A stretch of 64,000 nt of DNA from Burkholderiaceae bacterium (GTDB lineage: Bacteria > Pseudomonadota > Gammaproteobacteria > Burkholderiales > Burkholderiaceae_C): positions 48,165 to 112,164 of the forward strand of contig JAGOPK010000004.1 in the NCBI GenBank assembly GCA_017992055.1. Reading direction: 5' to 3'. Below, in pieces: positions 1 through 64,000 of the stretch (position 1 is its first letter; every line of letters starts with the position of its first letter). Both the position numbers and the translations under genes were made by a program. The notes below the pieces were generated by a model, which was not told the origin of the DNA, did no database searches, and worked only from the letters and a program-made list of their open reading frames with translations.

Positions 1-1736
1 ACCGTGCGCAGCTTCTCGTAGCTGGTCCACACCGGGTTGCGGCCCTGGTTGTTGGCGCGGGCGCGCAGCACGAAGTTGACGATCTCGTTGCGGAAGTCCT
101 TGGGATTGGCAATGCCGGCCGGCTTCTCGATCTTCTCCAGCTCGGCATTCAGCGCACCGCGGTCGAACACCTCGCCGGTGTCGGTGTCGCGGTACTCCTG
201 GTCCTGAATCCAGTAGTCGGCATAGGTGACGTAGCGGTCGAAGATGTTCTGCCCGTACTCGGAATAGCTCTCCAGGTACGCGGTCTGGATCTCCTTGCCG
301 ATGAACTCGGCATAACGCGGGCTCAGCTGCTCCTTGATGAAGGCGACGTACTTCTCCTCGATCTCCTTGGGGAACTGCTCGCGCTCGATCTGCTGCTCCA
401 GCACATACATCAGGTGCACCGGGTTGGCGGCCACCTCCTGGCTGTCGAAGTTGAACACCTTGGACAGGATCTTGTAGGCAAAGCGCGTGCTGATGCCGCT
501 CATGCCCTCGTCCACGCCGGCGTAGTCGCGGTACTCCTGGTAGCTCTTGGCGCGGGGGTCGGTGTCCTTCAGGTTCTCGCCGTCGTAGACCTGCATCTTG
601 CTGAACAGGCTGGAGTTCTCCGGGTCCTTCAGCCGCGTCAGGATGGCGAACTGGCTCATCATCTTCAGCGTGCCGGGCGCGCACTTGGCTGCTCCCAGCG
701 AGCTGCCCTTGACCAGCTTCTCGTAGATCTTGATCTCTTCGGACACGCGCAGGCAGTACGGTACCTTGACGATGTAGATGCGGTCCAGGAAGGCTTCGTT
801 GTTCTTGTTGTTGCGGAAGGCCTTCCATTCGCTCTCGTTGCTGTGGGCCAGCACCACGCCGTCGAAGGGAATGGCGCCAAAGCCCTCGGTGCCCTTGAAG
901 TTGCCTTCCTGGGTGGCCGTCAGCAGCGGATGCAGCACCTTGATCGGCGCCTTGAACATTTCCACGAACTCCAGCAGGCCCTGGTTGGCCAGGCACAGGC
1001 CGCCCGAGTAGCTGTAGGCATCGGGGTCATCCTGGGCATAGGTCTCGAGCTTGCGGATGTCGACCTTGCCGACCAGGCTGGAGATGTCCTGGTTGTTCTC
1101 GTCGCCCGGCTCGGTCTTGGCAATGCCCACCTGCTTCAAGATGCTGGGATAGCGCTTGACGACACGGAAGCGGCGGATGTCGCCGCCATACTCCTCCAGC
1201 CGCTTCACCGCCCAGGGGCTCATGATGCGTTGCAGATAGCGACGCGGGATGCCGAACTCCTGCTCCAGGATGGGACCATCCTCGGCGGCGTCGAACAGGC
1301 CCAGCGGCGACTCGTTGACCGGCGAGTCCTTGATGGCGTAGAACGGCACCTCCTGCATCAGCGCCTTCAGGCGCTCGGCGATGGAGCTCTTGCCACCGCC
1401 CACCGGGCCCAGCAGATACAGGATCTGCTTCTTCTCTTCCAGGCCCTGGGCGGCGTGGCGGAAGTAGCTGACCACCTGCTCGATGGCGTCTTCCATGCCA
1501 TAGAACTCGGCAAAGGCCGGGTAGATCTTGATCAGCTTGTTGGCGAAGATGCGCGACAGCCGCGGATCGTTGCGGGTGTCCACCATCTGCGGCTCGCCGA
1601 TGGCCTTGAGCATGCGCTCGGCGGCCGTGGCATAGGCCAGCGGGTTGCGCTTGCACTCAGCCAGATAGTCCTCGAGGGACATCTCTTCTTCACGGGTGCG
1701 CTCGTAGCGCGCGGCGAAACTGCTGATGACGTCCAT
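1..1736 (-). CDS. prkA: PrkA family serine protein kinase (partial, C-terminus beyond window)
   Basis: PrkA (YeaG) is a cytoplasmic AAA+-type serine kinase linked to stationary-phase and nutrient-stress responses. The minus-strand frame opens at 1736 with an AGGAGG ribosome binding site close upstream and reads MDVISSFAARYERTREEEM. It has a Walker A motif GPVGGGKSS with Lys near residue 116, and stays open to base 1, ending in the family's conserved NQGRNPVWTSYEKLRT stretch. About 578 of the usual ~640 residues are present, so roughly 60 C-terminal residues lie outside. In other proteobacteria prkA is followed by yeaH and spoVR genes, which would lie to the left. Family assignment is firm; the physiological substrate is unknown. 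Confidence 0.95.
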   Translation of the reverse strand, partial: MDVISSFAARYERTREEEMSLEDYLAECKRNPLAYATAAERMLKAIGEPQMVDTRNDPRLSRIFANKLIKIYPAFAEFYGMEDAIEQVVSYFRHAAQGLEEKKQILYLLGPVGGGKSSIAERLKALMQEVPFYAIKDSPVNESPLGLFDAAEDGPILEQEFGIPRRYLQRIMSPWAVKRLEEYGGDIRRFRVVKRYPSILKQVGIAKTEPGDENNQDISSLVGKVDIRKLETYAQDDPDAYSYSGGLCLANQGLLEFVEMFKAPIKVLHPLLTATQEGNFKGTEGFGAIPFDGVVLAHSNESEWKAFRNNKNNEAFLDRIYIVKVPYCLRVSEEIKIYEKLVKGSSLGAAKCAPGTLKMMSQFAILTRLKDPENSSLFSKMQVYDGENLKDTDPRAKSYQEYRDYAGVDEGMSGISTRFAYKILSKVFNFDSQEVAANPVHLMYVLEQQIEREQFPKEIEEKYVAFIKEQLSPRYAEFIGKEIQTAYLESYSEYGQNIFDRYVTYADYWIQDQEYRDTDTGEVFDRGALNAELEKIEKPAGIANPKDFRNEIVNFVLRARANNQGRNPVWTSYEKLRT

Positions 1737-1756
1737 GCGACCTCCTGAGGGTGGGA

Positions 1757-1774
1757 CCGGTGGTGAGCCACCGG
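1757..1774 (-). promoter_or_regulatory. Perfect hairpin in the prkA leader
   Basis: CCGGTGG and CCACCGG form a 7-bp perfect stem around a TGAG loop, ending 20 bases before the prkA start codon and just upstream of its ribosome binding site. There is no U-tract, so it is not a classic terminator. It could affect mRNA stability or ribosome access; function is inference only. Confidence 0.35.
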
Positions 1775-2024
1775 CAGCGCGTGAGCGTTGCCGCCGGCTT
1801 CGGGGAAGTTCTGATGACGTCCCGGCTTCACGGGCCCGGGCGCCATCAGAGCTTTCCGGTCATTCGGTTCAGGGTCTGCGTGTCTGAGCAGTGCCTCTAG
1901 CTTGGTGGTTTGTGTAGCGGACCAAAACAGCGATCAGCGCTGCCCTTGTCCTGTTGTTCATGCCATGTTGCGACGGATGAGCGGGATCAGCAAGAGCCGG
2001 ACCACCCAACTGAGGCGTGAAGAT
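1775..2024. other. Intergenic region upstream of prkA
   Basis: This stretch between the prkA leader and the end of the PanE-like gene holds no convincing ORF. It should contain the prkA promoter and any terminator of the reductase gene, but I could not pick out either with confidence. Confidence 0.4.
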
Positions 2025-3134
2025 TCAACGCCTCAACAACGGATCCGGCTGACTGGCCGCCGAATGCACGGCCGCGGGCAGGCCCTGCGCCGAAGCGGTG
2101 CGCGGCTCGCCGGCCTCGGGATACAGGCCATGCACGCGGCCATGCAGGCGGGCCAGGCCCAGCAGGGCCGAGATGAAGGGCGTGGCAATGCCCACCCGGC
2201 CGGCGATCTCGTGCACCACCGTCACCAGCGCGTCCAGCTCGATGGCGCGGCCAGCTTCCACGTCCTGCAACATCGAGGTCTTGAAGGCGCCCAGCTTGCG
2301 CGTGATCTGGTGCCGGTCTTCCGGCGTCTGCGCGATGGCGCAGCCGATGGCCGCGCCCACGCTCTGCGCCTCGGCCATGGCCGCGGTGCACAGGCCGCGA
2401 GTCAGCGGATCGTCCAGCACCCGGTCGACCGTGGCGCCGGTCAGCGCGGTGATCGGGTTCATGGTCATGTTGCCCCACAGCTTGTACCAGATGTCCTGGC
2501 GCACATTCGCCGACAGGGTGGCGTCGAAGTCGGCCCGCCGCAGCAGGGCCACCAGTTCCTGTGCGCGCGGCGACTCGCCGCCTGGGGGGGTGCCGAGGGG
2601 TTCGCCGACGATCAGGCCGCTGCCCATCTTGTGCGCGGCGATGCCCGGCGCTTCCGTGAAGCAGCTGGCATGCACCACGCAGCCCAGCACGCGGTCGAAG
2701 TCAATCGCCGCAGCGATGTGGCCGCCGGGGTCCACGGCATCCAGAGGCTGGCTGCCCAGCCCGGGCGCCGCGGCACCAAACCACCAGGGCACGCCGTTCA
2801 TCGCCGGCACCACCCGGGTCTGCGGCCCCAGCAGCGGCGCGATCTGCGCCGCCACCGTGGCCAGGGCCGGACCCTTGACGGCGATCAAGACGATGTCCTG
2901 CTGCCCCAGCGCCGCTGCGTCGTCGCTGGCCTGCACCGGTGCGGCGATCAGCTCGCCGCCCTGGCGCAGGCGCAGGCCGTGTTCGCGCAGCGCGGCCAGC
3001 GTGGCGCCACGCGCCAGCGCGCTGACCCGCACATCGGGCAGCAGCGCCAGGCGCGTGCCCACATAACCACCGATGGCACCAACGCCGACGATGGCGACGC
3101 GGGTGACGGAGCTGTTGCTGTTGCTGGATGTCAT
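2025..3134 (-). CDS. 2-dehydropantoate 2-reductase family protein (PanE/ApbA-like)
   Basis: Predicted NADPH-dependent ketopantoate reductase-like enzyme. Near the N-terminus is a Rossmann motif, VGVGAIGGYVG, and the C-terminal domain has the family-type WYKLWGNMTMNPITALTG segment. The start at 3134 (MTSSNSNSS) puts the nucleotide-binding motif at the expected distance; a longer upstream reading would overlap the divergent regulator. At 369 residues it exceeds typical PanE (about 300), with an extra tail rich in Ala, Ser and Pro. Because the divergent neighbour is an IclR regulator rather than a pantothenate gene, it may reduce another 2-keto acid in catabolism. The family is sure; the substrate is not. 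Confidence 0.85.
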   Translation of the reverse strand: MTSSNSNSSVTRVAIVGVGAIGGYVGTRLALLPDVRVSALARGATLAALREHGLRLRQGGELIAAPVQASDDAAALGQQDIVLIAVKGPALATVAAQIAPLLGPQTRVVPAMNGVPWWFGAAAPGLGSQPLDAVDPGGHIAAAIDFDRVLGCVVHASCFTEAPGIAAHKMGSGLIVGEPLGTPPGGESPRAQELVALLRRADFDATLSANVRQDIWYKLWGNMTMNPITALTGATVDRVLDDPLTRGLCTAAMAEAQSVGAAIGCAIAQTPEDRHQITRKLGAFKTSMLQDVEAGRAIELDALVTVVHEIAGRVGIATPFISALLGLARLHGRVHGLYPEAGEPRTASAQGLPAAVHSAASQPDPLLRR

Positions 3135-3219
3135 GGTCCATTCTTGCACCCCTGCCCAGGCCCTGACCGGGCGCCGACAATGCCCGGCCATACTGCGGCA
3201 TCCGTCCATTCCGTGCACC
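3135..3219. promoter_or_regulatory. Divergent promoter region, panE-like / iclR
   Basis: The 85-base gap separates two divergent genes and must carry both promoters, and probably the binding site of the IclR protein. No clear palindrome or good sigma-70 hexamers were picked out by eye. Confidence 0.35.
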
Positions 3220-4038
3220 GTGAGCCCTACCCAGCCCAAACCTGAAGCCAAGCCCGAGCATGAGCAGCGCGGCATCCAGAGCATCGAGGTCGGCGGCCAG
3301 CTGCTGCATGCGCTGGCCCACCAGGGCCGGCCGCTGGCGCTGAAGGACCTGGCCGCCGCCGCCGACATGCCGCCGGCCCGCGCCCACCCCTATCTGGTCA
3401 GCTTCGGCAAGATCGGCCTGGTCGAGCAGGACCGCGCCAGCGGCCGCTACGGCCTGGGCCCGCTGGCCCTGCAGCTGGGCCTGATGAGCCTGCAGCAGGC
3501 TGACCCGGTGCGCCTGGCCACGCCGGTGATCGAGGATCTGGCCCAGGCCAGCGGCCACACCGTGGCCATGGCCGTGTGGGGCACGCAGGGCGCGACCATC
3601 GTGCGCCTGGCCGAATCACCGGCCGCGGTGCATGTGAACATGCGCCATGGCACGGTGTTCTCCATCGTCGGCACGGCCTCGGGCCAGCTGTTTGCCGCCC
3701 ACCTGCCCGAATCCCTGGTGCGGCCGTTGTACGAGGCCGAGGCCGCCGCCGCCGGCCGCATGGCCTGGGCCGAGTTTGCCGCCGGCGTGCTGACCGAGGT
3801 GCGTGCCCAGGGCCTGTCCCGGGCCGACGGCGCCATCGTCGCCGGCGTCAGCGCACTGGCCGCGCCGGTGTTCGACCACCGCGGCGCCATCGTGCTGGGC
3901 CTGGTGGCCATCGGCCCGTCGGCGGCGCTGGACACGGCCTGGAACAGCCTGCTGGCGCGCCAGCTGCGCCAGGCCGCGGCCGAGCTGTCGGCGCGCCTGG
4001 GCTGGCGGCCACCAGCCGCCCAGCCACCCGACGCCTAA
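3220..4038 (+). CDS. IclR family transcriptional regulator
   Basis: Predicted one-component repressor or activator. The N-terminal winged helix covers about residues 15-75 (GIQSIEVGGQLLHALAHQG followed by LALKDLAAAADMPPARAHPYL) and a C-terminal IclR effector domain runs to the end, including the characteristic GLSRADGAIVAGVSALAAPVFD segment. The chosen GTG start (3220, VSPTQPKPEAKPEHEQ) gives 272 residues, normal for the family. It is divergent from the PanE-like reductase gene and likely controls it. The stop overlaps the convergent protease gene end by four bases. Effector unknown. Confidence 0.88.
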   Translation: MSPTQPKPEAKPEHEQRGIQSIEVGGQLLHALAHQGRPLALKDLAAAADMPPARAHPYLVSFGKIGLVEQDRASGRYGLGPLALQLGLMSLQQADPVRLATPVIEDLAQASGHTVAMAVWGTQGATIVRLAESPAAVHVNMRHGTVFSIVGTASGQLFAAHLPESLVRPLYEAEAAAAGRMAWAEFAAGVLTEVRAQGLSRADGAIVAGVSALAAPVFDHRGAIVLGLVAIGPSAALDTAWNSLLARQLRQAAAELSARLGWRPPAAQPPDA

Positions 4039-5840
4039 CCGCCAGCCGCCAGCGCCTGACGCGCCGCGGCCAGCAGCGCCCCCATGGCCAGGCCCTCGTT
4101 GGCCGCATAGCTTCCGGCCTGGCCGTTGAGCCGCGGCATGCCGAACTTGCCGCCCTTGTGGTGCAGGGCGATGACCTCCCAGCCCTGATCCTCGAACACC
4201 GGGCTGCCCGAATTGCCGCCCTCGGTGGGGGTGAAGTAATGCACCCGCACCACGCCGGCGATCGGCGGCTTGCCGGCCGGCGGGCCCTCGTGGTCCAGCA
4301 GCTGGCTGTCGTCGAAGGAGATCGACAGCTCGCGCCCGCCCGGGTGGCCGATGACATAGACGCGCGGCTTCTTCTTGGCCTCCGGCGCCGGCAGGGCCGG
4401 CAGCTGGGTGCTCAGTGTCAGCGGCGGCACGCCGGCCGGCGTGGGCGTCAGACGCAACAGGGCCGCATCGTGCTGGTCCACCGGCGAGCACCACAGCAGC
4501 TGGGCCACGGTGTAGACCTTGGCCGCGTCGTCGGCCTCGAAGGCCACCTCGGCGCGCTGCGGCGCGATGCCGGGCGCCGCGCCATCGGGATTGATGACGT
4601 GGAAATTGGTCAGCAGCAGCGGCTCGTCGGCCAGGCTCAGGCCGAAGTCGCCCGCGCGCACCAGGAAGCCGGTGCCGATGCGCCCGCCCAGCTTCTGCTT
4701 GACCGCCGCCACCGAGCGTGCCGCGGCCAGGCCGGCGGCATACCAGCGCAGGGTGCGCGGACCGTCGGCGCCGAGCACGGCCTCCAGCTGGCTGTTGTCG
4801 GGCAGCGGCGGCTGGGCCTGGGCCAGCGCCTGCAGGTCGCGGCTGCGGCCACGCCCCCGGGCGGGGGCGGCCGGCGGTTCAGGCCGCGCCGCGCTGGCAT
4901 CCAGCTCGAGCCGGCCGCCCGGCAGCTGCAGCAGACGGGCGCGCAGAATGGTCACCAGGGCCCGTGCCTGCTGCACGGCCTCGGGCGTCTTCAAGCCCAG
5001 ACCGGGCTGGCCCGGTCGCAGGCCCTCCAGCGCCCAGACCTGGCTGAACTGGCGCAGCGTGCTGGCCACCAGAAAGGCCGGCACCTCGGACGCGCCGACG
5101 TACTGGCGCAGCAGGGCCAGCACCGGGCCCAGGTCACCATCGGCCAGGGCCAGGCCCAGGCGGGCTTCGGCCAGCGTCGGCAGATACCATTCGTCGCGCT
5201 GCTTCTTCGGCAGCGCCTCCAGCGTGGCCACCAGGGCCCGGGCCAGCTTCAGCGGCTGTTCGCGCGGCGCGATGTCGGTCCAGCCCTCGCGCCGTGCCCG
5301 CGTCAGCAGGGCCAGCACATTCACGCCGTGCCAGGTGTTGCGCTGCGGATCGGCCTTGTACGGCCTCAGGTAGGCGGCCAGCGCCTCCTTCAGGGCCTGG
5401 TGGGCGCCGTGGGTGGACAGGTCGCCGGCATCGAAGAACAGCTGCTTGTGCGCCCGGCCCAGCAGGCCCCAGGCCTCGGCGACCTCGGCATGCTCGCGCG
5501 GCAGCGTGGCCAGCAGCTGGCGCAGCATGGCGATCGCCGGCACCACCTGGCCGCTCTCGATCAGCGCCTGCGCATACAAGCGGGCGCTGGGCGCGTCGGC
5601 CGGGTCGATGCGCAGCAGGCGCTCGGCCAGCGCGGCCAGTGCCTCGTTGGCGCGCAGATTGCGCAGCTCGACGAGCAGGGCGCGCGCGGCCTTCAGGTCG
5701 GCGGCCCGCACCTTGGCCGACAAGGCCCGGCCGAGTTGCTCGGCGCGGCGGCGGGCCCGGTCTTCGGGGCGTTCTTCCGTGGGCTTCTGGGCGGACTTCT
5801 GGGCGGGCTTCTTGACGGACTTTCCGGCGACGCTGGCCAT
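4035..5840 (-). CDS. TPR-containing trypsin-like serine protease
   Basis: Predicted 601-residue protein with two parts. Residues 1-330 are helical and Ala/Leu-rich, resembling tetratricopeptide-type repeats, after a Lys-rich N-terminus. Residues about 385-600 form a chymotrypsin-fold protease with the triad visible as His414 (LLTNFHVINPDG), Asp458 (DQHDAALLRL) and Ser544 (GGNSGSPVFE). No signal peptide is evident, so it is probably cytoplasmic or exported by another route. It starts 14 bases after the stop of the GH108 muramidase gene and is likely co-transcribed with it. Protease fold is well supported; substrate and role are unknown. Comparable proteins appear in effector-like or defence settings, but nothing here proves that. 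Confidence 0.8.
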   Translation of the reverse strand: MASVAGKSVKKPAQKSAQKPTEERPEDRARRRAEQLGRALSAKVRAADLKAARALLVELRNLRANEALAALAERLLRIDPADAPSARLYAQALIESGQVVPAIAMLRQLLATLPREHAEVAEAWGLLGRAHKQLFFDAGDLSTHGAHQALKEALAAYLRPYKADPQRNTWHGVNVLALLTRARREGWTDIAPREQPLKLARALVATLEALPKKQRDEWYLPTLAEARLGLALADGDLGPVLALLRQYVGASEVPAFLVASTLRQFSQVWALEGLRPGQPGLGLKTPEAVQQARALVTILRARLLQLPGGRLELDASAARPEPPAAPARGRGRSRDLQALAQAQPPLPDNSQLEAVLGADGPRTLRWYAAGLAAARSVAAVKQKLGGRIGTGFLVRAGDFGLSLADEPLLLTNFHVINPDGAAPGIAPQRAEVAFEADDAAKVYTVAQLLWCSPVDQHDAALLRLTPTPAGVPPLTLSTQLPALPAPEAKKKPRVYVIGHPGGRELSISFDDSQLLDHEGPPAGKPPIAGVVRVHYFTPTEGGNSGSPVFEDQGWEVIALHHKGGKFGMPRLNGQAGSYAANEGLAMGALLAAARQALAAGG

Positions 5841-5854
5841 GCTGGCACCGCGCT

Positions 5855-6475
5855 TCAGTTGCCCAGGTCGTAGGCCGCATCGACGCCGATGTCGGGCACG
5901 CGGCCCATGTAGCCTGCCTCGCCGAAGTCCAGCGGCACATCGGCCTCGAAGCCCGGCAGGCCGATGTGCTTGCGCAGCGCATTCAGCCGGTTCAGCCAGC
6001 CCTTGAGGAACACGCCCAGCTTGGGATTGCTCTCGACCAGGCCGCGGTAGTACTGCTCGCGCACATTGCAGTAGTTGGCCAGGGTGTCGCCCAGGTCGCA
6101 GTTGGCCACGCACTGCAGCGTGCCGGGGCCGATGGCGCCGTCGACCTGGGCGCCGACGGCCTTTTGCAGAAAGCGCGCGGCGCGGCCCACGCCCATGTTC
6201 ACCGCGGTGTCGAACTGCACCGTGTCCAGCGGGCTGTCCAGCTTGTCGCAGCGCGGCGGCAGCCAGTAGCCCGACTCGTACAGCGCATGCACCTCGTCGT
6301 CGCTGATCTGGCGCACGTCCTGCGCCGCCAGGCCCTGCTTGACGCGCCAGGCGTCGTAGACCTTCTGCGTGACGCCCTTGTTGGTGGCGCCGCCGGGATC
6401 GTTGGGATGATTGACATAGCCGCCCTCCCAACGCAGGACGAAGGGCAGCGATTCCAGGAAGGCGGCTGAGGCCAT
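5855..6475 (-). CDS. GH108 family N-acetylmuramidase
   Basis: Predicted peptidoglycan muramidase (glycoside hydrolase 108, former DUF847). The signature WEGGYVNHPNDPGGATNKGVT, split here as residues 16-36, contains the expected catalytic Glu17. A C-terminal peptidoglycan-binding-3-like region follows from about residue 95 (VNMGVGRAARFLQKAVGAQ and after). The start at 6475 has GGAGGA 7 bases upstream. The 206 residues match phage endolysin and ZliS-like proteins. There is no signal peptide and no holin or phage neighbour, so it may need assisted export. It is the first gene of a two-gene unit with the TPR/trypsin-like protease. Confidence 0.88.
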   Translation of the reverse strand: MASAAFLESLPFVLRWEGGYVNHPNDPGGATNKGVTQKVYDAWRVKQGLAAQDVRQISDDEVHALYESGYWLPPRCDKLDSPLDTVQFDTAVNMGVGRAARFLQKAVGAQVDGAIGPGTLQCVANCDLGDTLANYCNVREQYYRGLVESNPKLGVFLKGWLNRLNALRKHIGLPGFEADVPLDFGEAGYMGRVPDIGVDAAYDLGN

Positions 6476-6593
6476 GTTCGACTCCTCCAAGAGTGGCGGG
6501 CGCCGGCGGCGCCGCACACGGGCCAATGTAGCGAGGCCCGGCCAGCTGCAACGCCCGGCCGTGCCCACGATCTTGGGGAGTCGGTGGCCGTGC
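6476..6593. other. Intergenic region upstream of the muramidase
   Basis: 118 bases between the end of the M20 gene and the muramidase start. It should carry the muramidase promoter; the sequence is GC-rich with no clear hexamers or terminator seen. Confidence 0.3.
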
Positions 6594-7940
6594 CTACGAC
6601 GCCGGACGGACGGCGCCGGGCCAGGCGCAGACGCCGCACCAGTCGGCGATGGTGCGCGCCATCGTCGTGGCCACGCGCGCCATGCTGTCCAGCGACACGG
6701 CCTCGTCGATGCCGTGGATGTGGCGCGCCAGCGGGCCGTAGTTGGTGACCGCCAGATCGGTGGCCAGCGCGAAATGGCGGCCGTCGGTGGTGGCGGTGCA
6801 GGCCAGGCGCTGCGGCGGGCTGCCGTTGACGGCCTGGTGGGCCTGGGCCAGCACCCGCATCGCCGGCTGCTCCAGGTCGTAGACGCAGCCCGGCGAGCGG
6901 TGGCCGCGGGTGGTGATCTCGACCTGCAGGTCCGGGTTCAGCTGCTGCGCGCGCTGGCGGACCAAGGCGCTGACCTCGGCCACCGCATCGTCGGGCGCCA
7001 CGCCGGGAAAGTAGCCGATGCGCAGGTCCAGCGAGCAGGTGCAGGGCACCGACGAGGCCCATTCGCCGCCGTGGATGCCGCCGAGGTTGAAGTTCAGCGG
7101 ATGCGCATGCCCGGCAAAAGCCGGGTGGCGGCGCTCGGGCGCGTTCCACTGCGCCTCCAGCTCGCGCAGCGAGGCGACGATGGCGATGGCCGCGTCGATG
7201 GGGTTCAGGCCCTGCTGCTTGTAGGCCACATGGGCCGGCCGGCCGGTCAGCGTGATCTGCAGCCAGCTGACGCCGACCTGGGCCGCCATCAGGGTTTCGC
7301 CGAAGGGCTCGGGGATGATCACCGCGTCGAAATCGCTGAGCCTGGCCCGGCCCAGGGCGTTGCGCAGTGCATGCAGCGTGGCCAGCGTGCCGTTGCCGGT
7401 GTCTTCTTCTTCCAGCACGGCATTGAAGCCGACGTTGCCGGCCGGCTGCAGGCCCAGGCGGCGCAGGGCCTGGAAGGCGATCAGCGCGCAGACCAGGCCG
7501 CCCTTCATGTCGCCGGCACCGCGGCCATGCAGCCAGCCGTCGGCCACCCAGGGCTCGAACGGGTCCTGGCGCCACAGCGCCACCGGCCCGGTGGGCACCA
7601 CGTCCAGATGGCCGTTGAACAGCAGCGAGCGGCCCGGCTGCGCCAGGTCCTCGGGCGGGCGGTGGCAGGCCAGCAGGTTGTGGCGGCCGCCGTCGGGGCT
7701 GCAGGGACAGCTGAACATGCTGGAGCCGGCGATGGCCTGGCTGTCCTGCACGATGCGCTCGCAGTCCAGGCCCAGGGCCTGCAGCTGGCGCTCGAAGAAG
7801 TCGGCTGCCGGCTGCTCCGCGCCCGAGGGGCTGGCGGCGCGCACAAAGCCGGACAGCATGTCCACCATCTCGCCGTGCAGCGCGGCCACGGCGGCCGCCA
7901 GGTCGGCCGTGCTGGGCGGGGCTTGCAGCGGCCGGCTCAT
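6594..7940 (-). CDS. M20 family metallo-deacylase/peptidase (ArgE/DapE type)
   Basis: Predicted zinc-dependent hydrolase of amide bonds, cytoplasmic. It shows the M20 landmarks in order: FNGHLDVVPTG (metal His and Asp), GRGAGDMKGGLVCAL (bridging Asp), VLEEEDTGNGT (catalytic Glu and ligand) and a late HGIDEAVSLD His. The 448-residue length is usual for the ArgE/DapE/ACY1 group. The start codon overlaps the stop of the upstream aminotransferase-like gene as ATGA, so translation is probably coupled. It is the last gene of the long operon running down from 22491. It may remove an acyl group from an amine or amino acid intermediate; this substrate is inference. Confidence 0.88.
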   Translation of the reverse strand: MSRPLQAPPSTADLAAAVAALHGEMVDMLSGFVRAASPSGAEQPAADFFERQLQALGLDCERIVQDSQAIAGSSMFSCPCSPDGGRHNLLACHRPPEDLAQPGRSLLFNGHLDVVPTGPVALWRQDPFEPWVADGWLHGRGAGDMKGGLVCALIAFQALRRLGLQPAGNVGFNAVLEEEDTGNGTLATLHALRNALGRARLSDFDAVIIPEPFGETLMAAQVGVSWLQITLTGRPAHVAYKQQGLNPIDAAIAIVASLRELEAQWNAPERRHPAFAGHAHPLNFNLGGIHGGEWASSVPCTCSLDLRIGYFPGVAPDDAVAEVSALVRQRAQQLNPDLQVEITTRGHRSPGCVYDLEQPAMRVLAQAHQAVNGSPPQRLACTATTDGRHFALATDLAVTNYGPLARHIHGIDEAVSLDSMARVATTMARTIADWCGVCAWPGAVRPAS

Positions 7941-9217
7941 CGCGTCACCCCGTCCAGCACCGCGTCCAGCGCATCCACCAGCAGGTCGGCATGGGCGGCC
8001 TCGAACACCAGCGGCGGGCGGATCTTCAGCGTGCTGGCTTGCGGCCCGGTGGCGCTGAGCAGCACGCCCTGCTGGCGCAGGCCGTTGACCACGCGCGTGG
8101 TCAGCTCGGGCGCCGGCGCGGCGCCGTGCTGCAGATCGACGCCGATGAAGAGGCCGGCGCCGCGCACCTCGCCGATCTGCGGCCGGCGCTGGGCCAGAGC
8201 GCGCAGGCGCTGGCGCAGGTGCTCGCCCACCCGCAGCGCGTTGGCCTGCAGGCCCTGCTGCTGGATCACGTCCAGCACCGCGCCGGCCGCGGCCATGGCC
8301 ACCGGGTTGCCGCCGAAGGTGTTGAAGTAGCGGCAGTTGCGGCCAAAGGCCGCCAGCACCTCGGGCCGCACCGCCAGGCCGGCCACCGGATGGCCATTGC
8401 CCATGGGCTTGCCCAGGGTCACGATGTCGGGTGCCAGGTCGCCGCTCAAGCCGTGGCGGGCAAAGCCCCAGAAGGCGTCGCCGGTGCGGCCGAAACCGGG
8501 CTGCACCTCGTCGGCGATGAACAGTCCGCCGGCCTGGTGGATGGCGGCCACGGCCTCGGCCAGAAAGCCCGGCGGATCGGTGAACACGCCGTCGCTGGAG
8601 AACACCGTGTCCACCAGCAGGGCCGCGGGCTTCAGGCCGCCGGCCTGCAGGTCGGCGATGGCGGCGCGCACGCCGTCGGCGAACTGGCGCCCCACCTCGG
8701 CCGGCGCGGTGCCGCCGCCCAGCGGCGCCGGCACATAGCGCACCCGGGCGCTGCGAGGCCCCTGCGGCCCCAGCGATGGCGAGGCCTCGGCCGTGGGCGC
8801 GGTGACGCCATGGTAGGCATGGCGGGTGATGATCAGACCTGTCCCTCCGGTGTGGGCCTCGGCGATGCGCAGCGCCAGGTCGTTGGCCTCGCTGCCGGTG
8901 CAGGTGAACATCGCATGGCCCAGCTCGGGCGGCAGCGTGGCCAGCAGGCGCTCGGCATAGTCCAGCACGCCTTCGTGCAGATAGCGCGTGTGGGTGTTGA
9001 GCACCGCCGCCTGCTGCGCAATGGCCTGCACCACCTGCGGATGGGCATGGCCCACGCTGGCCACGTTGTTGTAGGCGTCCAGGTAGCGCCGGCCGTCGGC
9101 GCCGTACAGCCACACGCCCTCGCCACGCACCAGGTGCAGCGGCTCCTCGTAGAACAAGCGGTAGGCCGGGCCCAGCAGGCGGGCGCGGCGGGCGAGCAGG
9201 GCGGGGGTGTCGTTCAT
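7937..9217 (-). CDS. Class III PLP enzyme resembling amino-alcohol-phosphate phospholyase
   Basis: Fold type I PLP enzyme of class III aminotransferase ancestry. The Schiff-base Lys lies in TLGKPMGNGHPVAG, about residue 270. This motif, with YFNTFGGNPV, EVRGAGLFIGVDL and VLLSATGP...LKIRPPL, matches the animal/bacterial ethanolamine-phosphate and 5-phosphohydroxylysine phospholyases more than ordinary transaminases, as far as I recall those sequences. The gene directly upstream encodes an APH-type kinase, which would supply the phosphorylated substrate. Two in-frame ATGs exist (9229 and 9217), neither with a good ribosome binding site; I chose the inner one. The exact substrate is uncertain, and a true aminotransferase remains possible. 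Confidence 0.8.
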   Translation of the reverse strand: MNDTPALLARRARLLGPAYRLFYEEPLHLVRGEGVWLYGADGRRYLDAYNNVASVGHAHPQVVQAIAQQAAVLNTHTRYLHEGVLDYAERLLATLPPELGHAMFTCTGSEANDLALRIAEAHTGGTGLIITRHAYHGVTAPTAEASPSLGPQGPRSARVRYVPAPLGGGTAPAEVGRQFADGVRAAIADLQAGGLKPAALLVDTVFSSDGVFTDPPGFLAEAVAAIHQAGGLFIADEVQPGFGRTGDAFWGFARHGLSGDLAPDIVTLGKPMGNGHPVAGLAVRPEVLAAFGRNCRYFNTFGGNPVAMAAAGAVLDVIQQQGLQANALRVGEHLRQRLRALAQRRPQIGEVRGAGLFIGVDLQHGAAPAPELTTRVVNGLRQQGVLLSATGPQASTLKIRPPLVFEAAHADLLVDALDAVLDGVTR

Positions 9218-9248
9218 GGACGGGGTCATGGACGGAGATATGGGCAGG

Positions 9249-10340
9249 TCAGGGGCAGGTCACCGGCTGACAGGCCAGCTGCAGCGCATCGACCATGCGC
9301 GCCGTGCCGATGCGGCCGCAGGCCGCCAGCCGGGCCCAGGACAGGGCGTTGTTGCGCAGCAGGTAGTCGGCGTTGTGCGGCTGTCGTGCGGCGCGCCAGC
9401 CGCTGATGGCCACCACCATGGCCAGGCGGGCGCGCACCAGGTCGGGCAGCAGTTCCAGCTCCAGCGGGCTCAGCGGTGTCAGGCCATGGTAGGCGGCGAC
9501 GAAGTCGACAAACTGCTGCAGCAGCGCGGCATCGTCGGCCTGGATGTCCAGCTGGTAGGACGCGGCCACGGCCAGGTCGTTGACCATGGGCGCGACCACC
9601 ATGTCGCCGAAGTCCAGGATGCCGCAGACGCGGCTGGGCTCCTGCGCGTCGACCAGCAGGTTGTAGAGGTTGAAGTCGTTGTGCACCGGCTGGCGGCGCA
9701 ACTGGGCCAGGCGCGGCTGCACGCGCTGCGCCACATCGTCCAGTGCCTGCAGCGCCAGGCCGCGGCGCTGGGCATCGGCCTGCATCAGGATCAGGCTGCG
9801 CACGCCCTCCACACGCTGGATGTCCCAGGGCAGCGCCAGCTGGCCGGCCGCATGCTGCAGCGTGGCCAGGGCCTGGTCCAGCCGCGCCAGCAGGCGTGCC
9901 AGGTTCAGCTGCTGGGCGCGGCTGCGTGGCGCCTGCGGCATCGGCAGACCCTCCAGGTAGCTGAACAAGCGCACCACGCGTGGCTGGCCATCGGGCGCCA
10001 CCAGGCTCAGCGCGGCCTGGCCGTCGCGCGTGGGCAGCAGGCGCTGCACCGGCAGCGTGGGCGCCTGGCGGGCGATGTGCAGCAGGGCCTGGGTCTGGAA
10101 GTCCGACACCAGGGCCGGCTCGCTGGGATGCGAGACCTTGAGCATGGCGCGCAGCGGGCCGGCGGCATTGACCGTCTGCAGCAGGAAGTTGGCATCGCGC
10201 TCGCCGCTCAGCGCCTGCAGCTCGCCACGCAGCCCCCAATGCAGGGCCAGCTGCTGGGCCGCCCAGTCGGCCGGCACCGGCGCCGGCGGCGCGCTGAGCA
10301 CCTGGGCCTCGGGCAGCAGGTCGAAATCAGCGACGTTCAT
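9249..10340 (-). CDS. APH-type phosphotransferase (hydroxylysine-kinase-like)
   Basis: Predicted cytoplasmic small-molecule kinase of the aminoglycoside phosphotransferase fold, 363 residues. The catalytic loop reads VHNDFNLYNLLVD (catalytic Asp, Mg-binding Asn) and is followed by the second metal Asp in GILDFGDMV; an early LLKVS-like MLKVSHPSEP carries the ATP Lys. Its partner gene encodes a phospholyase-like PLP enzyme, the same pair as in animal hydroxylysine or phosphoethanolamine breakdown. It starts with an ATGA overlap on the deacetylase gene upstream. I infer an amino-alcohol substrate; a homoserine- or choline-kinase-like role is also possible. Confidence 0.8.
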   Translation of the reverse strand: MNVADFDLLPEAQVLSAPPAPVPADWAAQQLALHWGLRGELQALSGERDANFLLQTVNAAGPLRAMLKVSHPSEPALVSDFQTQALLHIARQAPTLPVQRLLPTRDGQAALSLVAPDGQPRVVRLFSYLEGLPMPQAPRSRAQQLNLARLLARLDQALATLQHAAGQLALPWDIQRVEGVRSLILMQADAQRRGLALQALDDVAQRVQPRLAQLRRQPVHNDFNLYNLLVDAQEPSRVCGILDFGDMVVAPMVNDLAVAASYQLDIQADDAALLQQFVDFVAAYHGLTPLSPLELELLPDLVRARLAMVVAISGWRAARQPHNADYLLRNNALSWARLAACGRIGTARMVDALQLACQPVTCP

Positions 10341-11365
10341 GCCGCACTCTCGAAGCCGGCCAGCGCGCTGACCAGGTTGGGCCCCAGGTCGTCGGACAGG
10401 TAGCCGCCCTCCTGCACCAGCACCGTGGGCAGGCCCAGGCGGGCGATCTCGGCCAGGATCAGGCCGAAGCCCTCGGTGCTGACGGCCAGGGCCTTGTAGG
10501 GATCACGCTCATGGGCATCCAGGCCCAGGGCCACGACCAGGGCGCCGGGCGCATAGGCGCGCAGCTGGTCCAGCGCCGTGGCCAGGGCCTGCAGGAAGCC
10601 CGCGGTGTCGGTGCCCCGCGCCAGCGGCAGGTTGAGGTTGTAGCCCAGGCCCTCGGCCTCGCCACGCTCGTGTGCATGGCCGGTGAAAAACGGCGTGCAG
10701 AAGTGCGGGTCGCCATGCAGCGAGATCGTCAGCACATCGCTGCGGCGATAGAAGATGCCCTGCGTGCCATTGCCATGGTGCACGTCGATGTCCAGCACGG
10801 CCACGCGCGCATGGCGCTGGCGCAGCACCTGGGCGGCGATGGCGGCGTTGTTCAGGTAGGTGAAGCCATTCGCCCGGTCGGCATAGGCATGGTGGCCCGG
10901 CGGCCGGCACAGCGCATAGGCCGCGCGCTCGCCACCGGCCACCAGCAGGGCCGCATGGGTGGCCACATGGGCCGACCACACCGCCGCCTGCCAGGTGTGC
11001 GGGCCGATGGAGCAGGCCATGTCGCCGAGGTGGAAGCCGGCCTGGCCCACCACATGGTCGGGATAGGTGCAGGGCTGGCCCGGGAACGGGTGCACGTTCG
11101 GCAGCACCTCGTCGGAGGCGTCGTCCAGCAGCTGCCAGCGCGCCCACACCGTCTCCAGAAAGCGCAGATAGGCCGGCGTGTGGATGGCCGCGCGCGGGCC
11201 GGGGCCGTGGTCTTCGGGCGCCACCACCGCATGGCCGGCGTCGCGGGCCGCGGCCAGCAATCGCCAGGCGCGCTCGGGCTGCTCGTTGCTGCGCTTGAAG
11301 CGGCCGCGCACGATGAACTGCTGCGGGTCGTGGTCCTGGTGCTGATCGCTGTAGATCACTTTCAT
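10337..11365 (-). CDS. Acetylpolyamine amidohydrolase-like deacetylase (HDAC family), copy 1
   Basis: Zinc deacetylase of the class II histone-deacetylase/acetylpolyamine amidohydrolase family, 342 residues. Active-site elements are in order: RPPGHHA (His158, His159), DIDVHHGNGTQ (zinc Asp194, His196), GLDAHERDP (zinc Asp283) and EGGY (catalytic Tyr322). It also has the long loop around residues 85-115 typical of bacterial acetylpolyamine amidohydrolases, so acetylated polyamines or similar small amides are the likely substrates. AGAGGT lies 6 bases before the start at 11365. It lies in the long operon, 9 bases after the GntR regulator gene, and is one of two such enzymes (the other at 13110-14168). 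Confidence 0.88.
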   Translation of the reverse strand: MKVIYSDQHQDHDPQQFIVRGRFKRSNEQPERAWRLLAAARDAGHAVVAPEDHGPGPRAAIHTPAYLRFLETVWARWQLLDDASDEVLPNVHPFPGQPCTYPDHVVGQAGFHLGDMACSIGPHTWQAAVWSAHVATHAALLVAGGERAAYALCRPPGHHAYADRANGFTYLNNAAIAAQVLRQRHARVAVLDIDVHHGNGTQGIFYRRSDVLTISLHGDPHFCTPFFTGHAHERGEAEGLGYNLNLPLARGTDTAGFLQALATALDQLRAYAPGALVVALGLDAHERDPYKALAVSTEGFGLILAEIARLGLPTVLVQEGGYLSDDLGPNLVSALAGFESAA

Positions 11366-11374
11366 GGCGACCTC

Positions 11375-12139
11375 TTATCGTGAGCGGGGGGCGGCCACCG
11401 GCGTGCCGGCCGGCGTGAACAGGCTGCGCACATGCAGCACGGCATCGTCCAGGTGATGGCCCAGGGCCTGGCGCACCGCGGCCACGTCGCGCCGCTGCAG
11501 CGCGGCGGCAATCGGCCGGTGCGTCTCGGCCAGGCTGGCCGGATCGCCATAGCTGTCCTCGCTGAGGGCCAGGAACAGCCGCACCTCGGTGTTCATGTTG
11601 GCAAACAGGCGCAGCAGATAGGCATTGCCCGACAGCGCGCAGATCTGCTGGTGGAAGGCCAGGTCGGTGGCCACGCGCTGGGCCTGGCCCATGCGCGGCG
11701 TGTCGCGCACCATCGCATCCACCTGGTCCATCAGTGCCGCCAGCTGGGCATCGCTGGCCGCCTGGCAGGCCAGCTCGGCTGCCATCAGCTCCAGCGTGCG
11801 CCGCACCTGGTAGAGGTCGTTGACCTGGGCCAGCGTGATGTCGCGCACCGTGAAGCCATGGCGCGGCCGCGACACCAGCAGGCCCAGGCTTTCCAGCCGG
11901 CGCGCCGCTTCGCGCACCGGCGCGCGGCTGACGCCCATCTGCCGTGCCAGCTCGGCCTCGACGATGCGCTCGCCGGGGGCTATGCGCCCGGCCAGGATGG
12001 CCTGCTGCAGCTGGGCCTCGACCACGCCCACCAGGTCGGGCACGCTGATCGACGAGAAGGTGCTGCCGGTGTCGCCGAAGGCATCGTCGGGTTCCGGCGC
12101 CGGCAGCGGCGCTGGGGGGCGGGGCGGAATGGAGGCCAT
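11375..12139 (-). CDS. GntR family regulator, FadR/FCD subgroup
   Basis: Predicted DNA-binding regulator with N-terminal winged helix (about residues 35-100; AELARQMGVSRAPVREAARRL is split by the recognition helix) and an all-helical FCD effector domain to the end (RRTLELMAAELACQAA, DLAFHQQICALSGN, HRPIAAALQRRD). The FCD His and Asp residues that bind metal and carboxylate ligands are recognisable. The 254 residues include a Pro-rich 35-residue N-terminal extension before the domain. It is embedded in the middle of the operon, between the DMT exporter and deacetylase genes, and is the most likely local controller. Its effector is probably a pathway carboxylate or amine; this is inference. Confidence 0.87.
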   Translation of the reverse strand: MASIPPRPPAPLPAPEPDDAFGDTGSTFSSISVPDLVGVVEAQLQQAILAGRIAPGERIVEAELARQMGVSRAPVREAARRLESLGLLVSRPRHGFTVRDITLAQVNDLYQVRRTLELMAAELACQAASDAQLAALMDQVDAMVRDTPRMGQAQRVATDLAFHQQICALSGNAYLLRLFANMNTEVRLFLALSEDSYGDPASLAETHRPIAAALQRRDVAAVRQALGHHLDDAVLHVRSLFTPAGTPVAAPRSR

Positions 12140-12201
12140 GTCTCTGGGCTGCCTGGTCTTGTTGTGGTGGACGTTGAGAGCGGACGTGGCGAGGATAGGC
12201 T

Positions 12202-13110
12202 TCAGCGTGCCGGGGCGGCCGTGGCGCGGCGCGCCAGCCACAGGCCGGCGGCCATGATCAGGCCGATGCCGGCCAGGGCCAGCGCATCGGGCGGGCGCTG
12301 GAACCAGAAGCTGCTGATCAGCACCGCCAGCAGCAGCTGCACATAGTTCAGCGGCGCCAGCGTGGCCAGGCCGACGCGGCGGAAGGCGGCCAGCAGCATC
12401 AGCTGGGCCGCGCCGCTGACCGCGCCGCCGGCCAGCAGCAGCAACAGCTGCGGCCAGTCCGGCAACGGCGGCGGCGGTGCCAGCAGCGCCGGCACATGGG
12501 TGATGACCAGGCACACCAGGGCCATGTAGGCAAACTGCACCGGCGCCGGCACACGGCCCGACAGCCGCCGCGTCAGCACCTGGAACAGCGCATAGCACAC
12601 GGCGGCCACAGCCATCAGCAGCGTGCCGGCCAGCGGCAGGCTGCCGCCGGGGCGCACGATCAGCAGCATGCCGGCAAAGCCCGCCAGCACCGCCGCCCAC
12701 TGGCTGCGGCCCACGCGCTCGCCCAGCAGCCAGGGCGACAGCGCCACCATCACCAGCGGCGCTGTGAAGTAGATCGCCGTGGCCTCGGCCAGCGGCATGC
12801 TGACCAGGGCGGTCATGAAGCAGGTGGCGACGATGCCCAGCAGCACGCTGCGCGCCAGCAGCAGGCGCTGGTGCGGCTGTCGCCACAGCGCCCATTCGCC
12901 CGGCCGGCCCGCGCCGACATGGCTGGCCAGCAGCACCAAGGCCATCAGCGTGACGGCGATGTAGCGCGTGAGGTTGACCACGGTGGGCGCATACAGCGCC
13001 ACCATGGCCTTGGCAAAGGCGTCGTAGCAGGCAAAGGCCAGCAGCGCGCCGAGGAACAGGGCAATGCCCTGGGCCTGCTGGCGCTGCGGCGCAACGGCGG
13101 TGCCGGCCAT
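12202..13110 (-). CDS. DMT superfamily transporter (EamA)
   Basis: Inner-membrane protein of 302 residues with about ten hydrophobic segments arranged as two EamA repeats, e.g. GIALFLGALLAFACYDAFA at the N-terminus and ALAGIGLIMAAGLWLARR at the end. Family members export metabolites or amino acids, occasionally import. The start at 13110 overlaps the stop of the upstream deacetylase gene by one base (TGATG), suggesting coupling. Its place between two deacetylase genes suggests transport of a pathway amine or overflow product, though direction and cargo cannot be read from sequence. Confidence 0.85.
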   Translation of the reverse strand: MAGTAVAPQRQQAQGIALFLGALLAFACYDAFAKAMVALYAPTVVNLTRYIAVTLMALVLLASHVGAGRPGEWALWRQPHQRLLLARSVLLGIVATCFMTALVSMPLAEATAIYFTAPLVMVALSPWLLGERVGRSQWAAVLAGFAGMLLIVRPGGSLPLAGTLLMAVAAVCYALFQVLTRRLSGRVPAPVQFAYMALVCLVITHVPALLAPPPPLPDWPQLLLLLAGGAVSGAAQLMLLAAFRRVGLATLAPLNYVQLLLAVLISSFWFQRPPDALALAGIGLIMAAGLWLARRATAAPAR

Positions 13111-14168
13111 CAGCCGCGCAGCCCCTGCAGAAAGGCCTGCAGGCCCGGCCCCAGGGCCGACACCAGATAGCCGCCCTCCTGCACGACCACCAGGGGCAGG
13201 CCCAGCGCGCGCAGGCGCTCGCCGACGCTGCGGTAGGCATCGAAGTCCAGCCGCAGCACGCTGATCGGATCGTCCTTGAAGCTGTCGAAGCCCAGCGCCA
13301 GCACCAGGGCCTGCGGCCGGTGCTCACGCAACGCGGCAAAGGCCTGGTCGAGTGCGGCCTCGAAGGCCGGGCGGGTGCTGCCATGGGCCAGCGGCAGGTT
13401 CAGGTTGGCGCCTTCGCCGGCGCCGTGGCCACGCTCGGCCGCACGTCCGGTGTAGAACGGAAAGTAGTGGTCGGTGTCGGCATGGGTGCTGACCGTCAGC
13501 ACCTCGGGCCGGCCGTAGAAGATCTGCTGCGTGCCGTCGCCGTGGTGGGCGTCCACGTCTAGCACCGCCACGCGGCCGTAGTGAGCCTGCAGCCGCGCCG
13601 CGGCCACGGCGCTGTTGTTGACATAGCAGAAGCCGGTGGCGCGGTCGCGGTGCGCATGGTGGCCCGAGGGCCGGCACAGCGCATAGGCCTGGCCCGCGCC
13701 GCCGATCACCGCATCGGCCGCCGCCGCCGCGCTGTGGGCCGAGCGCAGCACCGAGCGCCAGGTGTGCGGGCCGATGGGACAGGACAGGTCGCCCAGGTAC
13801 CAGCCGGTCTGCGCCACCAGCGACGGCGAGGGACAGGGCGGCCGCTCCAGCCCGATCTGGCCGCTGAAGTAGGGCGCCAGGTTGGGCAGCACCTCGGGGC
13901 CGGGCTGCACGCCGGGCAGCAGCTGCGGCAGGGTCTGCCAGCGCTCCCAGGCGGTCTGCAGATAGTCCAGATAGCCGGCGCTGTGCACCGCCTCCAGCGG
14001 CGCGCGGCCCAGTTCGGGCGGCAGCTGCACGGCCACGCCGCTGGCGGTGAGCGCGCCGCGCAGCGCATCGGCACGGTCGGGCAGGTCGGTGGGCTTGTGC
14101 AGCCGGCCCAGGCGCATGAACTGCTGCGGATCGTGCAGCAGCTGGTCGGGACAGAAGAAGGCCTGCAT
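13110..14168 (-). CDS. Acetylpolyamine amidohydrolase-like deacetylase (HDAC family), copy 2
   Basis: Second HDAC-family enzyme of the cluster, 352 residues, clearly related to but diverged from the protein at 10337-11365. It retains RPSGHHA (His170, His171), DVDAHHGDGTQ (zinc Asp206, His208), GFDSFKDDP (zinc Asp295) and EGGY (Tyr334). The metal and catalytic set is complete, so it should be active. The start at 14168 (MQAFFCPDQLLHDPQQF) matches the N-terminus of copy 1; the longer in-frame opening to 14240 would overlap the aminotransferase gene heavily. Different residues around the loop at 80-115 suggest the two copies prefer different acylated amines. Confidence 0.88.
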   Translation of the reverse strand: MQAFFCPDQLLHDPQQFMRLGRLHKPTDLPDRADALRGALTASGVAVQLPPELGRAPLEAVHSAGYLDYLQTAWERWQTLPQLLPGVQPGPEVLPNLAPYFSGQIGLERPPCPSPSLVAQTGWYLGDLSCPIGPHTWRSVLRSAHSAAAAADAVIGGAGQAYALCRPSGHHAHRDRATGFCYVNNSAVAAARLQAHYGRVAVLDVDAHHGDGTQQIFYGRPEVLTVSTHADTDHYFPFYTGRAAERGHGAGEGANLNLPLAHGSTRPAFEAALDQAFAALREHRPQALVLALGFDSFKDDPISVLRLDFDAYRSVGERLRALGLPLVVVQEGGYLVSALGPGLQAFLQGLRG

Positions 14169-14178
14169 CACGCCGCCC

Positions 14179-15549
14179 TCACGCCGCCTGCTGGGACTCG
14201 AAGCGCTGGAAGCTGCGCTGCAGGCGCTGGAACAGTTCATCCAGCTGGGCCTCGCTGATGATCAGCGGCGGGCACAGCGCCACGGTGTCGCCCATGGCGC
14301 GCACGATCACGCCGTCTTCCAGCGCCAGCTGGGCAAAGCGTGCGCCGGCCTTGGCCGCGGGCGGGAAGGGCGTGCCGCTGGCCTTGTCGGCCACCAGCTC
14401 CAGCGCGCCGATCAGGCCCACGCCGCGGGCCTCGCCGACGCTGGCATGCTCGCCCAGGCGGCGCAGGCCGGCCTGGAACTGCGGCGTCAGCGCCTGCACG
14501 CGCGCGACGATGGCCTCGTCCTCGTAGACCTGCAGCGTGGCCAGGGCCACGGCCGCGGCCACCGGATGGCCTGAGTAGGTGTAGCCATGGCCGAAGGTGC
14601 CGATGCGGCCGCTGTTGCGCGCCACGGCCTCGTGGATGCGCTCGTTGATCATCACCGCCGAGATCGGCACATAGCCCGAGGACAAGGCCTTGGCGCAGGT
14701 CAGGATGTCGGGCTGCAGGCCGAAGCTCTGGCTGCCCCACATCTGACCGGTGCGGCCGAAGCCGCAGATCACCTCGTCGGCGATCAGCAGCACCTCGTGC
14801 TTTTTCAGCACGGCCTGGATCTTCTCGAAATAGGTCGGCGGCGGCACCACCACGCCGCCGGCGCCCTGCACCGGCTCGGCGATGAAGGCGGCCACGGTGT
14901 CGGGGCCTTCGGCCTGGATGCGCGCATCCAGCTGCTCGGCCAGGCGGGTGGCAAAGGCCTCCGGCGATTCACCGGGCTGGGCGCCGCGGTAATGGTGCGG
15001 GCAGTCGACGTGCAGCATGCGCGGCAGCGGCAGGTCGAAGTCGGTGTGGTTGGCCGCCAGGCCCGACAGCGAGGCCGCGGCCACGGTCACGCCGTGGTAG
15101 CCGCGCTGGCGGGCGATGATCTTCTTCTTCTCCGGCTTGCCGATGGCGTTGTGGTAATACCAGACCAGCTTGACCGCGCTGTCGTTGGCCTCGGAGCCCG
15201 AGTTGGCGAAGAACACCCGGGCCATCGGCACCGGCGCGATGGCCTTCAGCCTGGCCGCCAGCTGGGCCACGGCCGGGTTCGAGCGGTGGTTGAAGGTGTG
15301 GTAGTAAGGCAGCGTGCGCAGGGCCTGGCAGCCGGCTTCCACCAGCCTGGGGTGGCTGAAGCCCAGCGACGCGCACCACAGGCCCGACATGGCCTCGATG
15401 TAGCGCTGTCCACGGTCGTCTTCCACATGGATGCCATCGCCACGCACCACCACCAGCGGGCCCTGCTCGGCATGGGCGGCGGCATTGGTGAACGGGTGCA
15501 GGTGGGCCTGGATGTCGAGCTGGTGCAGGTCTGCGGAAGCGAGGGACAT
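14179..15549 (-). CDS. Class III aminotransferase (putrescine/diamine-type)
   Basis: PLP-dependent omega-aminotransferase of 456 residues. It has the PLP phosphate site ANSGSEAND (about 115-123), the cofactor-contacting ADEVICGFGRTG (258-269), and the Schiff-base Lys287 in TCAKALSSGYVP. The sequence pattern is that of SpuC-type putrescine-pyruvate and related aliphatic diamine transaminases, which turn terminal amines into aldehydes. That fits a deacetylase gene 10 bases downstream and a peptide/amine ABC transporter upstream in the same operon. AAGGAA precedes the start. The amino donor is inferred, not proven. Confidence 0.87.
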   Translation of the reverse strand: MSLASADLHQLDIQAHLHPFTNAAAHAEQGPLVVVRGDGIHVEDDRGQRYIEAMSGLWCASLGFSHPRLVEAGCQALRTLPYYHTFNHRSNPAVAQLAARLKAIAPVPMARVFFANSGSEANDSAVKLVWYYHNAIGKPEKKKIIARQRGYHGVTVAAASLSGLAANHTDFDLPLPRMLHVDCPHHYRGAQPGESPEAFATRLAEQLDARIQAEGPDTVAAFIAEPVQGAGGVVVPPPTYFEKIQAVLKKHEVLLIADEVICGFGRTGQMWGSQSFGLQPDILTCAKALSSGYVPISAVMINERIHEAVARNSGRIGTFGHGYTYSGHPVAAAVALATLQVYEDEAIVARVQALTPQFQAGLRRLGEHASVGEARGVGLIGALELVADKASGTPFPPAAKAGARFAQLALEDGVIVRAMGDTVALCPPLIISEAQLDELFQRLQRSFQRFESQQAA

Positions 15550-15567
15550 GGTGGGTTCCTTGGTCTT

Positions 15568-16523
15568 TCAGTAGCCGCGGCGGCGGTCGATGGCCACGTG
15601 GTCGGCGCGGCCGTCGCGCACCGCGGCCAGGTTGTGCAGGGTCTGGCGTGCGATCACCGCGGCCGGCGTGCGGGTGGCGATGTGCGGCGTGACGGTGATG
15701 CGTGCATGGGTCCAGAACGCATGCCCGGGCGGCAGCGGCTCGGTGCTGAAGGCATCCAGCGTGGCCGCGCCCAGCTGGCCCGAGTCGAGTGCGGCCAGCA
15801 GGTCGGCCTCGACCAGGTGGTCGCCACGGCCGACGTTGACCAGGTGGGCACCACGCGGCAGGCGGGCAAACAGGCTGGCATTCAGGATGCCGCGCGTGGC
15901 CTCGGTCAGCGGCAGCAGACACACCAGGGTGTCGCAGCCGGCCAGAAAATCGCCCAGCTGGGCATCGCCATGGAACAGCTGCACTGCGGCCAGGTCGTTG
16001 GCCAGATCGGCCTCGGCACGGCGGCGCCAGCCGCTCACCTGGTAGCCTATGCTGGCCAGCGTGCGCGCGCAGGCCTGGCCCAGCGCGCCAAAGCCTGCGA
16101 TGCCCACGCGGTGCTGGCCGGGGTGCTGCACCGGCTGCTCGCGCCATTCACGGCGCTGCTGGCTGGCCAGGTAGGCGGCCATGTGGCGCTGGCCATGCAC
16201 CACGGCCCAGGCCACATAGGCGGCCATGCCGCTGGCCATCTGCCCGTCGACGATGCGGCACAGCGGCACGCTGGCCGGCAGGTCCGGATCGGCGCTCAGG
16301 TGGTCGATGCCGGCGGCCAGCGACTGGATCAGCTGCAGCCGCGGCATCTGCGCCAGCAGCCCGGCCGGCGGATGCCAGCAAACCGCGGCGTCGATGTCCT
16401 GCAGCGGCCCCAGCTCGTGCTGCAGGCGCAGCTGCACGCCGGGGCAGGCCTCGCGGAAGGCCGGCAGCAGATAGTCCATCTGGATCTGGTTGCTCAGCAG
16501 CGCAATCGTCGTCGGCGCTCCCG

Positions 16524-16527
<4 letters not shown>
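15568..16527 (-). CDS. D-isomer-specific 2-hydroxyacid dehydrogenase (GhrA-like)
   Basis: NAD(P)-dependent reductase of glyoxylate, hydroxypyruvate or related 2-keto acids, 319 residues. Visible landmarks: nucleotide-binding GIAGFGALGQ (about 143-152), NVGRGDHLVEADLL with the substrate-binding Arg, TLDAFSTEPLPPGH with the catalytic Glu, and TPHIAT with the catalytic His. The start overlaps the ABC ATPase stop (ATGA), and the class III aminotransferase gene follows 18 bases later. In the operon it could reduce a keto acid made by transamination. Family assignment is firm; substrate is inference. Confidence 0.87.
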
Positions 16528-18199
<1,672 letters not shown>

Positions 18200-18203
<4 letters not shown>

Positions 18204-19042
18204 CGCGTCCTCCCGTCCAGGCGGGCATTGAGGCCGTCGTTCAGGCCTTCGCCCACCAGGTTCAGCGCCAGCACGGTGAACAAAATGGCCAGGCCGGGAA
18301 ACACCGCCATCCACCAGGCCTGGCGCAGCACGGTGCGCGCCGAGCCCACCATATAGCCCCAGCTCATCTGGTTGGGGTCACCCAGGCCGAGAAAGCTCAA
18401 GCTGGATTCCAGCAGGATGGCCGTGGCCACCATCAGCGAGGCCATGACGATGATGGGCGAGGCCGCATTCGGCAGGATCTGCGTGACGATGATGCGCGGC
18501 GTGCTCTGGCCGGCCAGCTGGGCGGCGGCGACGAAGTCGCGCTGGCGCAGCGTCAGGAACTCGCCGCGCACCAGGCGCGCCACCGGCGGCCAGGACACCA
18601 CGGCGATGGCGGCCACGATGGAGGCCACCGAGGGCTCGAAGATGGCCACCAGCACGATGGCCAGCGCAAAGCTGGGCACGGCCTGGAACAGCTCGGTGAA
18701 GCGCATCAGCGTGGCATCGATCCAGCCGCCGAAATAGCCGGCGATGGCGCCCAGGCCCACGCCGATCAGCAGCGAGACCACGGTGGAGATCACGCCGATC
18801 AGCAGCGAGATGCGTGCACCCGAGACCAGGCCCGACAGGATGTCGCGGCCCATGGTGTCGGTGCCCAGCGGAAAGCCCTGCTCCTGCAGCGGCGCCATGA
18901 AGGGCTGGCTGACCATGTCCCAGGGGTCGTGGGCCGCCAGCCAGGGGCCGGCCACCACCATCAGGGCCACGGCCAGCAGCACGGCCAGGCCGGCCACCGC
19001 GCCCTTGTTGCGCCGGAAGCGGCGCCAGAATGCGTTGTTCAT
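18200..19042 (-). CDS. ABC transporter permease, DppC/OppC type
   Basis: Inner-membrane permease of 280 residues. It starts with a cytoplasmic basic stretch and a first membrane segment (AVAGLAVLLAVALMVVAGPW), then the family's periplasmic GTDTMGRDILSGLVSGARISL motif, several further membrane segments, and the EAA loop region (FVAAAQLAGQSTPRIIVTQILPN) that contacts the ATPase. It lies between the DppB-like permease gene (10-base gap) and the ATPase gene (ATGA overlap). Together these form the channel of the importer in the long operon. Confidence 0.93.
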
Positions 19043-19052
19043 CAGGGATTCC

Positions 19053-20027
19053 TCAGCTCAATTCAATGCGCGGGTCGACCAGCGTGTAGACCAGGTCGGT
19101 CAGCAGGTTGAACAGCACGGCCATCGCCGCGGTGACGAGGAAGCAGCCCAGCAGCAGGTTGTAGTCGCGCTGCAGCAGGGCATCGAACATCAGCCGGCCG
19201 ATGCCGGGCCAGGCGAACACGGTCTCGGTGAGCACCGCGCCGCCGATCATGCCGCCGGCCTGGATGCCGGCCAGCGTGACCACCGGCAGCAGCGCATTGC
19301 GCAGCACATGCTGGCGCTGGATGCGGCCCGGCGATACGCCCTTGGCGCGAGCGGTCTTGATGAAGTCCATCTGCGCCACTTCCAGCATCGCCGCCCGGGT
19401 CATGCGGGCGTAGACGGCCATGTAGAACAGCGCCAGCGTCAGCGCCGGCATCAGCAGGTGGCGGGCGATGTCGACCACCAGGGCCCAGCCCTGCAGGCCG
19501 GCGCCCACGGTCATGAAGCCGAAGCCGGGCAGCCAGTCCAGCTTCACCGTGAACAGCAGCACCGCCATCATCGCCAGCCAGTACAGCGGCGTGGCATAGA
19601 ACACCAGGGCCACCACGGTGATGGCGCTGTCCTGCCACTTGCCGGCCTTGCGGCTGGCCAGCGCGCCCAGCACCACGCCGAACAGCAGCGACAGGCCAAA
19701 GGCGCTGGCCGTCAGCAGCAGGGTGGCCGGCAGTCGCTCGGCGATCAGCTGGGCCACCGGCTGCTGCTGGCGGTAGGAGAAGCCCAGGTCCAGCTGCAGC
19801 ACATGGCCCAGGTAGCGGCCCAGCTGGGTGGACAGCGGCTGGTCCAGGCCGAACTCGGCGCGCAGCTGGGCCACGAACTGCGCGTCGGTGGCGCCGGCCT
19901 CGCCGGCCAGCACCGACACCGGATCGCCCGGCGCGGCACGCACCAGCATGAAGTTGACGGTGGCGATCAGCAGCAGGGCCAGCAGGCCCTGGGCCACCCG
20001 TGTCAGCAGGTACTGCAGGCGTTTCAT
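19053..20027 (-). CDS. ABC transporter permease, DppB/OppB type
   Basis: Inner-membrane permease of 324 residues. The N-terminal LLTRVAQGLLALLLIATVNFMLVRAAPGDP is split between membrane segment and the hallmark RAAPGDP turn. The C-terminal EAA-type loop (FIKTARAKGVSPGRIQRQHVLRN) docks onto the ATPase. It follows the binding-protein gene by 29 bases and precedes the DppC-like gene by 10. It forms the heterodimeric pore with DppC-like 18200-19042. Confidence 0.93.
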   Translation of the reverse strand: MKRLQYLLTRVAQGLLALLLIATVNFMLVRAAPGDPVSVLAGEAGATDAQFVAQLRAEFGLDQPLSTQLGRYLGHVLQLDLGFSYRQQQPVAQLIAERLPATLLLTASAFGLSLLFGVVLGALASRKAGKWQDSAITVVALVFYATPLYWLAMMAVLLFTVKLDWLPGFGFMTVGAGLQGWALVVDIARHLLMPALTLALFYMAVYARMTRAAMLEVAQMDFIKTARAKGVSPGRIQRQHVLRNALLPVVTLAGIQAGGMIGGAVLTETVFAWPGIGRLMFDALLQRDYNLLLGCFLVTAAMAVLFNLLTDLVYTLVDPRIELS

Positions 20028-20056
20028 CGTCGGTGCGCTCCGGCTGCGGCTGCAGA

Positions 20057-21622
20057 TCAGGCCACCGAGGCCCGGCCCAGGCTGTCGTTCAGGCCGATGC
20101 CCGAGCTGATCGGGTTCTTCACCTTCACGCGGTACAGCGTGGGGAAGTTGATCTCGTGCAGCCAGGCCACCGGCACCTCGTCGACCAGCAGCTTCTGCAC
20201 CTCCAGATAGGCCTTGGCGCGCGACTCGGGATCGCTGGCGCGGGCGCCGGCGGCAAACAGCGCATCGACGCGGCTGTTGACATAGCCTTCGACATTGTTG
20301 AACGGCGAGCCCTTGGCGATGTTGGTGCTGGTGTAGTTGCGTGCCACGCCGAGTGCCGGATCGCCGTACTGGTAGACGTAGGTGAAGGCGATGTCGTAGT
20401 CCCAGTCGTTGAGCTTCTGGTTCCAGCCGGCCACGTCGGTGGCGGCCAGCTCGACCTTGACGCCCATCTGCGTCAGCGCCTGGCGCACCATCTCGGCCTG
20501 GCGCTGCCAGCTCTCGCCATAGGGCAGGGGCAGCAGGCGCAGGGTCTCGCCCTTGTAGCCGGATTCGGCCAGCAGCTTCTTGGCCTTGGCCAGGTCACGC
20601 GGGTACTTGGCCACGTCGGCGCTGTAGTACTTGATGTGGCTGTTGAACGGGCCGGTGGCCGGCTTGGCAAAGCCGTGCCAGGCGATCTTGGCCATGGCCT
20701 CGCGGTCGATGGCATGCATCACCGCCTGGCGGAACTTGACGCTGTTCATCGGCGCCTTGCGGTTGTTCAGCCACAGCCAGGAATGCGGCGAGAAGAACTC
20801 CCAGCCCTTGGTGGTGACGGCCACGCCGGGCAGCTTGGCCAGACGGGCGACGTCGAAGTACTCCACCGCGCCGCCCGGCGCGATGTCGACCTTGCCCGAC
20901 TCGAAGGCCGCGGCGCGTGCCGCCGCATCGGGGATGACGTGGAAGTACACGGCCTCGATGCCCGGCACGCCCGGCTGGTGGTACTGGGTGTTGGCCACCA
21001 GCTGGATGTAGGAGCCCTTGACCCATTCCTTGAACTTCAGCGGCCCGGTGCCGATGGGCGTGGCATTGTTCGGGTTGGTCAGGAAGTCCGTGCCCTCGTA
21101 CAGGTGCTTGGGCACCATCGGCATGGTGCCGGTCTCGAAGATGCCCATGAAGGGGCCGAACGGGTACTTGAGCTTGAACTCCACCGTCAGCGCATCCAGC
21201 GCCTTGATGCTCTCGACGGCTTCGAGGTTGGCGCGCAGCCGGGCGTGGGTCTTGCGCAGGAACACGTCCACCGAGAACACCACGTCGGCGGCGGTGAAGG
21301 GCTTGCCGTCATGCCACTTGACGCCGGGCTTGAGCTTGAAGACCGTGGTCAGCCCGTCCTTGCTGGTGGTCCAGCTGCTGGCCAGCAGCGGCTGCGGGTT
21401 CAGCTTCTCGTCGTAGCGCAGCAGGCCCTCGTAGATGTTGCCGGCGATCAGCTGGGTGGGGCCGTTCTGCGTGATGCCCATCATCAGGCTGGGCGGCTCG
21501 GGCTGGACCAGCGCATTGATGGTGCCGCCGGGCTTGGCCTGGGCCAGCAGTTCCAGCGGCACGCCGGCGATGGTGGCGGCGAGGCCGGAGGCCCCGAACT
21601 TGATCAGGCTACGTCGTTGCAT
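20057..21622 (-). CDS. ABC transporter substrate-binding protein, family 5 (peptide/nickel type)
   Basis: Periplasmic binding protein, 521 residues. The N-terminus MQRRSLIKFGASGLAATIAG has a twin-arginine-like RRSLIK motif, suggesting Tat export rather than Sec. The mature part shows the SBP_bac_5 pattern: NIYEGLLRYDEKLNPQPLLA, FKLKPGVKWHDGKPFTAADV, and repeated RQAVMHAIDREAMAKIA. It heads the transporter genes and lies 68 bases downstream of the class II aldolase gene. The ligand cannot be read from sequence; operon partners suggest an acylated amine, amino alcohol or peptide-derived compound. Confidence 0.92.
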   Translation of the reverse strand: MQRRSLIKFGASGLAATIAGVPLELLAQAKPGGTINALVQPEPPSLMMGITQNGPTQLIAGNIYEGLLRYDEKLNPQPLLASSWTTSKDGLTTVFKLKPGVKWHDGKPFTAADVVFSVDVFLRKTHARLRANLEAVESIKALDALTVEFKLKYPFGPFMGIFETGTMPMVPKHLYEGTDFLTNPNNATPIGTGPLKFKEWVKGSYIQLVANTQYHQPGVPGIEAVYFHVIPDAAARAAAFESGKVDIAPGGAVEYFDVARLAKLPGVAVTTKGWEFFSPHSWLWLNNRKAPMNSVKFRQAVMHAIDREAMAKIAWHGFAKPATGPFNSHIKYYSADVAKYPRDLAKAKKLLAESGYKGETLRLLPLPYGESWQRQAEMVRQALTQMGVKVELAATDVAGWNQKLNDWDYDIAFTYVYQYGDPALGVARNYTSTNIAKGSPFNNVEGYVNSRVDALFAAGARASDPESRAKAYLEVQKLLVDEVPVAWLHEINFPTLYRVKVKNPISSGIGLNDSLGRASVA

Positions 21623-21690
21623 GGCTTTGGGCTCCTGGGGGTCGAGAGAAGGGGCAGGGTCAAGAATCGAGAAGGTGGGCGGACCGAAGA

Positions 21691-22491
21691 TCAGTCGCGA
21701 TGACTGGTGGCATCGGGCGGCCCCAGGCGGCGCAGCAGGGCCCGCCATTCGCGGGCATTCGGGTCGTGCTGGCCGGGCTCGCGGTTGCTGTCGCCGCTTT
21801 CGTACTGGCGCGCGGTCAGCTCGCACACCGCCTCGGGCACCGGATACACCGTCTGGCCGCTGGACTGGATGGCCAGCTGCACGCGGCAGGCGCGCTCCAG
21901 GTTCAGGTGCAGGATGAAGGCCTCGGCCACGTTGCGGCCCAGGGTCACCAGGCCGTGGTTGCGCAGGATCAGCGACTTGGCGCTGGGCCCCAGGTCGTGC
22001 ACCAGGCGCTCACGCTCCTCGTGGTTCAGCGCGATGCCCTCGAAGTCGTGGTAGACGACGCGCTTGTGGAACTGCAGCGCCCATTGGTTGCAGGGCTGCA
22101 GGCCGCAGGCCAGCGAGGACACGGCCACGCCGGCCAGCGTGTGCGTGTGCAGCACGCAGGCCGCGTCATGCCGCGCCGCATGCACGGCGCTGTGGATGGT
22201 GAAGCCGGCCGGGTTCACGTCCCAGTCGCTGGGCTCGACGATGCGGCCGTCCAGATCGATCTTCACCAGCGACGAGGCGGTGATGTCGCGGAACAGCATG
22301 CCGAAGGGGTTGATCAGGAACTGGTCTTCGGTGCCCGGCACCCGCGCCGAGATGTGGGTGTAGATGCTGTCGTCCATGCCGTACAGCGCCAGCAGCCGGT
22401 AGGCGGCGGCGAGGTCCTCGCGCACCTGGCGCTCGGCCGCCGAAGCATCCATCAGAGGGGTGGCGGTGCTGACCGCCGTCATATGGCCCAT
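21691..22491 (-). CDS. Class II aldolase/adducin family protein
   Basis: Predicted zinc-dependent aldolase, epimerase or decarboxylase-like enzyme of 266 residues. Zinc-ligand motifs are visible: HTHT in AACVLHTHTLAGVAVSS and a later His in LILRNHGLVTLG; the putative catalytic acid lies near GTEDQFLINPFG. AAGGG about 8 bases upstream supports the start at 22491 (MGHMTAVST), though ATG 22482 is possible. It is the first gene of the 14-gene minus-strand run. Family members act on many hydroxy-carbonyl substrates, and some are only annotated as aldolases. Role in the pathway is unknown. Confidence 0.87.
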   Translation of the reverse strand: MGHMTAVSTATPLMDASAAERQVREDLAAAYRLLALYGMDDSIYTHISARVPGTEDQFLINPFGMLFRDITASSLVKIDLDGRIVEPSDWDVNPAGFTIHSAVHAARHDAACVLHTHTLAGVAVSSLACGLQPCNQWALQFHKRVVYHDFEGIALNHEERERLVHDLGPSAKSLILRNHGLVTLGRNVAEAFILHLNLERACRVQLAIQSSGQTVYPVPEAVCELTARQYESGDSNREPGQHDPNAREWRALLRRLGPPDATSHRD

Positions 22492-22551
22492 GTGCGTTTC
22501 CCTTGCTTGGCGTGTCGGATGACGGTTGAGGTGACGATCATTCTTTGTCGT

Positions 22552-22561
22552 CTGTCGACAG
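22552..22561. promoter_or_regulatory. Palindrome CTGTCGACAG, candidate operator
   Basis: A perfect 10-bp palindrome 61 bases upstream of the aldolase start codon. GntR-FCD regulators commonly bind short palindromes of this kind, and one is encoded in the operon (11375-12139). Binding is inference. Confidence 0.35.
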
Positions 22562-22843
22562 CTGACACTCAGCAGTAACCATGCCAAGGCGCAAAAACCG
22601 GGCCGGTTGTGCCGCCCAGGGCCTTGCGCCAGCGCAAAACCAGGGCCAGAGGCCCTGGATTCGTTGCCTGGCAGCCACAAAGTGGCGTCCAGCGGCCCGT
22701 CAAGAGGGGTTTTCGACCTCCGACCCAGCGCCACGCCGTCCAGCGCCCGCGCGCAGCGGCGGTGCATCCACGACCTGCGGTTCCCAAGTTTGGGGCGGCC
22801 AGCCCAGGGTTTGCCCTGATGAACCATCGTGCATGCGATGTCT

Positions 22844-22860
22844 ACACTTATCATCAGTGT
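22844..22860. promoter_or_regulatory. Inverted repeat ACACT-N7-AGTGT upstream of the gentisate operon
   Basis: ACACT and AGTGT flank a 7-base spacer and end 37 bases before the monooxygenase start codon, where a regulator site would be expected. No dedicated regulator gene adjoins this operon in the window, so the binding protein is unknown. Confidence 0.35.
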
Positions 22861-22897
22861 GCTGACTATCAGTTCACGCAGATCAAAGGAGACGCGC

Positions 22898-24103
22898 ATG
22901 GCTTCTGCTTCATCTCAAACCCTGCCGGTGCTGGTGGCCGGCGGCGGCATTGGCGGCCTGGCCGCCGCCCTGGCCCTGGTGCGCCGCGGCCATGCGGTGA
23001 CGGTGCTGGAGCAGGCTCCCGAGATCGGCGAGATCGGCGCCGGCATCCAGCTGGGGCCGAATGCCTTCCATGCCTTCGACGCCCTGGGCGTGGGCGAGGC
23101 CGCGCGCGGCCGTGCGGTCTACACCGACTGCATGGTCATGCACGACGCGCTGGACGAGTACCAGGTCGGCCGCATCCCCACCGGCGAGGCCTTCCGCCAG
23201 CGCTTCGGCAACCCCTATGCGGTGATCCACCGCGCCGATGTGCATTTGTCGCTGCTGGAAGGCGCCCAGGCCTCGGGCCGCGTGGCCTTCCACACCAGCA
23301 CCCGGGCCGAGCGCATCGAGCAGGACGACGACGGCGTCACCGTCTACGACCAGCGCGGCCAGGCCCACCGCGGCCAGGCCCTGATCGGCGCCGATGGCGT
23401 GAAGAGCGTGGTGCGACAGCAGTTCGTCGGCGATCCGGCGCGGGTCACCGGCCATGTGGTCTACCGCGCGGTGGTCGACAAGGCCGACTTTCCGGTCGAC
23501 CTGCAGTGGAATGCCGCCAGCATCTGGGTCGGCCCCAACTGCCACCTGGTGCACTACCCGCTGCGCGGCGGCGAGCAGTACAACGTGGTCGTCACCTTCC
23601 ACAGCCGCCAGCAGGAGGAGTGGGGCGTCACCGAGGGCAGCAAGGAAGAGGTGCAGAGCTACTTCCAGGGCATCTGCCCCAAGGCCCGCCAGCTGATCGA
23701 CCTGCCCAGGAGCTGGAAGCGCTGGGCCACGGCCGACCGCGAGCCCATCGCGCAATGGACCCATGGCCGCGTCACGCTGCTGGGCGATGCCGCCCACCCG
23801 ACCACCCAGTACATGGCCCAGGGCGCCTGCATGGCCATGGAGGACGCGGTGACGCTGGGCGAGGCGCTGCGCGTGCACGACAACGACTGGGCCAAGGCGC
23901 TGGACCTGTACCAGCGCAGCCGCGTCGCCCGCACCGCGCGCATCGTGCTGTCCAGCCGCGAGATGGGCCGCATCTACCACGCCAAGGGCGTGGAGCGCCT
24001 GGTGCGCAACGAGCTGTGGAAGGGCCGCACGCCCGAGCGCTTCTACGACGCCATGGAATGGCTGTATGGCTGGAACGTTTCCAACTGCCTGGCCACCGCT
24101 TGA
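22898..24103 (+). CDS. FAD-dependent monooxygenase, probable 3-hydroxybenzoate 6-hydroxylase
   Basis: Cytoplasmic class A flavin monooxygenase of 401 residues that should convert 3-hydroxybenzoate plus NADH and oxygen to gentisate. It has the ADP-binding VLVAGGGIGGLAAALAL motif at residues 11-27, the central DG motif ALIGADGVKSVVR, and the FAD ribose motif VTLLGDAAHP (about 291-300). AAAGGAGA precedes the ATG at 22898. Gene order with gentisate dioxygenase, fumarylpyruvate hydrolase and maleylpyruvate isomerase strongly supports the 6-hydroxylase assignment over a salicylate hydroxylase, although salicylate 5-hydroxylation usually uses a different enzyme type. Confidence 0.87.
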   Translation: MASASSQTLPVLVAGGGIGGLAAALALVRRGHAVTVLEQAPEIGEIGAGIQLGPNAFHAFDALGVGEAARGRAVYTDCMVMHDALDEYQVGRIPTGEAFRQRFGNPYAVIHRADVHLSLLEGAQASGRVAFHTSTRAERIEQDDDGVTVYDQRGQAHRGQALIGADGVKSVVRQQFVGDPARVTGHVVYRAVVDKADFPVDLQWNAASIWVGPNCHLVHYPLRGGEQYNVVVTFHSRQQEEWGVTEGSKEEVQSYFQGICPKARQLIDLPRSWKRWATADREPIAQWTHGRVTLLGDAAHPTTQYMAQGACMAMEDAVTLGEALRVHDNDWAKALDLYQRSRVARTARIVLSSREMGRIYHAKGVERLVRNELWKGRTPERFYDAMEWLYGWNVSNCLATA

Positions 24104-24115
24104 AGGAGACTGGAC

Positions 24116-25153
24116 ATGAGCGAACTCGGACGACTCGAAGACCTGCCGGCCGACTATGTGGCCGAGCTGCGCGCGCTGAACCTGGTGCCGCTGTGGCCCA
24201 GCCTGCGCGCGGTGCTGCCGCCCACCCAGCCGCGGCCGGCCACCCAGGCCACGCTGTGGCGCTATGCATCGCTGCGCCCGCTGCTGCTGCGCGCCGGCAC
24301 GCTGACGCCGATCGAGAAGGCCGAGCGCCGCGTGCTGGTGCTGGCCAACCCCGGCCACGGCCTGGACAACATGAAGGCCAGCCCGGCCATGTACCTGGGC
24401 ATGCAGCTGCTGCTGCCCGGTGAATGGGCGCCCAGCCACCGCCACACGCCCAATGCGGTGCGCCTGGTGGTCGAAGGCGAGGGCGCCTGGACCACGGTGG
24501 ACGGCGAGAAATGCCCGATGTCGCGTGGCGACCTGATCCTCACGCCCACCGGCCTGTGGCACGAGCATGGCCACGATGGCGAGCAGCCGGTGGTCTGGCT
24601 GGATGTGCTGGACCTGCCCCTGGTCTATTACATGGAGGCCAGCTACCACGTCGATGGCCAGCGGCAAGAACAAAAGCCCGGCCGGGGCGACCGCGCCTAC
24701 ACCCGCGGCGGCCTGGTGCCCACACCGGTGTTCGGCCGGGCGGGCAAGCGCTATCCGATGCTGCGCTATCCCTGGGCCGAGGCGCGCGCCGCGCTGCTGG
24801 CTCTGGCCGAAGACCAGCCCGACGAGCCGGCGGTGCAGATCACCTACACCAACCCCGAGACCGGCGAGGACGCACAGAACATCCTCGGCTTCCATGCGCT
24901 GATGCTGCGCCCGGGGCAGACGCTGCAGCTGCCCGCGCGCTCGCCGGCCCAGGTGTTCCATGTCATCGAGGGCGGGGCCGAGGTGGCCTGCGGAGAGGCC
25001 GAGGCCTTTGCGCTGGCCGAGGCCGACACCTGCTGCTGCCCCGGCTACACGCCGGTGACGCTGCGCAACCGCCACGCGGATTTGCCCAGCTTCGTCTTCA
25101 TCGCCGACGAGTCGCCGCTGCACCGCAAGCTGGGCGTCTACGAGGTCCGCTGA
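24116..25153 (+). CDS. Gentisate 1,2-dioxygenase
   Basis: Bicupin iron dioxygenase, 345 residues, opening the gentisate ring to maleylpyruvate. The N-terminal cupin carries the ferrous ligands in GEWAPSHRHTPNAVR and the later WHEHGHDGEQP; the C-terminal cupin (residues about 250-330) has lost most ligands, as usual. Gentisate-dioxygenase-specific sequence such as RMLRYPWAEAR-like YPMLRYPWAEARAAL is present. It starts 12 bases after the monooxygenase stop with GAAGGAGA upstream. Equivalent to NagI/GtdA. Confidence 0.93.
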   Translation: MSELGRLEDLPADYVAELRALNLVPLWPSLRAVLPPTQPRPATQATLWRYASLRPLLLRAGTLTPIEKAERRVLVLANPGHGLDNMKASPAMYLGMQLLLPGEWAPSHRHTPNAVRLVVEGEGAWTTVDGEKCPMSRGDLILTPTGLWHEHGHDGEQPVVWLDVLDLPLVYYMEASYHVDGQRQEQKPGRGDRAYTRGGLVPTPVFGRAGKRYPMLRYPWAEARAALLALAEDQPDEPAVQITYTNPETGEDAQNILGFHALMLRPGQTLQLPARSPAQVFHVIEGGAEVACGEAEAFALAEADTCCCPGYTPVTLRNRHADLPSFVFIADESPLHRKLGVYEVR

Positions 25154-25191
25154 ACCCCGCGCCTTCCCCTCATCACCCCCCCGCCCACACC

Positions 25192-25893
25192 ATGACCGAC
25201 TACCTCTGGACCCCGCCGCCCCCCTCCTCGCTGCCGGTGCGCGGCGACCGCCGCCGCCTGCCGGTGAACCGTTTGTTCTTCGTCGGCCGCAACTACCACG
25301 CCCATGCGGTCGAGATGGGCAAGCCGGTCGACAAGTCGGCCGAGCGGCCGTTCTACTTCACCAAGTCGCCGCAGACCCTGGTGGAATCGGGCGCCACCGT
25401 GGCCTATCCCAGCGAAACCAGCAACTTCCACCACGAGATGGAGCTGGTGCTGGTGGTCGGCAAGCCGGGCTTTCGCGTCCAGGCCGAAGACGCTCATGAG
25501 CTGGTGTATGGCTATGCCTGCGGCCTGGACATGACCCGCCGCGACCTGCAGCTGGTCGCGCGCGACAAGGGCCGGCCCTGGGACCTGGGCAAGGACGTCG
25601 AGGGCTCGTCGGTGGTGTCCGAGATCGTGCCGCTGCCCGGCCAGGTGCTGGAGCGTGGCGCGCTGGCCCTGCAGGTCAATGGCCAGACGCGCCAGCAGTC
25701 CGACCTGGACAAGCTGATCTGGAACATCCGCGAGCTGATCGCCGACCTGAGCCTGTTCTACCACCTGCAGCCCGGCGACCTGATCTTCACCGGCACGCCC
25801 GAGGGCGTGGGCGCCGTGCTGCCCGGCGACCGCATCAGCGGCCAGATCGAAGGCGTGGGCGAGATCACGCTGACGGTCGGAGAGCGCGCGTGA
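25192..25893 (+). CDS. Fumarylpyruvate hydrolase (FAH family)
   Basis: 233-residue FAA-hydrolase-family enzyme that cleaves fumarylpyruvate into fumarate and pyruvate (NagK-like). It has NRLFFVGRNYHAHAVEMG near residue 25, the metal-binding Glu pair in FHHEMELVLVVG, the lid residues DMTRRDLQ, and FTGTPEGVG near the end. The ATG at 25192 lies 38 bases after the dioxygenase stop. The stop codon overlaps the GTG start of the next gene. Confidence 0.92.
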   Translation: MTDYLWTPPPPSSLPVRGDRRRLPVNRLFFVGRNYHAHAVEMGKPVDKSAERPFYFTKSPQTLVESGATVAYPSETSNFHHEMELVLVVGKPGFRVQAEDAHELVYGYACGLDMTRRDLQLVARDKGRPWDLGKDVEGSSVVSEIVPLPGQVLERGALALQVNGQTRQQSDLDKLIWNIRELIADLSLFYHLQPGDLIFTGTPEGVGAVLPGDRISGQIEGVGEITLTVGERA

Positions 25894-26531
25894 AGCTGCA
25901 CGGCTTCTTCCGCAGCGGCACCTCGCACCGGCTGCGCATCGCGCTCAACCTCAAGGGGTTGGACTACGACACCGTGCCGGTGGACCTGCGCCGCGAGGCC
26001 CACCACAGCCCGGAGTTCAAGGCGCTGAACCCGCAGCAGCTGGTGCCGGCGCTGCAGCTGGACGATGGCCGCGTGCTGACCCAGACCCCGGCCCTGCTCG
26101 AATGGCTGGAAGAGACCCATCCGACGCCGCCGCTGCTGCCGGCCGCTGCCGATGCGCGCCAGCGCGTGCGCATGCTGGCCGCCATCGTCGGCTGCGACAT
26201 CCACCCGGTCAACAACCGCCGCATCCTGGAGACGCTGCGCCGGCGCTTCGGCGCCGACGAGGCGGCCATCAACGCCTGGTGCGGCCAGTGGATCGCCGAC
26301 GGCTTCGATGCCATCGAGGCCCTGCTGGCCCAGGATGTGGCGCGCGGCCGCTTCTGCGTCGGCGATGCGCCCACGCTGGCCGATGTCTACCTGGTGCCCC
26401 AGGTCGAGAGCGCGCGCCGCTTCCAGGTGGATGTCTCGCGCTGGCCGCGCATCGCCGCCGTGGATGCCGCCTGCGCCGAACTGGACGCCTTCCAGCGCGC
26501 CGCGCCGGCCCGCCAGCCCGACGCGGGCTGA
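25890..26531 (+). CDS. Maleylpyruvate isomerase (GST superfamily, zeta-like)
   Basis: 213-residue glutathione S-transferase-fold enzyme that isomerises maleylpyruvate to fumarylpyruvate, using glutathione (NagL/MaiA type). The zeta-class signature FFRSGTSHRLRIALNLKG at residues 6-23 includes the active-site Ser-Gly-Thr-Ser cluster; NPQQLVPAL and CDIHPVNNRRIL are also family-typical. It starts with GTG overlapping the preceding stop (GTGA). Position between hydrolase and transporter genes fits the gentisate pathway; maleylacetoacetate isomerase is the alternative but no homogentisate genes are here. Confidence 0.9.
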   Translation: MKLHGFFRSGTSHRLRIALNLKGLDYDTVPVDLRREAHHSPEFKALNPQQLVPALQLDDGRVLTQTPALLEWLEETHPTPPLLPAAADARQRVRMLAAIVGCDIHPVNNRRILETLRRRFGADEAAINAWCGQWIADGFDAIEALLAQDVARGRFCVGDAPTLADVYLVPQVESARRFQVDVSRWPRIAAVDAACAELDAFQRAAPARQPDAG

Positions 26532-26567
26532 CTCCCCTTGCCGTCTCCCCTCTCTCCAGGACTTGCC

Positions 26568-27590
26568 ATGAACCTTCTTCGCCGCGGCTTGCTGTCCGCA
26601 TCCCTGGCCGCGTCCCTGGCCGCCACGCTGGCCTGCACCGGTCCGGCCGCCCTGGCCCAGACCACGGCATCGGCCCAGGCCTTTCCCAGCAAGCCGGTGA
26701 CCCTGGTCACCGCCTTCGCTCCCGGCAGCGGCCCCGATGCCGTGCTGCGCCTGGTGGCCGAGAAGCTGGGCCGCAACCCGGCCTGGAACGGCCAGCGCAT
26801 CGTCGTCGACAACAAGCCGGGTGGCGGTGGTTTCATCGCCATCGAGACCGCGCGCCGCGCTCCGGCCGATGGCCACACCCTGCTGCAGCTCGACAGCGAG
26901 CATCTGGCCGCCCTGCCGCACCTGTACGAGGCGCGTGGCTTCGATACGCTGAAGGCCTTCGAGCCGGTGGCCATCCTGTTCCGCACGCCCTTCCTGGTGG
27001 CGGTGGCCGCCGATTCCAAATGGAAGACCGTGGCCGACCTGCTGGCCGCGGCCAAGGCCACGCCGGACAAGGTGACCTTCGGCTCCTGGGGCGTGGGCAG
27101 CCCGGGCCACCTGGGCGCCGAGCAGATCGAGCTGACCAGCGGCGTGCAGATGCAGCATGTGCCGTTCCGCGAGGTGTCGCAGCTGTTCACCTCGGTGGGC
27201 TCGGGCGAGCCGGCCTGGAGCTTCGCCTCCATCCCGTCCAGCGCGGGCGCCTACAAGGCCGGCAAGCTGCGCTACCTGGCGGTGGCCGCCGCCAAGCGCC
27301 TGCCGCAGCTGCCCGAGGTGCCCACGGTGGGCGAGGCCGGCGGCCCGGCCGGGCTGGAGGTCAACAGCTTCGTCGTGCTGGTGGCCCCGCGTGGCCTGGC
27401 CGCGCCGGTGCGCGATGCCATCCATGCCGCGGTCAGGCAGGCGGTGGCCGAGCCCGACATCCAGGCCCGCTTCCAGACCTTCGCCTTCGAGACGCTGAAC
27501 TGGTCGCCCGAGGAGATCGAGCGTCAGGCGGCGGCCAAGTCGAAGATCTATGCCGAGCTGGTGAAACGCAAGAGCATCAGCCTGGAGTAA
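26568..27590 (+). CDS. Bug-type (TctC family) periplasmic substrate-binding protein
   Basis: 340-residue secreted binding protein. A Sec signal peptide (RRGLLSASLAASLAATLACT) ends near ALAQ, followed by the family pattern FPSKPVTLVTAFAPGSGPDAVLR, VVDNKPGGGGFIA and HVPFREVSQ. Bug proteins bind aromatic or dicarboxylic acids for tripartite tricarboxylate transporters, but no TctA/TctB genes adjoin it, as is common in Burkholderiales. Its place at the end of the gentisate operon suggests 3-hydroxybenzoate, gentisate or a related acid as ligand, which is inference. Confidence 0.9.
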   Translation: MNLLRRGLLSASLAASLAATLACTGPAALAQTTASAQAFPSKPVTLVTAFAPGSGPDAVLRLVAEKLGRNPAWNGQRIVVDNKPGGGGFIAIETARRAPADGHTLLQLDSEHLAALPHLYEARGFDTLKAFEPVAILFRTPFLVAVAADSKWKTVADLLAAAKATPDKVTFGSWGVGSPGHLGAEQIELTSGVQMQHVPFREVSQLFTSVGSGEPAWSFASIPSSAGAYKAGKLRYLAVAAAKRLPQLPEVPTVGEAGGPAGLEVNSFVVLVAPRGLAAPVRDAIHAAVRQAVAEPDIQARFQTFAFETLNWSPEEIERQAAAKSKIYAELVKRKSISLE

Positions 27591-27637
27591 TGGAGCACCC
27601 GGCGTCGCGGGTACGCGCCGCCACCCGCCGAGCGGGT

Positions 27638-27675
27638 CGCCGGTCGGCTTGGGGCGGCCCGGCGCTCGACCGGCG
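27638..27675. terminator. Inverted repeat after the gentisate operon, possible terminator
   Basis: CGCCGGTCG at 27638 pairs perfectly with CGACCGGCG at 27667 across a 20-base loop. There is no U-tract, so intrinsic termination would be weak. Its position just after the last operon gene makes a transcript-end or stabilising hairpin plausible. Confidence 0.35.
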
Positions 27676-27699
27676 CAGCGCGTATAGCATTGCTCGCCC

Positions 27700-28368
27700 A
27701 TGAGCCTGGCCACCACCGCGCTGCATCAGGCGCAGACGCTGATCGAGATCACCGCCACCGCGGCCTTTGCGCTGTCGGGCGTGCTGGCGGCGGCGCGCAA
27801 GCGGCTGGATGCGGTGGGCGTGGTGGCGGTGGCCTTTCTGGCGGCCTTTGGCGGCGGCACGGTGCGTGACCTGCTGCTGGACCGCCGGCCCTTCTTCTGG
27901 GTGGCCCAGCCGGCCATGCTGTGGGGCGTGCTGGGCCTGGCGCTGGCGGCGATGACGCTGATGCGCGCCCGCCACCAGCCCATCACCGAGCGCGCCATGC
28001 AATGGCCCGATGCCCTGGGCCTGGGCCTGTTTGCCGCCGGCGGCACCCAGCTGGCGCTGGGCACGCCCACGCCCGACGGCACGCCGCTGCCGGCGCTGGC
28101 CGCGGTGCTGATGGGCGTGGTCACCGCGGTGTTTGGCGGCGTGCTGCGCGACATCGTCTGCAACGAGATCCCGCAAGCCTTCCACGACCACCGGCCCTAT
28201 GCGGTGTGCGCCTTTGCCGGCGGCTGGGTGCTGGTGGGCCTGCAGGGCCTGGGGCTGGAGGCGCAATGGAGCCTGGCCGCGGCGGCGGCCACGGCCACGC
28301 TGCTGCGCGCCGCGGCCGTGCTGCTGGACTGGCGGCTGCCGGCCTGGAGCCTGGAGCGGCCGCGCTGA
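27700..28368 (+). CDS. TRIC-type (UPF0126/YicG) membrane protein
   Basis: Inner-membrane protein of 222 residues with about seven hydrophobic segments forming two repeats of a three-helix unit. The duplicated glycine motif is visible as GGGTVRDLLLDRRPFFW and GGVLRDIVCNEIP. Bacterial members are trimeric cation-selective channels or possibly glycine-linked transporters. A TATAGC sequence 20 bases before the start may be its -10. Its TGA abuts the stop of the convergent ferredoxin oxidoreductase gene without any gap. Confidence 0.87.
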   Translation: MSLATTALHQAQTLIEITATAAFALSGVLAAARKRLDAVGVVAVAFLAAFGGGTVRDLLLDRRPFFWVAQPAMLWGVLGLALAAMTLMRARHQPITERAMQWPDALGLGLFAAGGTQLALGTPTPDGTPLPALAAVLMGVVTAVFGGVLRDIVCNEIPQAFHDHRPYAVCAFAGGWVLVGLQGLGLEAQWSLAAAAATATLLRAAAVLLDWRLPAWSLERPR

Positions 28369-31300
28369 TCAATCGGCCTTGGCACCCGCGCTGACCACCG
28401 CGATGCCGCGGATCTGACCGGCGCGGGCCGTGGCGCCCGCCGCCGCCGGCCTCGGATAGCGCTCAGCATCCCAGCGGTGCAGCAGCTCGGCCTCGCGGGC
28501 CCGCGCCAGCGCGGCCTGGGCCAGCTTGACATGGCCGTAGCCGCGGATGGACTGCGGCACGGCGGCGATCTGCGCCGCCAGGCCCAGGCGCTGCGCGGTC
28601 AGCGGCTGCTGCGCCATGCCCTGGTTCAGGCCCTGGGCCAGTTCGTCCAGCCGTGCGATGAAGCCGTCGCGCAGGCTGCGCTCGAAGCGCCGCTCCTCGC
28701 TGTGGCCGAACAGGTCCAGCGCCGTGCCGCGCAGCCGCCGGCCATGGGCCAGCAGGCCCAGCAGCGGCCACAGCCAGCCGCCCAGGCGCAGCTTGCGCGG
28801 CGGCTGGCCGTCGCGGCCGCGGCTGAGCAACGGCGGCGCCATGTGGAACTGCAGCTTCCAGCGGCCGCCGGCCGGCGGCTCGAACTGCTCGGCCAGCTGG
28901 CGCGCAAAGCCGCCGTCGCTGTACAGCCGCGCCACCTCGTACTCGTCCTTGATGGCCATCAGCTTGTACAGGCTGTCGGCGGCCTGGCGCAGCAGGGCCT
29001 GGGCCGCCTGGGCCTGGCCGGGATCGTCGACCGCGATGCGCTCGCAGGCCTGCTGCAGTCCGGCCAGGCTGGACGCGTACTGCTGCGCATAGGCCGCATC
29101 CTGGTAGGCCACCAGCTCGGCCTGGTGGCGGGCCATCTGCTGAGCCAGGTCTTCGTCCGGCTCGGCCGCCGTGCCGGCCTCGTCCATCAGCTGCTGCAGC
29201 AGGGCCGGCCGGGCCGCGGCCAGGCGGCCCAGGGCCAGGGCCTGGCGGTTGCCGGCCACGGCCACGCCGTTGAGCTCGATGGCCCGGTCCAGCGCCGCCG
29301 CCGACACCGGCACCAGGCCCTGCTGCCAGGCAAAGCCCAGGCACACCAGGTTGCTGTAGATGGCGTCGCCCAGAAAGGCCTCGGCCAGCCGCTGCGCATC
29401 CAGCGTGGCCACGCGCTCCGGCCCGGCCGCATGCTGCAGCTTGGCCAGCAGGGCCGGCACCTGCAGGCTGGCATCGGGGTTGCGCAGCGCCTCGGCCACC
29501 GGCACCTCGTGGATGTTGGCGACGATGCGCGTGCGGCCCTGGCGCACCGTCACCAGCGCATCGGCGCCGGCGCCCACCACCAGGTCGCAGGCCAGCAGGG
29601 CATCGGCCTGCTGGGCGTCGATGCGCACCTGGTTCAGCCGCTCGGGCGCATCGGCCAGGCGCAGGTGCGACAGCACGGCGCCGCCCTTCTGCGCAAAGCC
29701 CATGAAGTCGAGCTGGCTGGCGCTGTGGCCTTGCAGGTGAGCGGCCATGGTCACCAGCGCGCCCACGGTGACCACGCCGGTGCCGCCCACGCCGGTGAGC
29801 AACAGGTCGTAGGGCCCGGTCCAGGCATGCGGCGCGGGCGCCGGCAGCTCGGCCAGCGCCGTGTCGAAGCGCTGGCGCGCGCTGCCCGCCAGGCTGCCCA
29901 GGCGCTTGCGCGGCACCGCGCCCATCACGCCGACAAAGCTGGGGCAGAAGCCATCGGCGCAGCGGTAGTCCTTGTTGCAGGCGCCCTGGTCGATGCGGCG
30001 CTTGCGGCCCCAGCGCGTGGGCTGGGGCAGCACGGCCACGCAGTTGCTCTGCACCGTGCAGTCGCCGCAGCCCTCGCAGACGCGCTGATTGATCACCAGG
30101 CGCAGCGGCGCATCGTCCAACAGGCCCTTCTTGCGGCGGCGGCGTTTCTCGGCGGCGCAGGTCTGCTCGTAGATCAGCACGGTCACGCCGGGCAGCTCGC
30201 GCAGTTCGCGCTGCACCGCATCCAGCTCATGGCGGTCGTGGAACGTGGTGCCGACCGGAAAGCGCTGCGCGGCCTGGCGGAACTTGTCCACCGCATCGCT
30301 GAGCACGGCAATGCGGCGCACGCCCTCGGCCTCGACCTGGCGGGCGATGCCGTCCACGCTGATCTGGCCGTCCACCGGCTGGCCGCCGGTCATGGCCACG
30401 GCGTCGTTGAACAGGATCTTGTAGGTCATCGTGGCACGCGCGGCCACGGCCTGGCGGATGGCCAGGTAACCCGAGTGGTAGTAGGTGCCGTCGCCCAGGT
30501 TCTGGAACACATGCGGCACCGTGGTGAACATGGCATGCGAGACCCAGTCCACGCCTTCGCCGCCCATCTGGATCAGGCCCTCGGTGCCCCGCTCCATCCA
30601 GCTGGCCATGAAATGGCAGCCAATGCCGGCCTGGGCGCGGCTGCCCTCGGGCACCTGGGTGCTGGTGTTGTGCGGGCAGCCGGCGCAGAAGTACGGCAGG
30701 CGCTTCACCGCATCGCCGGCATTGCTGAGCAGGGCCGGCGGCATGAAGTCGCGCACCAGGCTGCGGCGGTCCAGCGCCGGCACATGCCGGGCCAGCCAGT
30801 CGGCGACGATGGTGATCAGCCGCGACGGCCGCGTCTCGCCCAGGGCCGACACCAGCGGCGCGCCGGCCGCATCGCTCTTGCCCAGGATCAGCGGCCGCTG
30901 CCCGGCGGGCGCGTTGTAGAACAGGCTGCGCAGCTGGGTCTCGACCACCGGGCCTTTTTCTTCGATCACCAGCAGCTCGCCCAGGCCGCTGGCGAAATCG
31001 GCCATGCGCTCGGGCAGCAGCGGAAACGTCAGCCCCAGCTTCAGCAGGCGCACGCCGGCGGCTTCCAGCGCGGCCAGCGGAATGTCCAGCCGGCGCAGCA
31101 CCTCCAGCAGGTCGTGGTGGGCCTTGCCGGCGGTGACGATGCCCACCCGGGCCTGCGGCGCCGGCACCAGCAGCCGGTCGATGGAAAACACGCGGGCAAA
31201 GGCGCGCACCGCGTCCAGCTTGGCCGGCAGCCGCGCCTCGATGGCCAGCGAGGGCAGGTCGGGCCAGCGGTTGTGCAGGCCGTCGGCCGGCGCCTGGTGG

Positions 31301-32064
31301 CCGGTGGCGGCGCGCACCTGGGCCGCCGCGGCGGCCGGATCGGCATACGCCGCCACACGCGCCTGCAGCGCATCCAGGTCCAGCGTGGCGCCCGACTCCA
31401 CCACCTCGCTGGGCGCGCACAGGCCGACCCAGGCGCCCGAGTAGCGGCTGAGCGCCCAGCCATAGAGACCGAACTCCAGCATGTCGGCCACGCTGGACGG
31501 CGCCAGCACCGGCGCGCCCCAGGCCTGGAAGGTCTGGTCGCTCTGGTGCGGCATCGACGACGAGACGCAGCCATGGTCGTCGCCGGCCAGCATCAGCACG
31601 CCACCGCGCGGCGAGGCGCCATAGGCATGGCCGTGCTTCAGCGCATCGCCGGCGCGGTCCACGCCCGGGCCCTTGCCGTACCACATCGCAAACACGCCGT
31701 CGCAGCTGCGCTGCGGGTCGGCCTCCACCCGCTGCGTGCCCAGCACCGCGGTGGCGCCCAGCTCCTCGTTGATGGCCGGCAGAAAGCGGATGCCGGCATC
31801 GCTCAGGCGCTGGCCGGCCTGCCACACGGCCTTGTCCACCGCGCCCAGCGGGCTGCCGCGGTAGCCGCTGATGAAGCCGCGCGTGTCCAGGCCGGCGGCG
31901 GCATCGCGCTGGCGCTGCATGTGCAGCAGGCGGATCAGCGCCTGGGTGCCGGTGATGAAGACGGTGCCACGCTCGGCCCACAGCGCATCGGACAAGGCCA
32001 CCTCGGGACGGATGACACGGCGGCTGACAGGGCGGGGAATCTGGGGCGTGGTGGCGTCGGACAT
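28369..32064 (-). CDS. Indolepyruvate ferredoxin oxidoreductase, fused alpha-beta (IorAB)
   Basis: 1231-residue cytoplasmic enzyme oxidising aryl- or branched 2-oxo acids to acyl-CoA with ferredoxin. Residues about 30-420 form the pyrimidine-binding and transketolase-like part; the TPP domain (CAGCPHNTSTQVPEGSRA, GIGCHFMASWM) sits near 460-630. An Fe-S segment, VCEGCGDCTVQSNCVAV with later CNKDYRCADGFCPSF, supplies cluster cysteines. The gamma-type domain starts around 740 (LLLTGVGGTGVVTVGAL). A DUF6537-like C-terminal region completes it. The fused form is standard in proteobacteria. Likely role is degradation of aromatic or branched amino acids. Confidence 0.93.
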   Translation of the reverse strand: MSDATTPQIPRPVSRRVIRPEVALSDALWAERGTVFITGTQALIRLLHMQRQRDAAAGLDTRGFISGYRGSPLGAVDKAVWQAGQRLSDAGIRFLPAINEELGATAVLGTQRVEADPQRSCDGVFAMWYGKGPGVDRAGDALKHGHAYGASPRGGVLMLAGDDHGCVSSSMPHQSDQTFQAWGAPVLAPSSVADMLEFGLYGWALSRYSGAWVGLCAPSEVVESGATLDLDALQARVAAYADPAAAAAQVRAATGHQAPADGLHNRWPDLPSLAIEARLPAKLDAVRAFARVFSIDRLLVPAPQARVGIVTAGKAHHDLLEVLRRLDIPLAALEAAGVRLLKLGLTFPLLPERMADFASGLGELLVIEEKGPVVETQLRSLFYNAPAGQRPLILGKSDAAGAPLVSALGETRPSRLITIVADWLARHVPALDRRSLVRDFMPPALLSNAGDAVKRLPYFCAGCPHNTSTQVPEGSRAQAGIGCHFMASWMERGTEGLIQMGGEGVDWVSHAMFTTVPHVFQNLGDGTYYHSGYLAIRQAVAARATMTYKILFNDAVAMTGGQPVDGQISVDGIARQVEAEGVRRIAVLSDAVDKFRQAAQRFPVGTTFHDRHELDAVQRELRELPGVTVLIYEQTCAAEKRRRRKKGLLDDAPLRLVINQRVCEGCGDCTVQSNCVAVLPQPTRWGRKRRIDQGACNKDYRCADGFCPSFVGVMGAVPRKRLGSLAGSARQRFDTALAELPAPAPHAWTGPYDLLLTGVGGTGVVTVGALVTMAAHLQGHSASQLDFMGFAQKGGAVLSHLRLADAPERLNQVRIDAQQADALLACDLVVGAGADALVTVRQGRTRIVANIHEVPVAEALRNPDASLQVPALLAKLQHAAGPERVATLDAQRLAEAFLGDAIYSNLVCLGFAWQQGLVPVSAAALDRAIELNGVAVAGNRQALALGRLAAARPALLQQLMDEAGTAAEPDEDLAQQMARHQAELVAYQDAAYAQQYASSLAGLQQACERIAVDDPGQAQAAQALLRQAADSLYKLMAIKDEYEVARLYSDGGFARQLAEQFEPPAGGRWKLQFHMAPPLLSRGRDGQPPRKLRLGGWLWPLLGLLAHGRRLRGTALDLFGHSEERRFERSLRDGFIARLDELAQGLNQGMAQQPLTAQRLGLAAQIAAVPQSIRGYGHVKLAQAALARAREAELLHRWDAERYPRPAAAGATARAGQIRGIAVVSAGAKAD

Positions 32065-32223
32065 GGCGGCTCCCGGGGCGGTGACGGGAGCTGCACTCTA
32101 CGCAGGAGCACGGAGAAAACGCGTCTTTCGTTCCGTCACTACGGCTTAGCAAAGGAAAGCCATTCCCAGTTCAGGCCGATCAACAGCAATGAACCCATCG
32201 AGTCAGGTCCAACCCTGAGTCCG
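32065..32223. other. Promoter region of the ferredoxin oxidoreductase gene
   Basis: 159 bases, locally less GC-rich than the surroundings, between the oxidoreductase start and the end of the GNAT gene. It should hold the minus-strand promoter. No clear regulator site was recognised. Confidence 0.35.
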
Positions 32224-33084
32224 TCAGGGCAGCCGTCTGAGCATCAGCCACTGGTGCAGCGCCTGCCGCTGGAAGCCCAGGCCAGCCAGCACCGCGCCAC
32301 CCAGGTCGTCGCGCTGCAGGGCCGGCACCTGGACCGGCTGGCCGCGATGGGCGGCCAGCACCGCCTGGACCAGGGCCCGTGCATCGGCCAGGCCGGGCTG
32401 GTGGTCGACCAGGCTGCGCAGCACCAGGCCCGTGCCGGGCGTGGCCACGAACACCAGCTGGGCCGTGCCGCGGCGCCAGGCCTGCAGGCCCGGCACGCGG
32501 TTGTCCGCGGCCAGCGCCGTGGCCCCCACCTGCAGCGGCAGATCGGCGATGCGCTGCTCGGACTGCTGCAGCCAGTGCGCCGCCTGGTCGGGCGTGACGG
32601 CCTCGATGGTGCCGGTGGCCGCCTCCCCCTCGGCCGATGCCGTGCCGGCGTCCAGGCGGTGGCCGTACAGGCCCTGGCGGATCTCGAAGCCCCGGCCCTG
32701 GTACAGGCGCAGCGCGCGCAGGTTCTGCGCAAACACCTCCAGCTCCAGCGCCTGCTGGCCGGCCGCGGCGGCGCGCTGCAGCAGGTCCTGCAGCAGGTGC
32801 TGCGGCCCGCCCTGGCCACGCGCCTCGGGACGTGCGCCCATGGTCGCCAGGCGCCAGCGCGCCAGCGCCGGCCGCGGCGCCACCAGTGCAAAGGCCTGCA
32901 CCCGGCCGGCGGCGTCCAGCAGCGCCCGGCCCAGCGACAAGTCCACCCCCTGGCGCGCCAGGAACGCCGGCCACTGCGCCAGCGACAGCTCGAACGGGCC
33001 GGCCAGGTAGTCGGCAAAGGCCTCGCTGAAGCCCTGGTGCAGGTCGGCAGCGGGCAGGCGGTCGGTGGCGATCAGCTCATGCAT
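32224..33084 (-). CDS. GNAT family N-acetyltransferase (double-domain)
   Basis: Predicted acetyl-CoA-dependent acyltransferase of 286 residues. The acetyl-CoA loop is visible as MGARPEARGQGGPQHLL (about residues 82-98), followed by LRALRLYQGRGFEI, both GNAT hallmarks. The second half (residues 160-286) looks like a degenerate second GNAT fold. It lies 12 bases downstream of the Bug binding-protein gene on the same strand. Substrate unknown. Confidence 0.8.
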   Translation of the reverse strand: MHELIATDRLPAADLHQGFSEAFADYLAGPFELSLAQWPAFLARQGVDLSLGRALLDAAGRVQAFALVAPRPALARWRLATMGARPEARGQGGPQHLLQDLLQRAAAAGQQALELEVFAQNLRALRLYQGRGFEIRQGLYGHRLDAGTASAEGEAATGTIEAVTPDQAAHWLQQSEQRIADLPLQVGATALAADNRVPGLQAWRRGTAQLVFVATPGTGLVLRSLVDHQPGLADARALVQAVLAAHRGQPVQVPALQRDDLGGAVLAGLGFQRQALHQWLMLRRLP

Positions 33085-33096
33085 GGGGTGTCCGGT

Positions 33097-34074
33097 TCAG
33101 CGTGCCGGGCCCTGCAGATCGCGCAGCACCGGCCGGTGGCGCGCCCGGTCCTCGGCGATGCGCTGGGCCAGGGCCGCGCGCGATCCGCCCAGCGGCAGGT
33201 TGGCCGTGGCCAGCAGGCGCTCGCGCAACGGGCCGGCGGCCAGCAGGGCCTCGACCTCGGCATTCAAGCGCTCCAGCAGGGCCGGCGGCGTGGCGCCCGG
33301 CGCGAACAGGCCGAACACCGACACCAGATTGGCCTCGGGCAGGCCCAGCTCGGCCAGCGTGGCCACCTCGGGCAGCACGGCCAGGCGCTGCGGCGCGCCC
33401 ACCGCCAGGGCCTGCAGCCGGCCGGCCTGCACATGGGCGATCTGCTGCGCCGCCACATTGCTGGACAGCAGCTCGAACTGGCCGCCCAGCGCATCGGCCA
33501 GCTGCTGGCCTCCGCCCTTGTAGGGCACATGGGTGAAGCGTGCGCCGCTGGCCCGCTGCACCTGGGCCAGCAGCAGATGGCCGGTGGTGCCCAGGCCCGA
33601 GGTGGCCCAGCGCAGGCGCTCGGGCTGCTGGCGGGCCAGGGCCAGCATCTCGTCGAAGCGGCGCACCGGCAGGGCCGGCGTGCCCAGCAGCAGGGCCGGC
33701 GTGGCCATCACCGCGGCCACCGGCGCGATGTCGCGCTGCGCGTCGAAGCGCTGGGCCAGCAGCTGCGGCATCACCGACAGCGGCGTGATGGCCGAAAACG
33801 CCAGCACCGAGCCATCGGCCGGCGCGCGCGCCAGCGCCTCCATCGCCAGCGTGCCGCCGGCGCCGGGCAGGGGCTCGACACGCAGCGTGGCGCCCAGGCG
33901 CGGCCCCAGGCCGGCGGCCAGCAGGCGCGCCACCTCGTCGCTGACGCCACCGGCCGGATAGGCCAGCAGCAGGCGCATGCTGCGCTCCGGGCGCGGCTCG
34001 GCGGCGCCGGCCGGCCGCTGCAGGCCCCAGGCCGGCAGGCTCGACAGGGCCGCCAGGCCCAGGCGGCGCCTCAT
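33097..34074 (-). CDS. Bug-type (TctC family) periplasmic substrate-binding protein
   Basis: 325-residue secreted binding protein with a short basic N-terminus and hydrophobic signal (RLGLAALSSLPAWGL) before AGAAEP. The TctC pattern is clear: MRLLLAYPAGGVSDEVARLLA, VEPLPGAGGTLAMEALA, FTHVPYKGGGQQLADALGG. The start overlaps the LysR regulator stop (ATGA), so both are one transcript and the regulator probably senses the same ligand. No membrane subunits of the transporter are nearby. Confidence 0.9.
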   Translation of the reverse strand: MRRRLGLAALSSLPAWGLQRPAGAAEPRPERSMRLLLAYPAGGVSDEVARLLAAGLGPRLGATLRVEPLPGAGGTLAMEALARAPADGSVLAFSAITPLSVMPQLLAQRFDAQRDIAPVAAVMATPALLLGTPALPVRRFDEMLALARQQPERLRWATSGLGTTGHLLLAQVQRASGARFTHVPYKGGGQQLADALGGQFELLSSNVAAQQIAHVQAGRLQALAVGAPQRLAVLPEVATLAELGLPEANLVSVFGLFAPGATPPALLERLNAEVEALLAAGPLRERLLATANLPLGGSRAALAQRIAEDRARHRPVLRDLQGPAR

Positions 34075-35006
34075 GCTCCGACCCCGACCCCGGCCCCGGC
34101 CGCCAGGCGCCGCGCCAGCGCGCAAAAGCGCGTCGTCGGCGTCTCGCCGGCGCCCTCGGCCGCCGGCACATGCACCAGGGTCAGCGGCGCCGACAAGCGG
34201 TCGCGCGCGGCAATGCGGCGGTAGATCACCGAGCCCGGGTGCTGGCCCTGCATCGACGCCGGCACCACCGACACGCCGGCGCCGGCGGCCACCAGGTTGA
34301 GGTTGGTCATCATGCGCTCGACCTCGGCCACCACCTGGTAGACCACGCCCTGCGCATCCAGCCGGCCCAGCAGCTGGGCGTACATGCCGGGCGCGCCGGG
34401 GCGCCGCACCAGGATCAGCTTCTGGCCTTCCAGCGCACGCAGCGGCACGCCACGCGGCGGCGCCGGGCCCAGGGCCAGGGCGTGGTCCACCGGCAGGGCC
34501 AGCACCATGGGCTCGTCGGCCAGGGTCTCGAACACCAGACCGGTCGGCCGCGCCACCGGCGCGCGCAGCAGGGCGCAGTGCAGACTGCCGTCGGCGATGG
34601 CCTCGGTCAGCTCGGCGGCATTGGCCTCGCGGATGTCCAGTTCCAGATCGGGATGGCTGCGCCGGCATTCGCGCAGCACCTGGGGCGCCAGGCCATGGGC
34701 CGCGGCCGAGCTGGTGAAGCCCACGGCCAGCCGCCCGGCCAGGCCACGCGCCCGCTGCTGCATGGCCTGCTGCAGCGCGCCGGCCTGGGCCAGGATGCGC
34801 CGCGCCTCGGCGACGAAATGCGCGCCGGCCTCGGTGGGCGTGACGCCGCGCGCATGGCGCTCGAACAAGGCCACGCCCAGCTGCTGCTCCAGCGCGCGTA
34901 TCTGCTGGCTCAGCGGCGGCTGCTGCATGCCCAGGGCCGCGGCGGCGCGGGTCACATGCCCGGCCTCGGCCACCGCGACGGCGTAGCGCATCTGCCTCAG
35001 ATCCAT
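34071..35006 (-). CDS. LysR family transcriptional regulator (CatM/BenM-like)
   Basis: 311-residue regulator. The N-terminal winged helix is plain: MDLRQMRYAVAVAEAGHVTRA and AAAALGMQQPPLSQQIRALEQ, then ALFERHARGVTPTEAG. The effector domain from about residue 90 resembles those of aromatic-acid or muconate-type LysR proteins. It is divergent from the PEP-CTERM hydrolase gene and co-transcribed with a Bug binding-protein gene. A pair of interleaved inverted repeats overlaps its own start codon (35003-35023), suggesting autoregulation. Confidence 0.9.
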   Translation of the reverse strand: MDLRQMRYAVAVAEAGHVTRAAAALGMQQPPLSQQIRALEQQLGVALFERHARGVTPTEAGAHFVAEARRILAQAGALQQAMQQRARGLAGRLAVGFTSSAAAHGLAPQVLRECRRSHPDLELDIREANAAELTEAIADGSLHCALLRAPVARPTGLVFETLADEPMVLALPVDHALALGPAPPRGVPLRALEGQKLILVRRPGAPGMYAQLLGRLDAQGVVYQVVAEVERMMTNLNLVAAGAGVSVVPASMQGQHPGSVIYRRIAARDRLSAPLTLVHVPAAEGAGETPTTRFCALARRLAAGAGVGVGA

Positions 35007-35023
35007 ATGCCAATGATATGGCA
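35003..35023. promoter_or_regulatory. Interleaved inverted repeats over the lysR start, candidate LysR operator
   Basis: CCATAT-N7-ATATGG (35003-35021) and TGCCA-N6-TGGCA (35008-35023) overlap one another and cover the start codon of the LysR gene. A similar GCCA-N13-TGGC arrangement recurs around 35034-35054. LysR proteins usually bind one or two such partial dyads and repress their own gene. Confidence 0.45.
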
Positions 35024-35041
35024 GCCTGCGGTTGCCAATAT

Positions 35042-35070
35042 TTGATCGAATGGCTTGCCGGCTCTATCGT
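35042..35070 (+). promoter_or_regulatory. Candidate sigma-70 promoter of the PEP-CTERM hydrolase gene
   Basis: TTGATC (35042-35047) and TATCGT (35065-35070) are spaced by 17 bases, ahead of a GTG start at 35106 with GGAGA upstream. Hexamer matches are moderate, so this is a reasonable but unproven promoter. Confidence 0.4.
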
Positions 35071-35105
35071 GCGCCCCACACAAGCACAACACATTGGAGA
35101 CAAAC

Positions 35106-36497
35106 GTGCACCCAGCCCATCTTGCGCCGCTGGCCCTGGCCGCCGCCCTGTCCACGCTGATCGCGGCGCCGGCCGCCGCGGCACCCGGCGACAGCGCCGC
35201 CGATCCGATCAAGCTGCTGTTCGTCGGCAACAGCTACACCTTTGGCCGCGTGGCGCCGGTGCTGCACTACAACGCCGCCCATGTGCACGACCTGACCCAG
35301 CCGCAGGGACCGCTGCGCACCGACAACCTGGGCGCGCCCTTCACCAACCTCACCGGCACCAACTCCTATCCGGTGGGCACGATAGACCCGGGCACCGGCC
35401 AGGAATTCACCTCCTACTCCCCGCACTCGCAGACCCAGGCCTGGGGTGGCGTGCCGGGCATCTTCAAGCAGTTCACCGACCAGGCCGGCCTGCACTACGA
35501 CGTGTCGCTATCCACGCGCAATGCGGCCTCGCTGCGCGGCCAGTTCCTGAACACCGCCAACAGCAACTGGAACCTGCGCGGCAACATCGCCAGCCAGGCC
35601 TGGGACAAGGTGGTGCTGCAGGAGCAGAGCGACGAGCCGCTGCCGGCGCTGACCGTGGGCACGGCCCCGAACACCAGCACGCTCAACAGCAACTACCCCA
35701 GCTTCCAGGCCTATCTGGACCGGGTAGAGGATTACGTGCACCAGGGCGCGGCGCTGAGCTACCGCGAGCGCGCCATGTACACCGAGATCTACGGCAGCGT
35801 GGCCGGCTGCGTGGCCGCCGGCGGCACGCAGAGCAGCTGCGACAACAACACGCTGCGCACCGTGGCGGCCAATACCAACGCCAATGCCGCGGCGCAGATC
35901 TACCTGTACCAGACCTGGGCCCGGCCCAACCTGATCAACGCGCCCGGCGCCACCAGCATCGACCCGCGCACCGGCAACGCCAGCTACAGCGGCGCGCCGG
36001 CGGCCTCGTTCTACGGCTCGCTGGAGGCCATGACCCAGGACCTGGTCAACGCCTATGCCGGCGCGGCGGCCTTTGCCGGCGCCGATGGCTCGGGCGGCAT
36101 CGCCGGCATTGCACCGGTGGGCCAGGCCTTTCTGCGCGCGGTGACCAGCGGCGTGGCCACGCGTGACCTGTATGCGGCCGATGCGCTCAGCGACGGCCTC
36201 ATCGACCTGTGGTTCAACGACGGCACCCATGCCTCGGTGGCCGGCTCCTACCTGGCGGCGCTGACACTGTTCGGCACCATCACCGGCGTCGATCCGCGCA
36301 GCCTGGGCGCCGGCGAGATCGCCGCGGCCGACCTGGGCCTGAGCAGCACCGAGGCCAGCGCGCTGCAGGCGGTGGCCGCGGCCCAGCTGGGCTTCACCGC
36401 GCCGGTGCCCGAGCCCGGCAGCTGGGCGCTGATGCTGGGCGGCCTGCTGTTGCTGCCGGTGTTGTTGCCGGCACTGCGCCGCCGGGGCCGCGCGTGA
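35106..36497 (+). CDS. SGNH-hydrolase-like protein with PEP-CTERM sorting signal
   Basis: 463-residue exported protein. A Sec signal (LAPLALAAALSTLIAAPAAA) precedes LFVGNSYTFG, an SGNH block-I-like Gly-Asn-Ser, and a late FNDGTHASVAGSY supplies the Asp-x-x-His of block V. The last 30 residues are a textbook PEP-CTERM tail: VPEPGSWALML, a hydrophobic helix, then RRRGRA. This directs cleavage and surface delivery by an exosortase, whose gene is not in the window. GTG at 35106 is chosen because TTGGAGA lies before it and the signal peptide follows at once. Likely an esterase acting on extracellular polysaccharide or esters; substrate is inference. Confidence 0.85.
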   Translation: MHPAHLAPLALAAALSTLIAAPAAAAPGDSAADPIKLLFVGNSYTFGRVAPVLHYNAAHVHDLTQPQGPLRTDNLGAPFTNLTGTNSYPVGTIDPGTGQEFTSYSPHSQTQAWGGVPGIFKQFTDQAGLHYDVSLSTRNAASLRGQFLNTANSNWNLRGNIASQAWDKVVLQEQSDEPLPALTVGTAPNTSTLNSNYPSFQAYLDRVEDYVHQGAALSYRERAMYTEIYGSVAGCVAAGGTQSSCDNNTLRTVAANTNANAAAQIYLYQTWARPNLINAPGATSIDPRTGNASYSGAPAASFYGSLEAMTQDLVNAYAGAAAFAGADGSGGIAGIAPVGQAFLRAVTSGVATRDLYAADALSDGLIDLWFNDGTHASVAGSYLAALTLFGTITGVDPRSLGAGEIAAADLGLSSTEASALQAVAAAQLGFTAPVPEPGSWALMLGGLLLLPVLLPALRRRGRA

Positions 36498-37876
36498 TGC
36501 GCCAGGTGCTGCAGTCCATCGCGGCGCTGGCCTTGCTGGCCCTGTCGGCCTTGACCGGCTGCCAGTCGCTGGCTCCGGTCACCGACACGCCGACCTTCGC
36601 CGCCGAGGCCGCGCCCCAGCCCACGGCCTGTCCCAAGGACGTGCCGGCCAGCACCCGTTGCCTGGGTGGCCGGGACTCGGCCGGCGCCTTCTACCTGATC
36701 GCCATCCCGGCCGACTGGAACGGCCACTTGGTGCTGCATGCCCACGGCGGGCCGCTGCTGGGCGCGCCGCGCGCCGAACGTGTGGCCGAGGACCTGACGC
36801 GCTGGGCCATCGTGCCACGCGCCGGCTATGCCTGGGCCGGCTCCAGCTTCCGCCAGGGCGGCGTGGCCGTGCGCGCCGCGGCCGAGGACACCGAGCGCCT
36901 GCGCCAGCTGGTGCAGCAGCACCTGAAGGTGCCGGGCCTGACCCTGCTGCACGGCCAGAGCTGGGGCGCCAGCGTGGCCGCCAAGGGCGCCGAGACCTAC
37001 ACCCGCACGACCGACGGCAAGCGGCCCTACGACGGCGTGCTGCTCACCAGCGGCGTGCTCGGCGGCGGCACGCGCAGCTACGACTTCCGGCTGGACCTGC
37101 GCGTGGTCTACCAGCAGCTGTGCAACAACCATCCGCGGCCCGACGAGCCGGCCTATCCGCTGTGGATGGGCCTGCCCGCAGGGTCCAAACTGAACCAGGC
37201 CGAGCTGAGCCAGCGCACGCGCGACTGCCTGGGCCTGGGCCTGCCCGCGGCCCAGCGCACGCCGGCCCAGGCGCACAGGCTCAAGCAGCTGACCGACGTG
37301 CTGCGCATCCCCGAGCGCTCGGTGCAGGGCCACCTGAACTGGGCCACCTTCCACTTTGCCGACATCGCCCACCAGCGCAGCGGCGGCCAGCCGGTGTTCG
37401 GCAACATCGGCGTGCGCTATGCCGGCCTGGGCAGCGACACCGCCGATGCGGCGCTGAACGCTGCGGTGCCACGTTATGCGGCCGATCCGGCCGCGGTGGC
37501 CGCCTTTGCCGCCGACACCGATCCCACGGGCCGCATCCCGGTGCCGGTGCTCACGGTGCATGGCGTGGGCGACGCCATCGCCTTCGTGGAGCTGGACCAC
37601 CAGTTTGCGCAGACCATGGCCGCGGCCGGCGCCGGCGATCGCCTGGTGCAGACCTTCACCCACCACGCCGAGCACAGCTACCTGTCCGATCCGGTGTACC
37701 CGGCCCTGCTGGGCGCGCTGCAGGACTGGGTGAGCCAGGGCCGCAAGCCCACGCCGGCCGATGTGGCCAGCCGCTGCCAGTCGCTGCAGGGACGTTATGG
37801 CCAGGATTGCGGCTTCCTGCCCGACTACCGGCCGGCGCCGCTGGACAGCCGCGTGCCGCCACGCCAGCGGCCCTGA
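36497..37876 (+). CDS. Lipoprotein alpha/beta hydrolase
   Basis: 459-residue predicted serine hydrolase. The N-terminus has a lipoprotein signal with lipobox LTGC (Cys22), so it should be membrane anchored. The oxyanion region LHAHGGPLL and nucleophile elbow HGQSWGAS (Ser155) are clear; a late Asp may lie in TVHGVGDAIAF and the His in THHAEHSYL. ATG overlaps the stop of the PEP-CTERM hydrolase gene (TGATG), so translation is probably coupled and the two hydrolases may act on the same extracellular ester. The true substrate is not visible. Confidence 0.8.
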   Translation: MRQVLQSIAALALLALSALTGCQSLAPVTDTPTFAAEAAPQPTACPKDVPASTRCLGGRDSAGAFYLIAIPADWNGHLVLHAHGGPLLGAPRAERVAEDLTRWAIVPRAGYAWAGSSFRQGGVAVRAAAEDTERLRQLVQQHLKVPGLTLLHGQSWGASVAAKGAETYTRTTDGKRPYDGVLLTSGVLGGGTRSYDFRLDLRVVYQQLCNNHPRPDEPAYPLWMGLPAGSKLNQAELSQRTRDCLGLGLPAAQRTPAQAHRLKQLTDVLRIPERSVQGHLNWATFHFADIAHQRSGGQPVFGNIGVRYAGLGSDTADAALNAAVPRYAADPAAVAAFAADTDPTGRIPVPVLTVHGVGDAIAFVELDHQFAQTMAAAGAGDRLVQTFTHHAEHSYLSDPVYPALLGALQDWVSQGRKPTPADVASRCQSLQGRYGQDCGFLPDYRPAPLDSRVPPRQRP

Positions 37877-37925
37877 CCGGGTCGGGCGCAGCGCCGCACG
37901 TGCAGCGCCGCACGTACAGTGCGGC

Positions 37926-38432
37926 ATGGCCGCCTCATCCGACCCCCACCGCCCGCTGGACCGCATCGACGCGCTGCTGCTGGCCGAGCTGCAGCGCGAC
38001 GCGCGCCAGACCGTGCAGCAGCTGGCCGAGCGCGTGGGCCTGTCGTCCACGCCCTGCTGGAAGCGCATCAAGGCGCTGGAGGAATGCGGCGCCATCCAGC
38101 GCTACACCGTGGCCCTGGACCGCGCCCGCGTCGGCCTGGCCCAGGTGGTGATGGCCGAGATCAACCTGGCCCGCCATGGCGAGGAGGTGGTACAGCAGTT
38201 CGAGCAGGCGGTGGCCGACTGCCCGCAGATCACCGGCTGCTGGGCCACCACCGGCGCCGCCGACTACATCGTGCAGGTGCTGGTGCCCGACATCGCCGGC
38301 TACGAGCAATGGCTGCACCGCGTGGCCTTCAAGCTGCCCGGCGTGACCCACGTGCGCTCCAGCGTGGTGCTCAAGGAGGTCAAGGCCGGCACGCCGCTGC
38401 CCATCACCGTGGCGGCCCAGCGGGCCCGCTGA
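37926..38432 (+). CDS. Lrp/AsnC family transcriptional regulator
   Basis: 168-residue feast/famine regulator. N-terminal helix-turn-helix (about 15-65) reads DALLLAELQRDARQTVQQLA then RVGLSSTPCWKRIKALEECG. A C-terminal RAM ligand-binding domain follows (GCWATTGAADYIVQVLVPD). It probably binds an amino acid. It is separated by 49 bases from the lipoprotein hydrolase gene and is convergent with the AraC gene. Regulated genes cannot be inferred from neighbours. Confidence 0.9.
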   Translation: MAASSDPHRPLDRIDALLLAELQRDARQTVQQLAERVGLSSTPCWKRIKALEECGAIQRYTVALDRARVGLAQVVMAEINLARHGEEVVQQFEQAVADCPQITGCWATTGAADYIVQVLVPDIAGYEQWLHRVAFKLPGVTHVRSSVVLKEVKAGTPLPITVAAQRAR

Positions 38433-38434
38433 GC

Positions 38435-38479
38435 CCGGGCCGCCACCGCACACAAGGCCCGCCGCGCACGTCGGCCCGG
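38435..38479. terminator. Inverted repeat between convergent lrp and araC genes
   Basis: CCGGGCCG at 38435 pairs with CGGCCCGG at 38472 across a 29-base loop, directly between the two stop codons. There is no U-tract, so a bidirectional terminator is only suggested by position. Confidence 0.3.
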
Positions 38480-38480
38480 T

Positions 38481-39410
38481 CTAGCGGCCGGCCGCCACCG
38501 CGGAACCTGCAAGCCACTGGCGGGGACCGGCGCCAAAGCGCTGCCTGAACGCCCGGCTCAGCGACGAGGCGGTCGAAAAGCCCAGCTCGGCGGCCACCAG
38601 CTTCTGCGGCCGCCCGGCGCGAAGCAGGCTGGAGGCCAGCGTCAGCCGCCAGTCGCTCAGGTAGGCCGCCGGCGTGGTGCCGGTGGCGGACCTGAAGGCC
38701 TCGGCGAACGCGCTGCGCGACATGCCGGCCACGCCGGCCATGCGGGCCAGGGACCAATCCTCCTGGGGCGCCGCATGCAGGGCCACCAGGGCGCGGGCCA
38801 GCCTGGGATCGCTCAGGCCCATCACCAGCCCGCTGCTCACGCCCACTGCCTGCGGATGGTCGATCACCCAGCGCAGCAGCTGGATCAGCACCACCTCGAA
38901 CAGCCGGTCGGCCAGCAGGCGCGATCCGCAGCGCACCTGGTCCGTCTCGGCAAACAGCAGCTCCAGCGCCGGCCGCAGGCCAGCCACGGCATCCAGGGGC
39001 ACCAACACCAGCGGCGGCAGCGCCGCCACGATGGGGTTGCGGTCGCCCCCGTCGAAGTGCAGCGTCGCGCAGCTGAAGTCCGAGCCTTCGCGGGGCGGGT
39101 TGACGAACTGGTGGGGCACGGCGCGCGGATAGAGCAGCAGCGTCGGCTCGTCGACCACGATGCGCCGGGGCGCACCGGCATTCGCCGGGTGCTCGATCTG
39201 CAGATGCCCGCGCCGCAGCACATGCAGAAAGGCCCGATCGGGCTGCGCCTCGAAGCGGGTGCGCCCGCACAGCGGTCCGGCATGGAACAGCGACGCGCGC
39301 ACATGGAAACGCTCCAGCAGCGTCGACAGACGGTCCACCGGATCTGCCGGCACCGGATCGCCAGTTCTGGACGATGAGACAAGTTTGATGGACTTCATGG
39401 CACCCATCAT
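38481..39410 (-). CDS. AraC family regulator with N-terminal cupin
   Basis: Regulator of about 309 residues. The N-terminal cupin-6 type domain (residues about 15-190) has the RFEAQPDRAFLHVLRRGHL and LYPRAVPHQFVNP segments. The C-terminal double helix-turn-helix (about 205-305) reads WSLARMAGVAGMSRSAFAEAF and KLVAAELGFSTASSLSRAF with FGAGPRQWL at the end. In-frame starts at 39410 and 39398 are both possible. This regulator type is commonly divergent from reductase or carboxymuconolactone-decarboxylase genes, as here, and it likely controls the genes from 39503 on. Confidence 0.88.
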   Translation of the reverse strand: MMGAMKSIKLVSSSRTGDPVPADPVDRLSTLLERFHVRASLFHAGPLCGRTRFEAQPDRAFLHVLRRGHLQIEHPANAGAPRRIVVDEPTLLLYPRAVPHQFVNPPREGSDFSCATLHFDGGDRNPIVAALPPLVLVPLDAVAGLRPALELLFAETDQVRCGSRLLADRLFEVVLIQLLRWVIDHPQAVGVSSGLVMGLSDPRLARALVALHAAPQEDWSLARMAGVAGMSRSAFAEAFRSATGTTPAAYLSDWRLTLASSLLRAGRPQKLVAAELGFSTASSLSRAFRQRFGAGPRQWLAGSAVAAGR

Positions 39411-39438
39411 CCAGCGATTGCGGCCAAGATTCAAGCCA

Positions 39439-39454
39439 GCGAGCAAGCGCTCGC
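39439..39454. promoter_or_regulatory. Inverted repeat in the araC/CMD divergent region
   Basis: GCGAGC-AAGC-GCTCGC, a perfect 6-bp stem with a 4-base spacer, lies between the AraC and CMD genes. It could be an operator or a leader hairpin; no further evidence. Confidence 0.3.
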
Positions 39455-39502
39455 CACCAGCACCACCACCGCAACCCGCTTCCAAGCCCTGAAGGAGCTT
39501 CC

Positions 39503-40048
39503 ATGAGCCACGTCCAGCTGATCGAACCCAACCACACCACGGCCGACCGTGCCGCCCTGCTGTCGCAGATCCACCAGGCCTTTGGCGCCGTGCCCAATAT
39601 GTTCCGCGCCGTGGCCAACTCGCCGGCCGCGCTGAAGAGCCTGTGGGCCTCGTTCGGCGCGCTCGGCGGCGGCACGCTGCCGGCCAAGCTCGGCGAGCAG
39701 ATTGCCGTCGCGGTGGCCGAACGCAATGGCTGCGGCTACTGCCTGGCCGCCCACACGGCGCTGGGCCGCAAGGCCGGTGCCTCGGCCGAAGAAATGGCCG
39801 CGGCCCAGGCCGGCCATGCCAGCGACGAGAACACCGCCGAGGCGCTGCGCTTCGCGCTCAGGCTGGTGGAGCGGCGCGGCCAGGTCGATGGCGACGACGT
39901 GCGCCGTCTGCGGGCTGCCGGCTTCAGCGACGAGGCCATCGTGGAGATCGTCGCCCATGTGGCGCTGAACCTGTTCACCAACTATGTGAACCTGGCGCTG
40001 AACGTGCCGGTCGACTTCCCGCAGGTGCCGCTGCGCCGCGCAGCCTGA
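39503..40048 (+). CDS. Carboxymuconolactone decarboxylase / AhpD-like protein
   Basis: 181-residue all-helical protein of the CMD/AhpD family. The redox motif is visible as ERNGCGYCLAAHTALGRKAG, with the CxxC pair and downstream His of peroxidase-like members, so it is likelier an alkylhydroperoxidase-type thiol enzyme than a true decarboxylase. GGAGC precedes the ATG. It is followed by a thioredoxin-like gene, which could be its reductant, and preceded by a divergent AraC regulator. Confidence 0.87.
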   Translation: MSHVQLIEPNHTTADRAALLSQIHQAFGAVPNMFRAVANSPAALKSLWASFGALGGGTLPAKLGEQIAVAVAERNGCGYCLAAHTALGRKAGASAEEMAAAQAGHASDENTAEALRFALRLVERRGQVDGDDVRRLRAAGFSDEAIVEIVAHVALNLFTNYVNLALNVPVDFPQVPLRRAA

Positions 40049-40107
40049 GCCTGCCACCGCACCGGCCCGCAGCACATCCCGGGCCGGTGCCCATGCCGGA
40101 GCCTTCC

Positions 40108-40698
40108 ATGTCCAAGCCGATGAACCCTCCCCTCCCGACCCTGCCGGAATGGCAGGTCAGCCAGTGGTTGAACACGCCGCGGCCGCTCACGCTGCAAGGC
40201 CTGCGCGGCCGGGTGGTGCTGCTGCACAGCTTCCAGATGCTGTGCCCGGGTTGCGTGGCCTACGGGCTGCCGCAGGCCGAGCGCGTGCGGCGCGCCTTTC
40301 CCGAATCGGAGCTGGCGGTCGTGGGCCTGCACACGGTGTTCGAGCACCATGCGGTGATGACCTTCGACGCGCTGCAGGCCTTCGTCCACGAGTACGGCTG
40401 GAGCTTCCCGATCGGCGTCGACCAGCCCGATGGCCGTGGCGGCCCGTCGCGGACGATGGCCCTCTACGGCCTGCGCGGCACGCCCTCGTGCCTTGTGCTC
40501 GACCGCCAGGGACGCGTGCGGATGCAGCACCTCGGCCAGCTCGACGACCTCGTGCTCGGTGCGCTGCTGGGGCGGCTGATCGCCAGCCCGGAGCCCCAAC
40601 CCGGCAACGACGCCCTGCCGGCCGAGCCGGCCCAGCCCGCAGCACGGCACGATGTCGCGGCGTGCACCCCGGCTGGCTGCAATCTGCCGCACGGCTAG
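40108..40698 (+). CDS. Thioredoxin-like/redoxin family protein
   Basis: 196-residue thioredoxin-fold protein. The redox site is FQMLCPGCVAYGL (CPGC), and the cis-Pro loop is RGTPSCLVLD. A long C-terminal tail ends in ACTPAGCNLPHG with two more Cys, unusual for simple thioredoxins, and could be a second redox pair or metal site. No signal peptide. The start at 40108 is favoured by GGAG 6 bases upstream; ATG 40093 is an alternative. The gene lies 59 bases after the CMD gene, consistent with a shared redox function. Confidence 0.78.
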   Translation: MSKPMNPPLPTLPEWQVSQWLNTPRPLTLQGLRGRVVLLHSFQMLCPGCVAYGLPQAERVRRAFPESELAVVGLHTVFEHHAVMTFDALQAFVHEYGWSFPIGVDQPDGRGGPSRTMALYGLRGTPSCLVLDRQGRVRMQHLGQLDDLVLGALLGRLIASPEPQPGNDALPAEPAQPAARHDVAACTPAGCNLPHG

Positions 40699-40711
40699 CC
40701 AGGAGATGCCG

Positions 40712-41437
40712 ATGAAGACCGCCGTCGCCATCCGGCACCTGGCGTTTGAAGACCTGGGCCTGATCGGGCCGTGGCTGCAGCGGCGGGGCTGGCGCCTGGT
40801 CGTCTGCGACGCCGGTGTGGACGGGTTTGCGGCCATCGACCTCGACCGGGTGGACCTGCTCGTGGTGCTCGGCGGGCCGATCGGCGCGTTCGACGACGCC
40901 GACTACCCGTTCCTGGCCGAGGAAGTGGCGCTGATCCGGCAGCGGCTGCACAGCGGCCGGCCCATCCTGGGCATCTGCCTGGGCGCACAGCTGATGGCCC
41001 GGGCGCTGGGCGCGGGCGTGGCCCCCATGGCCCCTACCGCCACCACCGCCACCACCGGCAGCCGCGAGATCGGCTATGCGCCGCTGCAGCTCAGCCCCGC
41101 CGGCCAGGCCAGCCCGCTCGCGGCGCTGGCCGGGCAGCCGGTGCTGCACTGGCACGGCGACCAGTTCGATCTGCCGGCGGGCCTGCCCAGCCTGGCCATG
41201 ACGCCGCGCTGTCCGCACCAGGCCTTCATGGCCGGCGTGCATGCGCTGGCCTGGCAGTTCCACCTCGAAGTGGACGGGGCGCGCATCGAGCCCTGGCTGA
41301 TCGGCCACGCGGCCGAGCTGCGGCAGGCCGGCATCGACGTGCCCGCGCTGCGTCGGGCCGCGGCGCAGCACCGGGCAGGCCTGGCGGCGGCGCTGGATGC
41401 GGTGTTGACCGACTGGTTCGGGCGGCTGCGGCTGTGA
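40712..41437 (+). CDS. Class I glutamine amidotransferase-like protein
   Basis: 241-residue GMP-synthase-type glutaminase-fold protein. The nucleophile elbow GICLGAQLMA has Cys89, and the His-x-Glu pair is in WQFHLEVDG near residue 180. Such stand-alone proteins (YfeJ/GuaA-like) act as amidotransferases or gamma-glutamyl hydrolases of uncertain role. AGGAG at 40701-40705 gives correct spacing only to the ATG at 40712, which decides the start over 40706. It is the last gene of the araC-linked plus-strand group. Confidence 0.85.
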   Translation: MKTAVAIRHLAFEDLGLIGPWLQRRGWRLVVCDAGVDGFAAIDLDRVDLLVVLGGPIGAFDDADYPFLAEEVALIRQRLHSGRPILGICLGAQLMARALGAGVAPMAPTATTATTGSREIGYAPLQLSPAGQASPLAALAGQPVLHWHGDQFDLPAGLPSLAMTPRCPHQAFMAGVHALAWQFHLEVDGARIEPWLIGHAAELRQAGIDVPALRRAAAQHRAGLAAALDAVLTDWFGRLRL

Positions 41438-41496
41438 CGCGCCTGCGCGGGGCGCAGGCCGGGCCCGGCTTGCCGCCGCCCCGGCTTTGATGGATA

Positions 41497-41512
41497 CTGT
41501 GTTTGCATACAG
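41497..41512 (+). promoter_or_regulatory. LexA (SOS) box upstream of the integron-type integrase
   Basis: CTGTGTTTGCATACAG fits the proteobacterial LexA consensus CTGT-N8-ACAG exactly in its outer tetramers. It ends 24 bases before the integrase ATG, where it would overlap the promoter; TTGATG at 41487-41492 is a possible -35. LexA control of integron integrase genes is established for other integrons, which supports the call. Confidence 0.8.
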
Positions 41513-41536
41513 TTATCCAGTTCCCCGAGGCCGTCC

Positions 41537-42631
41537 ATGAGCCTTCCGCCTGAAGTCCCGTTCGAGGCCGGGCCAACGCCCGCCGGGCCGGTGCGGCTGC
41601 TGGATCGGCTGCGCCACCAGATCCGCTTCATGCACTACAGCCTGCGCACCGAGGAGGCCTATGTGCACTGGGTGCGCGCCTTCATCCGCTACCACCAGCT
41701 GCGCTACCCCGCCGATCTGGGCGGCGAGGCCATCGAGGCCTTTCTGGGCTGGCTGGCCACCGAGCGCCAGGTGTCCGCCTCCACCCACCGGCAGGCCTTG
41801 TCGGCCCTGCTGTTCCTCTATCAAAGGGTGCTGGGCCTGAACCTGCCCTGGATGGACCAGATCGTCCGGCCCCAGCGCCCGCCGCGGTTGCCGACGGTGC
41901 TGTCGCATGACGAGGTGGCGCGGGTGCTGGCGGCCCTGCCCGAGCCGCACCGCCTGTTCGGGCAGCTGCTCTACGGCACCGGGCTGCGTCTGCTGGAGGC
42001 CTTGCGCCTGCGCGTCAAGGATCTGGACTTCGAGCGCCGGGCCATCCTCGTGCGCGAGGGCAAGGGCGGCAAGGACCGGGTGGTGATGCTGCCGGCCTCG
42101 CTGGAGCAGGCCTTGCGCGGGCAGCTGGCCGCCGCCCATGCGCTGTGGACGGCCGACCGGGCCGCCGGCGTGACAGGGGTGCAGCTGCCCCATGCGCTGG
42201 CGCGCAAGTACCCGCGCGCCGGCCAGTCCTGGGCCTGGTTCTGGGTCTTTCCCCAGGCCACGCTGTCGGACGATCCGCGCGGCGAAGGCCGGCGCCGCCA
42301 CCACCAGCACGACCAGTATTTCCAGCGCACCTTCCGCCAGGCCGTGGCCGGTGCCGGCCTGCACAAGCCGGCCACGCCGCACATCCTGCGCCACTCGTTC
42401 GCCACCCATCTGCTGCTGTCGGGTTGCGACATCCGCACCGTGCAAGAGCTGCTGGGCCATGCCGACCTCGGCACGACCATGATCTACACCCATGTGCTCA
42501 AGCTGGGCGGCGGCGCGGTGCGCAGCCCGGTGGACAACCTGGCGGCCTGGGCGCCGCCGCCAGCGCCAGCGCCACCGCCCCGTGCAGGCGAGCGGGCGGC
42601 GGCCTATGCCCGTCGGCTCGTCTTGGCCTGA
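41537..42631 (+). CDS. Integron-type tyrosine recombinase (IntI family)
   Basis: 364-residue tyrosine recombinase. Catalytic residues are Arg151 ([11 protein letters not shown]), His282 and Arg285 ([13 protein letters not shown]), His308 ([10 protein letters not shown]) and nucleophile Tyr317 (MIYTHVLK), each five residues on from the known IntI1 positions. It also carries the extra insert that defines integron integrases over XerC/D, with [19 protein letters not shown] and [16 protein letters not shown]. The end region [13 protein letters not shown] is IntI-like. It should recombine attI/attC-type sites, but I saw no cassette array. A LexA box precedes it, and dnaE2 follows 26 bases later. 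Confidence 0.92.
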
Positions 42632-42657
42632 TGTCCGCCACCTGATGCCGCCCGCCC

Positions 42658-45600
42658 ATGTCGCCAGGCTATGCCGAGCTGCACTGCCGCAGCCATTTCA
42701 GCTTTCTCACCGGCGCGTCCAGCCCCGAGGAGCTGGTGGTGGCCGCCCATCTGCAGGGCTATGCAGCCCTGGCGATCACCGACGAATGCTCGCTGGCCGG
42801 CGTGGTGCGGGCCCATGCCGCGGCCCGGCCCGAGCCTGGCCAGCCGGCCCTGCTGCCGCTGATCATCGGCAGCGAGATGCGCCTGAGCCTGCCGCCCGCG
42901 GCCGGGGCCGCCCGGGTGGACAAAGCCGGCACAACGCCCAAAGCAGGCAAGGCGGGCAAGGCCGCCGCGGCCATCCGGCCGCTGCCCGCCTCCTCGCCGC
43001 TGGCCGGCCTGGCCACGGCGCCACGCCTGGTGCTGCTGGCCCAGACGCGGCGCGGCTACGGCAACCTGTCCACCTGGATCAGCATCGCGCGGCGCCGGGC
43101 CGCCAAGGGCCAGTACCTGGCCTATGCCTCGGACCTGGAAGGCCAGGTGCCCAGCGCACCTTATCTGGCCGGCCTGCCCGACTGCTTTGCGCTGCTGATC
43201 CCCGAGCCTGGCCAGGACCAGGCCACCCTGCTGGCCCATGCGCAATGGCTGAAGACCTGGTTTGGCAGCGAGCGCTCGGCCCTGGCCATCGAGCTGCTGC
43301 AGCGCCCCGGCGAAGCCCGCCTGCTGGAGCTGCTGCCGCAGGTGGCCGAGCTGGCCGGCCTGCCGCTGGCGGCCGCCGGCGACGTGCTGATGCACCGGCG
43401 CTCGCGCCGGCCGCTGGCCGATGTGCTGGCGGCCACGCGGCTCAACCGCCCGGTGGCCGACTGCGGCTTTGCGCTGGCCGCCAATGCCCAGGCCCATCTG
43501 CGCGCGCTGCCCTGCCTGGCCCGGCTGTATGAGCCGGCCTGGCTGCAGGCCACGCTGCGCATCGCCGAATCCTGCCGCTTCTCGCTGTCCGAGCTGCGCT
43601 ACGAATACCCCGAGGAGATCGTGCCGCCGCAGCACACGCCGGCCAGCTGGCTGCGCGCGCTGACCGAGGCCGGCGCGGCGCGGCGCTTTCCGGGCGGCGT
43701 GCCAGCGAAGGTGCGCCAGTCCATCGAGCATGAGCTGCAGGTCATCGCCCAGCTGCGGTTCGAGCCCTATTTCCTCACCGTCGCCGACATCGTGACCTGG
43801 GCACGCGACCAGGGCATCCTGTGCCAGGGCCGCGGCAGCGCGGCCAACTCCACCGTCTGCTACTGCCTGGGCGTGACCGAGGTCGATCCCGACCGCACCC
43901 AGCTGCTGTTCGAGCGCTTCATCAGCCCCGAGCGCAACGAGCCGCCCGACATCGACCTGGACTTTGAGCACCAGCGCCGCGAGGAGGTGATGCAGTACCT
44001 CTACCGCAAGTACGGCCGCCACCGCGCCGCACTGACCGCGGTGGTCATCAGCTACCGGCCGCGCTCGGCGCTGCGCGACGTGGGCCGGGCCCTGGGTCTG
44101 GACCTGGACCGCATCACCGCGGTCAGCAAGTCGCAGCAGTGGTTCGACGGCCGCCGCATCGATCCCGAACGCCTGCGCGAGCACGGTTTTGATCCCGAGG
44201 CGCCGCTGTGCCGGCAGTGGATGGCGCTGACCGAGCAGCTGATCGGCATGCCGCGCCACCTGAGCCAGCATCCGGGCGGCTTCGTCATCGCCCGCGACGA
44301 CGTGTCGCGCCTGGTGCCGGTGGAAAACGCCGCGATGGACGAGCGCACCGTGATCCAGTGGGACAAGGACGACCTGGACGTGCTGGGCCTGCTCAAGGTG
44401 GACATCCTGGCCCTCGGCATGCTCAGCGCCATCCGCCGCAGCCTGGCCTGGGTGGCGGCCAAGGCCGGCTGGCCCGAAGGCCGCATGCAGCAGGTGCCGC
44501 CGCACGACGATGCGGTCTACGACATGCTGTGCCGCGCCGATGCCATCGGCCTGTTCCAGGTCGAGAGCCGGGCCCAGCTGAGCATGCTGCCGCGGCTGCG
44601 GCCCCGGCGCTTCTACGACCTGGTGATCGAGGTCGCCATCGTGCGCCCGGGGCCGATCCAGGGCGGCATGGTCCACCCCTATCTGAAGCGCCGCAGCGGC
44701 GAGGAGCCGGTGGACTATCCCAGCGACGAGGTGCGCCAGGTGCTGGAGCGCACCGAGGGGGTGCCCATCTTCCAGGAGCAGGTGATGCAGCTGGCCATGG
44801 CCGCCGCCGACTTCACGCCCGGCGAGGCCGACCGCCTGCGCCGCGCCATGGCCGCCTGGAAGCGCAAGGGCGGGCTGGGGCCGTTCCACGACCGCCTGGT
44901 CGGCCGCATGGTCGAAAAAGGCTATCAGCCCGACTACGCCGAGCGCATCTTCCGGCAGATCCAGGGCTTCGGTGAATACGGCTTTCCCGAGAGCCATGCC
45001 GCCAGCTTTGCGCTGCTGGTCTGGGTCAGCGCCTGGCTCAAGCACCACCATCCGGATGCCTTCCTGGTCGGCCTGCTGAACAGCCAGCCGATGGGCTTTT
45101 ATGCGCCGGCCCAGCTGGTGCGCGATGCCCGCGCCCATGGCGTGCAGGTGCTGCCGGTGGACGTGGCGCTCAGCGACTGGGACTGCACGCTCGAAGGCCC
45201 GCCTCAGCCGCTTGCGATCGCGACCGCGACCGCACCCGCGCCCGGGATCCCGCCCGGCCCCTGGCTGCCCGGCGGGCAGCAGCTGGGGCTGCGTCCGGTG
45301 CGCCTGGGCCTGCGCCAGCTGCGCGGCCTGCGCCAGGACCATGCCGAGCGCCTGCTGGCGGCCCGCGCCCAGGCGCCGTTTGCCAGCGTCGAGGACCTGG
45401 CGCGCCGCGCCGGCCTGGAGGCCCAGGCCATGGCCTGCCTGGCCGATGGCGACGCGCTGCGCTCGCTCAGCGGCCACCGCCACCAGGCGGCCTGGGCCGT
45501 GCGCGGCCTGGACACGCGCATGCACCAGGCAGCCCATGGCGCGCCGCTGCTGGCCACCAGCCGCACCCATGAAGACCCGGCCCTGCTGGCCGCGCCGGCG

Positions 45601-46026
45601 CTCGGCGAGCAGGTGCTGGCCGACTACCAGGCCCAGGGCCTGTCGCTCACCGCCCACCCGCTGTCGCTGCTGCGCAGCACGCTGGCCGCCTATCTCATCC
45701 AGGACGCGTCCACCCTGAGCACCCAGGCGCGGCCGGGCCAGCTGGTGCGGGCCTCGGGCCTGGTCACCCACCGTCAGCGGCCCGAGACGGCCAAGGGCGT
45801 GGTCTTCGTCACGCTCGAAGACGAGACCGGCACGGTCAACGTCATCGTCTGGCCCCAGCTGGCGCAGTCCGCATCGCAACGCCGGCCGCTGCTGGCCGCC
45901 CGGCTGCTGACGGTGTACGGCGTCTGGCAGCGCCAGGGCCCGGTGCAGCACCTGGTGGCGCGGCGCCTGGTCGACCACAGCGCGCTGCTGCAGGGCCTGG
46001 TGGTGCGCAGCCGCGACTTCCACTGA
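42658..46026 (+). CDS. dnaE2: Error-prone DNA polymerase III alpha subunit DnaE2
   Basis: 1122-residue C-family polymerase for translesion synthesis in SOS mutagenesis. An N-terminal PHP domain begins YAELHCRSHFSFLTGASSPEE. The catalytic carboxylates lie in PPDIDLDFEH (Asp431, Asp433), and the DnaE2-type C-terminus carries an OB fold (LVRASGLVTHRQRPETAKG) and ends SRDFH, as usual for DnaE2 rather than replicative DnaE. Usual length is about 1030-1090; extra residues lie in the Lys/Ala-rich insert near 85-105. It is 26 bases after the integrase stop, has no own LexA box or clear ribosome binding site there, and is likely co-transcribed. The usual imuA and imuB partners are not adjacent. Confidence 0.95.
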   Translation: MSPGYAELHCRSHFSFLTGASSPEELVVAAHLQGYAALAITDECSLAGVVRAHAAARPEPGQPALLPLIIGSEMRLSLPPAAGAARVDKAGTTPKAGKAGKAAAAIRPLPASSPLAGLATAPRLVLLAQTRRGYGNLSTWISIARRRAAKGQYLAYASDLEGQVPSAPYLAGLPDCFALLIPEPGQDQATLLAHAQWLKTWFGSERSALAIELLQRPGEARLLELLPQVAELAGLPLAAAGDVLMHRRSRRPLADVLAATRLNRPVADCGFALAANAQAHLRALPCLARLYEPAWLQATLRIAESCRFSLSELRYEYPEEIVPPQHTPASWLRALTEAGAARRFPGGVPAKVRQSIEHELQVIAQLRFEPYFLTVADIVTWARDQGILCQGRGSAANSTVCYCLGVTEVDPDRTQLLFERFISPERNEPPDIDLDFEHQRREEVMQYLYRKYGRHRAALTAVVISYRPRSALRDVGRALGLDLDRITAVSKSQQWFDGRRIDPERLREHGFDPEAPLCRQWMALTEQLIGMPRHLSQHPGGFVIARDDVSRLVPVENAAMDERTVIQWDKDDLDVLGLLKVDILALGMLSAIRRSLAWVAAKAGWPEGRMQQVPPHDDAVYDMLCRADAIGLFQVESRAQLSMLPRLRPRRFYDLVIEVAIVRPGPIQGGMVHPYLKRRSGEEPVDYPSDEVRQVLERTEGVPIFQEQVMQLAMAAADFTPGEADRLRRAMAAWKRKGGLGPFHDRLVGRMVEKGYQPDYAERIFRQIQGFGEYGFPESHAASFALLVWVSAWLKHHHPDAFLVGLLNSQPMGFYAPAQLVRDARAHGVQVLPVDVALSDWDCTLEGPPQPLAIATATAPAPGIPPGPWLPGGQQLGLRPVRLGLRQLRGLRQDHAERLLAARAQAPFASVEDLARRAGLEAQAMACLADGDALRSLSGHRHQAAWAVRGLDTRMHQAAHGAPLLATSRTHEDPALLAAPALGEQVLADYQAQGLSLTAHPLSLLRSTLAAYLIQDASTLSTQARPGQLVRASGLVTHRQRPETAKGVVFVTLEDETGTVNVIVWPQLAQSASQRRPLLAARLLTVYGVWQRQGPVQHLVARRLVDHSALLQGLVVRSRDFH

Positions 46027-46142
46027 GCGGGCGATGCGCGTGCCGAACTTGGGGGTGGTGACCCGGCCGCACCCGGCCAGATACTGAGGCCGCGCCCAGT
46101 GCTGGCGCCCGGCGCCCAGCCCGGTTCACGAGGAGACACCCC
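46027..46142. other. Gap between dnaE2 and the repeat-protease gene
   Basis: 116 GC-rich bases. It ends with GAGGAGA as the ribosome binding site of the next gene. I saw no attC-like 7-base core (GTTRRRY) pair and no clear terminator. Confidence 0.35.
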
Positions 46143-47396
46143 ATGGCCTTGCAAGCCTTGTTCATCGCATCCTGGGAGCAGGCCGCCGGCACCTGGGTCG
46201 CCCGCCACGGCCTCAATGGCAGCCAGTACCAGACCGCCTTCGACCAGTACGTGGCGCAGGGCTACCGGTTGCGCTGCGTCAGCGGCTACAGCGTCGCTGG
46301 CGTCACGCGCTATGCGGCGATCTGGGACAAGCAGTCCGGGCCGGCCTGGGCCGCACGCCACGGCCTCAGCGCGGCCCAGTACCAGCAGGCCTTCGATCAG
46401 CTCAGCGCCCAGGGCTATCGGCTGAAGATGGTCAGCGGCTATTCGGTGGGCAGCAGCCCGCGCTTTGCCGCGCTGTGGGACAAGTCTTCGGGTCCGGCCT
46501 GGACCGCGCGCCACGGCCTCAGCGGCGCGCAGTACCAGCAGACCTTCGACCAGCTCGGTGCCCAGGGCTACCGGCTGCGCTGGGTGTCGGTGTATGCCGA
46601 GGGCGGCCAGGCCCGCTATGCCGCGCTGTGGGACAAGTCCAGCGGTGCCGCCACCGTGGCCCGCCATGGCCTGGAAGAAGCCGCCTTCCGCAGCGCCGCC
46701 CAGAGCTATGCCGCACAAGGCTATGACCTGGTCTGCGGCAATGCGGTCACGCTGGGCGGCAAGGACCACTACGCCGCGCTGTGGGAGAAGAAGGCGGTGC
46801 AGAGCGTGATGCACCACGGCATGACCGGCGCCACCTACCAGATCAAGTTCGACGACCTGGTGGCCCAGGGCTGGCGGCCCGGCTTCGTGGCCGGCTATGC
46901 CGGCGAAGACCCGGTCGACGTGAGCCTGCGCTTTCCCATCCAGCAGCAACAGCAAAGCCAGTGGTGCTGGGCCGGCGTATCGGCCAGTGTCTCGCGCTAC
47001 TACGTGCCGTCCTCCACCTGGACCCAGTGCCGCATCGCCAACCAGCAATGGGGCCGCAACGACTGCTGCGGCAGCGGCGCGGCGGGCGCCTGCAACAACC
47101 CCTCGACCCTGGGCACGGCCTTGACGACGGTGGGACACTTCGACCGCCAGACCTCGGCCCAGGAGAGCCTGCAGACGCTGGAGACCGAGCTGGTGGCCGG
47201 CCGGCCGCTGTGCATCCGCGTGGGCTGGTCCGGTGGCGGCGGACACTTCGTCGTCGCCTCGGGGGTCGAGGACGATGGCTTCGTCTGGGTTTCCGACCCC
47301 GGGGGCGGCACCACCTCGCTGGTGGCCTACGACACCCTGCGCACGGCCTACCGCGGCTCGGGCACCTGGACCCACAGCTACTTCACCCGCGCCTGA
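46143..47396 (+). CDS. Five-repeat protein with C-terminal papain-like cysteine protease domain
   Basis: 417-residue protein. Residues about 1-255 are five tandem repeats of ~45 residues with the core ARHGL...QY...FD..VAQGYRL..VSGY......RYAALWDK, matching the bacterial tandem repeat found in polyglycine-hydrolase-type proteins. Residues about 260-417 form an AvrRpt2/C39-like papain fold with Cys275 (QSQWCWAGVSASVS), His368 (GGGHFVVASG) and Asp385 (WVSDPGGG). There is no obvious signal peptide. GAGGAGA lies before the start. A small gene follows after 14 bases. It may be a self-processing or effector-like protease; the target is unknown. Confidence 0.8.
   Translation: MALQALFIASWEQAAGTWVARHGLNGSQYQTAFDQYVAQGYRLRCVSGYSVAGVTRYAAIWDKQSGPAWAARHGLSAAQYQQAFDQLSAQGYRLKMVSGYSVGSSPRFAALWDKSSGPAWTARHGLSGAQYQQTFDQLGAQGYRLRWVSVYAEGGQARYAALWDKSSGAATVARHGLEEAAFRSAAQSYAAQGYDLVCGNAVTLGGKDHYAALWEKKAVQSVMHHGMTGATYQIKFDDLVAQGWRPGFVAGYAGEDPVDVSLRFPIQQQQQSQWCWAGVSASVSRYYVPSSTWTQCRIANQQWGRNDCCGSGAAGACNNPSTLGTALTTVGHFDRQTSAQESLQTLETELVAGRPLCIRVGWSGGGGHFVVASGVEDDGFVWVSDPGGGTTSLVAYDTLRTAYRGSGTWTHSYFTRA
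46190..46900 (+). repeat. Five tandem coding repeats of ~135 bp
   Basis: Within the protease gene the first three units are highly similar at DNA level (each containing a GCCACGGCCTCA-type core and a GCGCTGTGGGACAAG-type core), the fourth and fifth more diverged. They encode the ~45-residue repeat. Near identity of units 1-3 suggests recent duplication or gene conversion. Confidence 0.75.
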
Positions 47397-47410
47397 GCAG
47401 GAGACCGGCC

Positions 47411-48073
47411 ATGCCCATCGAAATGCCCGACATGCCCGCCGCCGTGGCCAAGGCCCTGAGCAGCGGCCTGCCCCGTTTTGCCGTGGCCGCCAGCCCGGCG
47501 GCCGACAACACCGCCGCGGCCCGGGTCGCACGGCCCAGCATCACGCGCAGCGGCCGCGCCATCTCGCGCTCCATCGAGGCCGCCATCGCCCAGGGCGGCA
47601 CGGCCGGCGTGGGCGCCCCCATGGTCGTGCTGGGCCTGGACGAACTGGCCGCCGGCAAGGACCCGCGCCAGGGCCGGCCGCGGCTGTGGCTGCAACTGCT
47701 GCCCGCCGTCGAAGGCGGCCACCGCGCCATGGCCGAGGTCGACCAGCAATCCGGCAAGCTGACCGCGGTCAGCGAAGGGGCCGAGGTCAAGGCCCTGGCC
47801 AAGCGCATCGATGCCCTGGCCAAGCCGTCGCGTTCACGCGCGGCGGGCGGCGCGCGCCAGGAGCTGGGTCTGATCAGCGTGCCGGCCCTGCACCTGACGG
47901 CGCTGTGGCTCAAGGGCGACGCCGGCAGCGCCGACGACGTGGTCATCCCCAGCGACGGCCCGATCGCGCCGCTGGTGCCGGGTCAGCGCTACACGCTGGC
48001 GGAGTTCCAGGCCCTGTGCAAGACCATGGCGGCCGAGCGCATCCGCAAGACCGGCGACGACATGGGCGGTTGA
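47411..48073 (+). CDS. Uncharacterised protein next to the repeat-protease gene
   Basis: 220-residue soluble-looking protein, not recognised. The first 60 residues are Ala-rich with MPIEMPDMPAAVAKALSSG and a basic ARVARPSITRSGRAISRS. The middle has a beta-rich segment (RLWLQLLPAVEGGHRAMAEVD), then a Lys/Arg-rich linker and ELGLISVPALHLTALWLK. No signal peptide or membrane segment. AGGAGA 6 bases before the ATG and a 14-base gap from the protease stop indicate an operon. It could be an inhibitor, chaperone or immunity-like partner for the protease, or itself the cargo; all inference. Confidence 0.65.
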   Translation: MPIEMPDMPAAVAKALSSGLPRFAVAASPAADNTAAARVARPSITRSGRAISRSIEAAIAQGGTAGVGAPMVVLGLDELAAGKDPRQGRPRLWLQLLPAVEGGHRAMAEVDQQSGKLTAVSEGAEVKALAKRIDALAKPSRSRAAGGARQELGLISVPALHLTALWLKGDAGSADDVVIPSDGPIAPLVPGQRYTLAEFQALCKTMAAERIRKTGDDMGG

Positions 48074-48150
48074 GCGCTGGCTGAGCGCCGGCCCGTGTTG
48101 GCGCCGGCGCCAGCCGGGGCGCCGGTGCCCGGCCGGACGACAATAGGCGC

Positions 48151-48915
48151 ATGAGTTCCAGTGCCGCCCCCCTGATGCCCGCCACGCTGCAGTGGCTGCC
48201 CGAAACCGGCGCGCCGGCCCAGCTGCTGGTGCTGCTGCATGGCTGGGGCGCCAGCGCGGCCGACATGGCGCCGCTGGCCCAGGTGCTGCGGCGCCAGCTG
48301 CCGCAGGCCGCGGCGCTGGCCCCCGAGGGCTTCGAGCCGCTGGACGGCACCGGCGCCGCCCAGCTGGCCGGCCGCCAGTGGTTCAGCCTGGCCGGCATCG
48401 ACGAGGCCAGCCGCCCGGCACGCGTGGCTGCGGTGCTGCCGCGCCTGGCCGACTGGGTGCGCGCGGCCCAGGCCGCCACCGGCGTGCCCGAGCAGGCCAC
48501 GGCCCTGGTCGGCTTCTCCCAGGGCGCGATCCTGGCGCTGGAGCTGGCCCAGGCCCACGACGGCATCGCCGGCCGCGTGCTGGCCTTCGCCGGGCGCTAT
48601 GCGGCCCTGCCCGAGGCGGCGCCGCGCGAGACCACGCTGCACTTCTTCCACGGCGCCGACGATGCGGTGATCCCGGCGGCGCAGGCACGTGCCGCCATCG
48701 AGCGCCTGGCGGCGCTGGGCGGCGACGCCACCATCGACATCGCCACCGGCGTCGGCCACGAGATCCCGCCAGCCCTGCTGCGCTGCGCGCTGCAGCGCCT
48801 GTCCAGCCACATCCCGCAGCGCACCTGGCAGGCGGCCCTGGGCGCGGCCCCCGGCGCGCGGCCGGACGACGGGGCCGACGAAGCCATGGACACGTCGCCG
48901 CGCCAGCCGCACTGA
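48151..48915 (+). CDS. Alpha/beta hydrolase, esterase/phospholipase-carboxylesterase type (YpfH-like)
   Basis: 254-residue cytoplasmic serine hydrolase. The oxyanion region is VLLHGWGASAADM, the nucleophile elbow GFSQGAILALEL with Ser near 122, the acid HGADDAVIP and the His in VGHEIP, all in family order. It acts on short acyl esters or thioesters. A C-terminal acidic tail of about 25 residues (AAPGARPDDGADEAMD) is extra. It lies 53 bases before the yaaA start. Confidence 0.88.
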   Translation: MSSSAAPLMPATLQWLPETGAPAQLLVLLHGWGASAADMAPLAQVLRRQLPQAAALAPEGFEPLDGTGAAQLAGRQWFSLAGIDEASRPARVAAVLPRLADWVRAAQAATGVPEQATALVGFSQGAILALELAQAHDGIAGRVLAFAGRYAALPEAAPRETTLHFFHGADDAVIPAAQARAAIERLAALGGDATIDIATGVGHEIPPALLRCALQRLSSHIPQRTWQAALGAAPGARPDDGADEAMDTSPRQPH

Positions 48916-48968
48916 ATCCGCGCGCCCCGCCCGAGGCCGCTGCCGCGGGCTTCGTACACTGCCGGCCC

Positions 48969-49754
48969 ATGCTGTTCTTGCTCTCTCCCGCCAAGACCCT
49001 GGACTACGACACGCCGCTGCCACGCGGCCTGTCGCGCCGCACCACCCAGCCCGGCTTCGTGGCCCAGGCCGCCGAGCTCATCGCCGGCCTGCGCACGCTG
49101 ACGCCGCCGCAGGTGGCCCAGCTGATGGACCTGTCGGATGCGCTGGCCGCGCTCAACGTCGGCCGCTATGGCGCCTGGACGCCCGAGCACACACCCGCCA
49201 ACAGCCGCCCCGCGGCCTTTGCCTTTGCCGGCGATGTCTACGACGGGCTGGAGGTGCGCACGCTGTCCAGCGCCGACCTGGCCTGGCTGCAGCAGCATGT
49301 GCTGATCCTGTCGGGCCTGTACGGCGCGCTGCGGCCGCTGGACGCGCTGCAGCCCTACCGGCTGGAGATGGGCACCCGCCATGCCAATGCCCGCGGCAAG
49401 GACCTGTACGCCTTCTGGGGCGACACCGTGGCCCAGCACCTGAACCAGCGCCTGGCCGACGACCCGCATCCGGTGATCGTCAACCTGGCCTCGCAGGAGT
49501 ACTTCAAGGTTGCCGACCGCACAGCGCTGGCCGCGCGTGTGGTCGACTGCCAGTTCGAGGACTGGAAGGGCGGCCGCTACAAGATCATCAGCTTCTTCGC
49601 CAAGCGTGCGCGTGGCGCGATGGCGCGCTGGGCGGTGCAGCACCGGGTGCGCAGCGTCAAGGCGCTGCAGGGCTTCGATGTCGACGGCTATGCCTTCGAT
49701 GCCGCCGCCTCGGCCGCCGACCGCCTGGTGTTCCGTCGCCGCCAGGCCGACTGA
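48969..49754 (+). CDS. yaaA: Peroxide stress protein YaaA
   Basis: 261-residue protein of the YaaA (DUF328) family, which binds DNA and limits free iron under peroxide stress. Recognised by the conserved start MLFLLSPAKTLDYDTPLP, the central ILSGLYGALRPLDALQPYRLEMG (conserved SGLYG and RLEMG blocks) and the late KIISFFAKRARGAMARW. Length is typical. Located between an esterase gene and a 2OG-Fe dioxygenase gene with short gaps on the same strand. Confidence 0.95.
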   Translation: MLFLLSPAKTLDYDTPLPRGLSRRTTQPGFVAQAAELIAGLRTLTPPQVAQLMDLSDALAALNVGRYGAWTPEHTPANSRPAAFAFAGDVYDGLEVRTLSSADLAWLQQHVLILSGLYGALRPLDALQPYRLEMGTRHANARGKDLYAFWGDTVAQHLNQRLADDPHPVIVNLASQEYFKVADRTALAARVVDCQFEDWKGGRYKIISFFAKRARGAMARWAVQHRVRSVKALQGFDVDGYAFDAAASAADRLVFRRRQAD

Positions 49755-49800
49755 TCCACGCCAGAATCACGGCCGTCCCCCGGTTCTCCGCCCGACGAGC

Positions 49801-50649
49801 ATGCAGAACGTCACCCCCCAGTTGCGCGATTGGATTCTTGAGCAGGCGCGAGCCGGCTGCCGGCCCGAAGACGTGCTGGACGCCATGCGCGCCAGCGGCT
49901 GGCAGGAGGACGTGGCCATCTCGGCCATGGAAAGCACGCTCAGCGGCTTTCTGGCCCAGCGTGGCACGGCCGTGCAGCCGCTGCCGGCCGCCGTGGCCGT
50001 GCCCGAGCCCGATCTGCGTGACGCGCCGCCCCGGCTGTGGGCCCACGACCGCGAGGTCACGGTGCTCACCGTGCTGGCCCATCCGCGCGTGGTGGTCCTG
50101 GGCGGCCTGCTCTCCGAAGCCGAGTGCGACGCGCTGGTGGCCGATGCGGCGCCGCGCATGGCGCGCTCGGAAACCGTGGTCTACGAGACCGGCGGCAACG
50201 AGGTCAATGCCGCGCGCACCAGCCAGGGCATGTTCTTCGGCCGCGGCGAGAGCGAGCTGTGCCAGCGCATCGAGGCGCGCATCGCCGCCCTGCTGCGCTG
50301 GCCGGTGGAAAACGGCGAGGGCCTGCAGGTGCTGCACTACCGGCCGGGCGCCGAGTACAAGCCGCACCACGACTATTTCGACCCCACCCAGCCCGGCATG
50401 GCGCCGGTGCTGCGCCGCGGCGGCCAGCGCGTGGGCACGGTGGTGATGTACCTGAACACGCCCGAGCAGGGCGGGGCCACCACCTTTCCCGACGTCGGCC
50501 TGGAGGTGGCGCCGATCAAGGGCAATGCGGTGTTCTTCAGCTACGAGCGCGCCCATCCGTCGACCAAGACCCTGCACGGCGGTGCGCCGGTGCTGGCCGG
50601 CGACAAATGGGTGGCCACCAAGTGGCTGCGCGAGCGCGAATTCGTCTGA
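49801..50649 (+). CDS. 2-oxoglutarate/Fe(II)-dependent prolyl-4-hydroxylase-like dioxygenase
   Basis: 282-residue oxygenase. The iron ligands are in YKPHHDYFDP (His-x-Asp), the distal His in TKTLHGGAPV, and the 2-oxoglutarate-binding Lys in KWVATKWLRERE. The double-stranded beta-helix runs from about residue 95 to the end; the first 60 residues form a small helical domain (QLRDWILEQARAGCRPEDVL). Bacterial homologues hydroxylate prolines in translation factors or peptides, but the target here is unknown. It starts 46 bases after yaaA. Confidence 0.9.
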   Translation: MQNVTPQLRDWILEQARAGCRPEDVLDAMRASGWQEDVAISAMESTLSGFLAQRGTAVQPLPAAVAVPEPDLRDAPPRLWAHDREVTVLTVLAHPRVVVLGGLLSEAECDALVADAAPRMARSETVVYETGGNEVNAARTSQGMFFGRGESELCQRIEARIAALLRWPVENGEGLQVLHYRPGAEYKPHHDYFDPTQPGMAPVLRRGGQRVGTVVMYLNTPEQGGATTFPDVGLEVAPIKGNAVFFSYERAHPSTKTLHGGAPVLAGDKWVATKWLREREFV

Positions 50650-50674
50650 GTGCGCCGCGGGTGGCCGGCGGCAC

Positions 50675-51625
50675 TCAGCCGGCGGCCCGGTATTCCAGCT
50701 CCAGGCGCCGCACCAGCTCGGCCACCGTCGGCACGCCGTCCACGCCCGACACGCTGTGGCCGGCGCTCCACACATCGCGCCAGCGCCGCGGCGCGCCGTC
50801 GCTGGCACCGGCACCGAACAGCTGGCCGGCCAGGTCGGGCGTCAGCGTCTCGTCCAGCCGGTCCGGGTCCAGGCCGTTGGCGCGGATCGACGGCCGCAGC
50901 ATGCTGGTCGGCAGGCCGGTGAAGGCGCGGGTCAGCAGCACGTCGTCGGCGCCGCAGTCCACCAGCATGGCCTTGTAGGCCGGCTCGGCGGCACTCTCCT
51001 GGGTGGCGATGAAGCGCGTGCCGGCATAGCCCAGGTCGGCGCCCAGCACGCAGGCGGCGCGCAGCGCCACGCCATCGGCCATGCCGCCGGCCAGCACCAG
51101 CAGGGCCTGGGTCTCGCGCCGCAGCGCCCGCACAAAGGCCAGCGGATTGAGCCAGCCGGTCTGGCCGCCGGCCCCGGCACCCAGCAGCACCAGGCCATCG
51201 GCGCCGGCTTCCAGGGCCTTGCGCGCATGGGCCAGCGTGGCCACGTCGGCCCAGACCTGGCAGCCCACGGCATGCAGGGCCTGCACCACCGGCGCCGGCG
51301 AGCCCACGCTGGTGATGACGATCTCCGGCCGATGCGCCAGCAGCACGGCCAGGTCGGCGTCCAGCCGCGGCGAGCGCATGATCAGGTTCGGCGCCCAGGG
51401 CGCGGCGGCCTCGCGTGGGCCAATGCCGGACCCGATGGCCGCCAGCCAGTCGTCCAGCTCGGCAGCGCTGCGCGCATTGACGGTGGGAAAGGCCCCGATC
51501 ACGCCGGCGCGGCAGCAGGCCGCCACCAGGGCCGGATCGGACACGCGCAACATCGGCGCGGCCACCAGGGGCAGGCGCAGGCGCTGGCCAATGTGCGCGG
51601 GCAGGCGGGGGGAGGGCGTGGCCAT
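50675..51625 (-). CDS. Nitronate monooxygenase (NPD family)
   Basis: 316-residue FMN-binding TIM-barrel enzyme oxidising nitronates such as propionate-3-nitronate. The N-terminal LRLPLVAAPMLRVSDPALVAACCRAG and phosphate-binding GLVLLGAGAGGQTGW, LVLAGGMADG, and GADLGYAGTRFIATQES are family hallmarks. AAGGA spacing favours the ATG at 51625 over 51631, and the gene overlaps or nearly overlaps the arfB stop. Convergent with the dioxygenase gene. Confidence 0.9.
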   Translation of the reverse strand: MATPSPRLPAHIGQRLRLPLVAAPMLRVSDPALVAACCRAGVIGAFPTVNARSAAELDDWLAAIGSGIGPREAAAPWAPNLIMRSPRLDADLAVLLAHRPEIVITSVGSPAPVVQALHAVGCQVWADVATLAHARKALEAGADGLVLLGAGAGGQTGWLNPLAFVRALRRETQALLVLAGGMADGVALRAACVLGADLGYAGTRFIATQESAAEPAYKAMLVDCGADDVLLTRAFTGLPTSMLRPSIRANGLDPDRLDETLTPDLAGQLFGAGASDGAPRRWRDVWSAGHSVSGVDGVPTVAELVRRLELEYRAAG

Positions 51626-51627
51626 GT

Positions 51628-52080
51628 TCATCCTTCGGCCCCGACTTTGCCACGCAGCGCTTTTGTCGCACCGCGCTGCTGCTTGGCCTGCACGCGACGG
51701 CGCTGCGAGGCGCGCGTGGGCCGGGTGGCATGGCGGGTGCGCGGCACCTGGGCGGCGGCGGCGATCAGCGTGCGCAGCCGCTCCAGCGCCTCGTCCTGGT
51801 TGCGCGGCAGGCTGCGGTGCACCTGGGCCTTGATGACGATCACGCCGTCGCGGCTGATGCGCGCGTCGCCGCTGGCCAGCAGGCGCGCCTTCACCGCCTC
51901 GGGCAGGCTGCCGCCGGCGATGTCGTAGCGCAGCTGCACCGCATTGCTGACCTTGTTGACGTTCTGCCCGCCCGGTCCCTGGGCGCGGATGGCGACAAAC
52001 TCCAGCGCCGTGGCCGGCGGCTCCAGGCCGGGCGGCAGGGGTTGGGACGGGCGGTGGTCGGCGGGCAGGCGTGGGATCAT
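51628..52080 (-). CDS. arfB: Alternative ribosome-rescue factor ArfB (YaeJ)
   Basis: 150-residue peptidyl-tRNA hydrolase that releases peptides from stalled ribosomes. It has the release-factor motif QGPGGQNVNK with GGQ at residues 37-39, and a basic C-terminal tail (RASQRRRVQAKQQRGATKALR) that enters the mRNA channel. Divergent from the LysE gene. The stop lies at the start of the nitronate monooxygenase gene, so the two are an operon. Confidence 0.93.
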   Translation of the reverse strand: MIPRLPADHRPSQPLPPGLEPPATALEFVAIRAQGPGGQNVNKVSNAVQLRYDIAGGSLPEAVKARLLASGDARISRDGVIVIKAQVHRSLPRNQDEALERLRTLIAAAAQVPRTRHATRPTRASQRRRVQAKQQRGATKALRGKVGAEG

Positions 52081-52132
52081 CGGGCGCAGATTCGGCAGCG
52101 GTCGCCGGGTGCCGGCGCAAGGAGGGCAAGCG

Positions 52133-52747
52133 ATGTTCGGGGTGATGGACTATGGCGCATTCGTGGTCGCGGTGATCGTCTTCCTGGCCATTCCCGGCCC
52201 GGGCAACCTGGCCCTGATCACCTCCACCAGCCAGGGCGGCGTGCGCGGCGGCCTGGCGGCCACCGCCGGCGTGATCGCCGGCGACCAGCTGCTGATGTGG
52301 GCCGCGGTGGCCGGCGTGGCCGCGGTGCTGAGCGCCTCGCCCTGGCTGTTCAATGCCGTGCAGTGGCTGGGCGCGGCCTACCTGGCCTGGCTGGGCCTGC
52401 GCATGATGCTGGCCAAGCCCGGCGACGCCTCGCCGATCCGCATCACCGCCGGCCACTATGCGCGCCAGGCCTTCACCATCACCCTGCTCAATCCCAAGGC
52501 CATCGTCTTCTACATGGCCTTCTTCCCGCTGTTCGTCGATCCGGCGCGGCACCGCGGCCTGTTCACCTTTGCCGCGATGGCCTTGACCATTGCGCTGCTG
52601 ACCTTTGCCTATGCCGCCATCGTGGTGCTGCTGACGCGGCGCTTTGCCCAGCGCCTGAATGCCAGCCCGCGGCTGACGCAGTGGCTGAACCGCGCGGCCG
52701 GCACCCTGCTGCTGGGCTTTGGCGTCAAGCTGGCGCTGTCGCGCTGA
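52133..52747 (+). CDS. LysE family exporter
   Basis: 204-residue inner-membrane protein with about six hydrophobic segments. The family motif FLAIPGPGNLALITSTSQGG lies at residues 18-37, and LNPKAIVFYMAFFPLF in the middle. Members export amino acids such as homoserine, threonine or leucine. AAGGAGG lies 8 bases before the ATG. Divergent from arfB and 9 bases before the ogt gene, so probably co-transcribed with it. Confidence 0.9.
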   Translation: MFGVMDYGAFVVAVIVFLAIPGPGNLALITSTSQGGVRGGLAATAGVIAGDQLLMWAAVAGVAAVLSASPWLFNAVQWLGAAYLAWLGLRMMLAKPGDASPIRITAGHYARQAFTITLLNPKAIVFYMAFFPLFVDPARHRGLFTFAAMALTIALLTFAYAAIVVLLTRRFAQRLNASPRLTQWLNRAAGTLLLGFGVKLALSR

Positions 52748-52756
52748 ACCATCGCC

Positions 52757-53320
52757 ATGGCCGACACCGACGCCGGCTGGTGCGTGTTTGCCAGCGCCAT
52801 CGGCCCGCTGGGCCTGGCCTGGGGACCGCAGGGCCTGCGCGGAGCTCAGCTGCCCGAGCGCGATGACGATGCCGTCGGCAGTGCCACCCGCGCACGCATG
52901 GCGCGGCGCTTCGCCAGGCTCGACGAGGCCCGGCCGCCACCGCGCTGGCAGCGCCTGGTGCAGGACCTGCAAGCGCTGATGGACGGTGCGGCGGTGGACC
53001 TGTCGGCCACCGACATCGACTGGACCGGTGTGCCCGGCTTCCACCGCCGGGTCTATGAGCTGGCCCTGGCCATTCCGCCGGGCCGCACCCGCAGCTACGG
53101 CCAGCTGGCCGCCGCGCTGGGCGAGCCGGGCGCTGCGCGCGCGGTCGGCCAGGCCCTGGGCGCCAACCCGTTTGCGCCGGTCGTGCCCTGCCACCGCGTG
53201 CTGGCGGCCCAGGGGCCCGGCGGCTTCTCGGCCCCGGGCGGCCTGCCGGCCAAGTTCCGCCTGCTGGCCATCGAGCAGGCCCGCCCGCCGTCGCCGGAGG
53301 GCCAGCAGCCGCTGTTCTGA
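52757..53320 (+). CDS. ogt: Methylated-DNA-protein cysteine methyltransferase
   Basis: 187-residue DNA repair suicide enzyme that removes alkyl groups from O6-alkylguanine. The acceptor Cys145 is in VVPCHRVLAAQG; the DNA-binding helix region is GRTRSYGQLAAALGEPGAARAVGQALGANP (split at residues 112-141). No AraC-type Ada domain is present, so it is the Ogt form. The gap to the LysE gene is only 9 bases. Confidence 0.92.
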   Translation: MADTDAGWCVFASAIGPLGLAWGPQGLRGAQLPERDDDAVGSATRARMARRFARLDEARPPPRWQRLVQDLQALMDGAAVDLSATDIDWTGVPGFHRRVYELALAIPPGRTRSYGQLAAALGEPGAARAVGQALGANPFAPVVPCHRVLAAQGPGGFSAPGGLPAKFRLLAIEQARPPSPEGQQPLF

Positions 53321-53404
53321 TTTCTGATCCTAGGGGGACTGCCGCGCGCCGGGCCCGCCGGCATGTCAGCATCGTCCGCACAAGGACAACCGGGGGCAGC
53401 AAGC

Positions 53405-53908
53405 ATGAGAAACCTGGTGTTGCTGATCGCCATGCTGGCGGCCGGCGTGGCCGGCTGGTGGACCGGATCGTGGAAGGGGCGGGATGCCATCGCCGCGCTG
53501 GAGAAGGCCAAGGCCATCGGCGAGCAGGCGCAAACCGCCCATGCCCAGGAGACTGCCGCGCTGAAGGGCCGGCTGGAGGCCATCGGCGCCGAGTTCGCCC
53601 AGCAGCAGAAAGTGCGCGAAGAGCAGTTTGCCGGCGCCAAGCAGGCGCTGGAAGCCGCCCTCAGCGGCCGCGACCGCACGCTGCTGGCGCTGCGCAGCTC
53701 CAGCGCCGGCAAGGCCTTGCAGCTGGCCGAGGTGCAGAAGGCTGCCGAGGCGCCGGGCCGCACGGCCGAAGAGCGTGCCACGATGCAGGCCGAGATCACG
53801 CGGCTGAAGACCGAGCTGGATGCCGAACGCCTGCGTGCCGCCGGCCTGGAATGCACCAAGGTGGCGGTGCCCGAAGAACTGCTGGCGCCGCTGCGCCTGG
53901 GGAGCTGA
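53405..53908 (+). CDS. Membrane-anchored coiled-coil protein, possible Rz-like inner spanin
   Basis: 167-residue protein, not firmly recognised. Residues 4-20 form a single N-terminal membrane segment (LVLLIAMLAAGVAGWWTG), followed by a long Ala/Glu/Lys/Gln-rich helix (about 28-150) typical of a coiled coil, facing the periplasm. The layout and length match phage Rz-type i-spanins (about 150 residues). The next gene, 3 bases after the stop, encodes a small lipoprotein like Rz1. There are no holin, endolysin or phage structural genes beside it. A cell-envelope tether is the alternative. Confidence 0.6.
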   Translation: MRNLVLLIAMLAAGVAGWWTGSWKGRDAIAALEKAKAIGEQAQTAHAQETAALKGRLEAIGAEFAQQQKVREEQFAGAKQALEAALSGRDRTLLALRSSSAGKALQLAEVQKAAEAPGRTAEERATMQAEITRLKTELDAERLRAAGLECTKVAVPEELLAPLRLGS

Positions 53909-53911
53909 AGC

Positions 53912-54271
53912 ATGGCCTGCATCTCCCGTTCACCGGGCCGCCCGACCCGGGCCGCGCTGGCGGTGCTGGCTCTGGCCGGCCTGGCGGGCCTGGGCGGCTG
54001 CGCCGCCACCGTGGTCCAGGGCCTGCCGACGCTGGACTGCCCGGTGGCGCCCGAGCTGATGCAGCCACGCTGCGCCGCGCCGCAGCCGCTGCCGCCCGGC
54101 ACCACCTATGGCCAGCTGCTGCAGGCCGCTCAGGGCGACCGCCAGGCGCTCGCCGACTGCCGTGCGCGCGAGGCCGCGCTGATCGGCAGCGTGCAGGCCT
54201 GCCAGCAGGCGATCGGCCGCTACAACCAGCAGATCGCCGACATCAACCGCGCCGCCAACGCGCCGAAGTAG
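53912..54271 (+). CDS. Small Cys-rich lipoprotein, possible Rz1-like outer spanin
   Basis: 119-residue lipoprotein. The signal ends in lipobox GLGGC with Cys30. The mature part has CPVAPELMQPRCAAPQPLPPG, a Pro-rich stretch, then TTYGQLLQAAQGDRQALADC and a helical tail with Cys (VQACQQAIGRYN). This pattern of Pro-rich linker plus YGxLL...DxxALxxC resembles Rz1/LysC-type outer spanins. It immediately follows the membrane coiled-coil gene. Function is inferred from layout, not established. Confidence 0.55.
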   Translation: MACISRSPGRPTRAALAVLALAGLAGLGGCAATVVQGLPTLDCPVAPELMQPRCAAPQPLPPGTTYGQLLQAAQGDRQALADCRAREAALIGSVQACQQAIGRYNQQIADINRAANAPK

Positions 54272-54366
54272 CGTCCAAGGCGGTCCAAGGCGCGGGCCGG
54301 CGCGCCGGCGCCGGATAGCATCGGGCCCGTTGCCAACTTGCGGCCCGCAGCGGCCCGACCGTGTCC

Positions 54367-55272
54367 ATGGCCTCCAGCCTGCTCGTTCTGCTCGACGACA
54401 TCGCCACCGTCCTGGACGACGTGGCGACCATGACCAAGGTCGCCGCCAAGAAGACCGCCGGCGTGCTGGGCGACGACCTGGCCCTCAATGCGCAGCAGGT
54501 CACCGGCGTCAAGGCCGACCGCGAACTGCCGGTGGTCTGGGCCGTGGCCCGCGGCTCGCTGCTGAACAAGGCCATCCTGGTGCCGGCGGCGCTGGCGATT
54601 GCCGCCTTTGCGCCCTGGCTGATCACGCCGCTGCTGATGGTGGGCGGTGCCTTTCTGTGCTTCGAGGGCTTCGAGAAGCTGGCCCACAAGTTCCTGCACA
54701 GCGCCGCGGAGGACCAGGCGCACCACGAGGAGCTGGTCCAGGCCATCGCCGATCCGCAGGTGGACATGGCGGCCTTCGAGCGCGACAAGATCAAGGGCGC
54801 GGTGCGCACCGACTTCATCCTGTCGGCCGAGATCATCGCCATCACGCTGGGCACGGTGGCCAGCACCACGCTGCAGAACCAGTTTGCGGTGCTGGTGGTG
54901 GTGTCGCTGGCGATGACCGTGGGCGTCTACGGCCTGGTGGCCGGCATCGTGAAGATGGACGACGCCGGCCTGTGGCTGTCGCGCCGCGGCGATGCGGCGT
55001 CGAAGGCCCTGGGCCGCGGCCTGCTTGCGGCCGCGCCGCGGCTGATGCAGTTGCTGTCGGTGCTGGGCACGGCGGCGATGTTCCTGGTCGGCGGCGGCAT
55101 CCTGGTGCATGGCATCGCGCCGCTGCACCATGCCATCGCTCACTGGATCGAGGGCCGGGCCACGCTGGTGGCGGTGCTGGTGGAGAACCTGGCCAACGGC
55201 CTGGTGGGCGTGGTCGCCGGCGCCCTGGTGCTGGGCGGGGTGATGGCGGTGCAGAAGCTGCGCGGGCGCTGA
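54367..55272 (+). CDS. DUF808 (YedI-like) inner-membrane protein
   Basis: 301-residue membrane protein of the DUF808/YedI family, of unknown function. The family start [20 protein letters not shown] and [20 protein letters not shown] are clearly visible, followed by several membrane segments (e.g. [20 protein letters not shown]) and [16 protein letters not shown]. An in-frame GTG at 54361 is an alternative start. It stands alone between the lipoprotein and SulP-type genes. Confidence 0.88.
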
Positions 55273-55406
55273 CCCGGTCCTGGCCCGCAGCGCAGCGCAC
55301 AAGCTGTCGCGATCCTGTCACGGACGAGGCCTAGAGTCCGGCGGGCCGCCGGGATGGGCGTCCATGGTGGACACCCTCCGTTCCCGCGTGGCCGATTGCC
55401 GCCCCG
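55273..55406. other. Intergenic region before the SulP-type gene
   Basis: 134 bases that should contain the SulP-type gene's promoter. No clear hexamers, operator or terminator recognised. Confidence 0.3.
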
Positions 55407-57710
55407 GTGTTGCCGCTCCCGTCCCGCCTGCCGTTGATCCGCCGACCCGCCTGGGGCGGCCTGGGCACGGCGGCCGCCGCGGCCCTGGCCCATGCGCCGG
55501 AGAACGCCGCCTACGGCCTGCTGGCCTTTGCACCGCTGGGCCTGGCCTTCGGGCCGGTGGCGCTGCTGCTGGCCCTGCTGGGCGCCCTGGTGGCCAACGC
55601 GCTGGGCACGGCGTTCGGCGGCGGCCGGCTGGCGGCCGGCCCTCGCGCCTCGCTGGCCCTGCTGAGCGCCGGCACCCTCAGCGCGCTGCTGCCGCGCCTG
55701 CCCCAGGATGCGGCCCTGCCCTGGGCCGCGGTGGCGCTGATGGCCCTGGCCCTGGCCGGTGCCGGCGCGCTGCAGATCGTGTTCGGCCTGCTGCGCCTGG
55801 GCAGCATCGTCAAGTACACGCCGCATCCGGTGCGCATCGGCCTGACCAGCGGCGTCGGCCTGCTGCTGGTGCTGACCGCGCTGCCGGTGCTGCTGGGCGC
55901 GGGCTTCGGTGGCGCGCTGGCGCCGGCGCTGGCGCAGCCGGTGTGGCCGGCACTGGTGATCGGCGGCGCGGCCCTGGGCCTGATGGCCCTGGCCCAGCGC
56001 CGGCCGGGCCTGCGCCTGCCGCCGGTGCTGGTGGGCCTGGCCGGCGCCATGCTGCTGCAAACCTTGCTGCTGGCCGGCGGCCAGGCGGCCGCGCCGGCCC
56101 TGGGCGTGCCCCAGCTGGCGGCGCCGTGGTTTGTGCAGCCCGGTGCACTGGGCGCGGTGCTGCACCTGGACCGCGACCTGGCGGCCCTGCTGGCCGGCCA
56201 TGCGCTGACGGTGGCCGTGCTGTGCAGCCTGGACACGCTGCTGGCGGTGTCGGTGGTCGACGGGCGGCTGCGCCGCGCCCGCGATGCCAACCGCGAACTG
56301 GTGGCCCAGGGCCTGGCCAACCTGGCCGGCGCCGGCCTGGGCGGGCCGGCCACCTCGCCGTCGATCCCTCGCTCGCTGACGCTGCTGGGCGAGGGCCGGC
56401 CGGGCCAGGGCGGCGCGGTGGCGCCAGCGGCCTATCTGGCCTGCCTGGCCTTGGTGCTGCCACTGGCGCCGCTGCTGCTGGGGCAGCTGCCGGCCGCGGC
56501 GGTGGCCGGCGTGCTGCTGCAGGGCCTGCAGATGGTGGCGCCGTCGCTGTGGCGCACGCCGCGCGAGCTGGTGGGCGCCTGGCGCGCCGCCGGCCGCGGC
56601 GCCCTGGCCGCGCCGCAGCGCCTACTGCTGGCCAACTGGGCGGTGGCCGTCGCGGTGGCGGCCAATGCCGTGCTGCTGGGCCTGGGGCCGGCGGTGCTGA
56701 TCGGCGCGCTGTTTGCGGTGCTGCTGTTCGTGCGCACCAACATGCGCGAGGTGGTCGCAGGCCGCTGGACCGGCGCCAGCCGGCGCTCGCTGAAGATGCG
56801 CCCGGCCGCAGCGGTCGAGGCGCTGCGCCGGCAGGGCGAGCGCATCGCCGTGCTGCAGCTGCAGGGCGCGCTGTTCTTCGGCACCGCCGATGCGCTGCGT
56901 GCGCGCCTGCAGGCGCTGGAGCGCCAGGCCGAGACCGTGGTGCTGGACCTGCACCAGATCGCCGAGATCGACGTCACGGCCGCGCGCATCCTGGTCGAGA
57001 CCGCCGAGGACCTGGCGCGCCATGGCCGCCACCTGGTGCTGGCCGAATGGCCGCCGGGCGACCTGCGGCGCCAGGTGCTGGAAGGAGCGGCCGGCGAGGC
57101 GCGTGGCCTGCTGCTGTTTGCCGACGACACCGACGCCGCGCTGGAAGCGGCCGAAGACCGGCTGCTGGCCGACCTGGCGCCGGGCCCGCACGGCGCAGGC
57201 CCCGTCACGCTGGACCTGGCCGACACCTTGCTGGGCCGGCCGCTGGACGCCGGCGAACTGAGCCTGCTGCAGCGCGCCTGTCAGACCTGCCGCTTCGAGC
57301 GCGAGGCGGTGATCTTCCGCCAGGGCGACGCCGGCGATGCGCTGTACCTGAGCCTGCGTGGCGACATCGGCCTGCGCATCCCGGGCAGCCGGCGCCGCCT
57401 GGCTTCGTTCGCGCCGGGCGTGTGCGTGGGCGAGATCGCCGTGCTGACCGGCGGCACGCGCTCGGCCGAGGCCTTTGCCGAGACCGAGGTGCTGGCGCTG
57501 CGCCTGCCGGCCGCGGCGCTGCAGGCCCTGATGGCCGAGCACCCGGTGCTGGGCGCCAAGCTGCTGCATGCGCTGAGCCTGCACCTGGCCGAGCGCCTGC
57601 GGGTGGTGACCGGCGACCTGGCGCACTGGGTGTCGCGCTCGGCCCATGCCAGAGCCGGGGCCGGCCTGGCCGCAGCCACCGAGGGCGAGCCCGAGGACCG
57701 GGCCGGTTGA
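55407..57710 (+). CDS. SulP-type transporter fused to STAS and cyclic-nucleotide-binding domains
   Basis: 767-residue protein with three parts. Residues about 20-450 are a membrane domain of SulP type with 10 or more hydrophobic segments (PVRIGLTSGVGLLLVL; ANLAGAGLGGPATSPSIPRS). A STAS domain follows near 474-560 (IAVLQLQGALFFGTADAL and VVLDLHQIAEIDVTAARIL). A cNMP-binding fold spans about 620-721 (AVIFRQGDAGDALYLSLRGD, VCVGEIAVLTGGTRSAEAF), whose phosphate-binding cassette lacks the classic RPRAAT-like Arg-Ala pattern only in part (GTRSAEA). It is likely an anion transporter regulated by nucleotide. The GTG start at 55407 is tentative. Confidence 0.85.
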   Translation: MLPLPSRLPLIRRPAWGGLGTAAAAALAHAPENAAYGLLAFAPLGLAFGPVALLLALLGALVANALGTAFGGGRLAAGPRASLALLSAGTLSALLPRLPQDAALPWAAVALMALALAGAGALQIVFGLLRLGSIVKYTPHPVRIGLTSGVGLLLVLTALPVLLGAGFGGALAPALAQPVWPALVIGGAALGLMALAQRRPGLRLPPVLVGLAGAMLLQTLLLAGGQAAAPALGVPQLAAPWFVQPGALGAVLHLDRDLAALLAGHALTVAVLCSLDTLLAVSVVDGRLRRARDANRELVAQGLANLAGAGLGGPATSPSIPRSLTLLGEGRPGQGGAVAPAAYLACLALVLPLAPLLLGQLPAAAVAGVLLQGLQMVAPSLWRTPRELVGAWRAAGRGALAAPQRLLLANWAVAVAVAANAVLLGLGPAVLIGALFAVLLFVRTNMREVVAGRWTGASRRSLKMRPAAAVEALRRQGERIAVLQLQGALFFGTADALRARLQALERQAETVVLDLHQIAEIDVTAARILVETAEDLARHGRHLVLAEWPPGDLRRQVLEGAAGEARGLLLFADDTDAALEAAEDRLLADLAPGPHGAGPVTLDLADTLLGRPLDAGELSLLQRACQTCRFEREAVIFRQGDAGDALYLSLRGDIGLRIPGSRRRLASFAPGVCVGEIAVLTGGTRSAEAFAETEVLALRLPAAALQALMAEHPVLGAKLLHALSLHLAERLRVVTGDLAHWVSRSAHARAGAGLAAATEGEPEDRAG

Positions 57711-57729
57711 TCGTCCGGCCGGGAGCGGC

Positions 57730-58499
<770 letters not shown>

Positions 58500-58503
<4 letters not shown>

Positions 58504-59279
58504 TTTCCGAGCTGCGCCCACGGAAACAGGCGGCGGTTCAGGTTCTTGAACAGCAGGTCGCTGGCCAGGCCGATCAGGCCGATGACGATGATGCCGAAGA
58601 TGATCTGGTCGGTGGCCAAGAGCGCCTGGCTGTCGGTGATCATGTGGCCGATGCCGCTGGACGCGCCGATCAGCTCGGCCACGATCACATAGGTCCAGGC
58701 CCAGCCCAGCACCATGCGCAGCACCTCGGCGATCTCGGGCGCGGCGCCGGGGATCAGCACACGGCGGATCAGGCTGGCGTCCTTGACGCCCAGCGTATAG
58801 GCGGCCTCGACCAGATCACGCCGGGTATTGCCGACGATCACCGCGATCATCAGCACCAGGTTGAAGAAGCTGCCGATGAAGATCACCGCCAGCTTCTGCG
58901 CCTCGCCGATGCCGGCCCACAGGATCAGCAGCGGGATGAAGGCACTGGCCGGCAGGTAGCGCGCAAAGCTGACGAAGGGCTCGAAGAACGCCTCCACCGG
59001 CTTGTAGGCGCCCATGGCCACGCCCAGCGGCAGGGCAATCGCCGCGGCGATGACAAAGCCGCCCAGCACCCGCCACACGGTCATGGCTATGTCGCCGATG
59101 AAGCCCATCTCGGCCAGCAGGGTCCAGCCGCTTTTCAGCATGGTCAGCGGGTCGGCCAGAAAGGTCTTGCTGACCCAGCCTGAAAACGTGGCCGCGCTCC
59201 ACACGGCCACGAAGACAACGAAAAAGCTGATGCCGAGCGCGATGCGCGCGCCCGGCGACACGGGGACCAGGGGTTTCAT
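58500..59279 (-). CDS. ABC transporter permease, TauC/SsuC type
   Basis: 259-residue inner-membrane permease with about six membrane segments (ALGISFFVVFVAVWSAATF first) and the EAA loop VEAAYTLGVKDASLIRRVLI that contacts the ATPase. It belongs to the nitrate/sulfonate/taurine permease family. It lies between the binding-protein gene (26-base gap) and the ATPase gene (overlap). Confidence 0.92.
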
Positions 59280-59305
59280 CGGCAGGCGGCGCGCAGCGGC
59301 TCAGG

Positions 59306-60253
59306 TCAGCGGATGAACTGCGTATCGGCCAGCTTCGAGAGATCCGGCACGGCCTTGATGATGCCGGCCTGCAGCAGCAGGTCGGCGGCTTCCTTGCTGA
59401 ACTGGGCATGCTCGCCGGCAAAGAACTTCTGGTTGGCGGCCTTGTCCTGCCAGCGCAGATAGGCCTGGCTCTTCTCGAAGGCCTCGGCGTTTTGCTTGAC
59501 GTCGGCGCCCATGATCTCGAAGGCCTTCTTGGGATCGGCCTTGATCATCGCCAGCGCATCAAAGTAGCCGTCGGCCAGGGCCTTGGCGGCCTTGGGGTTC
59601 TCGGCCAGGAACTTGGGCGTGCAGCCAAAGGTGTCCATCACCATCGGATAGTCCAGCGTGGTGGCGATGATCTTGCCGGCCTCGGGCTTGGCGCGCACCG
59701 CGCCCAGGTAGGGCTCGTAGGTCATGGCGGCGTCGATGCCGTCGGTGCCGGCGATCATGGCGTTGGCCGCGGCCTGGGGCTCCAGGTTGACGATCTTCAC
59801 GTCCTTCAGGCTCAGGCCGTTCTTGCTGAGCATCCAGGCCAGCGTGAAATAGGGCGCCGTGCCGGGCGCGCTGGCGGCCACGGTCTTGCCCTTCAGGTCG
59901 GCGATCCTGGCAATGCCGGGCTTGACCACCATGCCGTCGGCGCCATAGCTCTTGTCGAGCTGGAAGATCTGCGTGGTGGCCACGCCGTTGGCATTCCAGA
60001 CCACCCAGGTCTCGACCGTGGTCGCCGCGCACTGGATGTCACCCGAGGCGATGGCCAGGTGGCGGTCCTTCTGCGGGATCTTCTTGATGCTGACGTCCAG
60101 GCCGTGCTTCTTGAACAGGCCGGCCTCCTTGGCCAGCGTCAGCGGGGCAAAACCGGTCCAGCCGGACATGCCGATGGCGACCTTGGTTTCCTGGGCCTGG
60201 GCGGTGACACAGGCCAGCACGGTGGCCACGGCAAACAACGACTTCTGGAACAT
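59306..60253 (-). CDS. ABC transporter substrate-binding protein, TauA/NMT1 type
   Basis: 315-residue periplasmic binding protein. Sec signal FQKSLFAVATVLACVTAQA ends at AQA. The mature part has the TauA-like VAIGMSGWTGFAPLTLAKEAGLF split here at residues 25-47, KKHGLDVSIKKIPQKDRHLA, and DLKGKTVAASAPGTAPYF. GGAG lies 9 bases upstream of the ATG. It starts 41 bases after the hutH stop on the same strand, suggesting uptake of histidine, urocanate or a related compound; this ligand is inference and the family's usual ligands are sulfonates or thiamine precursors. Confidence 0.9.
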   Translation of the reverse strand: MFQKSLFAVATVLACVTAQAQETKVAIGMSGWTGFAPLTLAKEAGLFKKHGLDVSIKKIPQKDRHLAIASGDIQCAATTVETWVVWNANGVATTQIFQLDKSYGADGMVVKPGIARIADLKGKTVAASAPGTAPYFTLAWMLSKNGLSLKDVKIVNLEPQAAANAMIAGTDGIDAAMTYEPYLGAVRAKPEAGKIIATTLDYPMVMDTFGCTPKFLAENPKAAKALADGYFDALAMIKADPKKAFEIMGADVKQNAEAFEKSQAYLRWQDKAANQKFFAGEHAQFSKEAADLLLQAGIIKAVPDLSKLADTQFIR

Positions 60254-60294
60254 GGGAGGGACTCCTGTTGGAACGGGACGGATGGACGAAGGGC

Positions 60295-61857
60295 TCAGGC
60301 CGGTACCCACAGCGCCGGCAATTCGCCCGACGATGCGCCCGGCAGGCTGCGGAACACCGCGCTCAGCGCGCCGGCATGCACCAGGGCCGTGGCCTGGGCG
60401 ATGTCGGGGGCGAGAAAGCGGTCTTCGGGCATGGGCGGGCAGTGCTGGCGCAGCAGGCGGTGGGCTTCTTCCAGCGCCGGGCTGCTGGCCAGCGGCCGCA
60501 GGAACTCGATGCCCTGGGCCGCAGCCAGCCACTCGATGCCGAGGATGTGAGCGGTGTTGGCAATCATCGCTTGCAAACGCCGTGCCGCGAACGTGGCCAT
60601 GCTCACATGGTCTTCCTGGTTGGCGCTGGTGGGCAGGCTGTCCACGCTGGCCGGATGGGCCAGGCTCTTGTTCTCGCTGGCCAGGCTGGCGGCCGTGACA
60701 TGGGCGATCATGAAGCCGGAGTTCAGCCCGGCATTGCTGGTCAGAAACGGCGGCAGCCGCGACACGCCGGCGTCGATCAGCATGGCGATGCGGCGCTCGG
60801 CGATGGCGCCCACTTCGGCGATGGCATTGGCCATCGCATCGGCGGCCAGGGCCACCGGCTCGGCGTGGAAGTTGCCGCCGCTGATCATGGTGCCATCGCC
60901 TAGGATCAAGGGGTTGTCGGTCACCGCATTGGCCTCGCGCAGCAGCACCAGGGCGGCATGGCGCAGCTGATCGAGGCAGGCGCCCACCACCTGGGGCTGG
61001 CAGCGCAGGCAGTACGGGTCCTGCACGCGGTCGTCGCCCTCGGTATGGCTGGCGCGGATGGCGCTGCCATCCAGCAGGGCGCGGTAGTACTGGGCCACGT
61101 CGATCTGGCCCGGCTGGCCGCGCAGCGCATGGATGCGCGCATCGAAGGGCCCGTCGCTGCCACGCGCCGCATCCACCGTCAGCGCGCCGATGACCAGGGC
61201 CGATTCCAGCACCGGCTCGAAGGCCAGCAGCGCATGCAGGGCGAGCGCGGTGCTGGTCTGCGTGCCATTGATCAGCGCCAGGCCTTCCTTGGCCTGCAAC
61301 TGCAGCGGCGCAATGCCGTGGGCCGCCAGCACCGGCGCGGCCGGCTGCAGCGCACCATCGACGACAAAATGGCCCTCGCCGATCAGCGCCAGCGTCATGT
61401 GCGACAGCGGCGCCAGGTCGCCCGAGGCGCCCACCGAGCCCTGGCTGGGCACATGCGGCACCAGGCCGGCATTGAGCACCGCCAGCAGCGTGTGGATGAC
61501 CTCGGGCCGCACGCCCGAGGCGCCACGCGCCAGGCTCAGCGCCTTGGTGGCCAGCATCAGGCGCAGCACCGGCGCCGACAGCGGCTCGCCCACGCCCACG
61601 CTGTGGCTGCGGATCAGGTTCAGCTGCAGCCGGGCCAGGTCGTCCGCGGCAATGCGCGTGGAGGCCAGCTTGCCGAAGCCGGTGTTGACGCCATACACCG
61701 GCGCATCGCCGGCCGCGGCGCGCTGCACGATGCCGGCACTGGCCTGCACCGCGGGCCAGGCCGCGTCGTGCACCTGCAGCACCACGCCACCGCGGTGGAT
61801 GGCCAGCAGCTCGTCCAGCGTCAACGCGCCGGGTTGGATCACCAGGGTCGGCGCCAT
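60295..61857 (-). CDS. hutH: Histidine ammonia-lyase
   Basis: 520-residue lyase converting L-histidine to trans-urocanate and ammonia, the first step of histidine use. The self-forming MIO cofactor triad Ala144-Ser145-Gly146 is in [15 protein letters not shown], with the active-site Tyr in [11 protein letters not shown] and [20 protein letters not shown] split later in the chain. Length fits HutH (about 510). It starts 3 bases after the hutU stop, so the two are co-transcribed. Confidence 0.97.
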
Positions 61858-61860
61858 CGC

Positions 61861-63567
61861 TCAGCGCACCATGGGCAGATCGAGGCCCTGGGCGCGGGCA
61901 CATTCGATGGCGATGTCATAGCCCGCATCGGCATGGCGCATCACGCCGGTGCCGGGGTCGTTCCACAGCACGCGTTCGATGCGTTTGGCCGCCGCATCGG
62001 TGCCATCGCAGACGATGACCACGCCCGAATGCTGGCTGTAGCCCATGCCCACGCCGCCGCCATGGTGCAGGCTGACCCAGGTGGCGCCGCCGGCGGTGTT
62101 GAGCAGGGCATTCAGCAGCGGCCAGTCGCTGACCGCATCGCTGCCGTCGACCATGGCCTCGGTCTCGCGGTTGGGGCTGGCCACGCTGCCGCTGTCCAGG
62201 TGGTCGCGGCCGATGACGATGGGCGCCTTCAGCTCGCCGCTCTTCACCATCTCATTGAAGGCCAGGCCGGCGCGGTGCCGCTCGCCCAGGCCGATCCAGC
62301 AGATGCGCGCCGGCAGGCCCTGGAAGGCGATGCGCTCGCCGGCCATGTCCAGCCAGCGGTGCAGATGGGCGTCCTCGGGGAACAGCTCCTTCATCTTGGC
62401 ATCGGTCTTGCGGATGTCCTCGGGGTCGCCCGACAGCGCCACCCAGCGGAACGGGCCCTTGCCCTGGCAGAACAGCGGCCGGATATAGGCCGGCACAAAG
62501 CCCGGGAAATCAAACGCGTTCTTCACGCCGGCATCGAAGGCCACCTGGCGGATGTTGTTGCCATAGTCCACCGTGGCAATGCCGAGCGACTGGAAGTCCA
62601 GCATGGCCTGCACATGCACGGCACAGCCGCGGGCCGCGGCCTCGCGCAGCGCCGCATGCTGGCCGTCGTCGGCCTGGGCGGCGCGCCATTGCTCGACGCT
62701 CCAGCCCGGCGGCAGATAGCCGTTGACCAGGTCGTGAGCGCTGGTCTGGTCGGTCACCAGGTCCGGCTTCGGACCACCGGCCTTGGCGCGCTGCACCAGC
62801 GCCGGCAGCAGCTCGGCGGCATTGCCCAGCAGGGCGATGCTGATGGCCTTGCCCTCGGCGGTGTAGCGGGCTATGCGCGCCAGCGCGTCATCGAGGTCCG
62901 TGGCCTGCTCGTCCACATAGCGGCTGCGCAGGCGGAAGTCGATGCGGCTTTGCTGGCACTCGATGGTCAGCGAGCTGAAGCCCGCAAACGTGGCGGCCAG
63001 CGGCTGGGCGCCGCCCATGCCGCCCAGGCCCGCGGTGAGGATCCAGCGGCCGGCGGCCACGCCGCCGAAGTGCTGGCGCGCCGCCTCGGCAAAGGTCTCG
63101 TAGGTGCCCTGCACGATGCCCTGGCTGCCGATGTAGATCCAGCTGCCGGCGGTCATCTGGCCGTACATCATCAGGCCCTGGCGGTCCAGCGCGTGGAAAT
63201 GCTCCCAGGTGGCCCACTTGGGCACCAGGTTGGAGTTGGCCAGCAGCACGCGCGGCGCATCGGCATGGGTGCGGAACACGCCCACCGGCTTGCCGCTCTG
63301 GATCAGCAGGGTCTCGTCGTCGCCCAGGCGCTTGAGCGTGGCCAGGATGGCGTCGAAGCAGTCCCAGTTGCGTGCCGCCTTGCCGATGCCGCCGTAGACC
63401 ACCAGGTCCTCGGGCCGCTCGGCCACCGCGGGATCGAGGTTGTTCTGGATCATGCGGTAGGCGGCCTCGGTCAGCCAGCTGCGGCAGCTCAGCGTGGGGC
63501 CGGTAGGGGCCTTCACCGGACGCGGTCCGGCGGCGGGGACAGCGGCGGGCAGGGACAGGTCGGTCAT
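61861..63567 (-). CDS. hutU: Urocanate hydratase
   Basis: 568-residue NAD-dependent enzyme adding water to urocanate to give imidazolone propionate. Family blocks are clear: [37 protein letters not shown], the NAD-binding [14 protein letters not shown], and [20 protein letters not shown]. The first 25 residues are a Pro/Ala extension. GAGGAG precedes the ATG at 63567. The promoter with the HutC-type operator lies just upstream, and hutC is divergent. Confidence 0.97.
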
Positions 63568-63594
63568 CGCGGGCTCCTCAACAATCCGGGTCGC

Positions 63595-63623
63595 ACTGTA
63601 CTTGTCTAGACAAGTCGATGCAA
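63595..63623 (-). promoter_or_regulatory. Predicted hutU promoter containing the HutC operator
   Basis: Read on the minus strand, TTGCAT (-35, 63623-63618) and TACAGT (-10, 63600-63595) are separated by 17 bases, good sigma-70 spacing. The spacer is filled by a palindrome, so a bound repressor would block RNA polymerase. Confidence 0.65.
63600..63615. promoter_or_regulatory. HutC-type operator palindrome
   Basis: ACTTGTCTAGACAAGT is a perfect 16-bp palindrome with the TTGT-N-ACAA form of HutC/GntR operators. It lies between hutU and hutC and likely mediates repression of both, relieved by urocanate as in known hut systems. Confidence 0.75.
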
Positions 63624-63666
63624 GTAGCATCCGTACCCATCCGGAGACGCTCCGGGAAGACCCGAA

Positions 63667-64000
63667 ATGCCTCGCCGCAGCCCTGTCCCCACGACGCTCG
63701 CCCCCTATGCCCAGGTCAAGCAGCACCTGCGCGATGCGCTGGCCGCCGGCAAGTACCCGCCGGGCGCACTGATGCCCAGCGAGGCCGAGCTGGTGGCGCA
63801 GTTCGGCGTCAGCCGCATGACCGTCAACCGCGCGCTGCGCGAGCTGCAGGCCGAGGGCCTGGTCGAGCGCGTGCAGGGCGTCGGCACCTTCGCCGCCCAG
63901 CTGGCCAAGGTGGCCTCGCAGCTGATGATCCGCGACCTGCACGAGGAGATCGAGGCCCGCGGCCACCAGCACCGCAGCCAGGTGCACATCAAGCGCCAGG
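63667..64000 (+). CDS. hutC: Histidine utilisation repressor HutC (partial, C-terminus beyond window)
   Basis: GntR-family repressor of hut genes; only the first 111 residues are present. The winged helix (about 12-80) reads [20 protein letters not shown] and [20 protein letters not shown], with [14 protein letters not shown] ending the wing. The UTRA effector domain, which binds urocanate, begins near residue 90 and runs off the window. Divergent from hutU across the operator. Confidence 0.93.

Follow-up and report, generated by a model that had tools for sequence, protein, structure and literature searches.

Why does the gene of an integron integrase stand directly ahead of dnaE2, the gene of an error-prone DNA polymerase, behind what resembles a single SOS operator? 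The question is raised by a stretch of 64,000 nucleotides from a Burkholderiaceae bacterium, which is called the window below. The features concerned are as follows.

40652..41437, + strand: glutamine amidotransferase (PRK07053), directly upstream and outside the module
41497-41512, no strand assigned: LexA-type box CTGTGTTTGCATACAG, predicted operator of the intI-dnaE2 unit
41537..42631, + strand: intI, integron integrase, 364 aa (NCBIfam models and active site)
42632..42657, + strand: intergenic stretch between intI and dnaE2, 26 nt, in which neither a box nor a site resembling a promoter or terminator was found
42658..46026, + strand: dnaE2 (imuC), error-prone DNA polymerase, 1122 aa (PRK05672)

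The analysis suggests that intI and dnaE2 quite probably form one LexA-repressed transcription unit, which would couple cassette recombination to error-prone synthesis. The glutamine amidotransferase had no match at E 1e-10 in the related loci compared. Just 3' of dnaE2 (46143-47396) lies the gene of a protein that combines five BTRD1 repeats with a Peptidase_C70/C39-like domain; it too had no match in the related loci compared.

An insert specific to IntI, located before the second catalytic box, is a mark of the integron integrase family. It is present in the window, where residues 205-262 align to the V. cholerae IntI4 structure (2a3v) with a single one-residue gap; this structure was the best PDB match, and the whole alignment spans residues 25-334. 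The window integrase scored above the cut-offs of NF011946 (471.6 bits, cut-off 435) and TIGR02249 (444.1, cut-off 265), and these scores together with the 2a3v match rule out a phage integrase or Xer identity. The active-site set R-K-H-R-H-Y is complete (R151, K179, H282, R285, H308 and Y317). Across the 38 linked integrases, this one among them, 34 have the full set, and active-site residues are altered or missing in the exceptions L059, L095, L203 and L205. The dN/dS of the window intI was 0.20-0.27 against three relatives. Over 11 pairs the values were 0.07-0.27 for intI and 0.14-0.41 for dnaE2, with intI lower in each pair. As far as its sequence tells, the window integrase is intact and under purifying selection.

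The DnaE2 of the window reached 1441.2 bits against the PRK05672 error-prone polymerase model (cut-off 939), and contains the PHP, polymerase, finger, HHH (helix-hairpin-helix) and OB-fold domains. No second dnaE2 that would make the window copy spare was found in its genome; the other match there was a 32%-identical gene, taken for dnaE1. The genome also has imuA, which passes its NCBIfam model and is preceded by a LexA-type box. The imuB 3' of it is less clear, with a translated frame that is weak against NCBIfam and an IMS match just above the Pfam cut-off. These two genes are located on contig C18 and dnaE2 on contig C15. On C18 no dnaE2 comes directly after imuA-imuB, and dnaE2 in turn does not have imuA and imuB immediately 5' of it, so this genome carries its mutagenesis cassette in two separate parts.

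The sequence at 41497-41512 is the sole exact CTGT-N8-ACAG within the window, and 24 nt separate it from the intI ATG at 41537, just where the initial annotation had placed a LexA box ahead of an IntI-type recombinase gene. With one mismatch allowed there were 10 matches, against 19.9 expected from shuffling. Boxes of this looser kind are rarer than the shuffled expectation, so the weight is placed on the exact match, for which a chance origin was ruled out, whereas it was not for the one-mismatch matches. Throughout the genome (5.9 Mb in 40 contigs) the exact motif occurs at 14 sites, against 6 for a reversed control pattern, and part of the 14 may be chance. Two of the sites are directly before recA (recognised by eye) and one is before imuA; the operator motif at 41497 is thus common to recA of the same genome. 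The box at 41497 is a credible operator, at which LexA would bind.

For the comparison of related loci, 38 non-redundant linked pairs were retained, no two with more than 97% DNA identity, after L009, L202, L204, L207 and L211 (identical to kept loci) and L061 had been dropped. Of the 36 loci with enough upstream sequence, 31 have an exact box in the 170 nt ahead of intI, and 33 do when one mismatch is allowed. Between intI and dnaE2 there was no exact box in any of the 38 loci (46.5 kb); elsewhere in the same loci there were 4 in 416 kb. One-mismatch boxes do occur between the genes in some order-level loci, and such boxes are often expected by chance. When the dnaE2 start was set at the equivalent of residue 1 of the window DnaE2 (start codons are inferred), the intI frame overlapped it in 18 of the 38 loci; the gap was 9-93 nt in 17 and 784-1271 nt in 3. 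In the same clade, by comparison, 18 of 22 dnaE2 genes that lack intI have their own exact box within 260 nt; L131 and the imuB-adjacent L229 were excluded, and two of the four misses had less than 350 nt upstream. Unlinked dnaE2 is mostly boxed and no exact box stands between the linked genes, so that dnaE2 seems to be served by a single LexA site in both arrangements; in the linked one this would be the site of intI.

One SOS unit is supported by the box ahead of intI, by the absence of any exact box from the interval between the genes, and by their overlaps; in such a unit the two genes would be co-transcribed and co-induced, as the initial annotation had proposed. It had also described dnaE2 as following 26 bases past the intI stop without a LexA box of its own, and the 26-nt gap indeed holds no exact box. 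Its wording that the genes are fused in one unit holds in the sense of a putative single operon, but the two ORFs are separate and there is no fusion of the proteins. Counted against the operon are the 5 of 36 loci with no exact box in the 170 nt ahead of intI, the inserts of 0.4-1.3 kb in some genomes, and the four altered IntI active sites.

Several loci depart from the usual layout. A 403-residue open frame in the same direction, ATPase-like by eye and seen in one genus, lies between intI and dnaE2 at L206:11525-12797; this insert has no exact LexA box, and the gap in L099 has the same length. Toxin-antitoxin-like ORFs (by eye) are located between the two genes in L342 (G508) and L346 (G295). 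The 6.7-kb locus L094 carries intI and a divergent small ORF, then yaaA, with no dnaE2 found; possibly it represents loss of dnaE2 from the pair.

The initial annotation had named occurrence in this single genome as a refutation, and the pair is no such oddity. Beyond the 38 loci, 8 further linked pairs were found, 6 of which belong to three other families in the order. Among 20 genomes of the same genus an intI match was found in 15, and in 12 of these intI lies ahead of dnaE2; in one of the 12 the integrase is decayed (G002) and in another the gap is 784 nt (G011). A family sample of 250 genomes, the window's included, had 119 with intI, 186 with dnaE2 and 178 with imuB. The two genes are linked in at least 18 of the 119 intI-bearing genomes, a lower bound because the downstream DNA was inspected for part of the intI loci; two of the 18 (G102 and G290) have a 1271-nt gap. 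In each of the 18 the best imuB match is either on a different contig or no closer than 158 kb. From the 18 pairs in 119 genomes, not all of them checked, intI usually sits elsewhere than before dnaE2, and many related genomes have dnaE2 without intI. Carriers of the pair include Piscinibacter aquaticus, Piscinibacter caeni and Aquabacterium terrae, as well as Rhizobacter and Rubrivivax metagenome assemblies.

In an order sample of 300 genomes, intI was found in 114. The downstream DNA was read at 85 intI loci outside the family (L256-L340), a subset of the matches, and dnaE2 was downstream in 6, spread over the three other families. An exact box precedes intI in four of these six and a one-mismatch box in two; three of the loci have gaps of 12-34 nt, and the other three have gaps of 0.4-1.2 kb that contain open frames. 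Among the 83 order-level intI loci long enough to compare, dnaE2 was the commonest downstream family (6 loci), followed by a recO/pdxJ-like neighbourhood (named by eye; 4 loci, all in one family). The six out-of-family loci are not six events, since they include sister integrases (G508 with G449, and G543 with G295); they may represent only three or four.

An attC covariance model was trained on 16 sites from relatives. It found sites upstream of intI in 18 of the 34 linked loci searched, with a maximum of 22 (L199). Six of these 18 loci had provided sites for training, and upstream sequence is short in some of the 16 negatives. The 23 loci with dnaE2 and without intI (L213-L235) gave a single marginal match (L225, E 0.038). 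No attC was found by the model in the 64-kb window, so that the array adjoining intI in a complete integron is absent here. In the window's genome as a whole (G000), attC sites occur at three places: C15:278034-284510 (L236), C22:16694-18143 (L237) and C6:654-2154 (L238), of which the C15 sites begin about 187 kb beyond intI. These arrays are distant from the only integron integrase gene found in this genome. A search for a GTTRRRY-type attI core in the 300 nt surrounding the box gave nothing in the window; as it gave nothing in 16 relatives either, even those with arrays, the negative carries little information.

A divergent small ORF, coding for a protein of about 95-120 aa, lies upstream of intI in at least 20 of the 38 linked loci, and also at two intI loci where no dnaE2 was found (L094 and L186). 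Examples, compared in alignment A2, are:

L083:240-524, - strand: divergent small ORF
L199:12919-13257, - strand: divergent small ORF
L208:8828-9094, - strand: divergent small ORF

Against Pfam and NCBIfam, 6 of 21 members showed weak similarity to DUF5710 (best E 0.0011), and the rest gave chance-like matches. This ORF may share the SOS control. It had no match in the window's genome, in a search run without a positive control, and was therefore left out of the window's module.

The single SOS unit has to be weighed against a dnaE2 transcribed mainly from its own promoter in the 3' part of intI, the two genes being neighbours without co-regulation. A sigma-70 and terminator scan of 41300-42900 found neither kind of site, but it missed the intI promoter as well; it is thus weak evidence that excludes nothing, and a promoter inside intI could serve dnaE2. 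The remark in the initial annotation that dnaE2 has no evident promoter agrees with the empty scan, although the scan is uninformative. However, separate control is very unlikely in view of the linked loci, none of which has an exact LexA box between the genes, while most unlinked dnaE2 genes are boxed. It is also rather unlikely that the window intI is a relic of a lost integron, with its promoter kept only to express dnaE2. The window copy could be decaying as an integron, having neither an adjoining attC nor a genomic match for the divergent ORF, as a relic would; however, its active site is intact, its dN/dS is that given above, and attC sites fitting the model of the relatives occur at three places of the genome, where the integrase may still act.

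More serious, though somewhat doubtful, is the possibility of a positional accident: integrons would settle or be inherited near dnaE2, and the co-transcription would be a by-product without selection for the coupling. The trees, which are quick searches with support by SH-aLRT only, bear on this. On the first DnaE2 tree, in which L197 and L198 fall outside the main clade, there are 16 changes of the linked state, of which well-supported branches force 12; on the second, the clustering of the linked rows does not exceed that of shuffled labels (65 of 500 shuffles were as low). Moreover, yaaA lies downstream of dnaE2 in linked and unlinked loci alike, so intI may simply have come or gone. Against an accident stand the rank of dnaE2 as the commonest family downstream of intI in the order, in three families although perhaps in three or four events, the occurrence of linked pairs in separate parts of the IntI and DnaE2 trees, and the recurrence of gene overlaps and of the missing exact box before dnaE2. 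The opposite view is that the pair is a selected and repeatedly evolved evolvability operon: integrons would repeatedly settle ahead of dnaE2, in one visible case within imuA-imuB-dnaE2, and take over its SOS control, tying cassette shuffling to point mutagenesis, and DnaE2 might possibly also take part in the DNA synthesis that completes cassette insertion. Confidence in this view falls just short of even. Given the 16 state changes on the first DnaE2 tree and the lack of clustering beyond shuffles on the second, the coupling may be either selected or incidental.

The first IntI tree has 28 linked integrases in one group (SH-aLRT 80), with L197, L198, L201 and a mixed group that contains L111 and L132 standing apart; in the second, built from other rows under a simpler model, the 28 split into two groups. 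A common origin of all pairs lacks support: on the trees, repeated gain and an old linkage followed by many losses look alike. A plausible picture of how the pair arose is offered by G508, which would be an integron inside imuA-imuB-dnaE2. Its order is an imuB end (36% identity), a weak attC match (E 0.0021), the box, intI, the toxin-antitoxin-like ORFs and dnaE2. The remark that the recombinase occupies the usual imuA-imuB position fits this locus, where the integron lies between imuB and dnaE2.

The operons of dnaE2 are reportedly the subject of Erill et al. 2006. Integron recombination and DnaE2 mutagenesis are two well-known SOS-driven routes to new traits, and the portions of the literature consulted describe them as separate SOS units. 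SOS-controlled chromosomal integrons of the Vibrio cholerae superintegron type (PMC3108266) likewise have IntI behind a LexA box, and in the window's relatives the attC array also lies 5' of intI. Here, by contrast, the box is followed by dnaE2 as well, downstream of intI and co-oriented with it. The words "dnaE2", "polymerase" and "operon" are absent from the main text of that survey. The imuA-imuB-dnaE2 cassette, in the sections available (PMC3323433, PMC9578287), also has a LexA-controlled dnaE2 as the downstream gene of an SOS unit; here, however, dnaE2 is split off behind an integrase gene, and imuA-imuB has its own box at another locus. For Vibrionaceae, this cassette is reported to occur where the superintegron is on the large chromosome, but this is a looser association, a correlation with replicon location, with no adjacency or shared promoter (PMC3323433). 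No intI-dnaE2 unit was found in the available text of PMC3108266, PMC9578287, PMC8876359, PMC3919608, PMC6511836, PMC3323433, PMC8565304, PMC7417476, PMC13114513, PMC2864759 and PMC3820712, nor in the titles and abstracts searched, a scope in which subscription papers are largely missing and which may have missed an earlier description. Within those portions, the arrangement is undescribed, as the initial annotation had it.

The single SOS unit would work as follows. DNA damage would remove LexA, and the promoter ahead of intI would then drive both genes. IntI would excise and insert cassettes at attC sites, in the window's genome on distant arrays, and the mutagenic DnaE2 would work with ImuA-ImuB supplied from a second SOS operon elsewhere in the genome. 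Such a unit probably originated when an integron platform came to sit directly ahead of dnaE2, which would have placed dnaE2 under the intI promoter. A natural operon of both genes in four families would offer a test of whether selection favours the joint switch-on of acquisition and mutation. The integrase promoter would gain a second job, which could explain the persistence of an integrase without an adjoining cassette array. In the window's bacterium and a number of its relatives, two engines of genetic change are probably switched on together.
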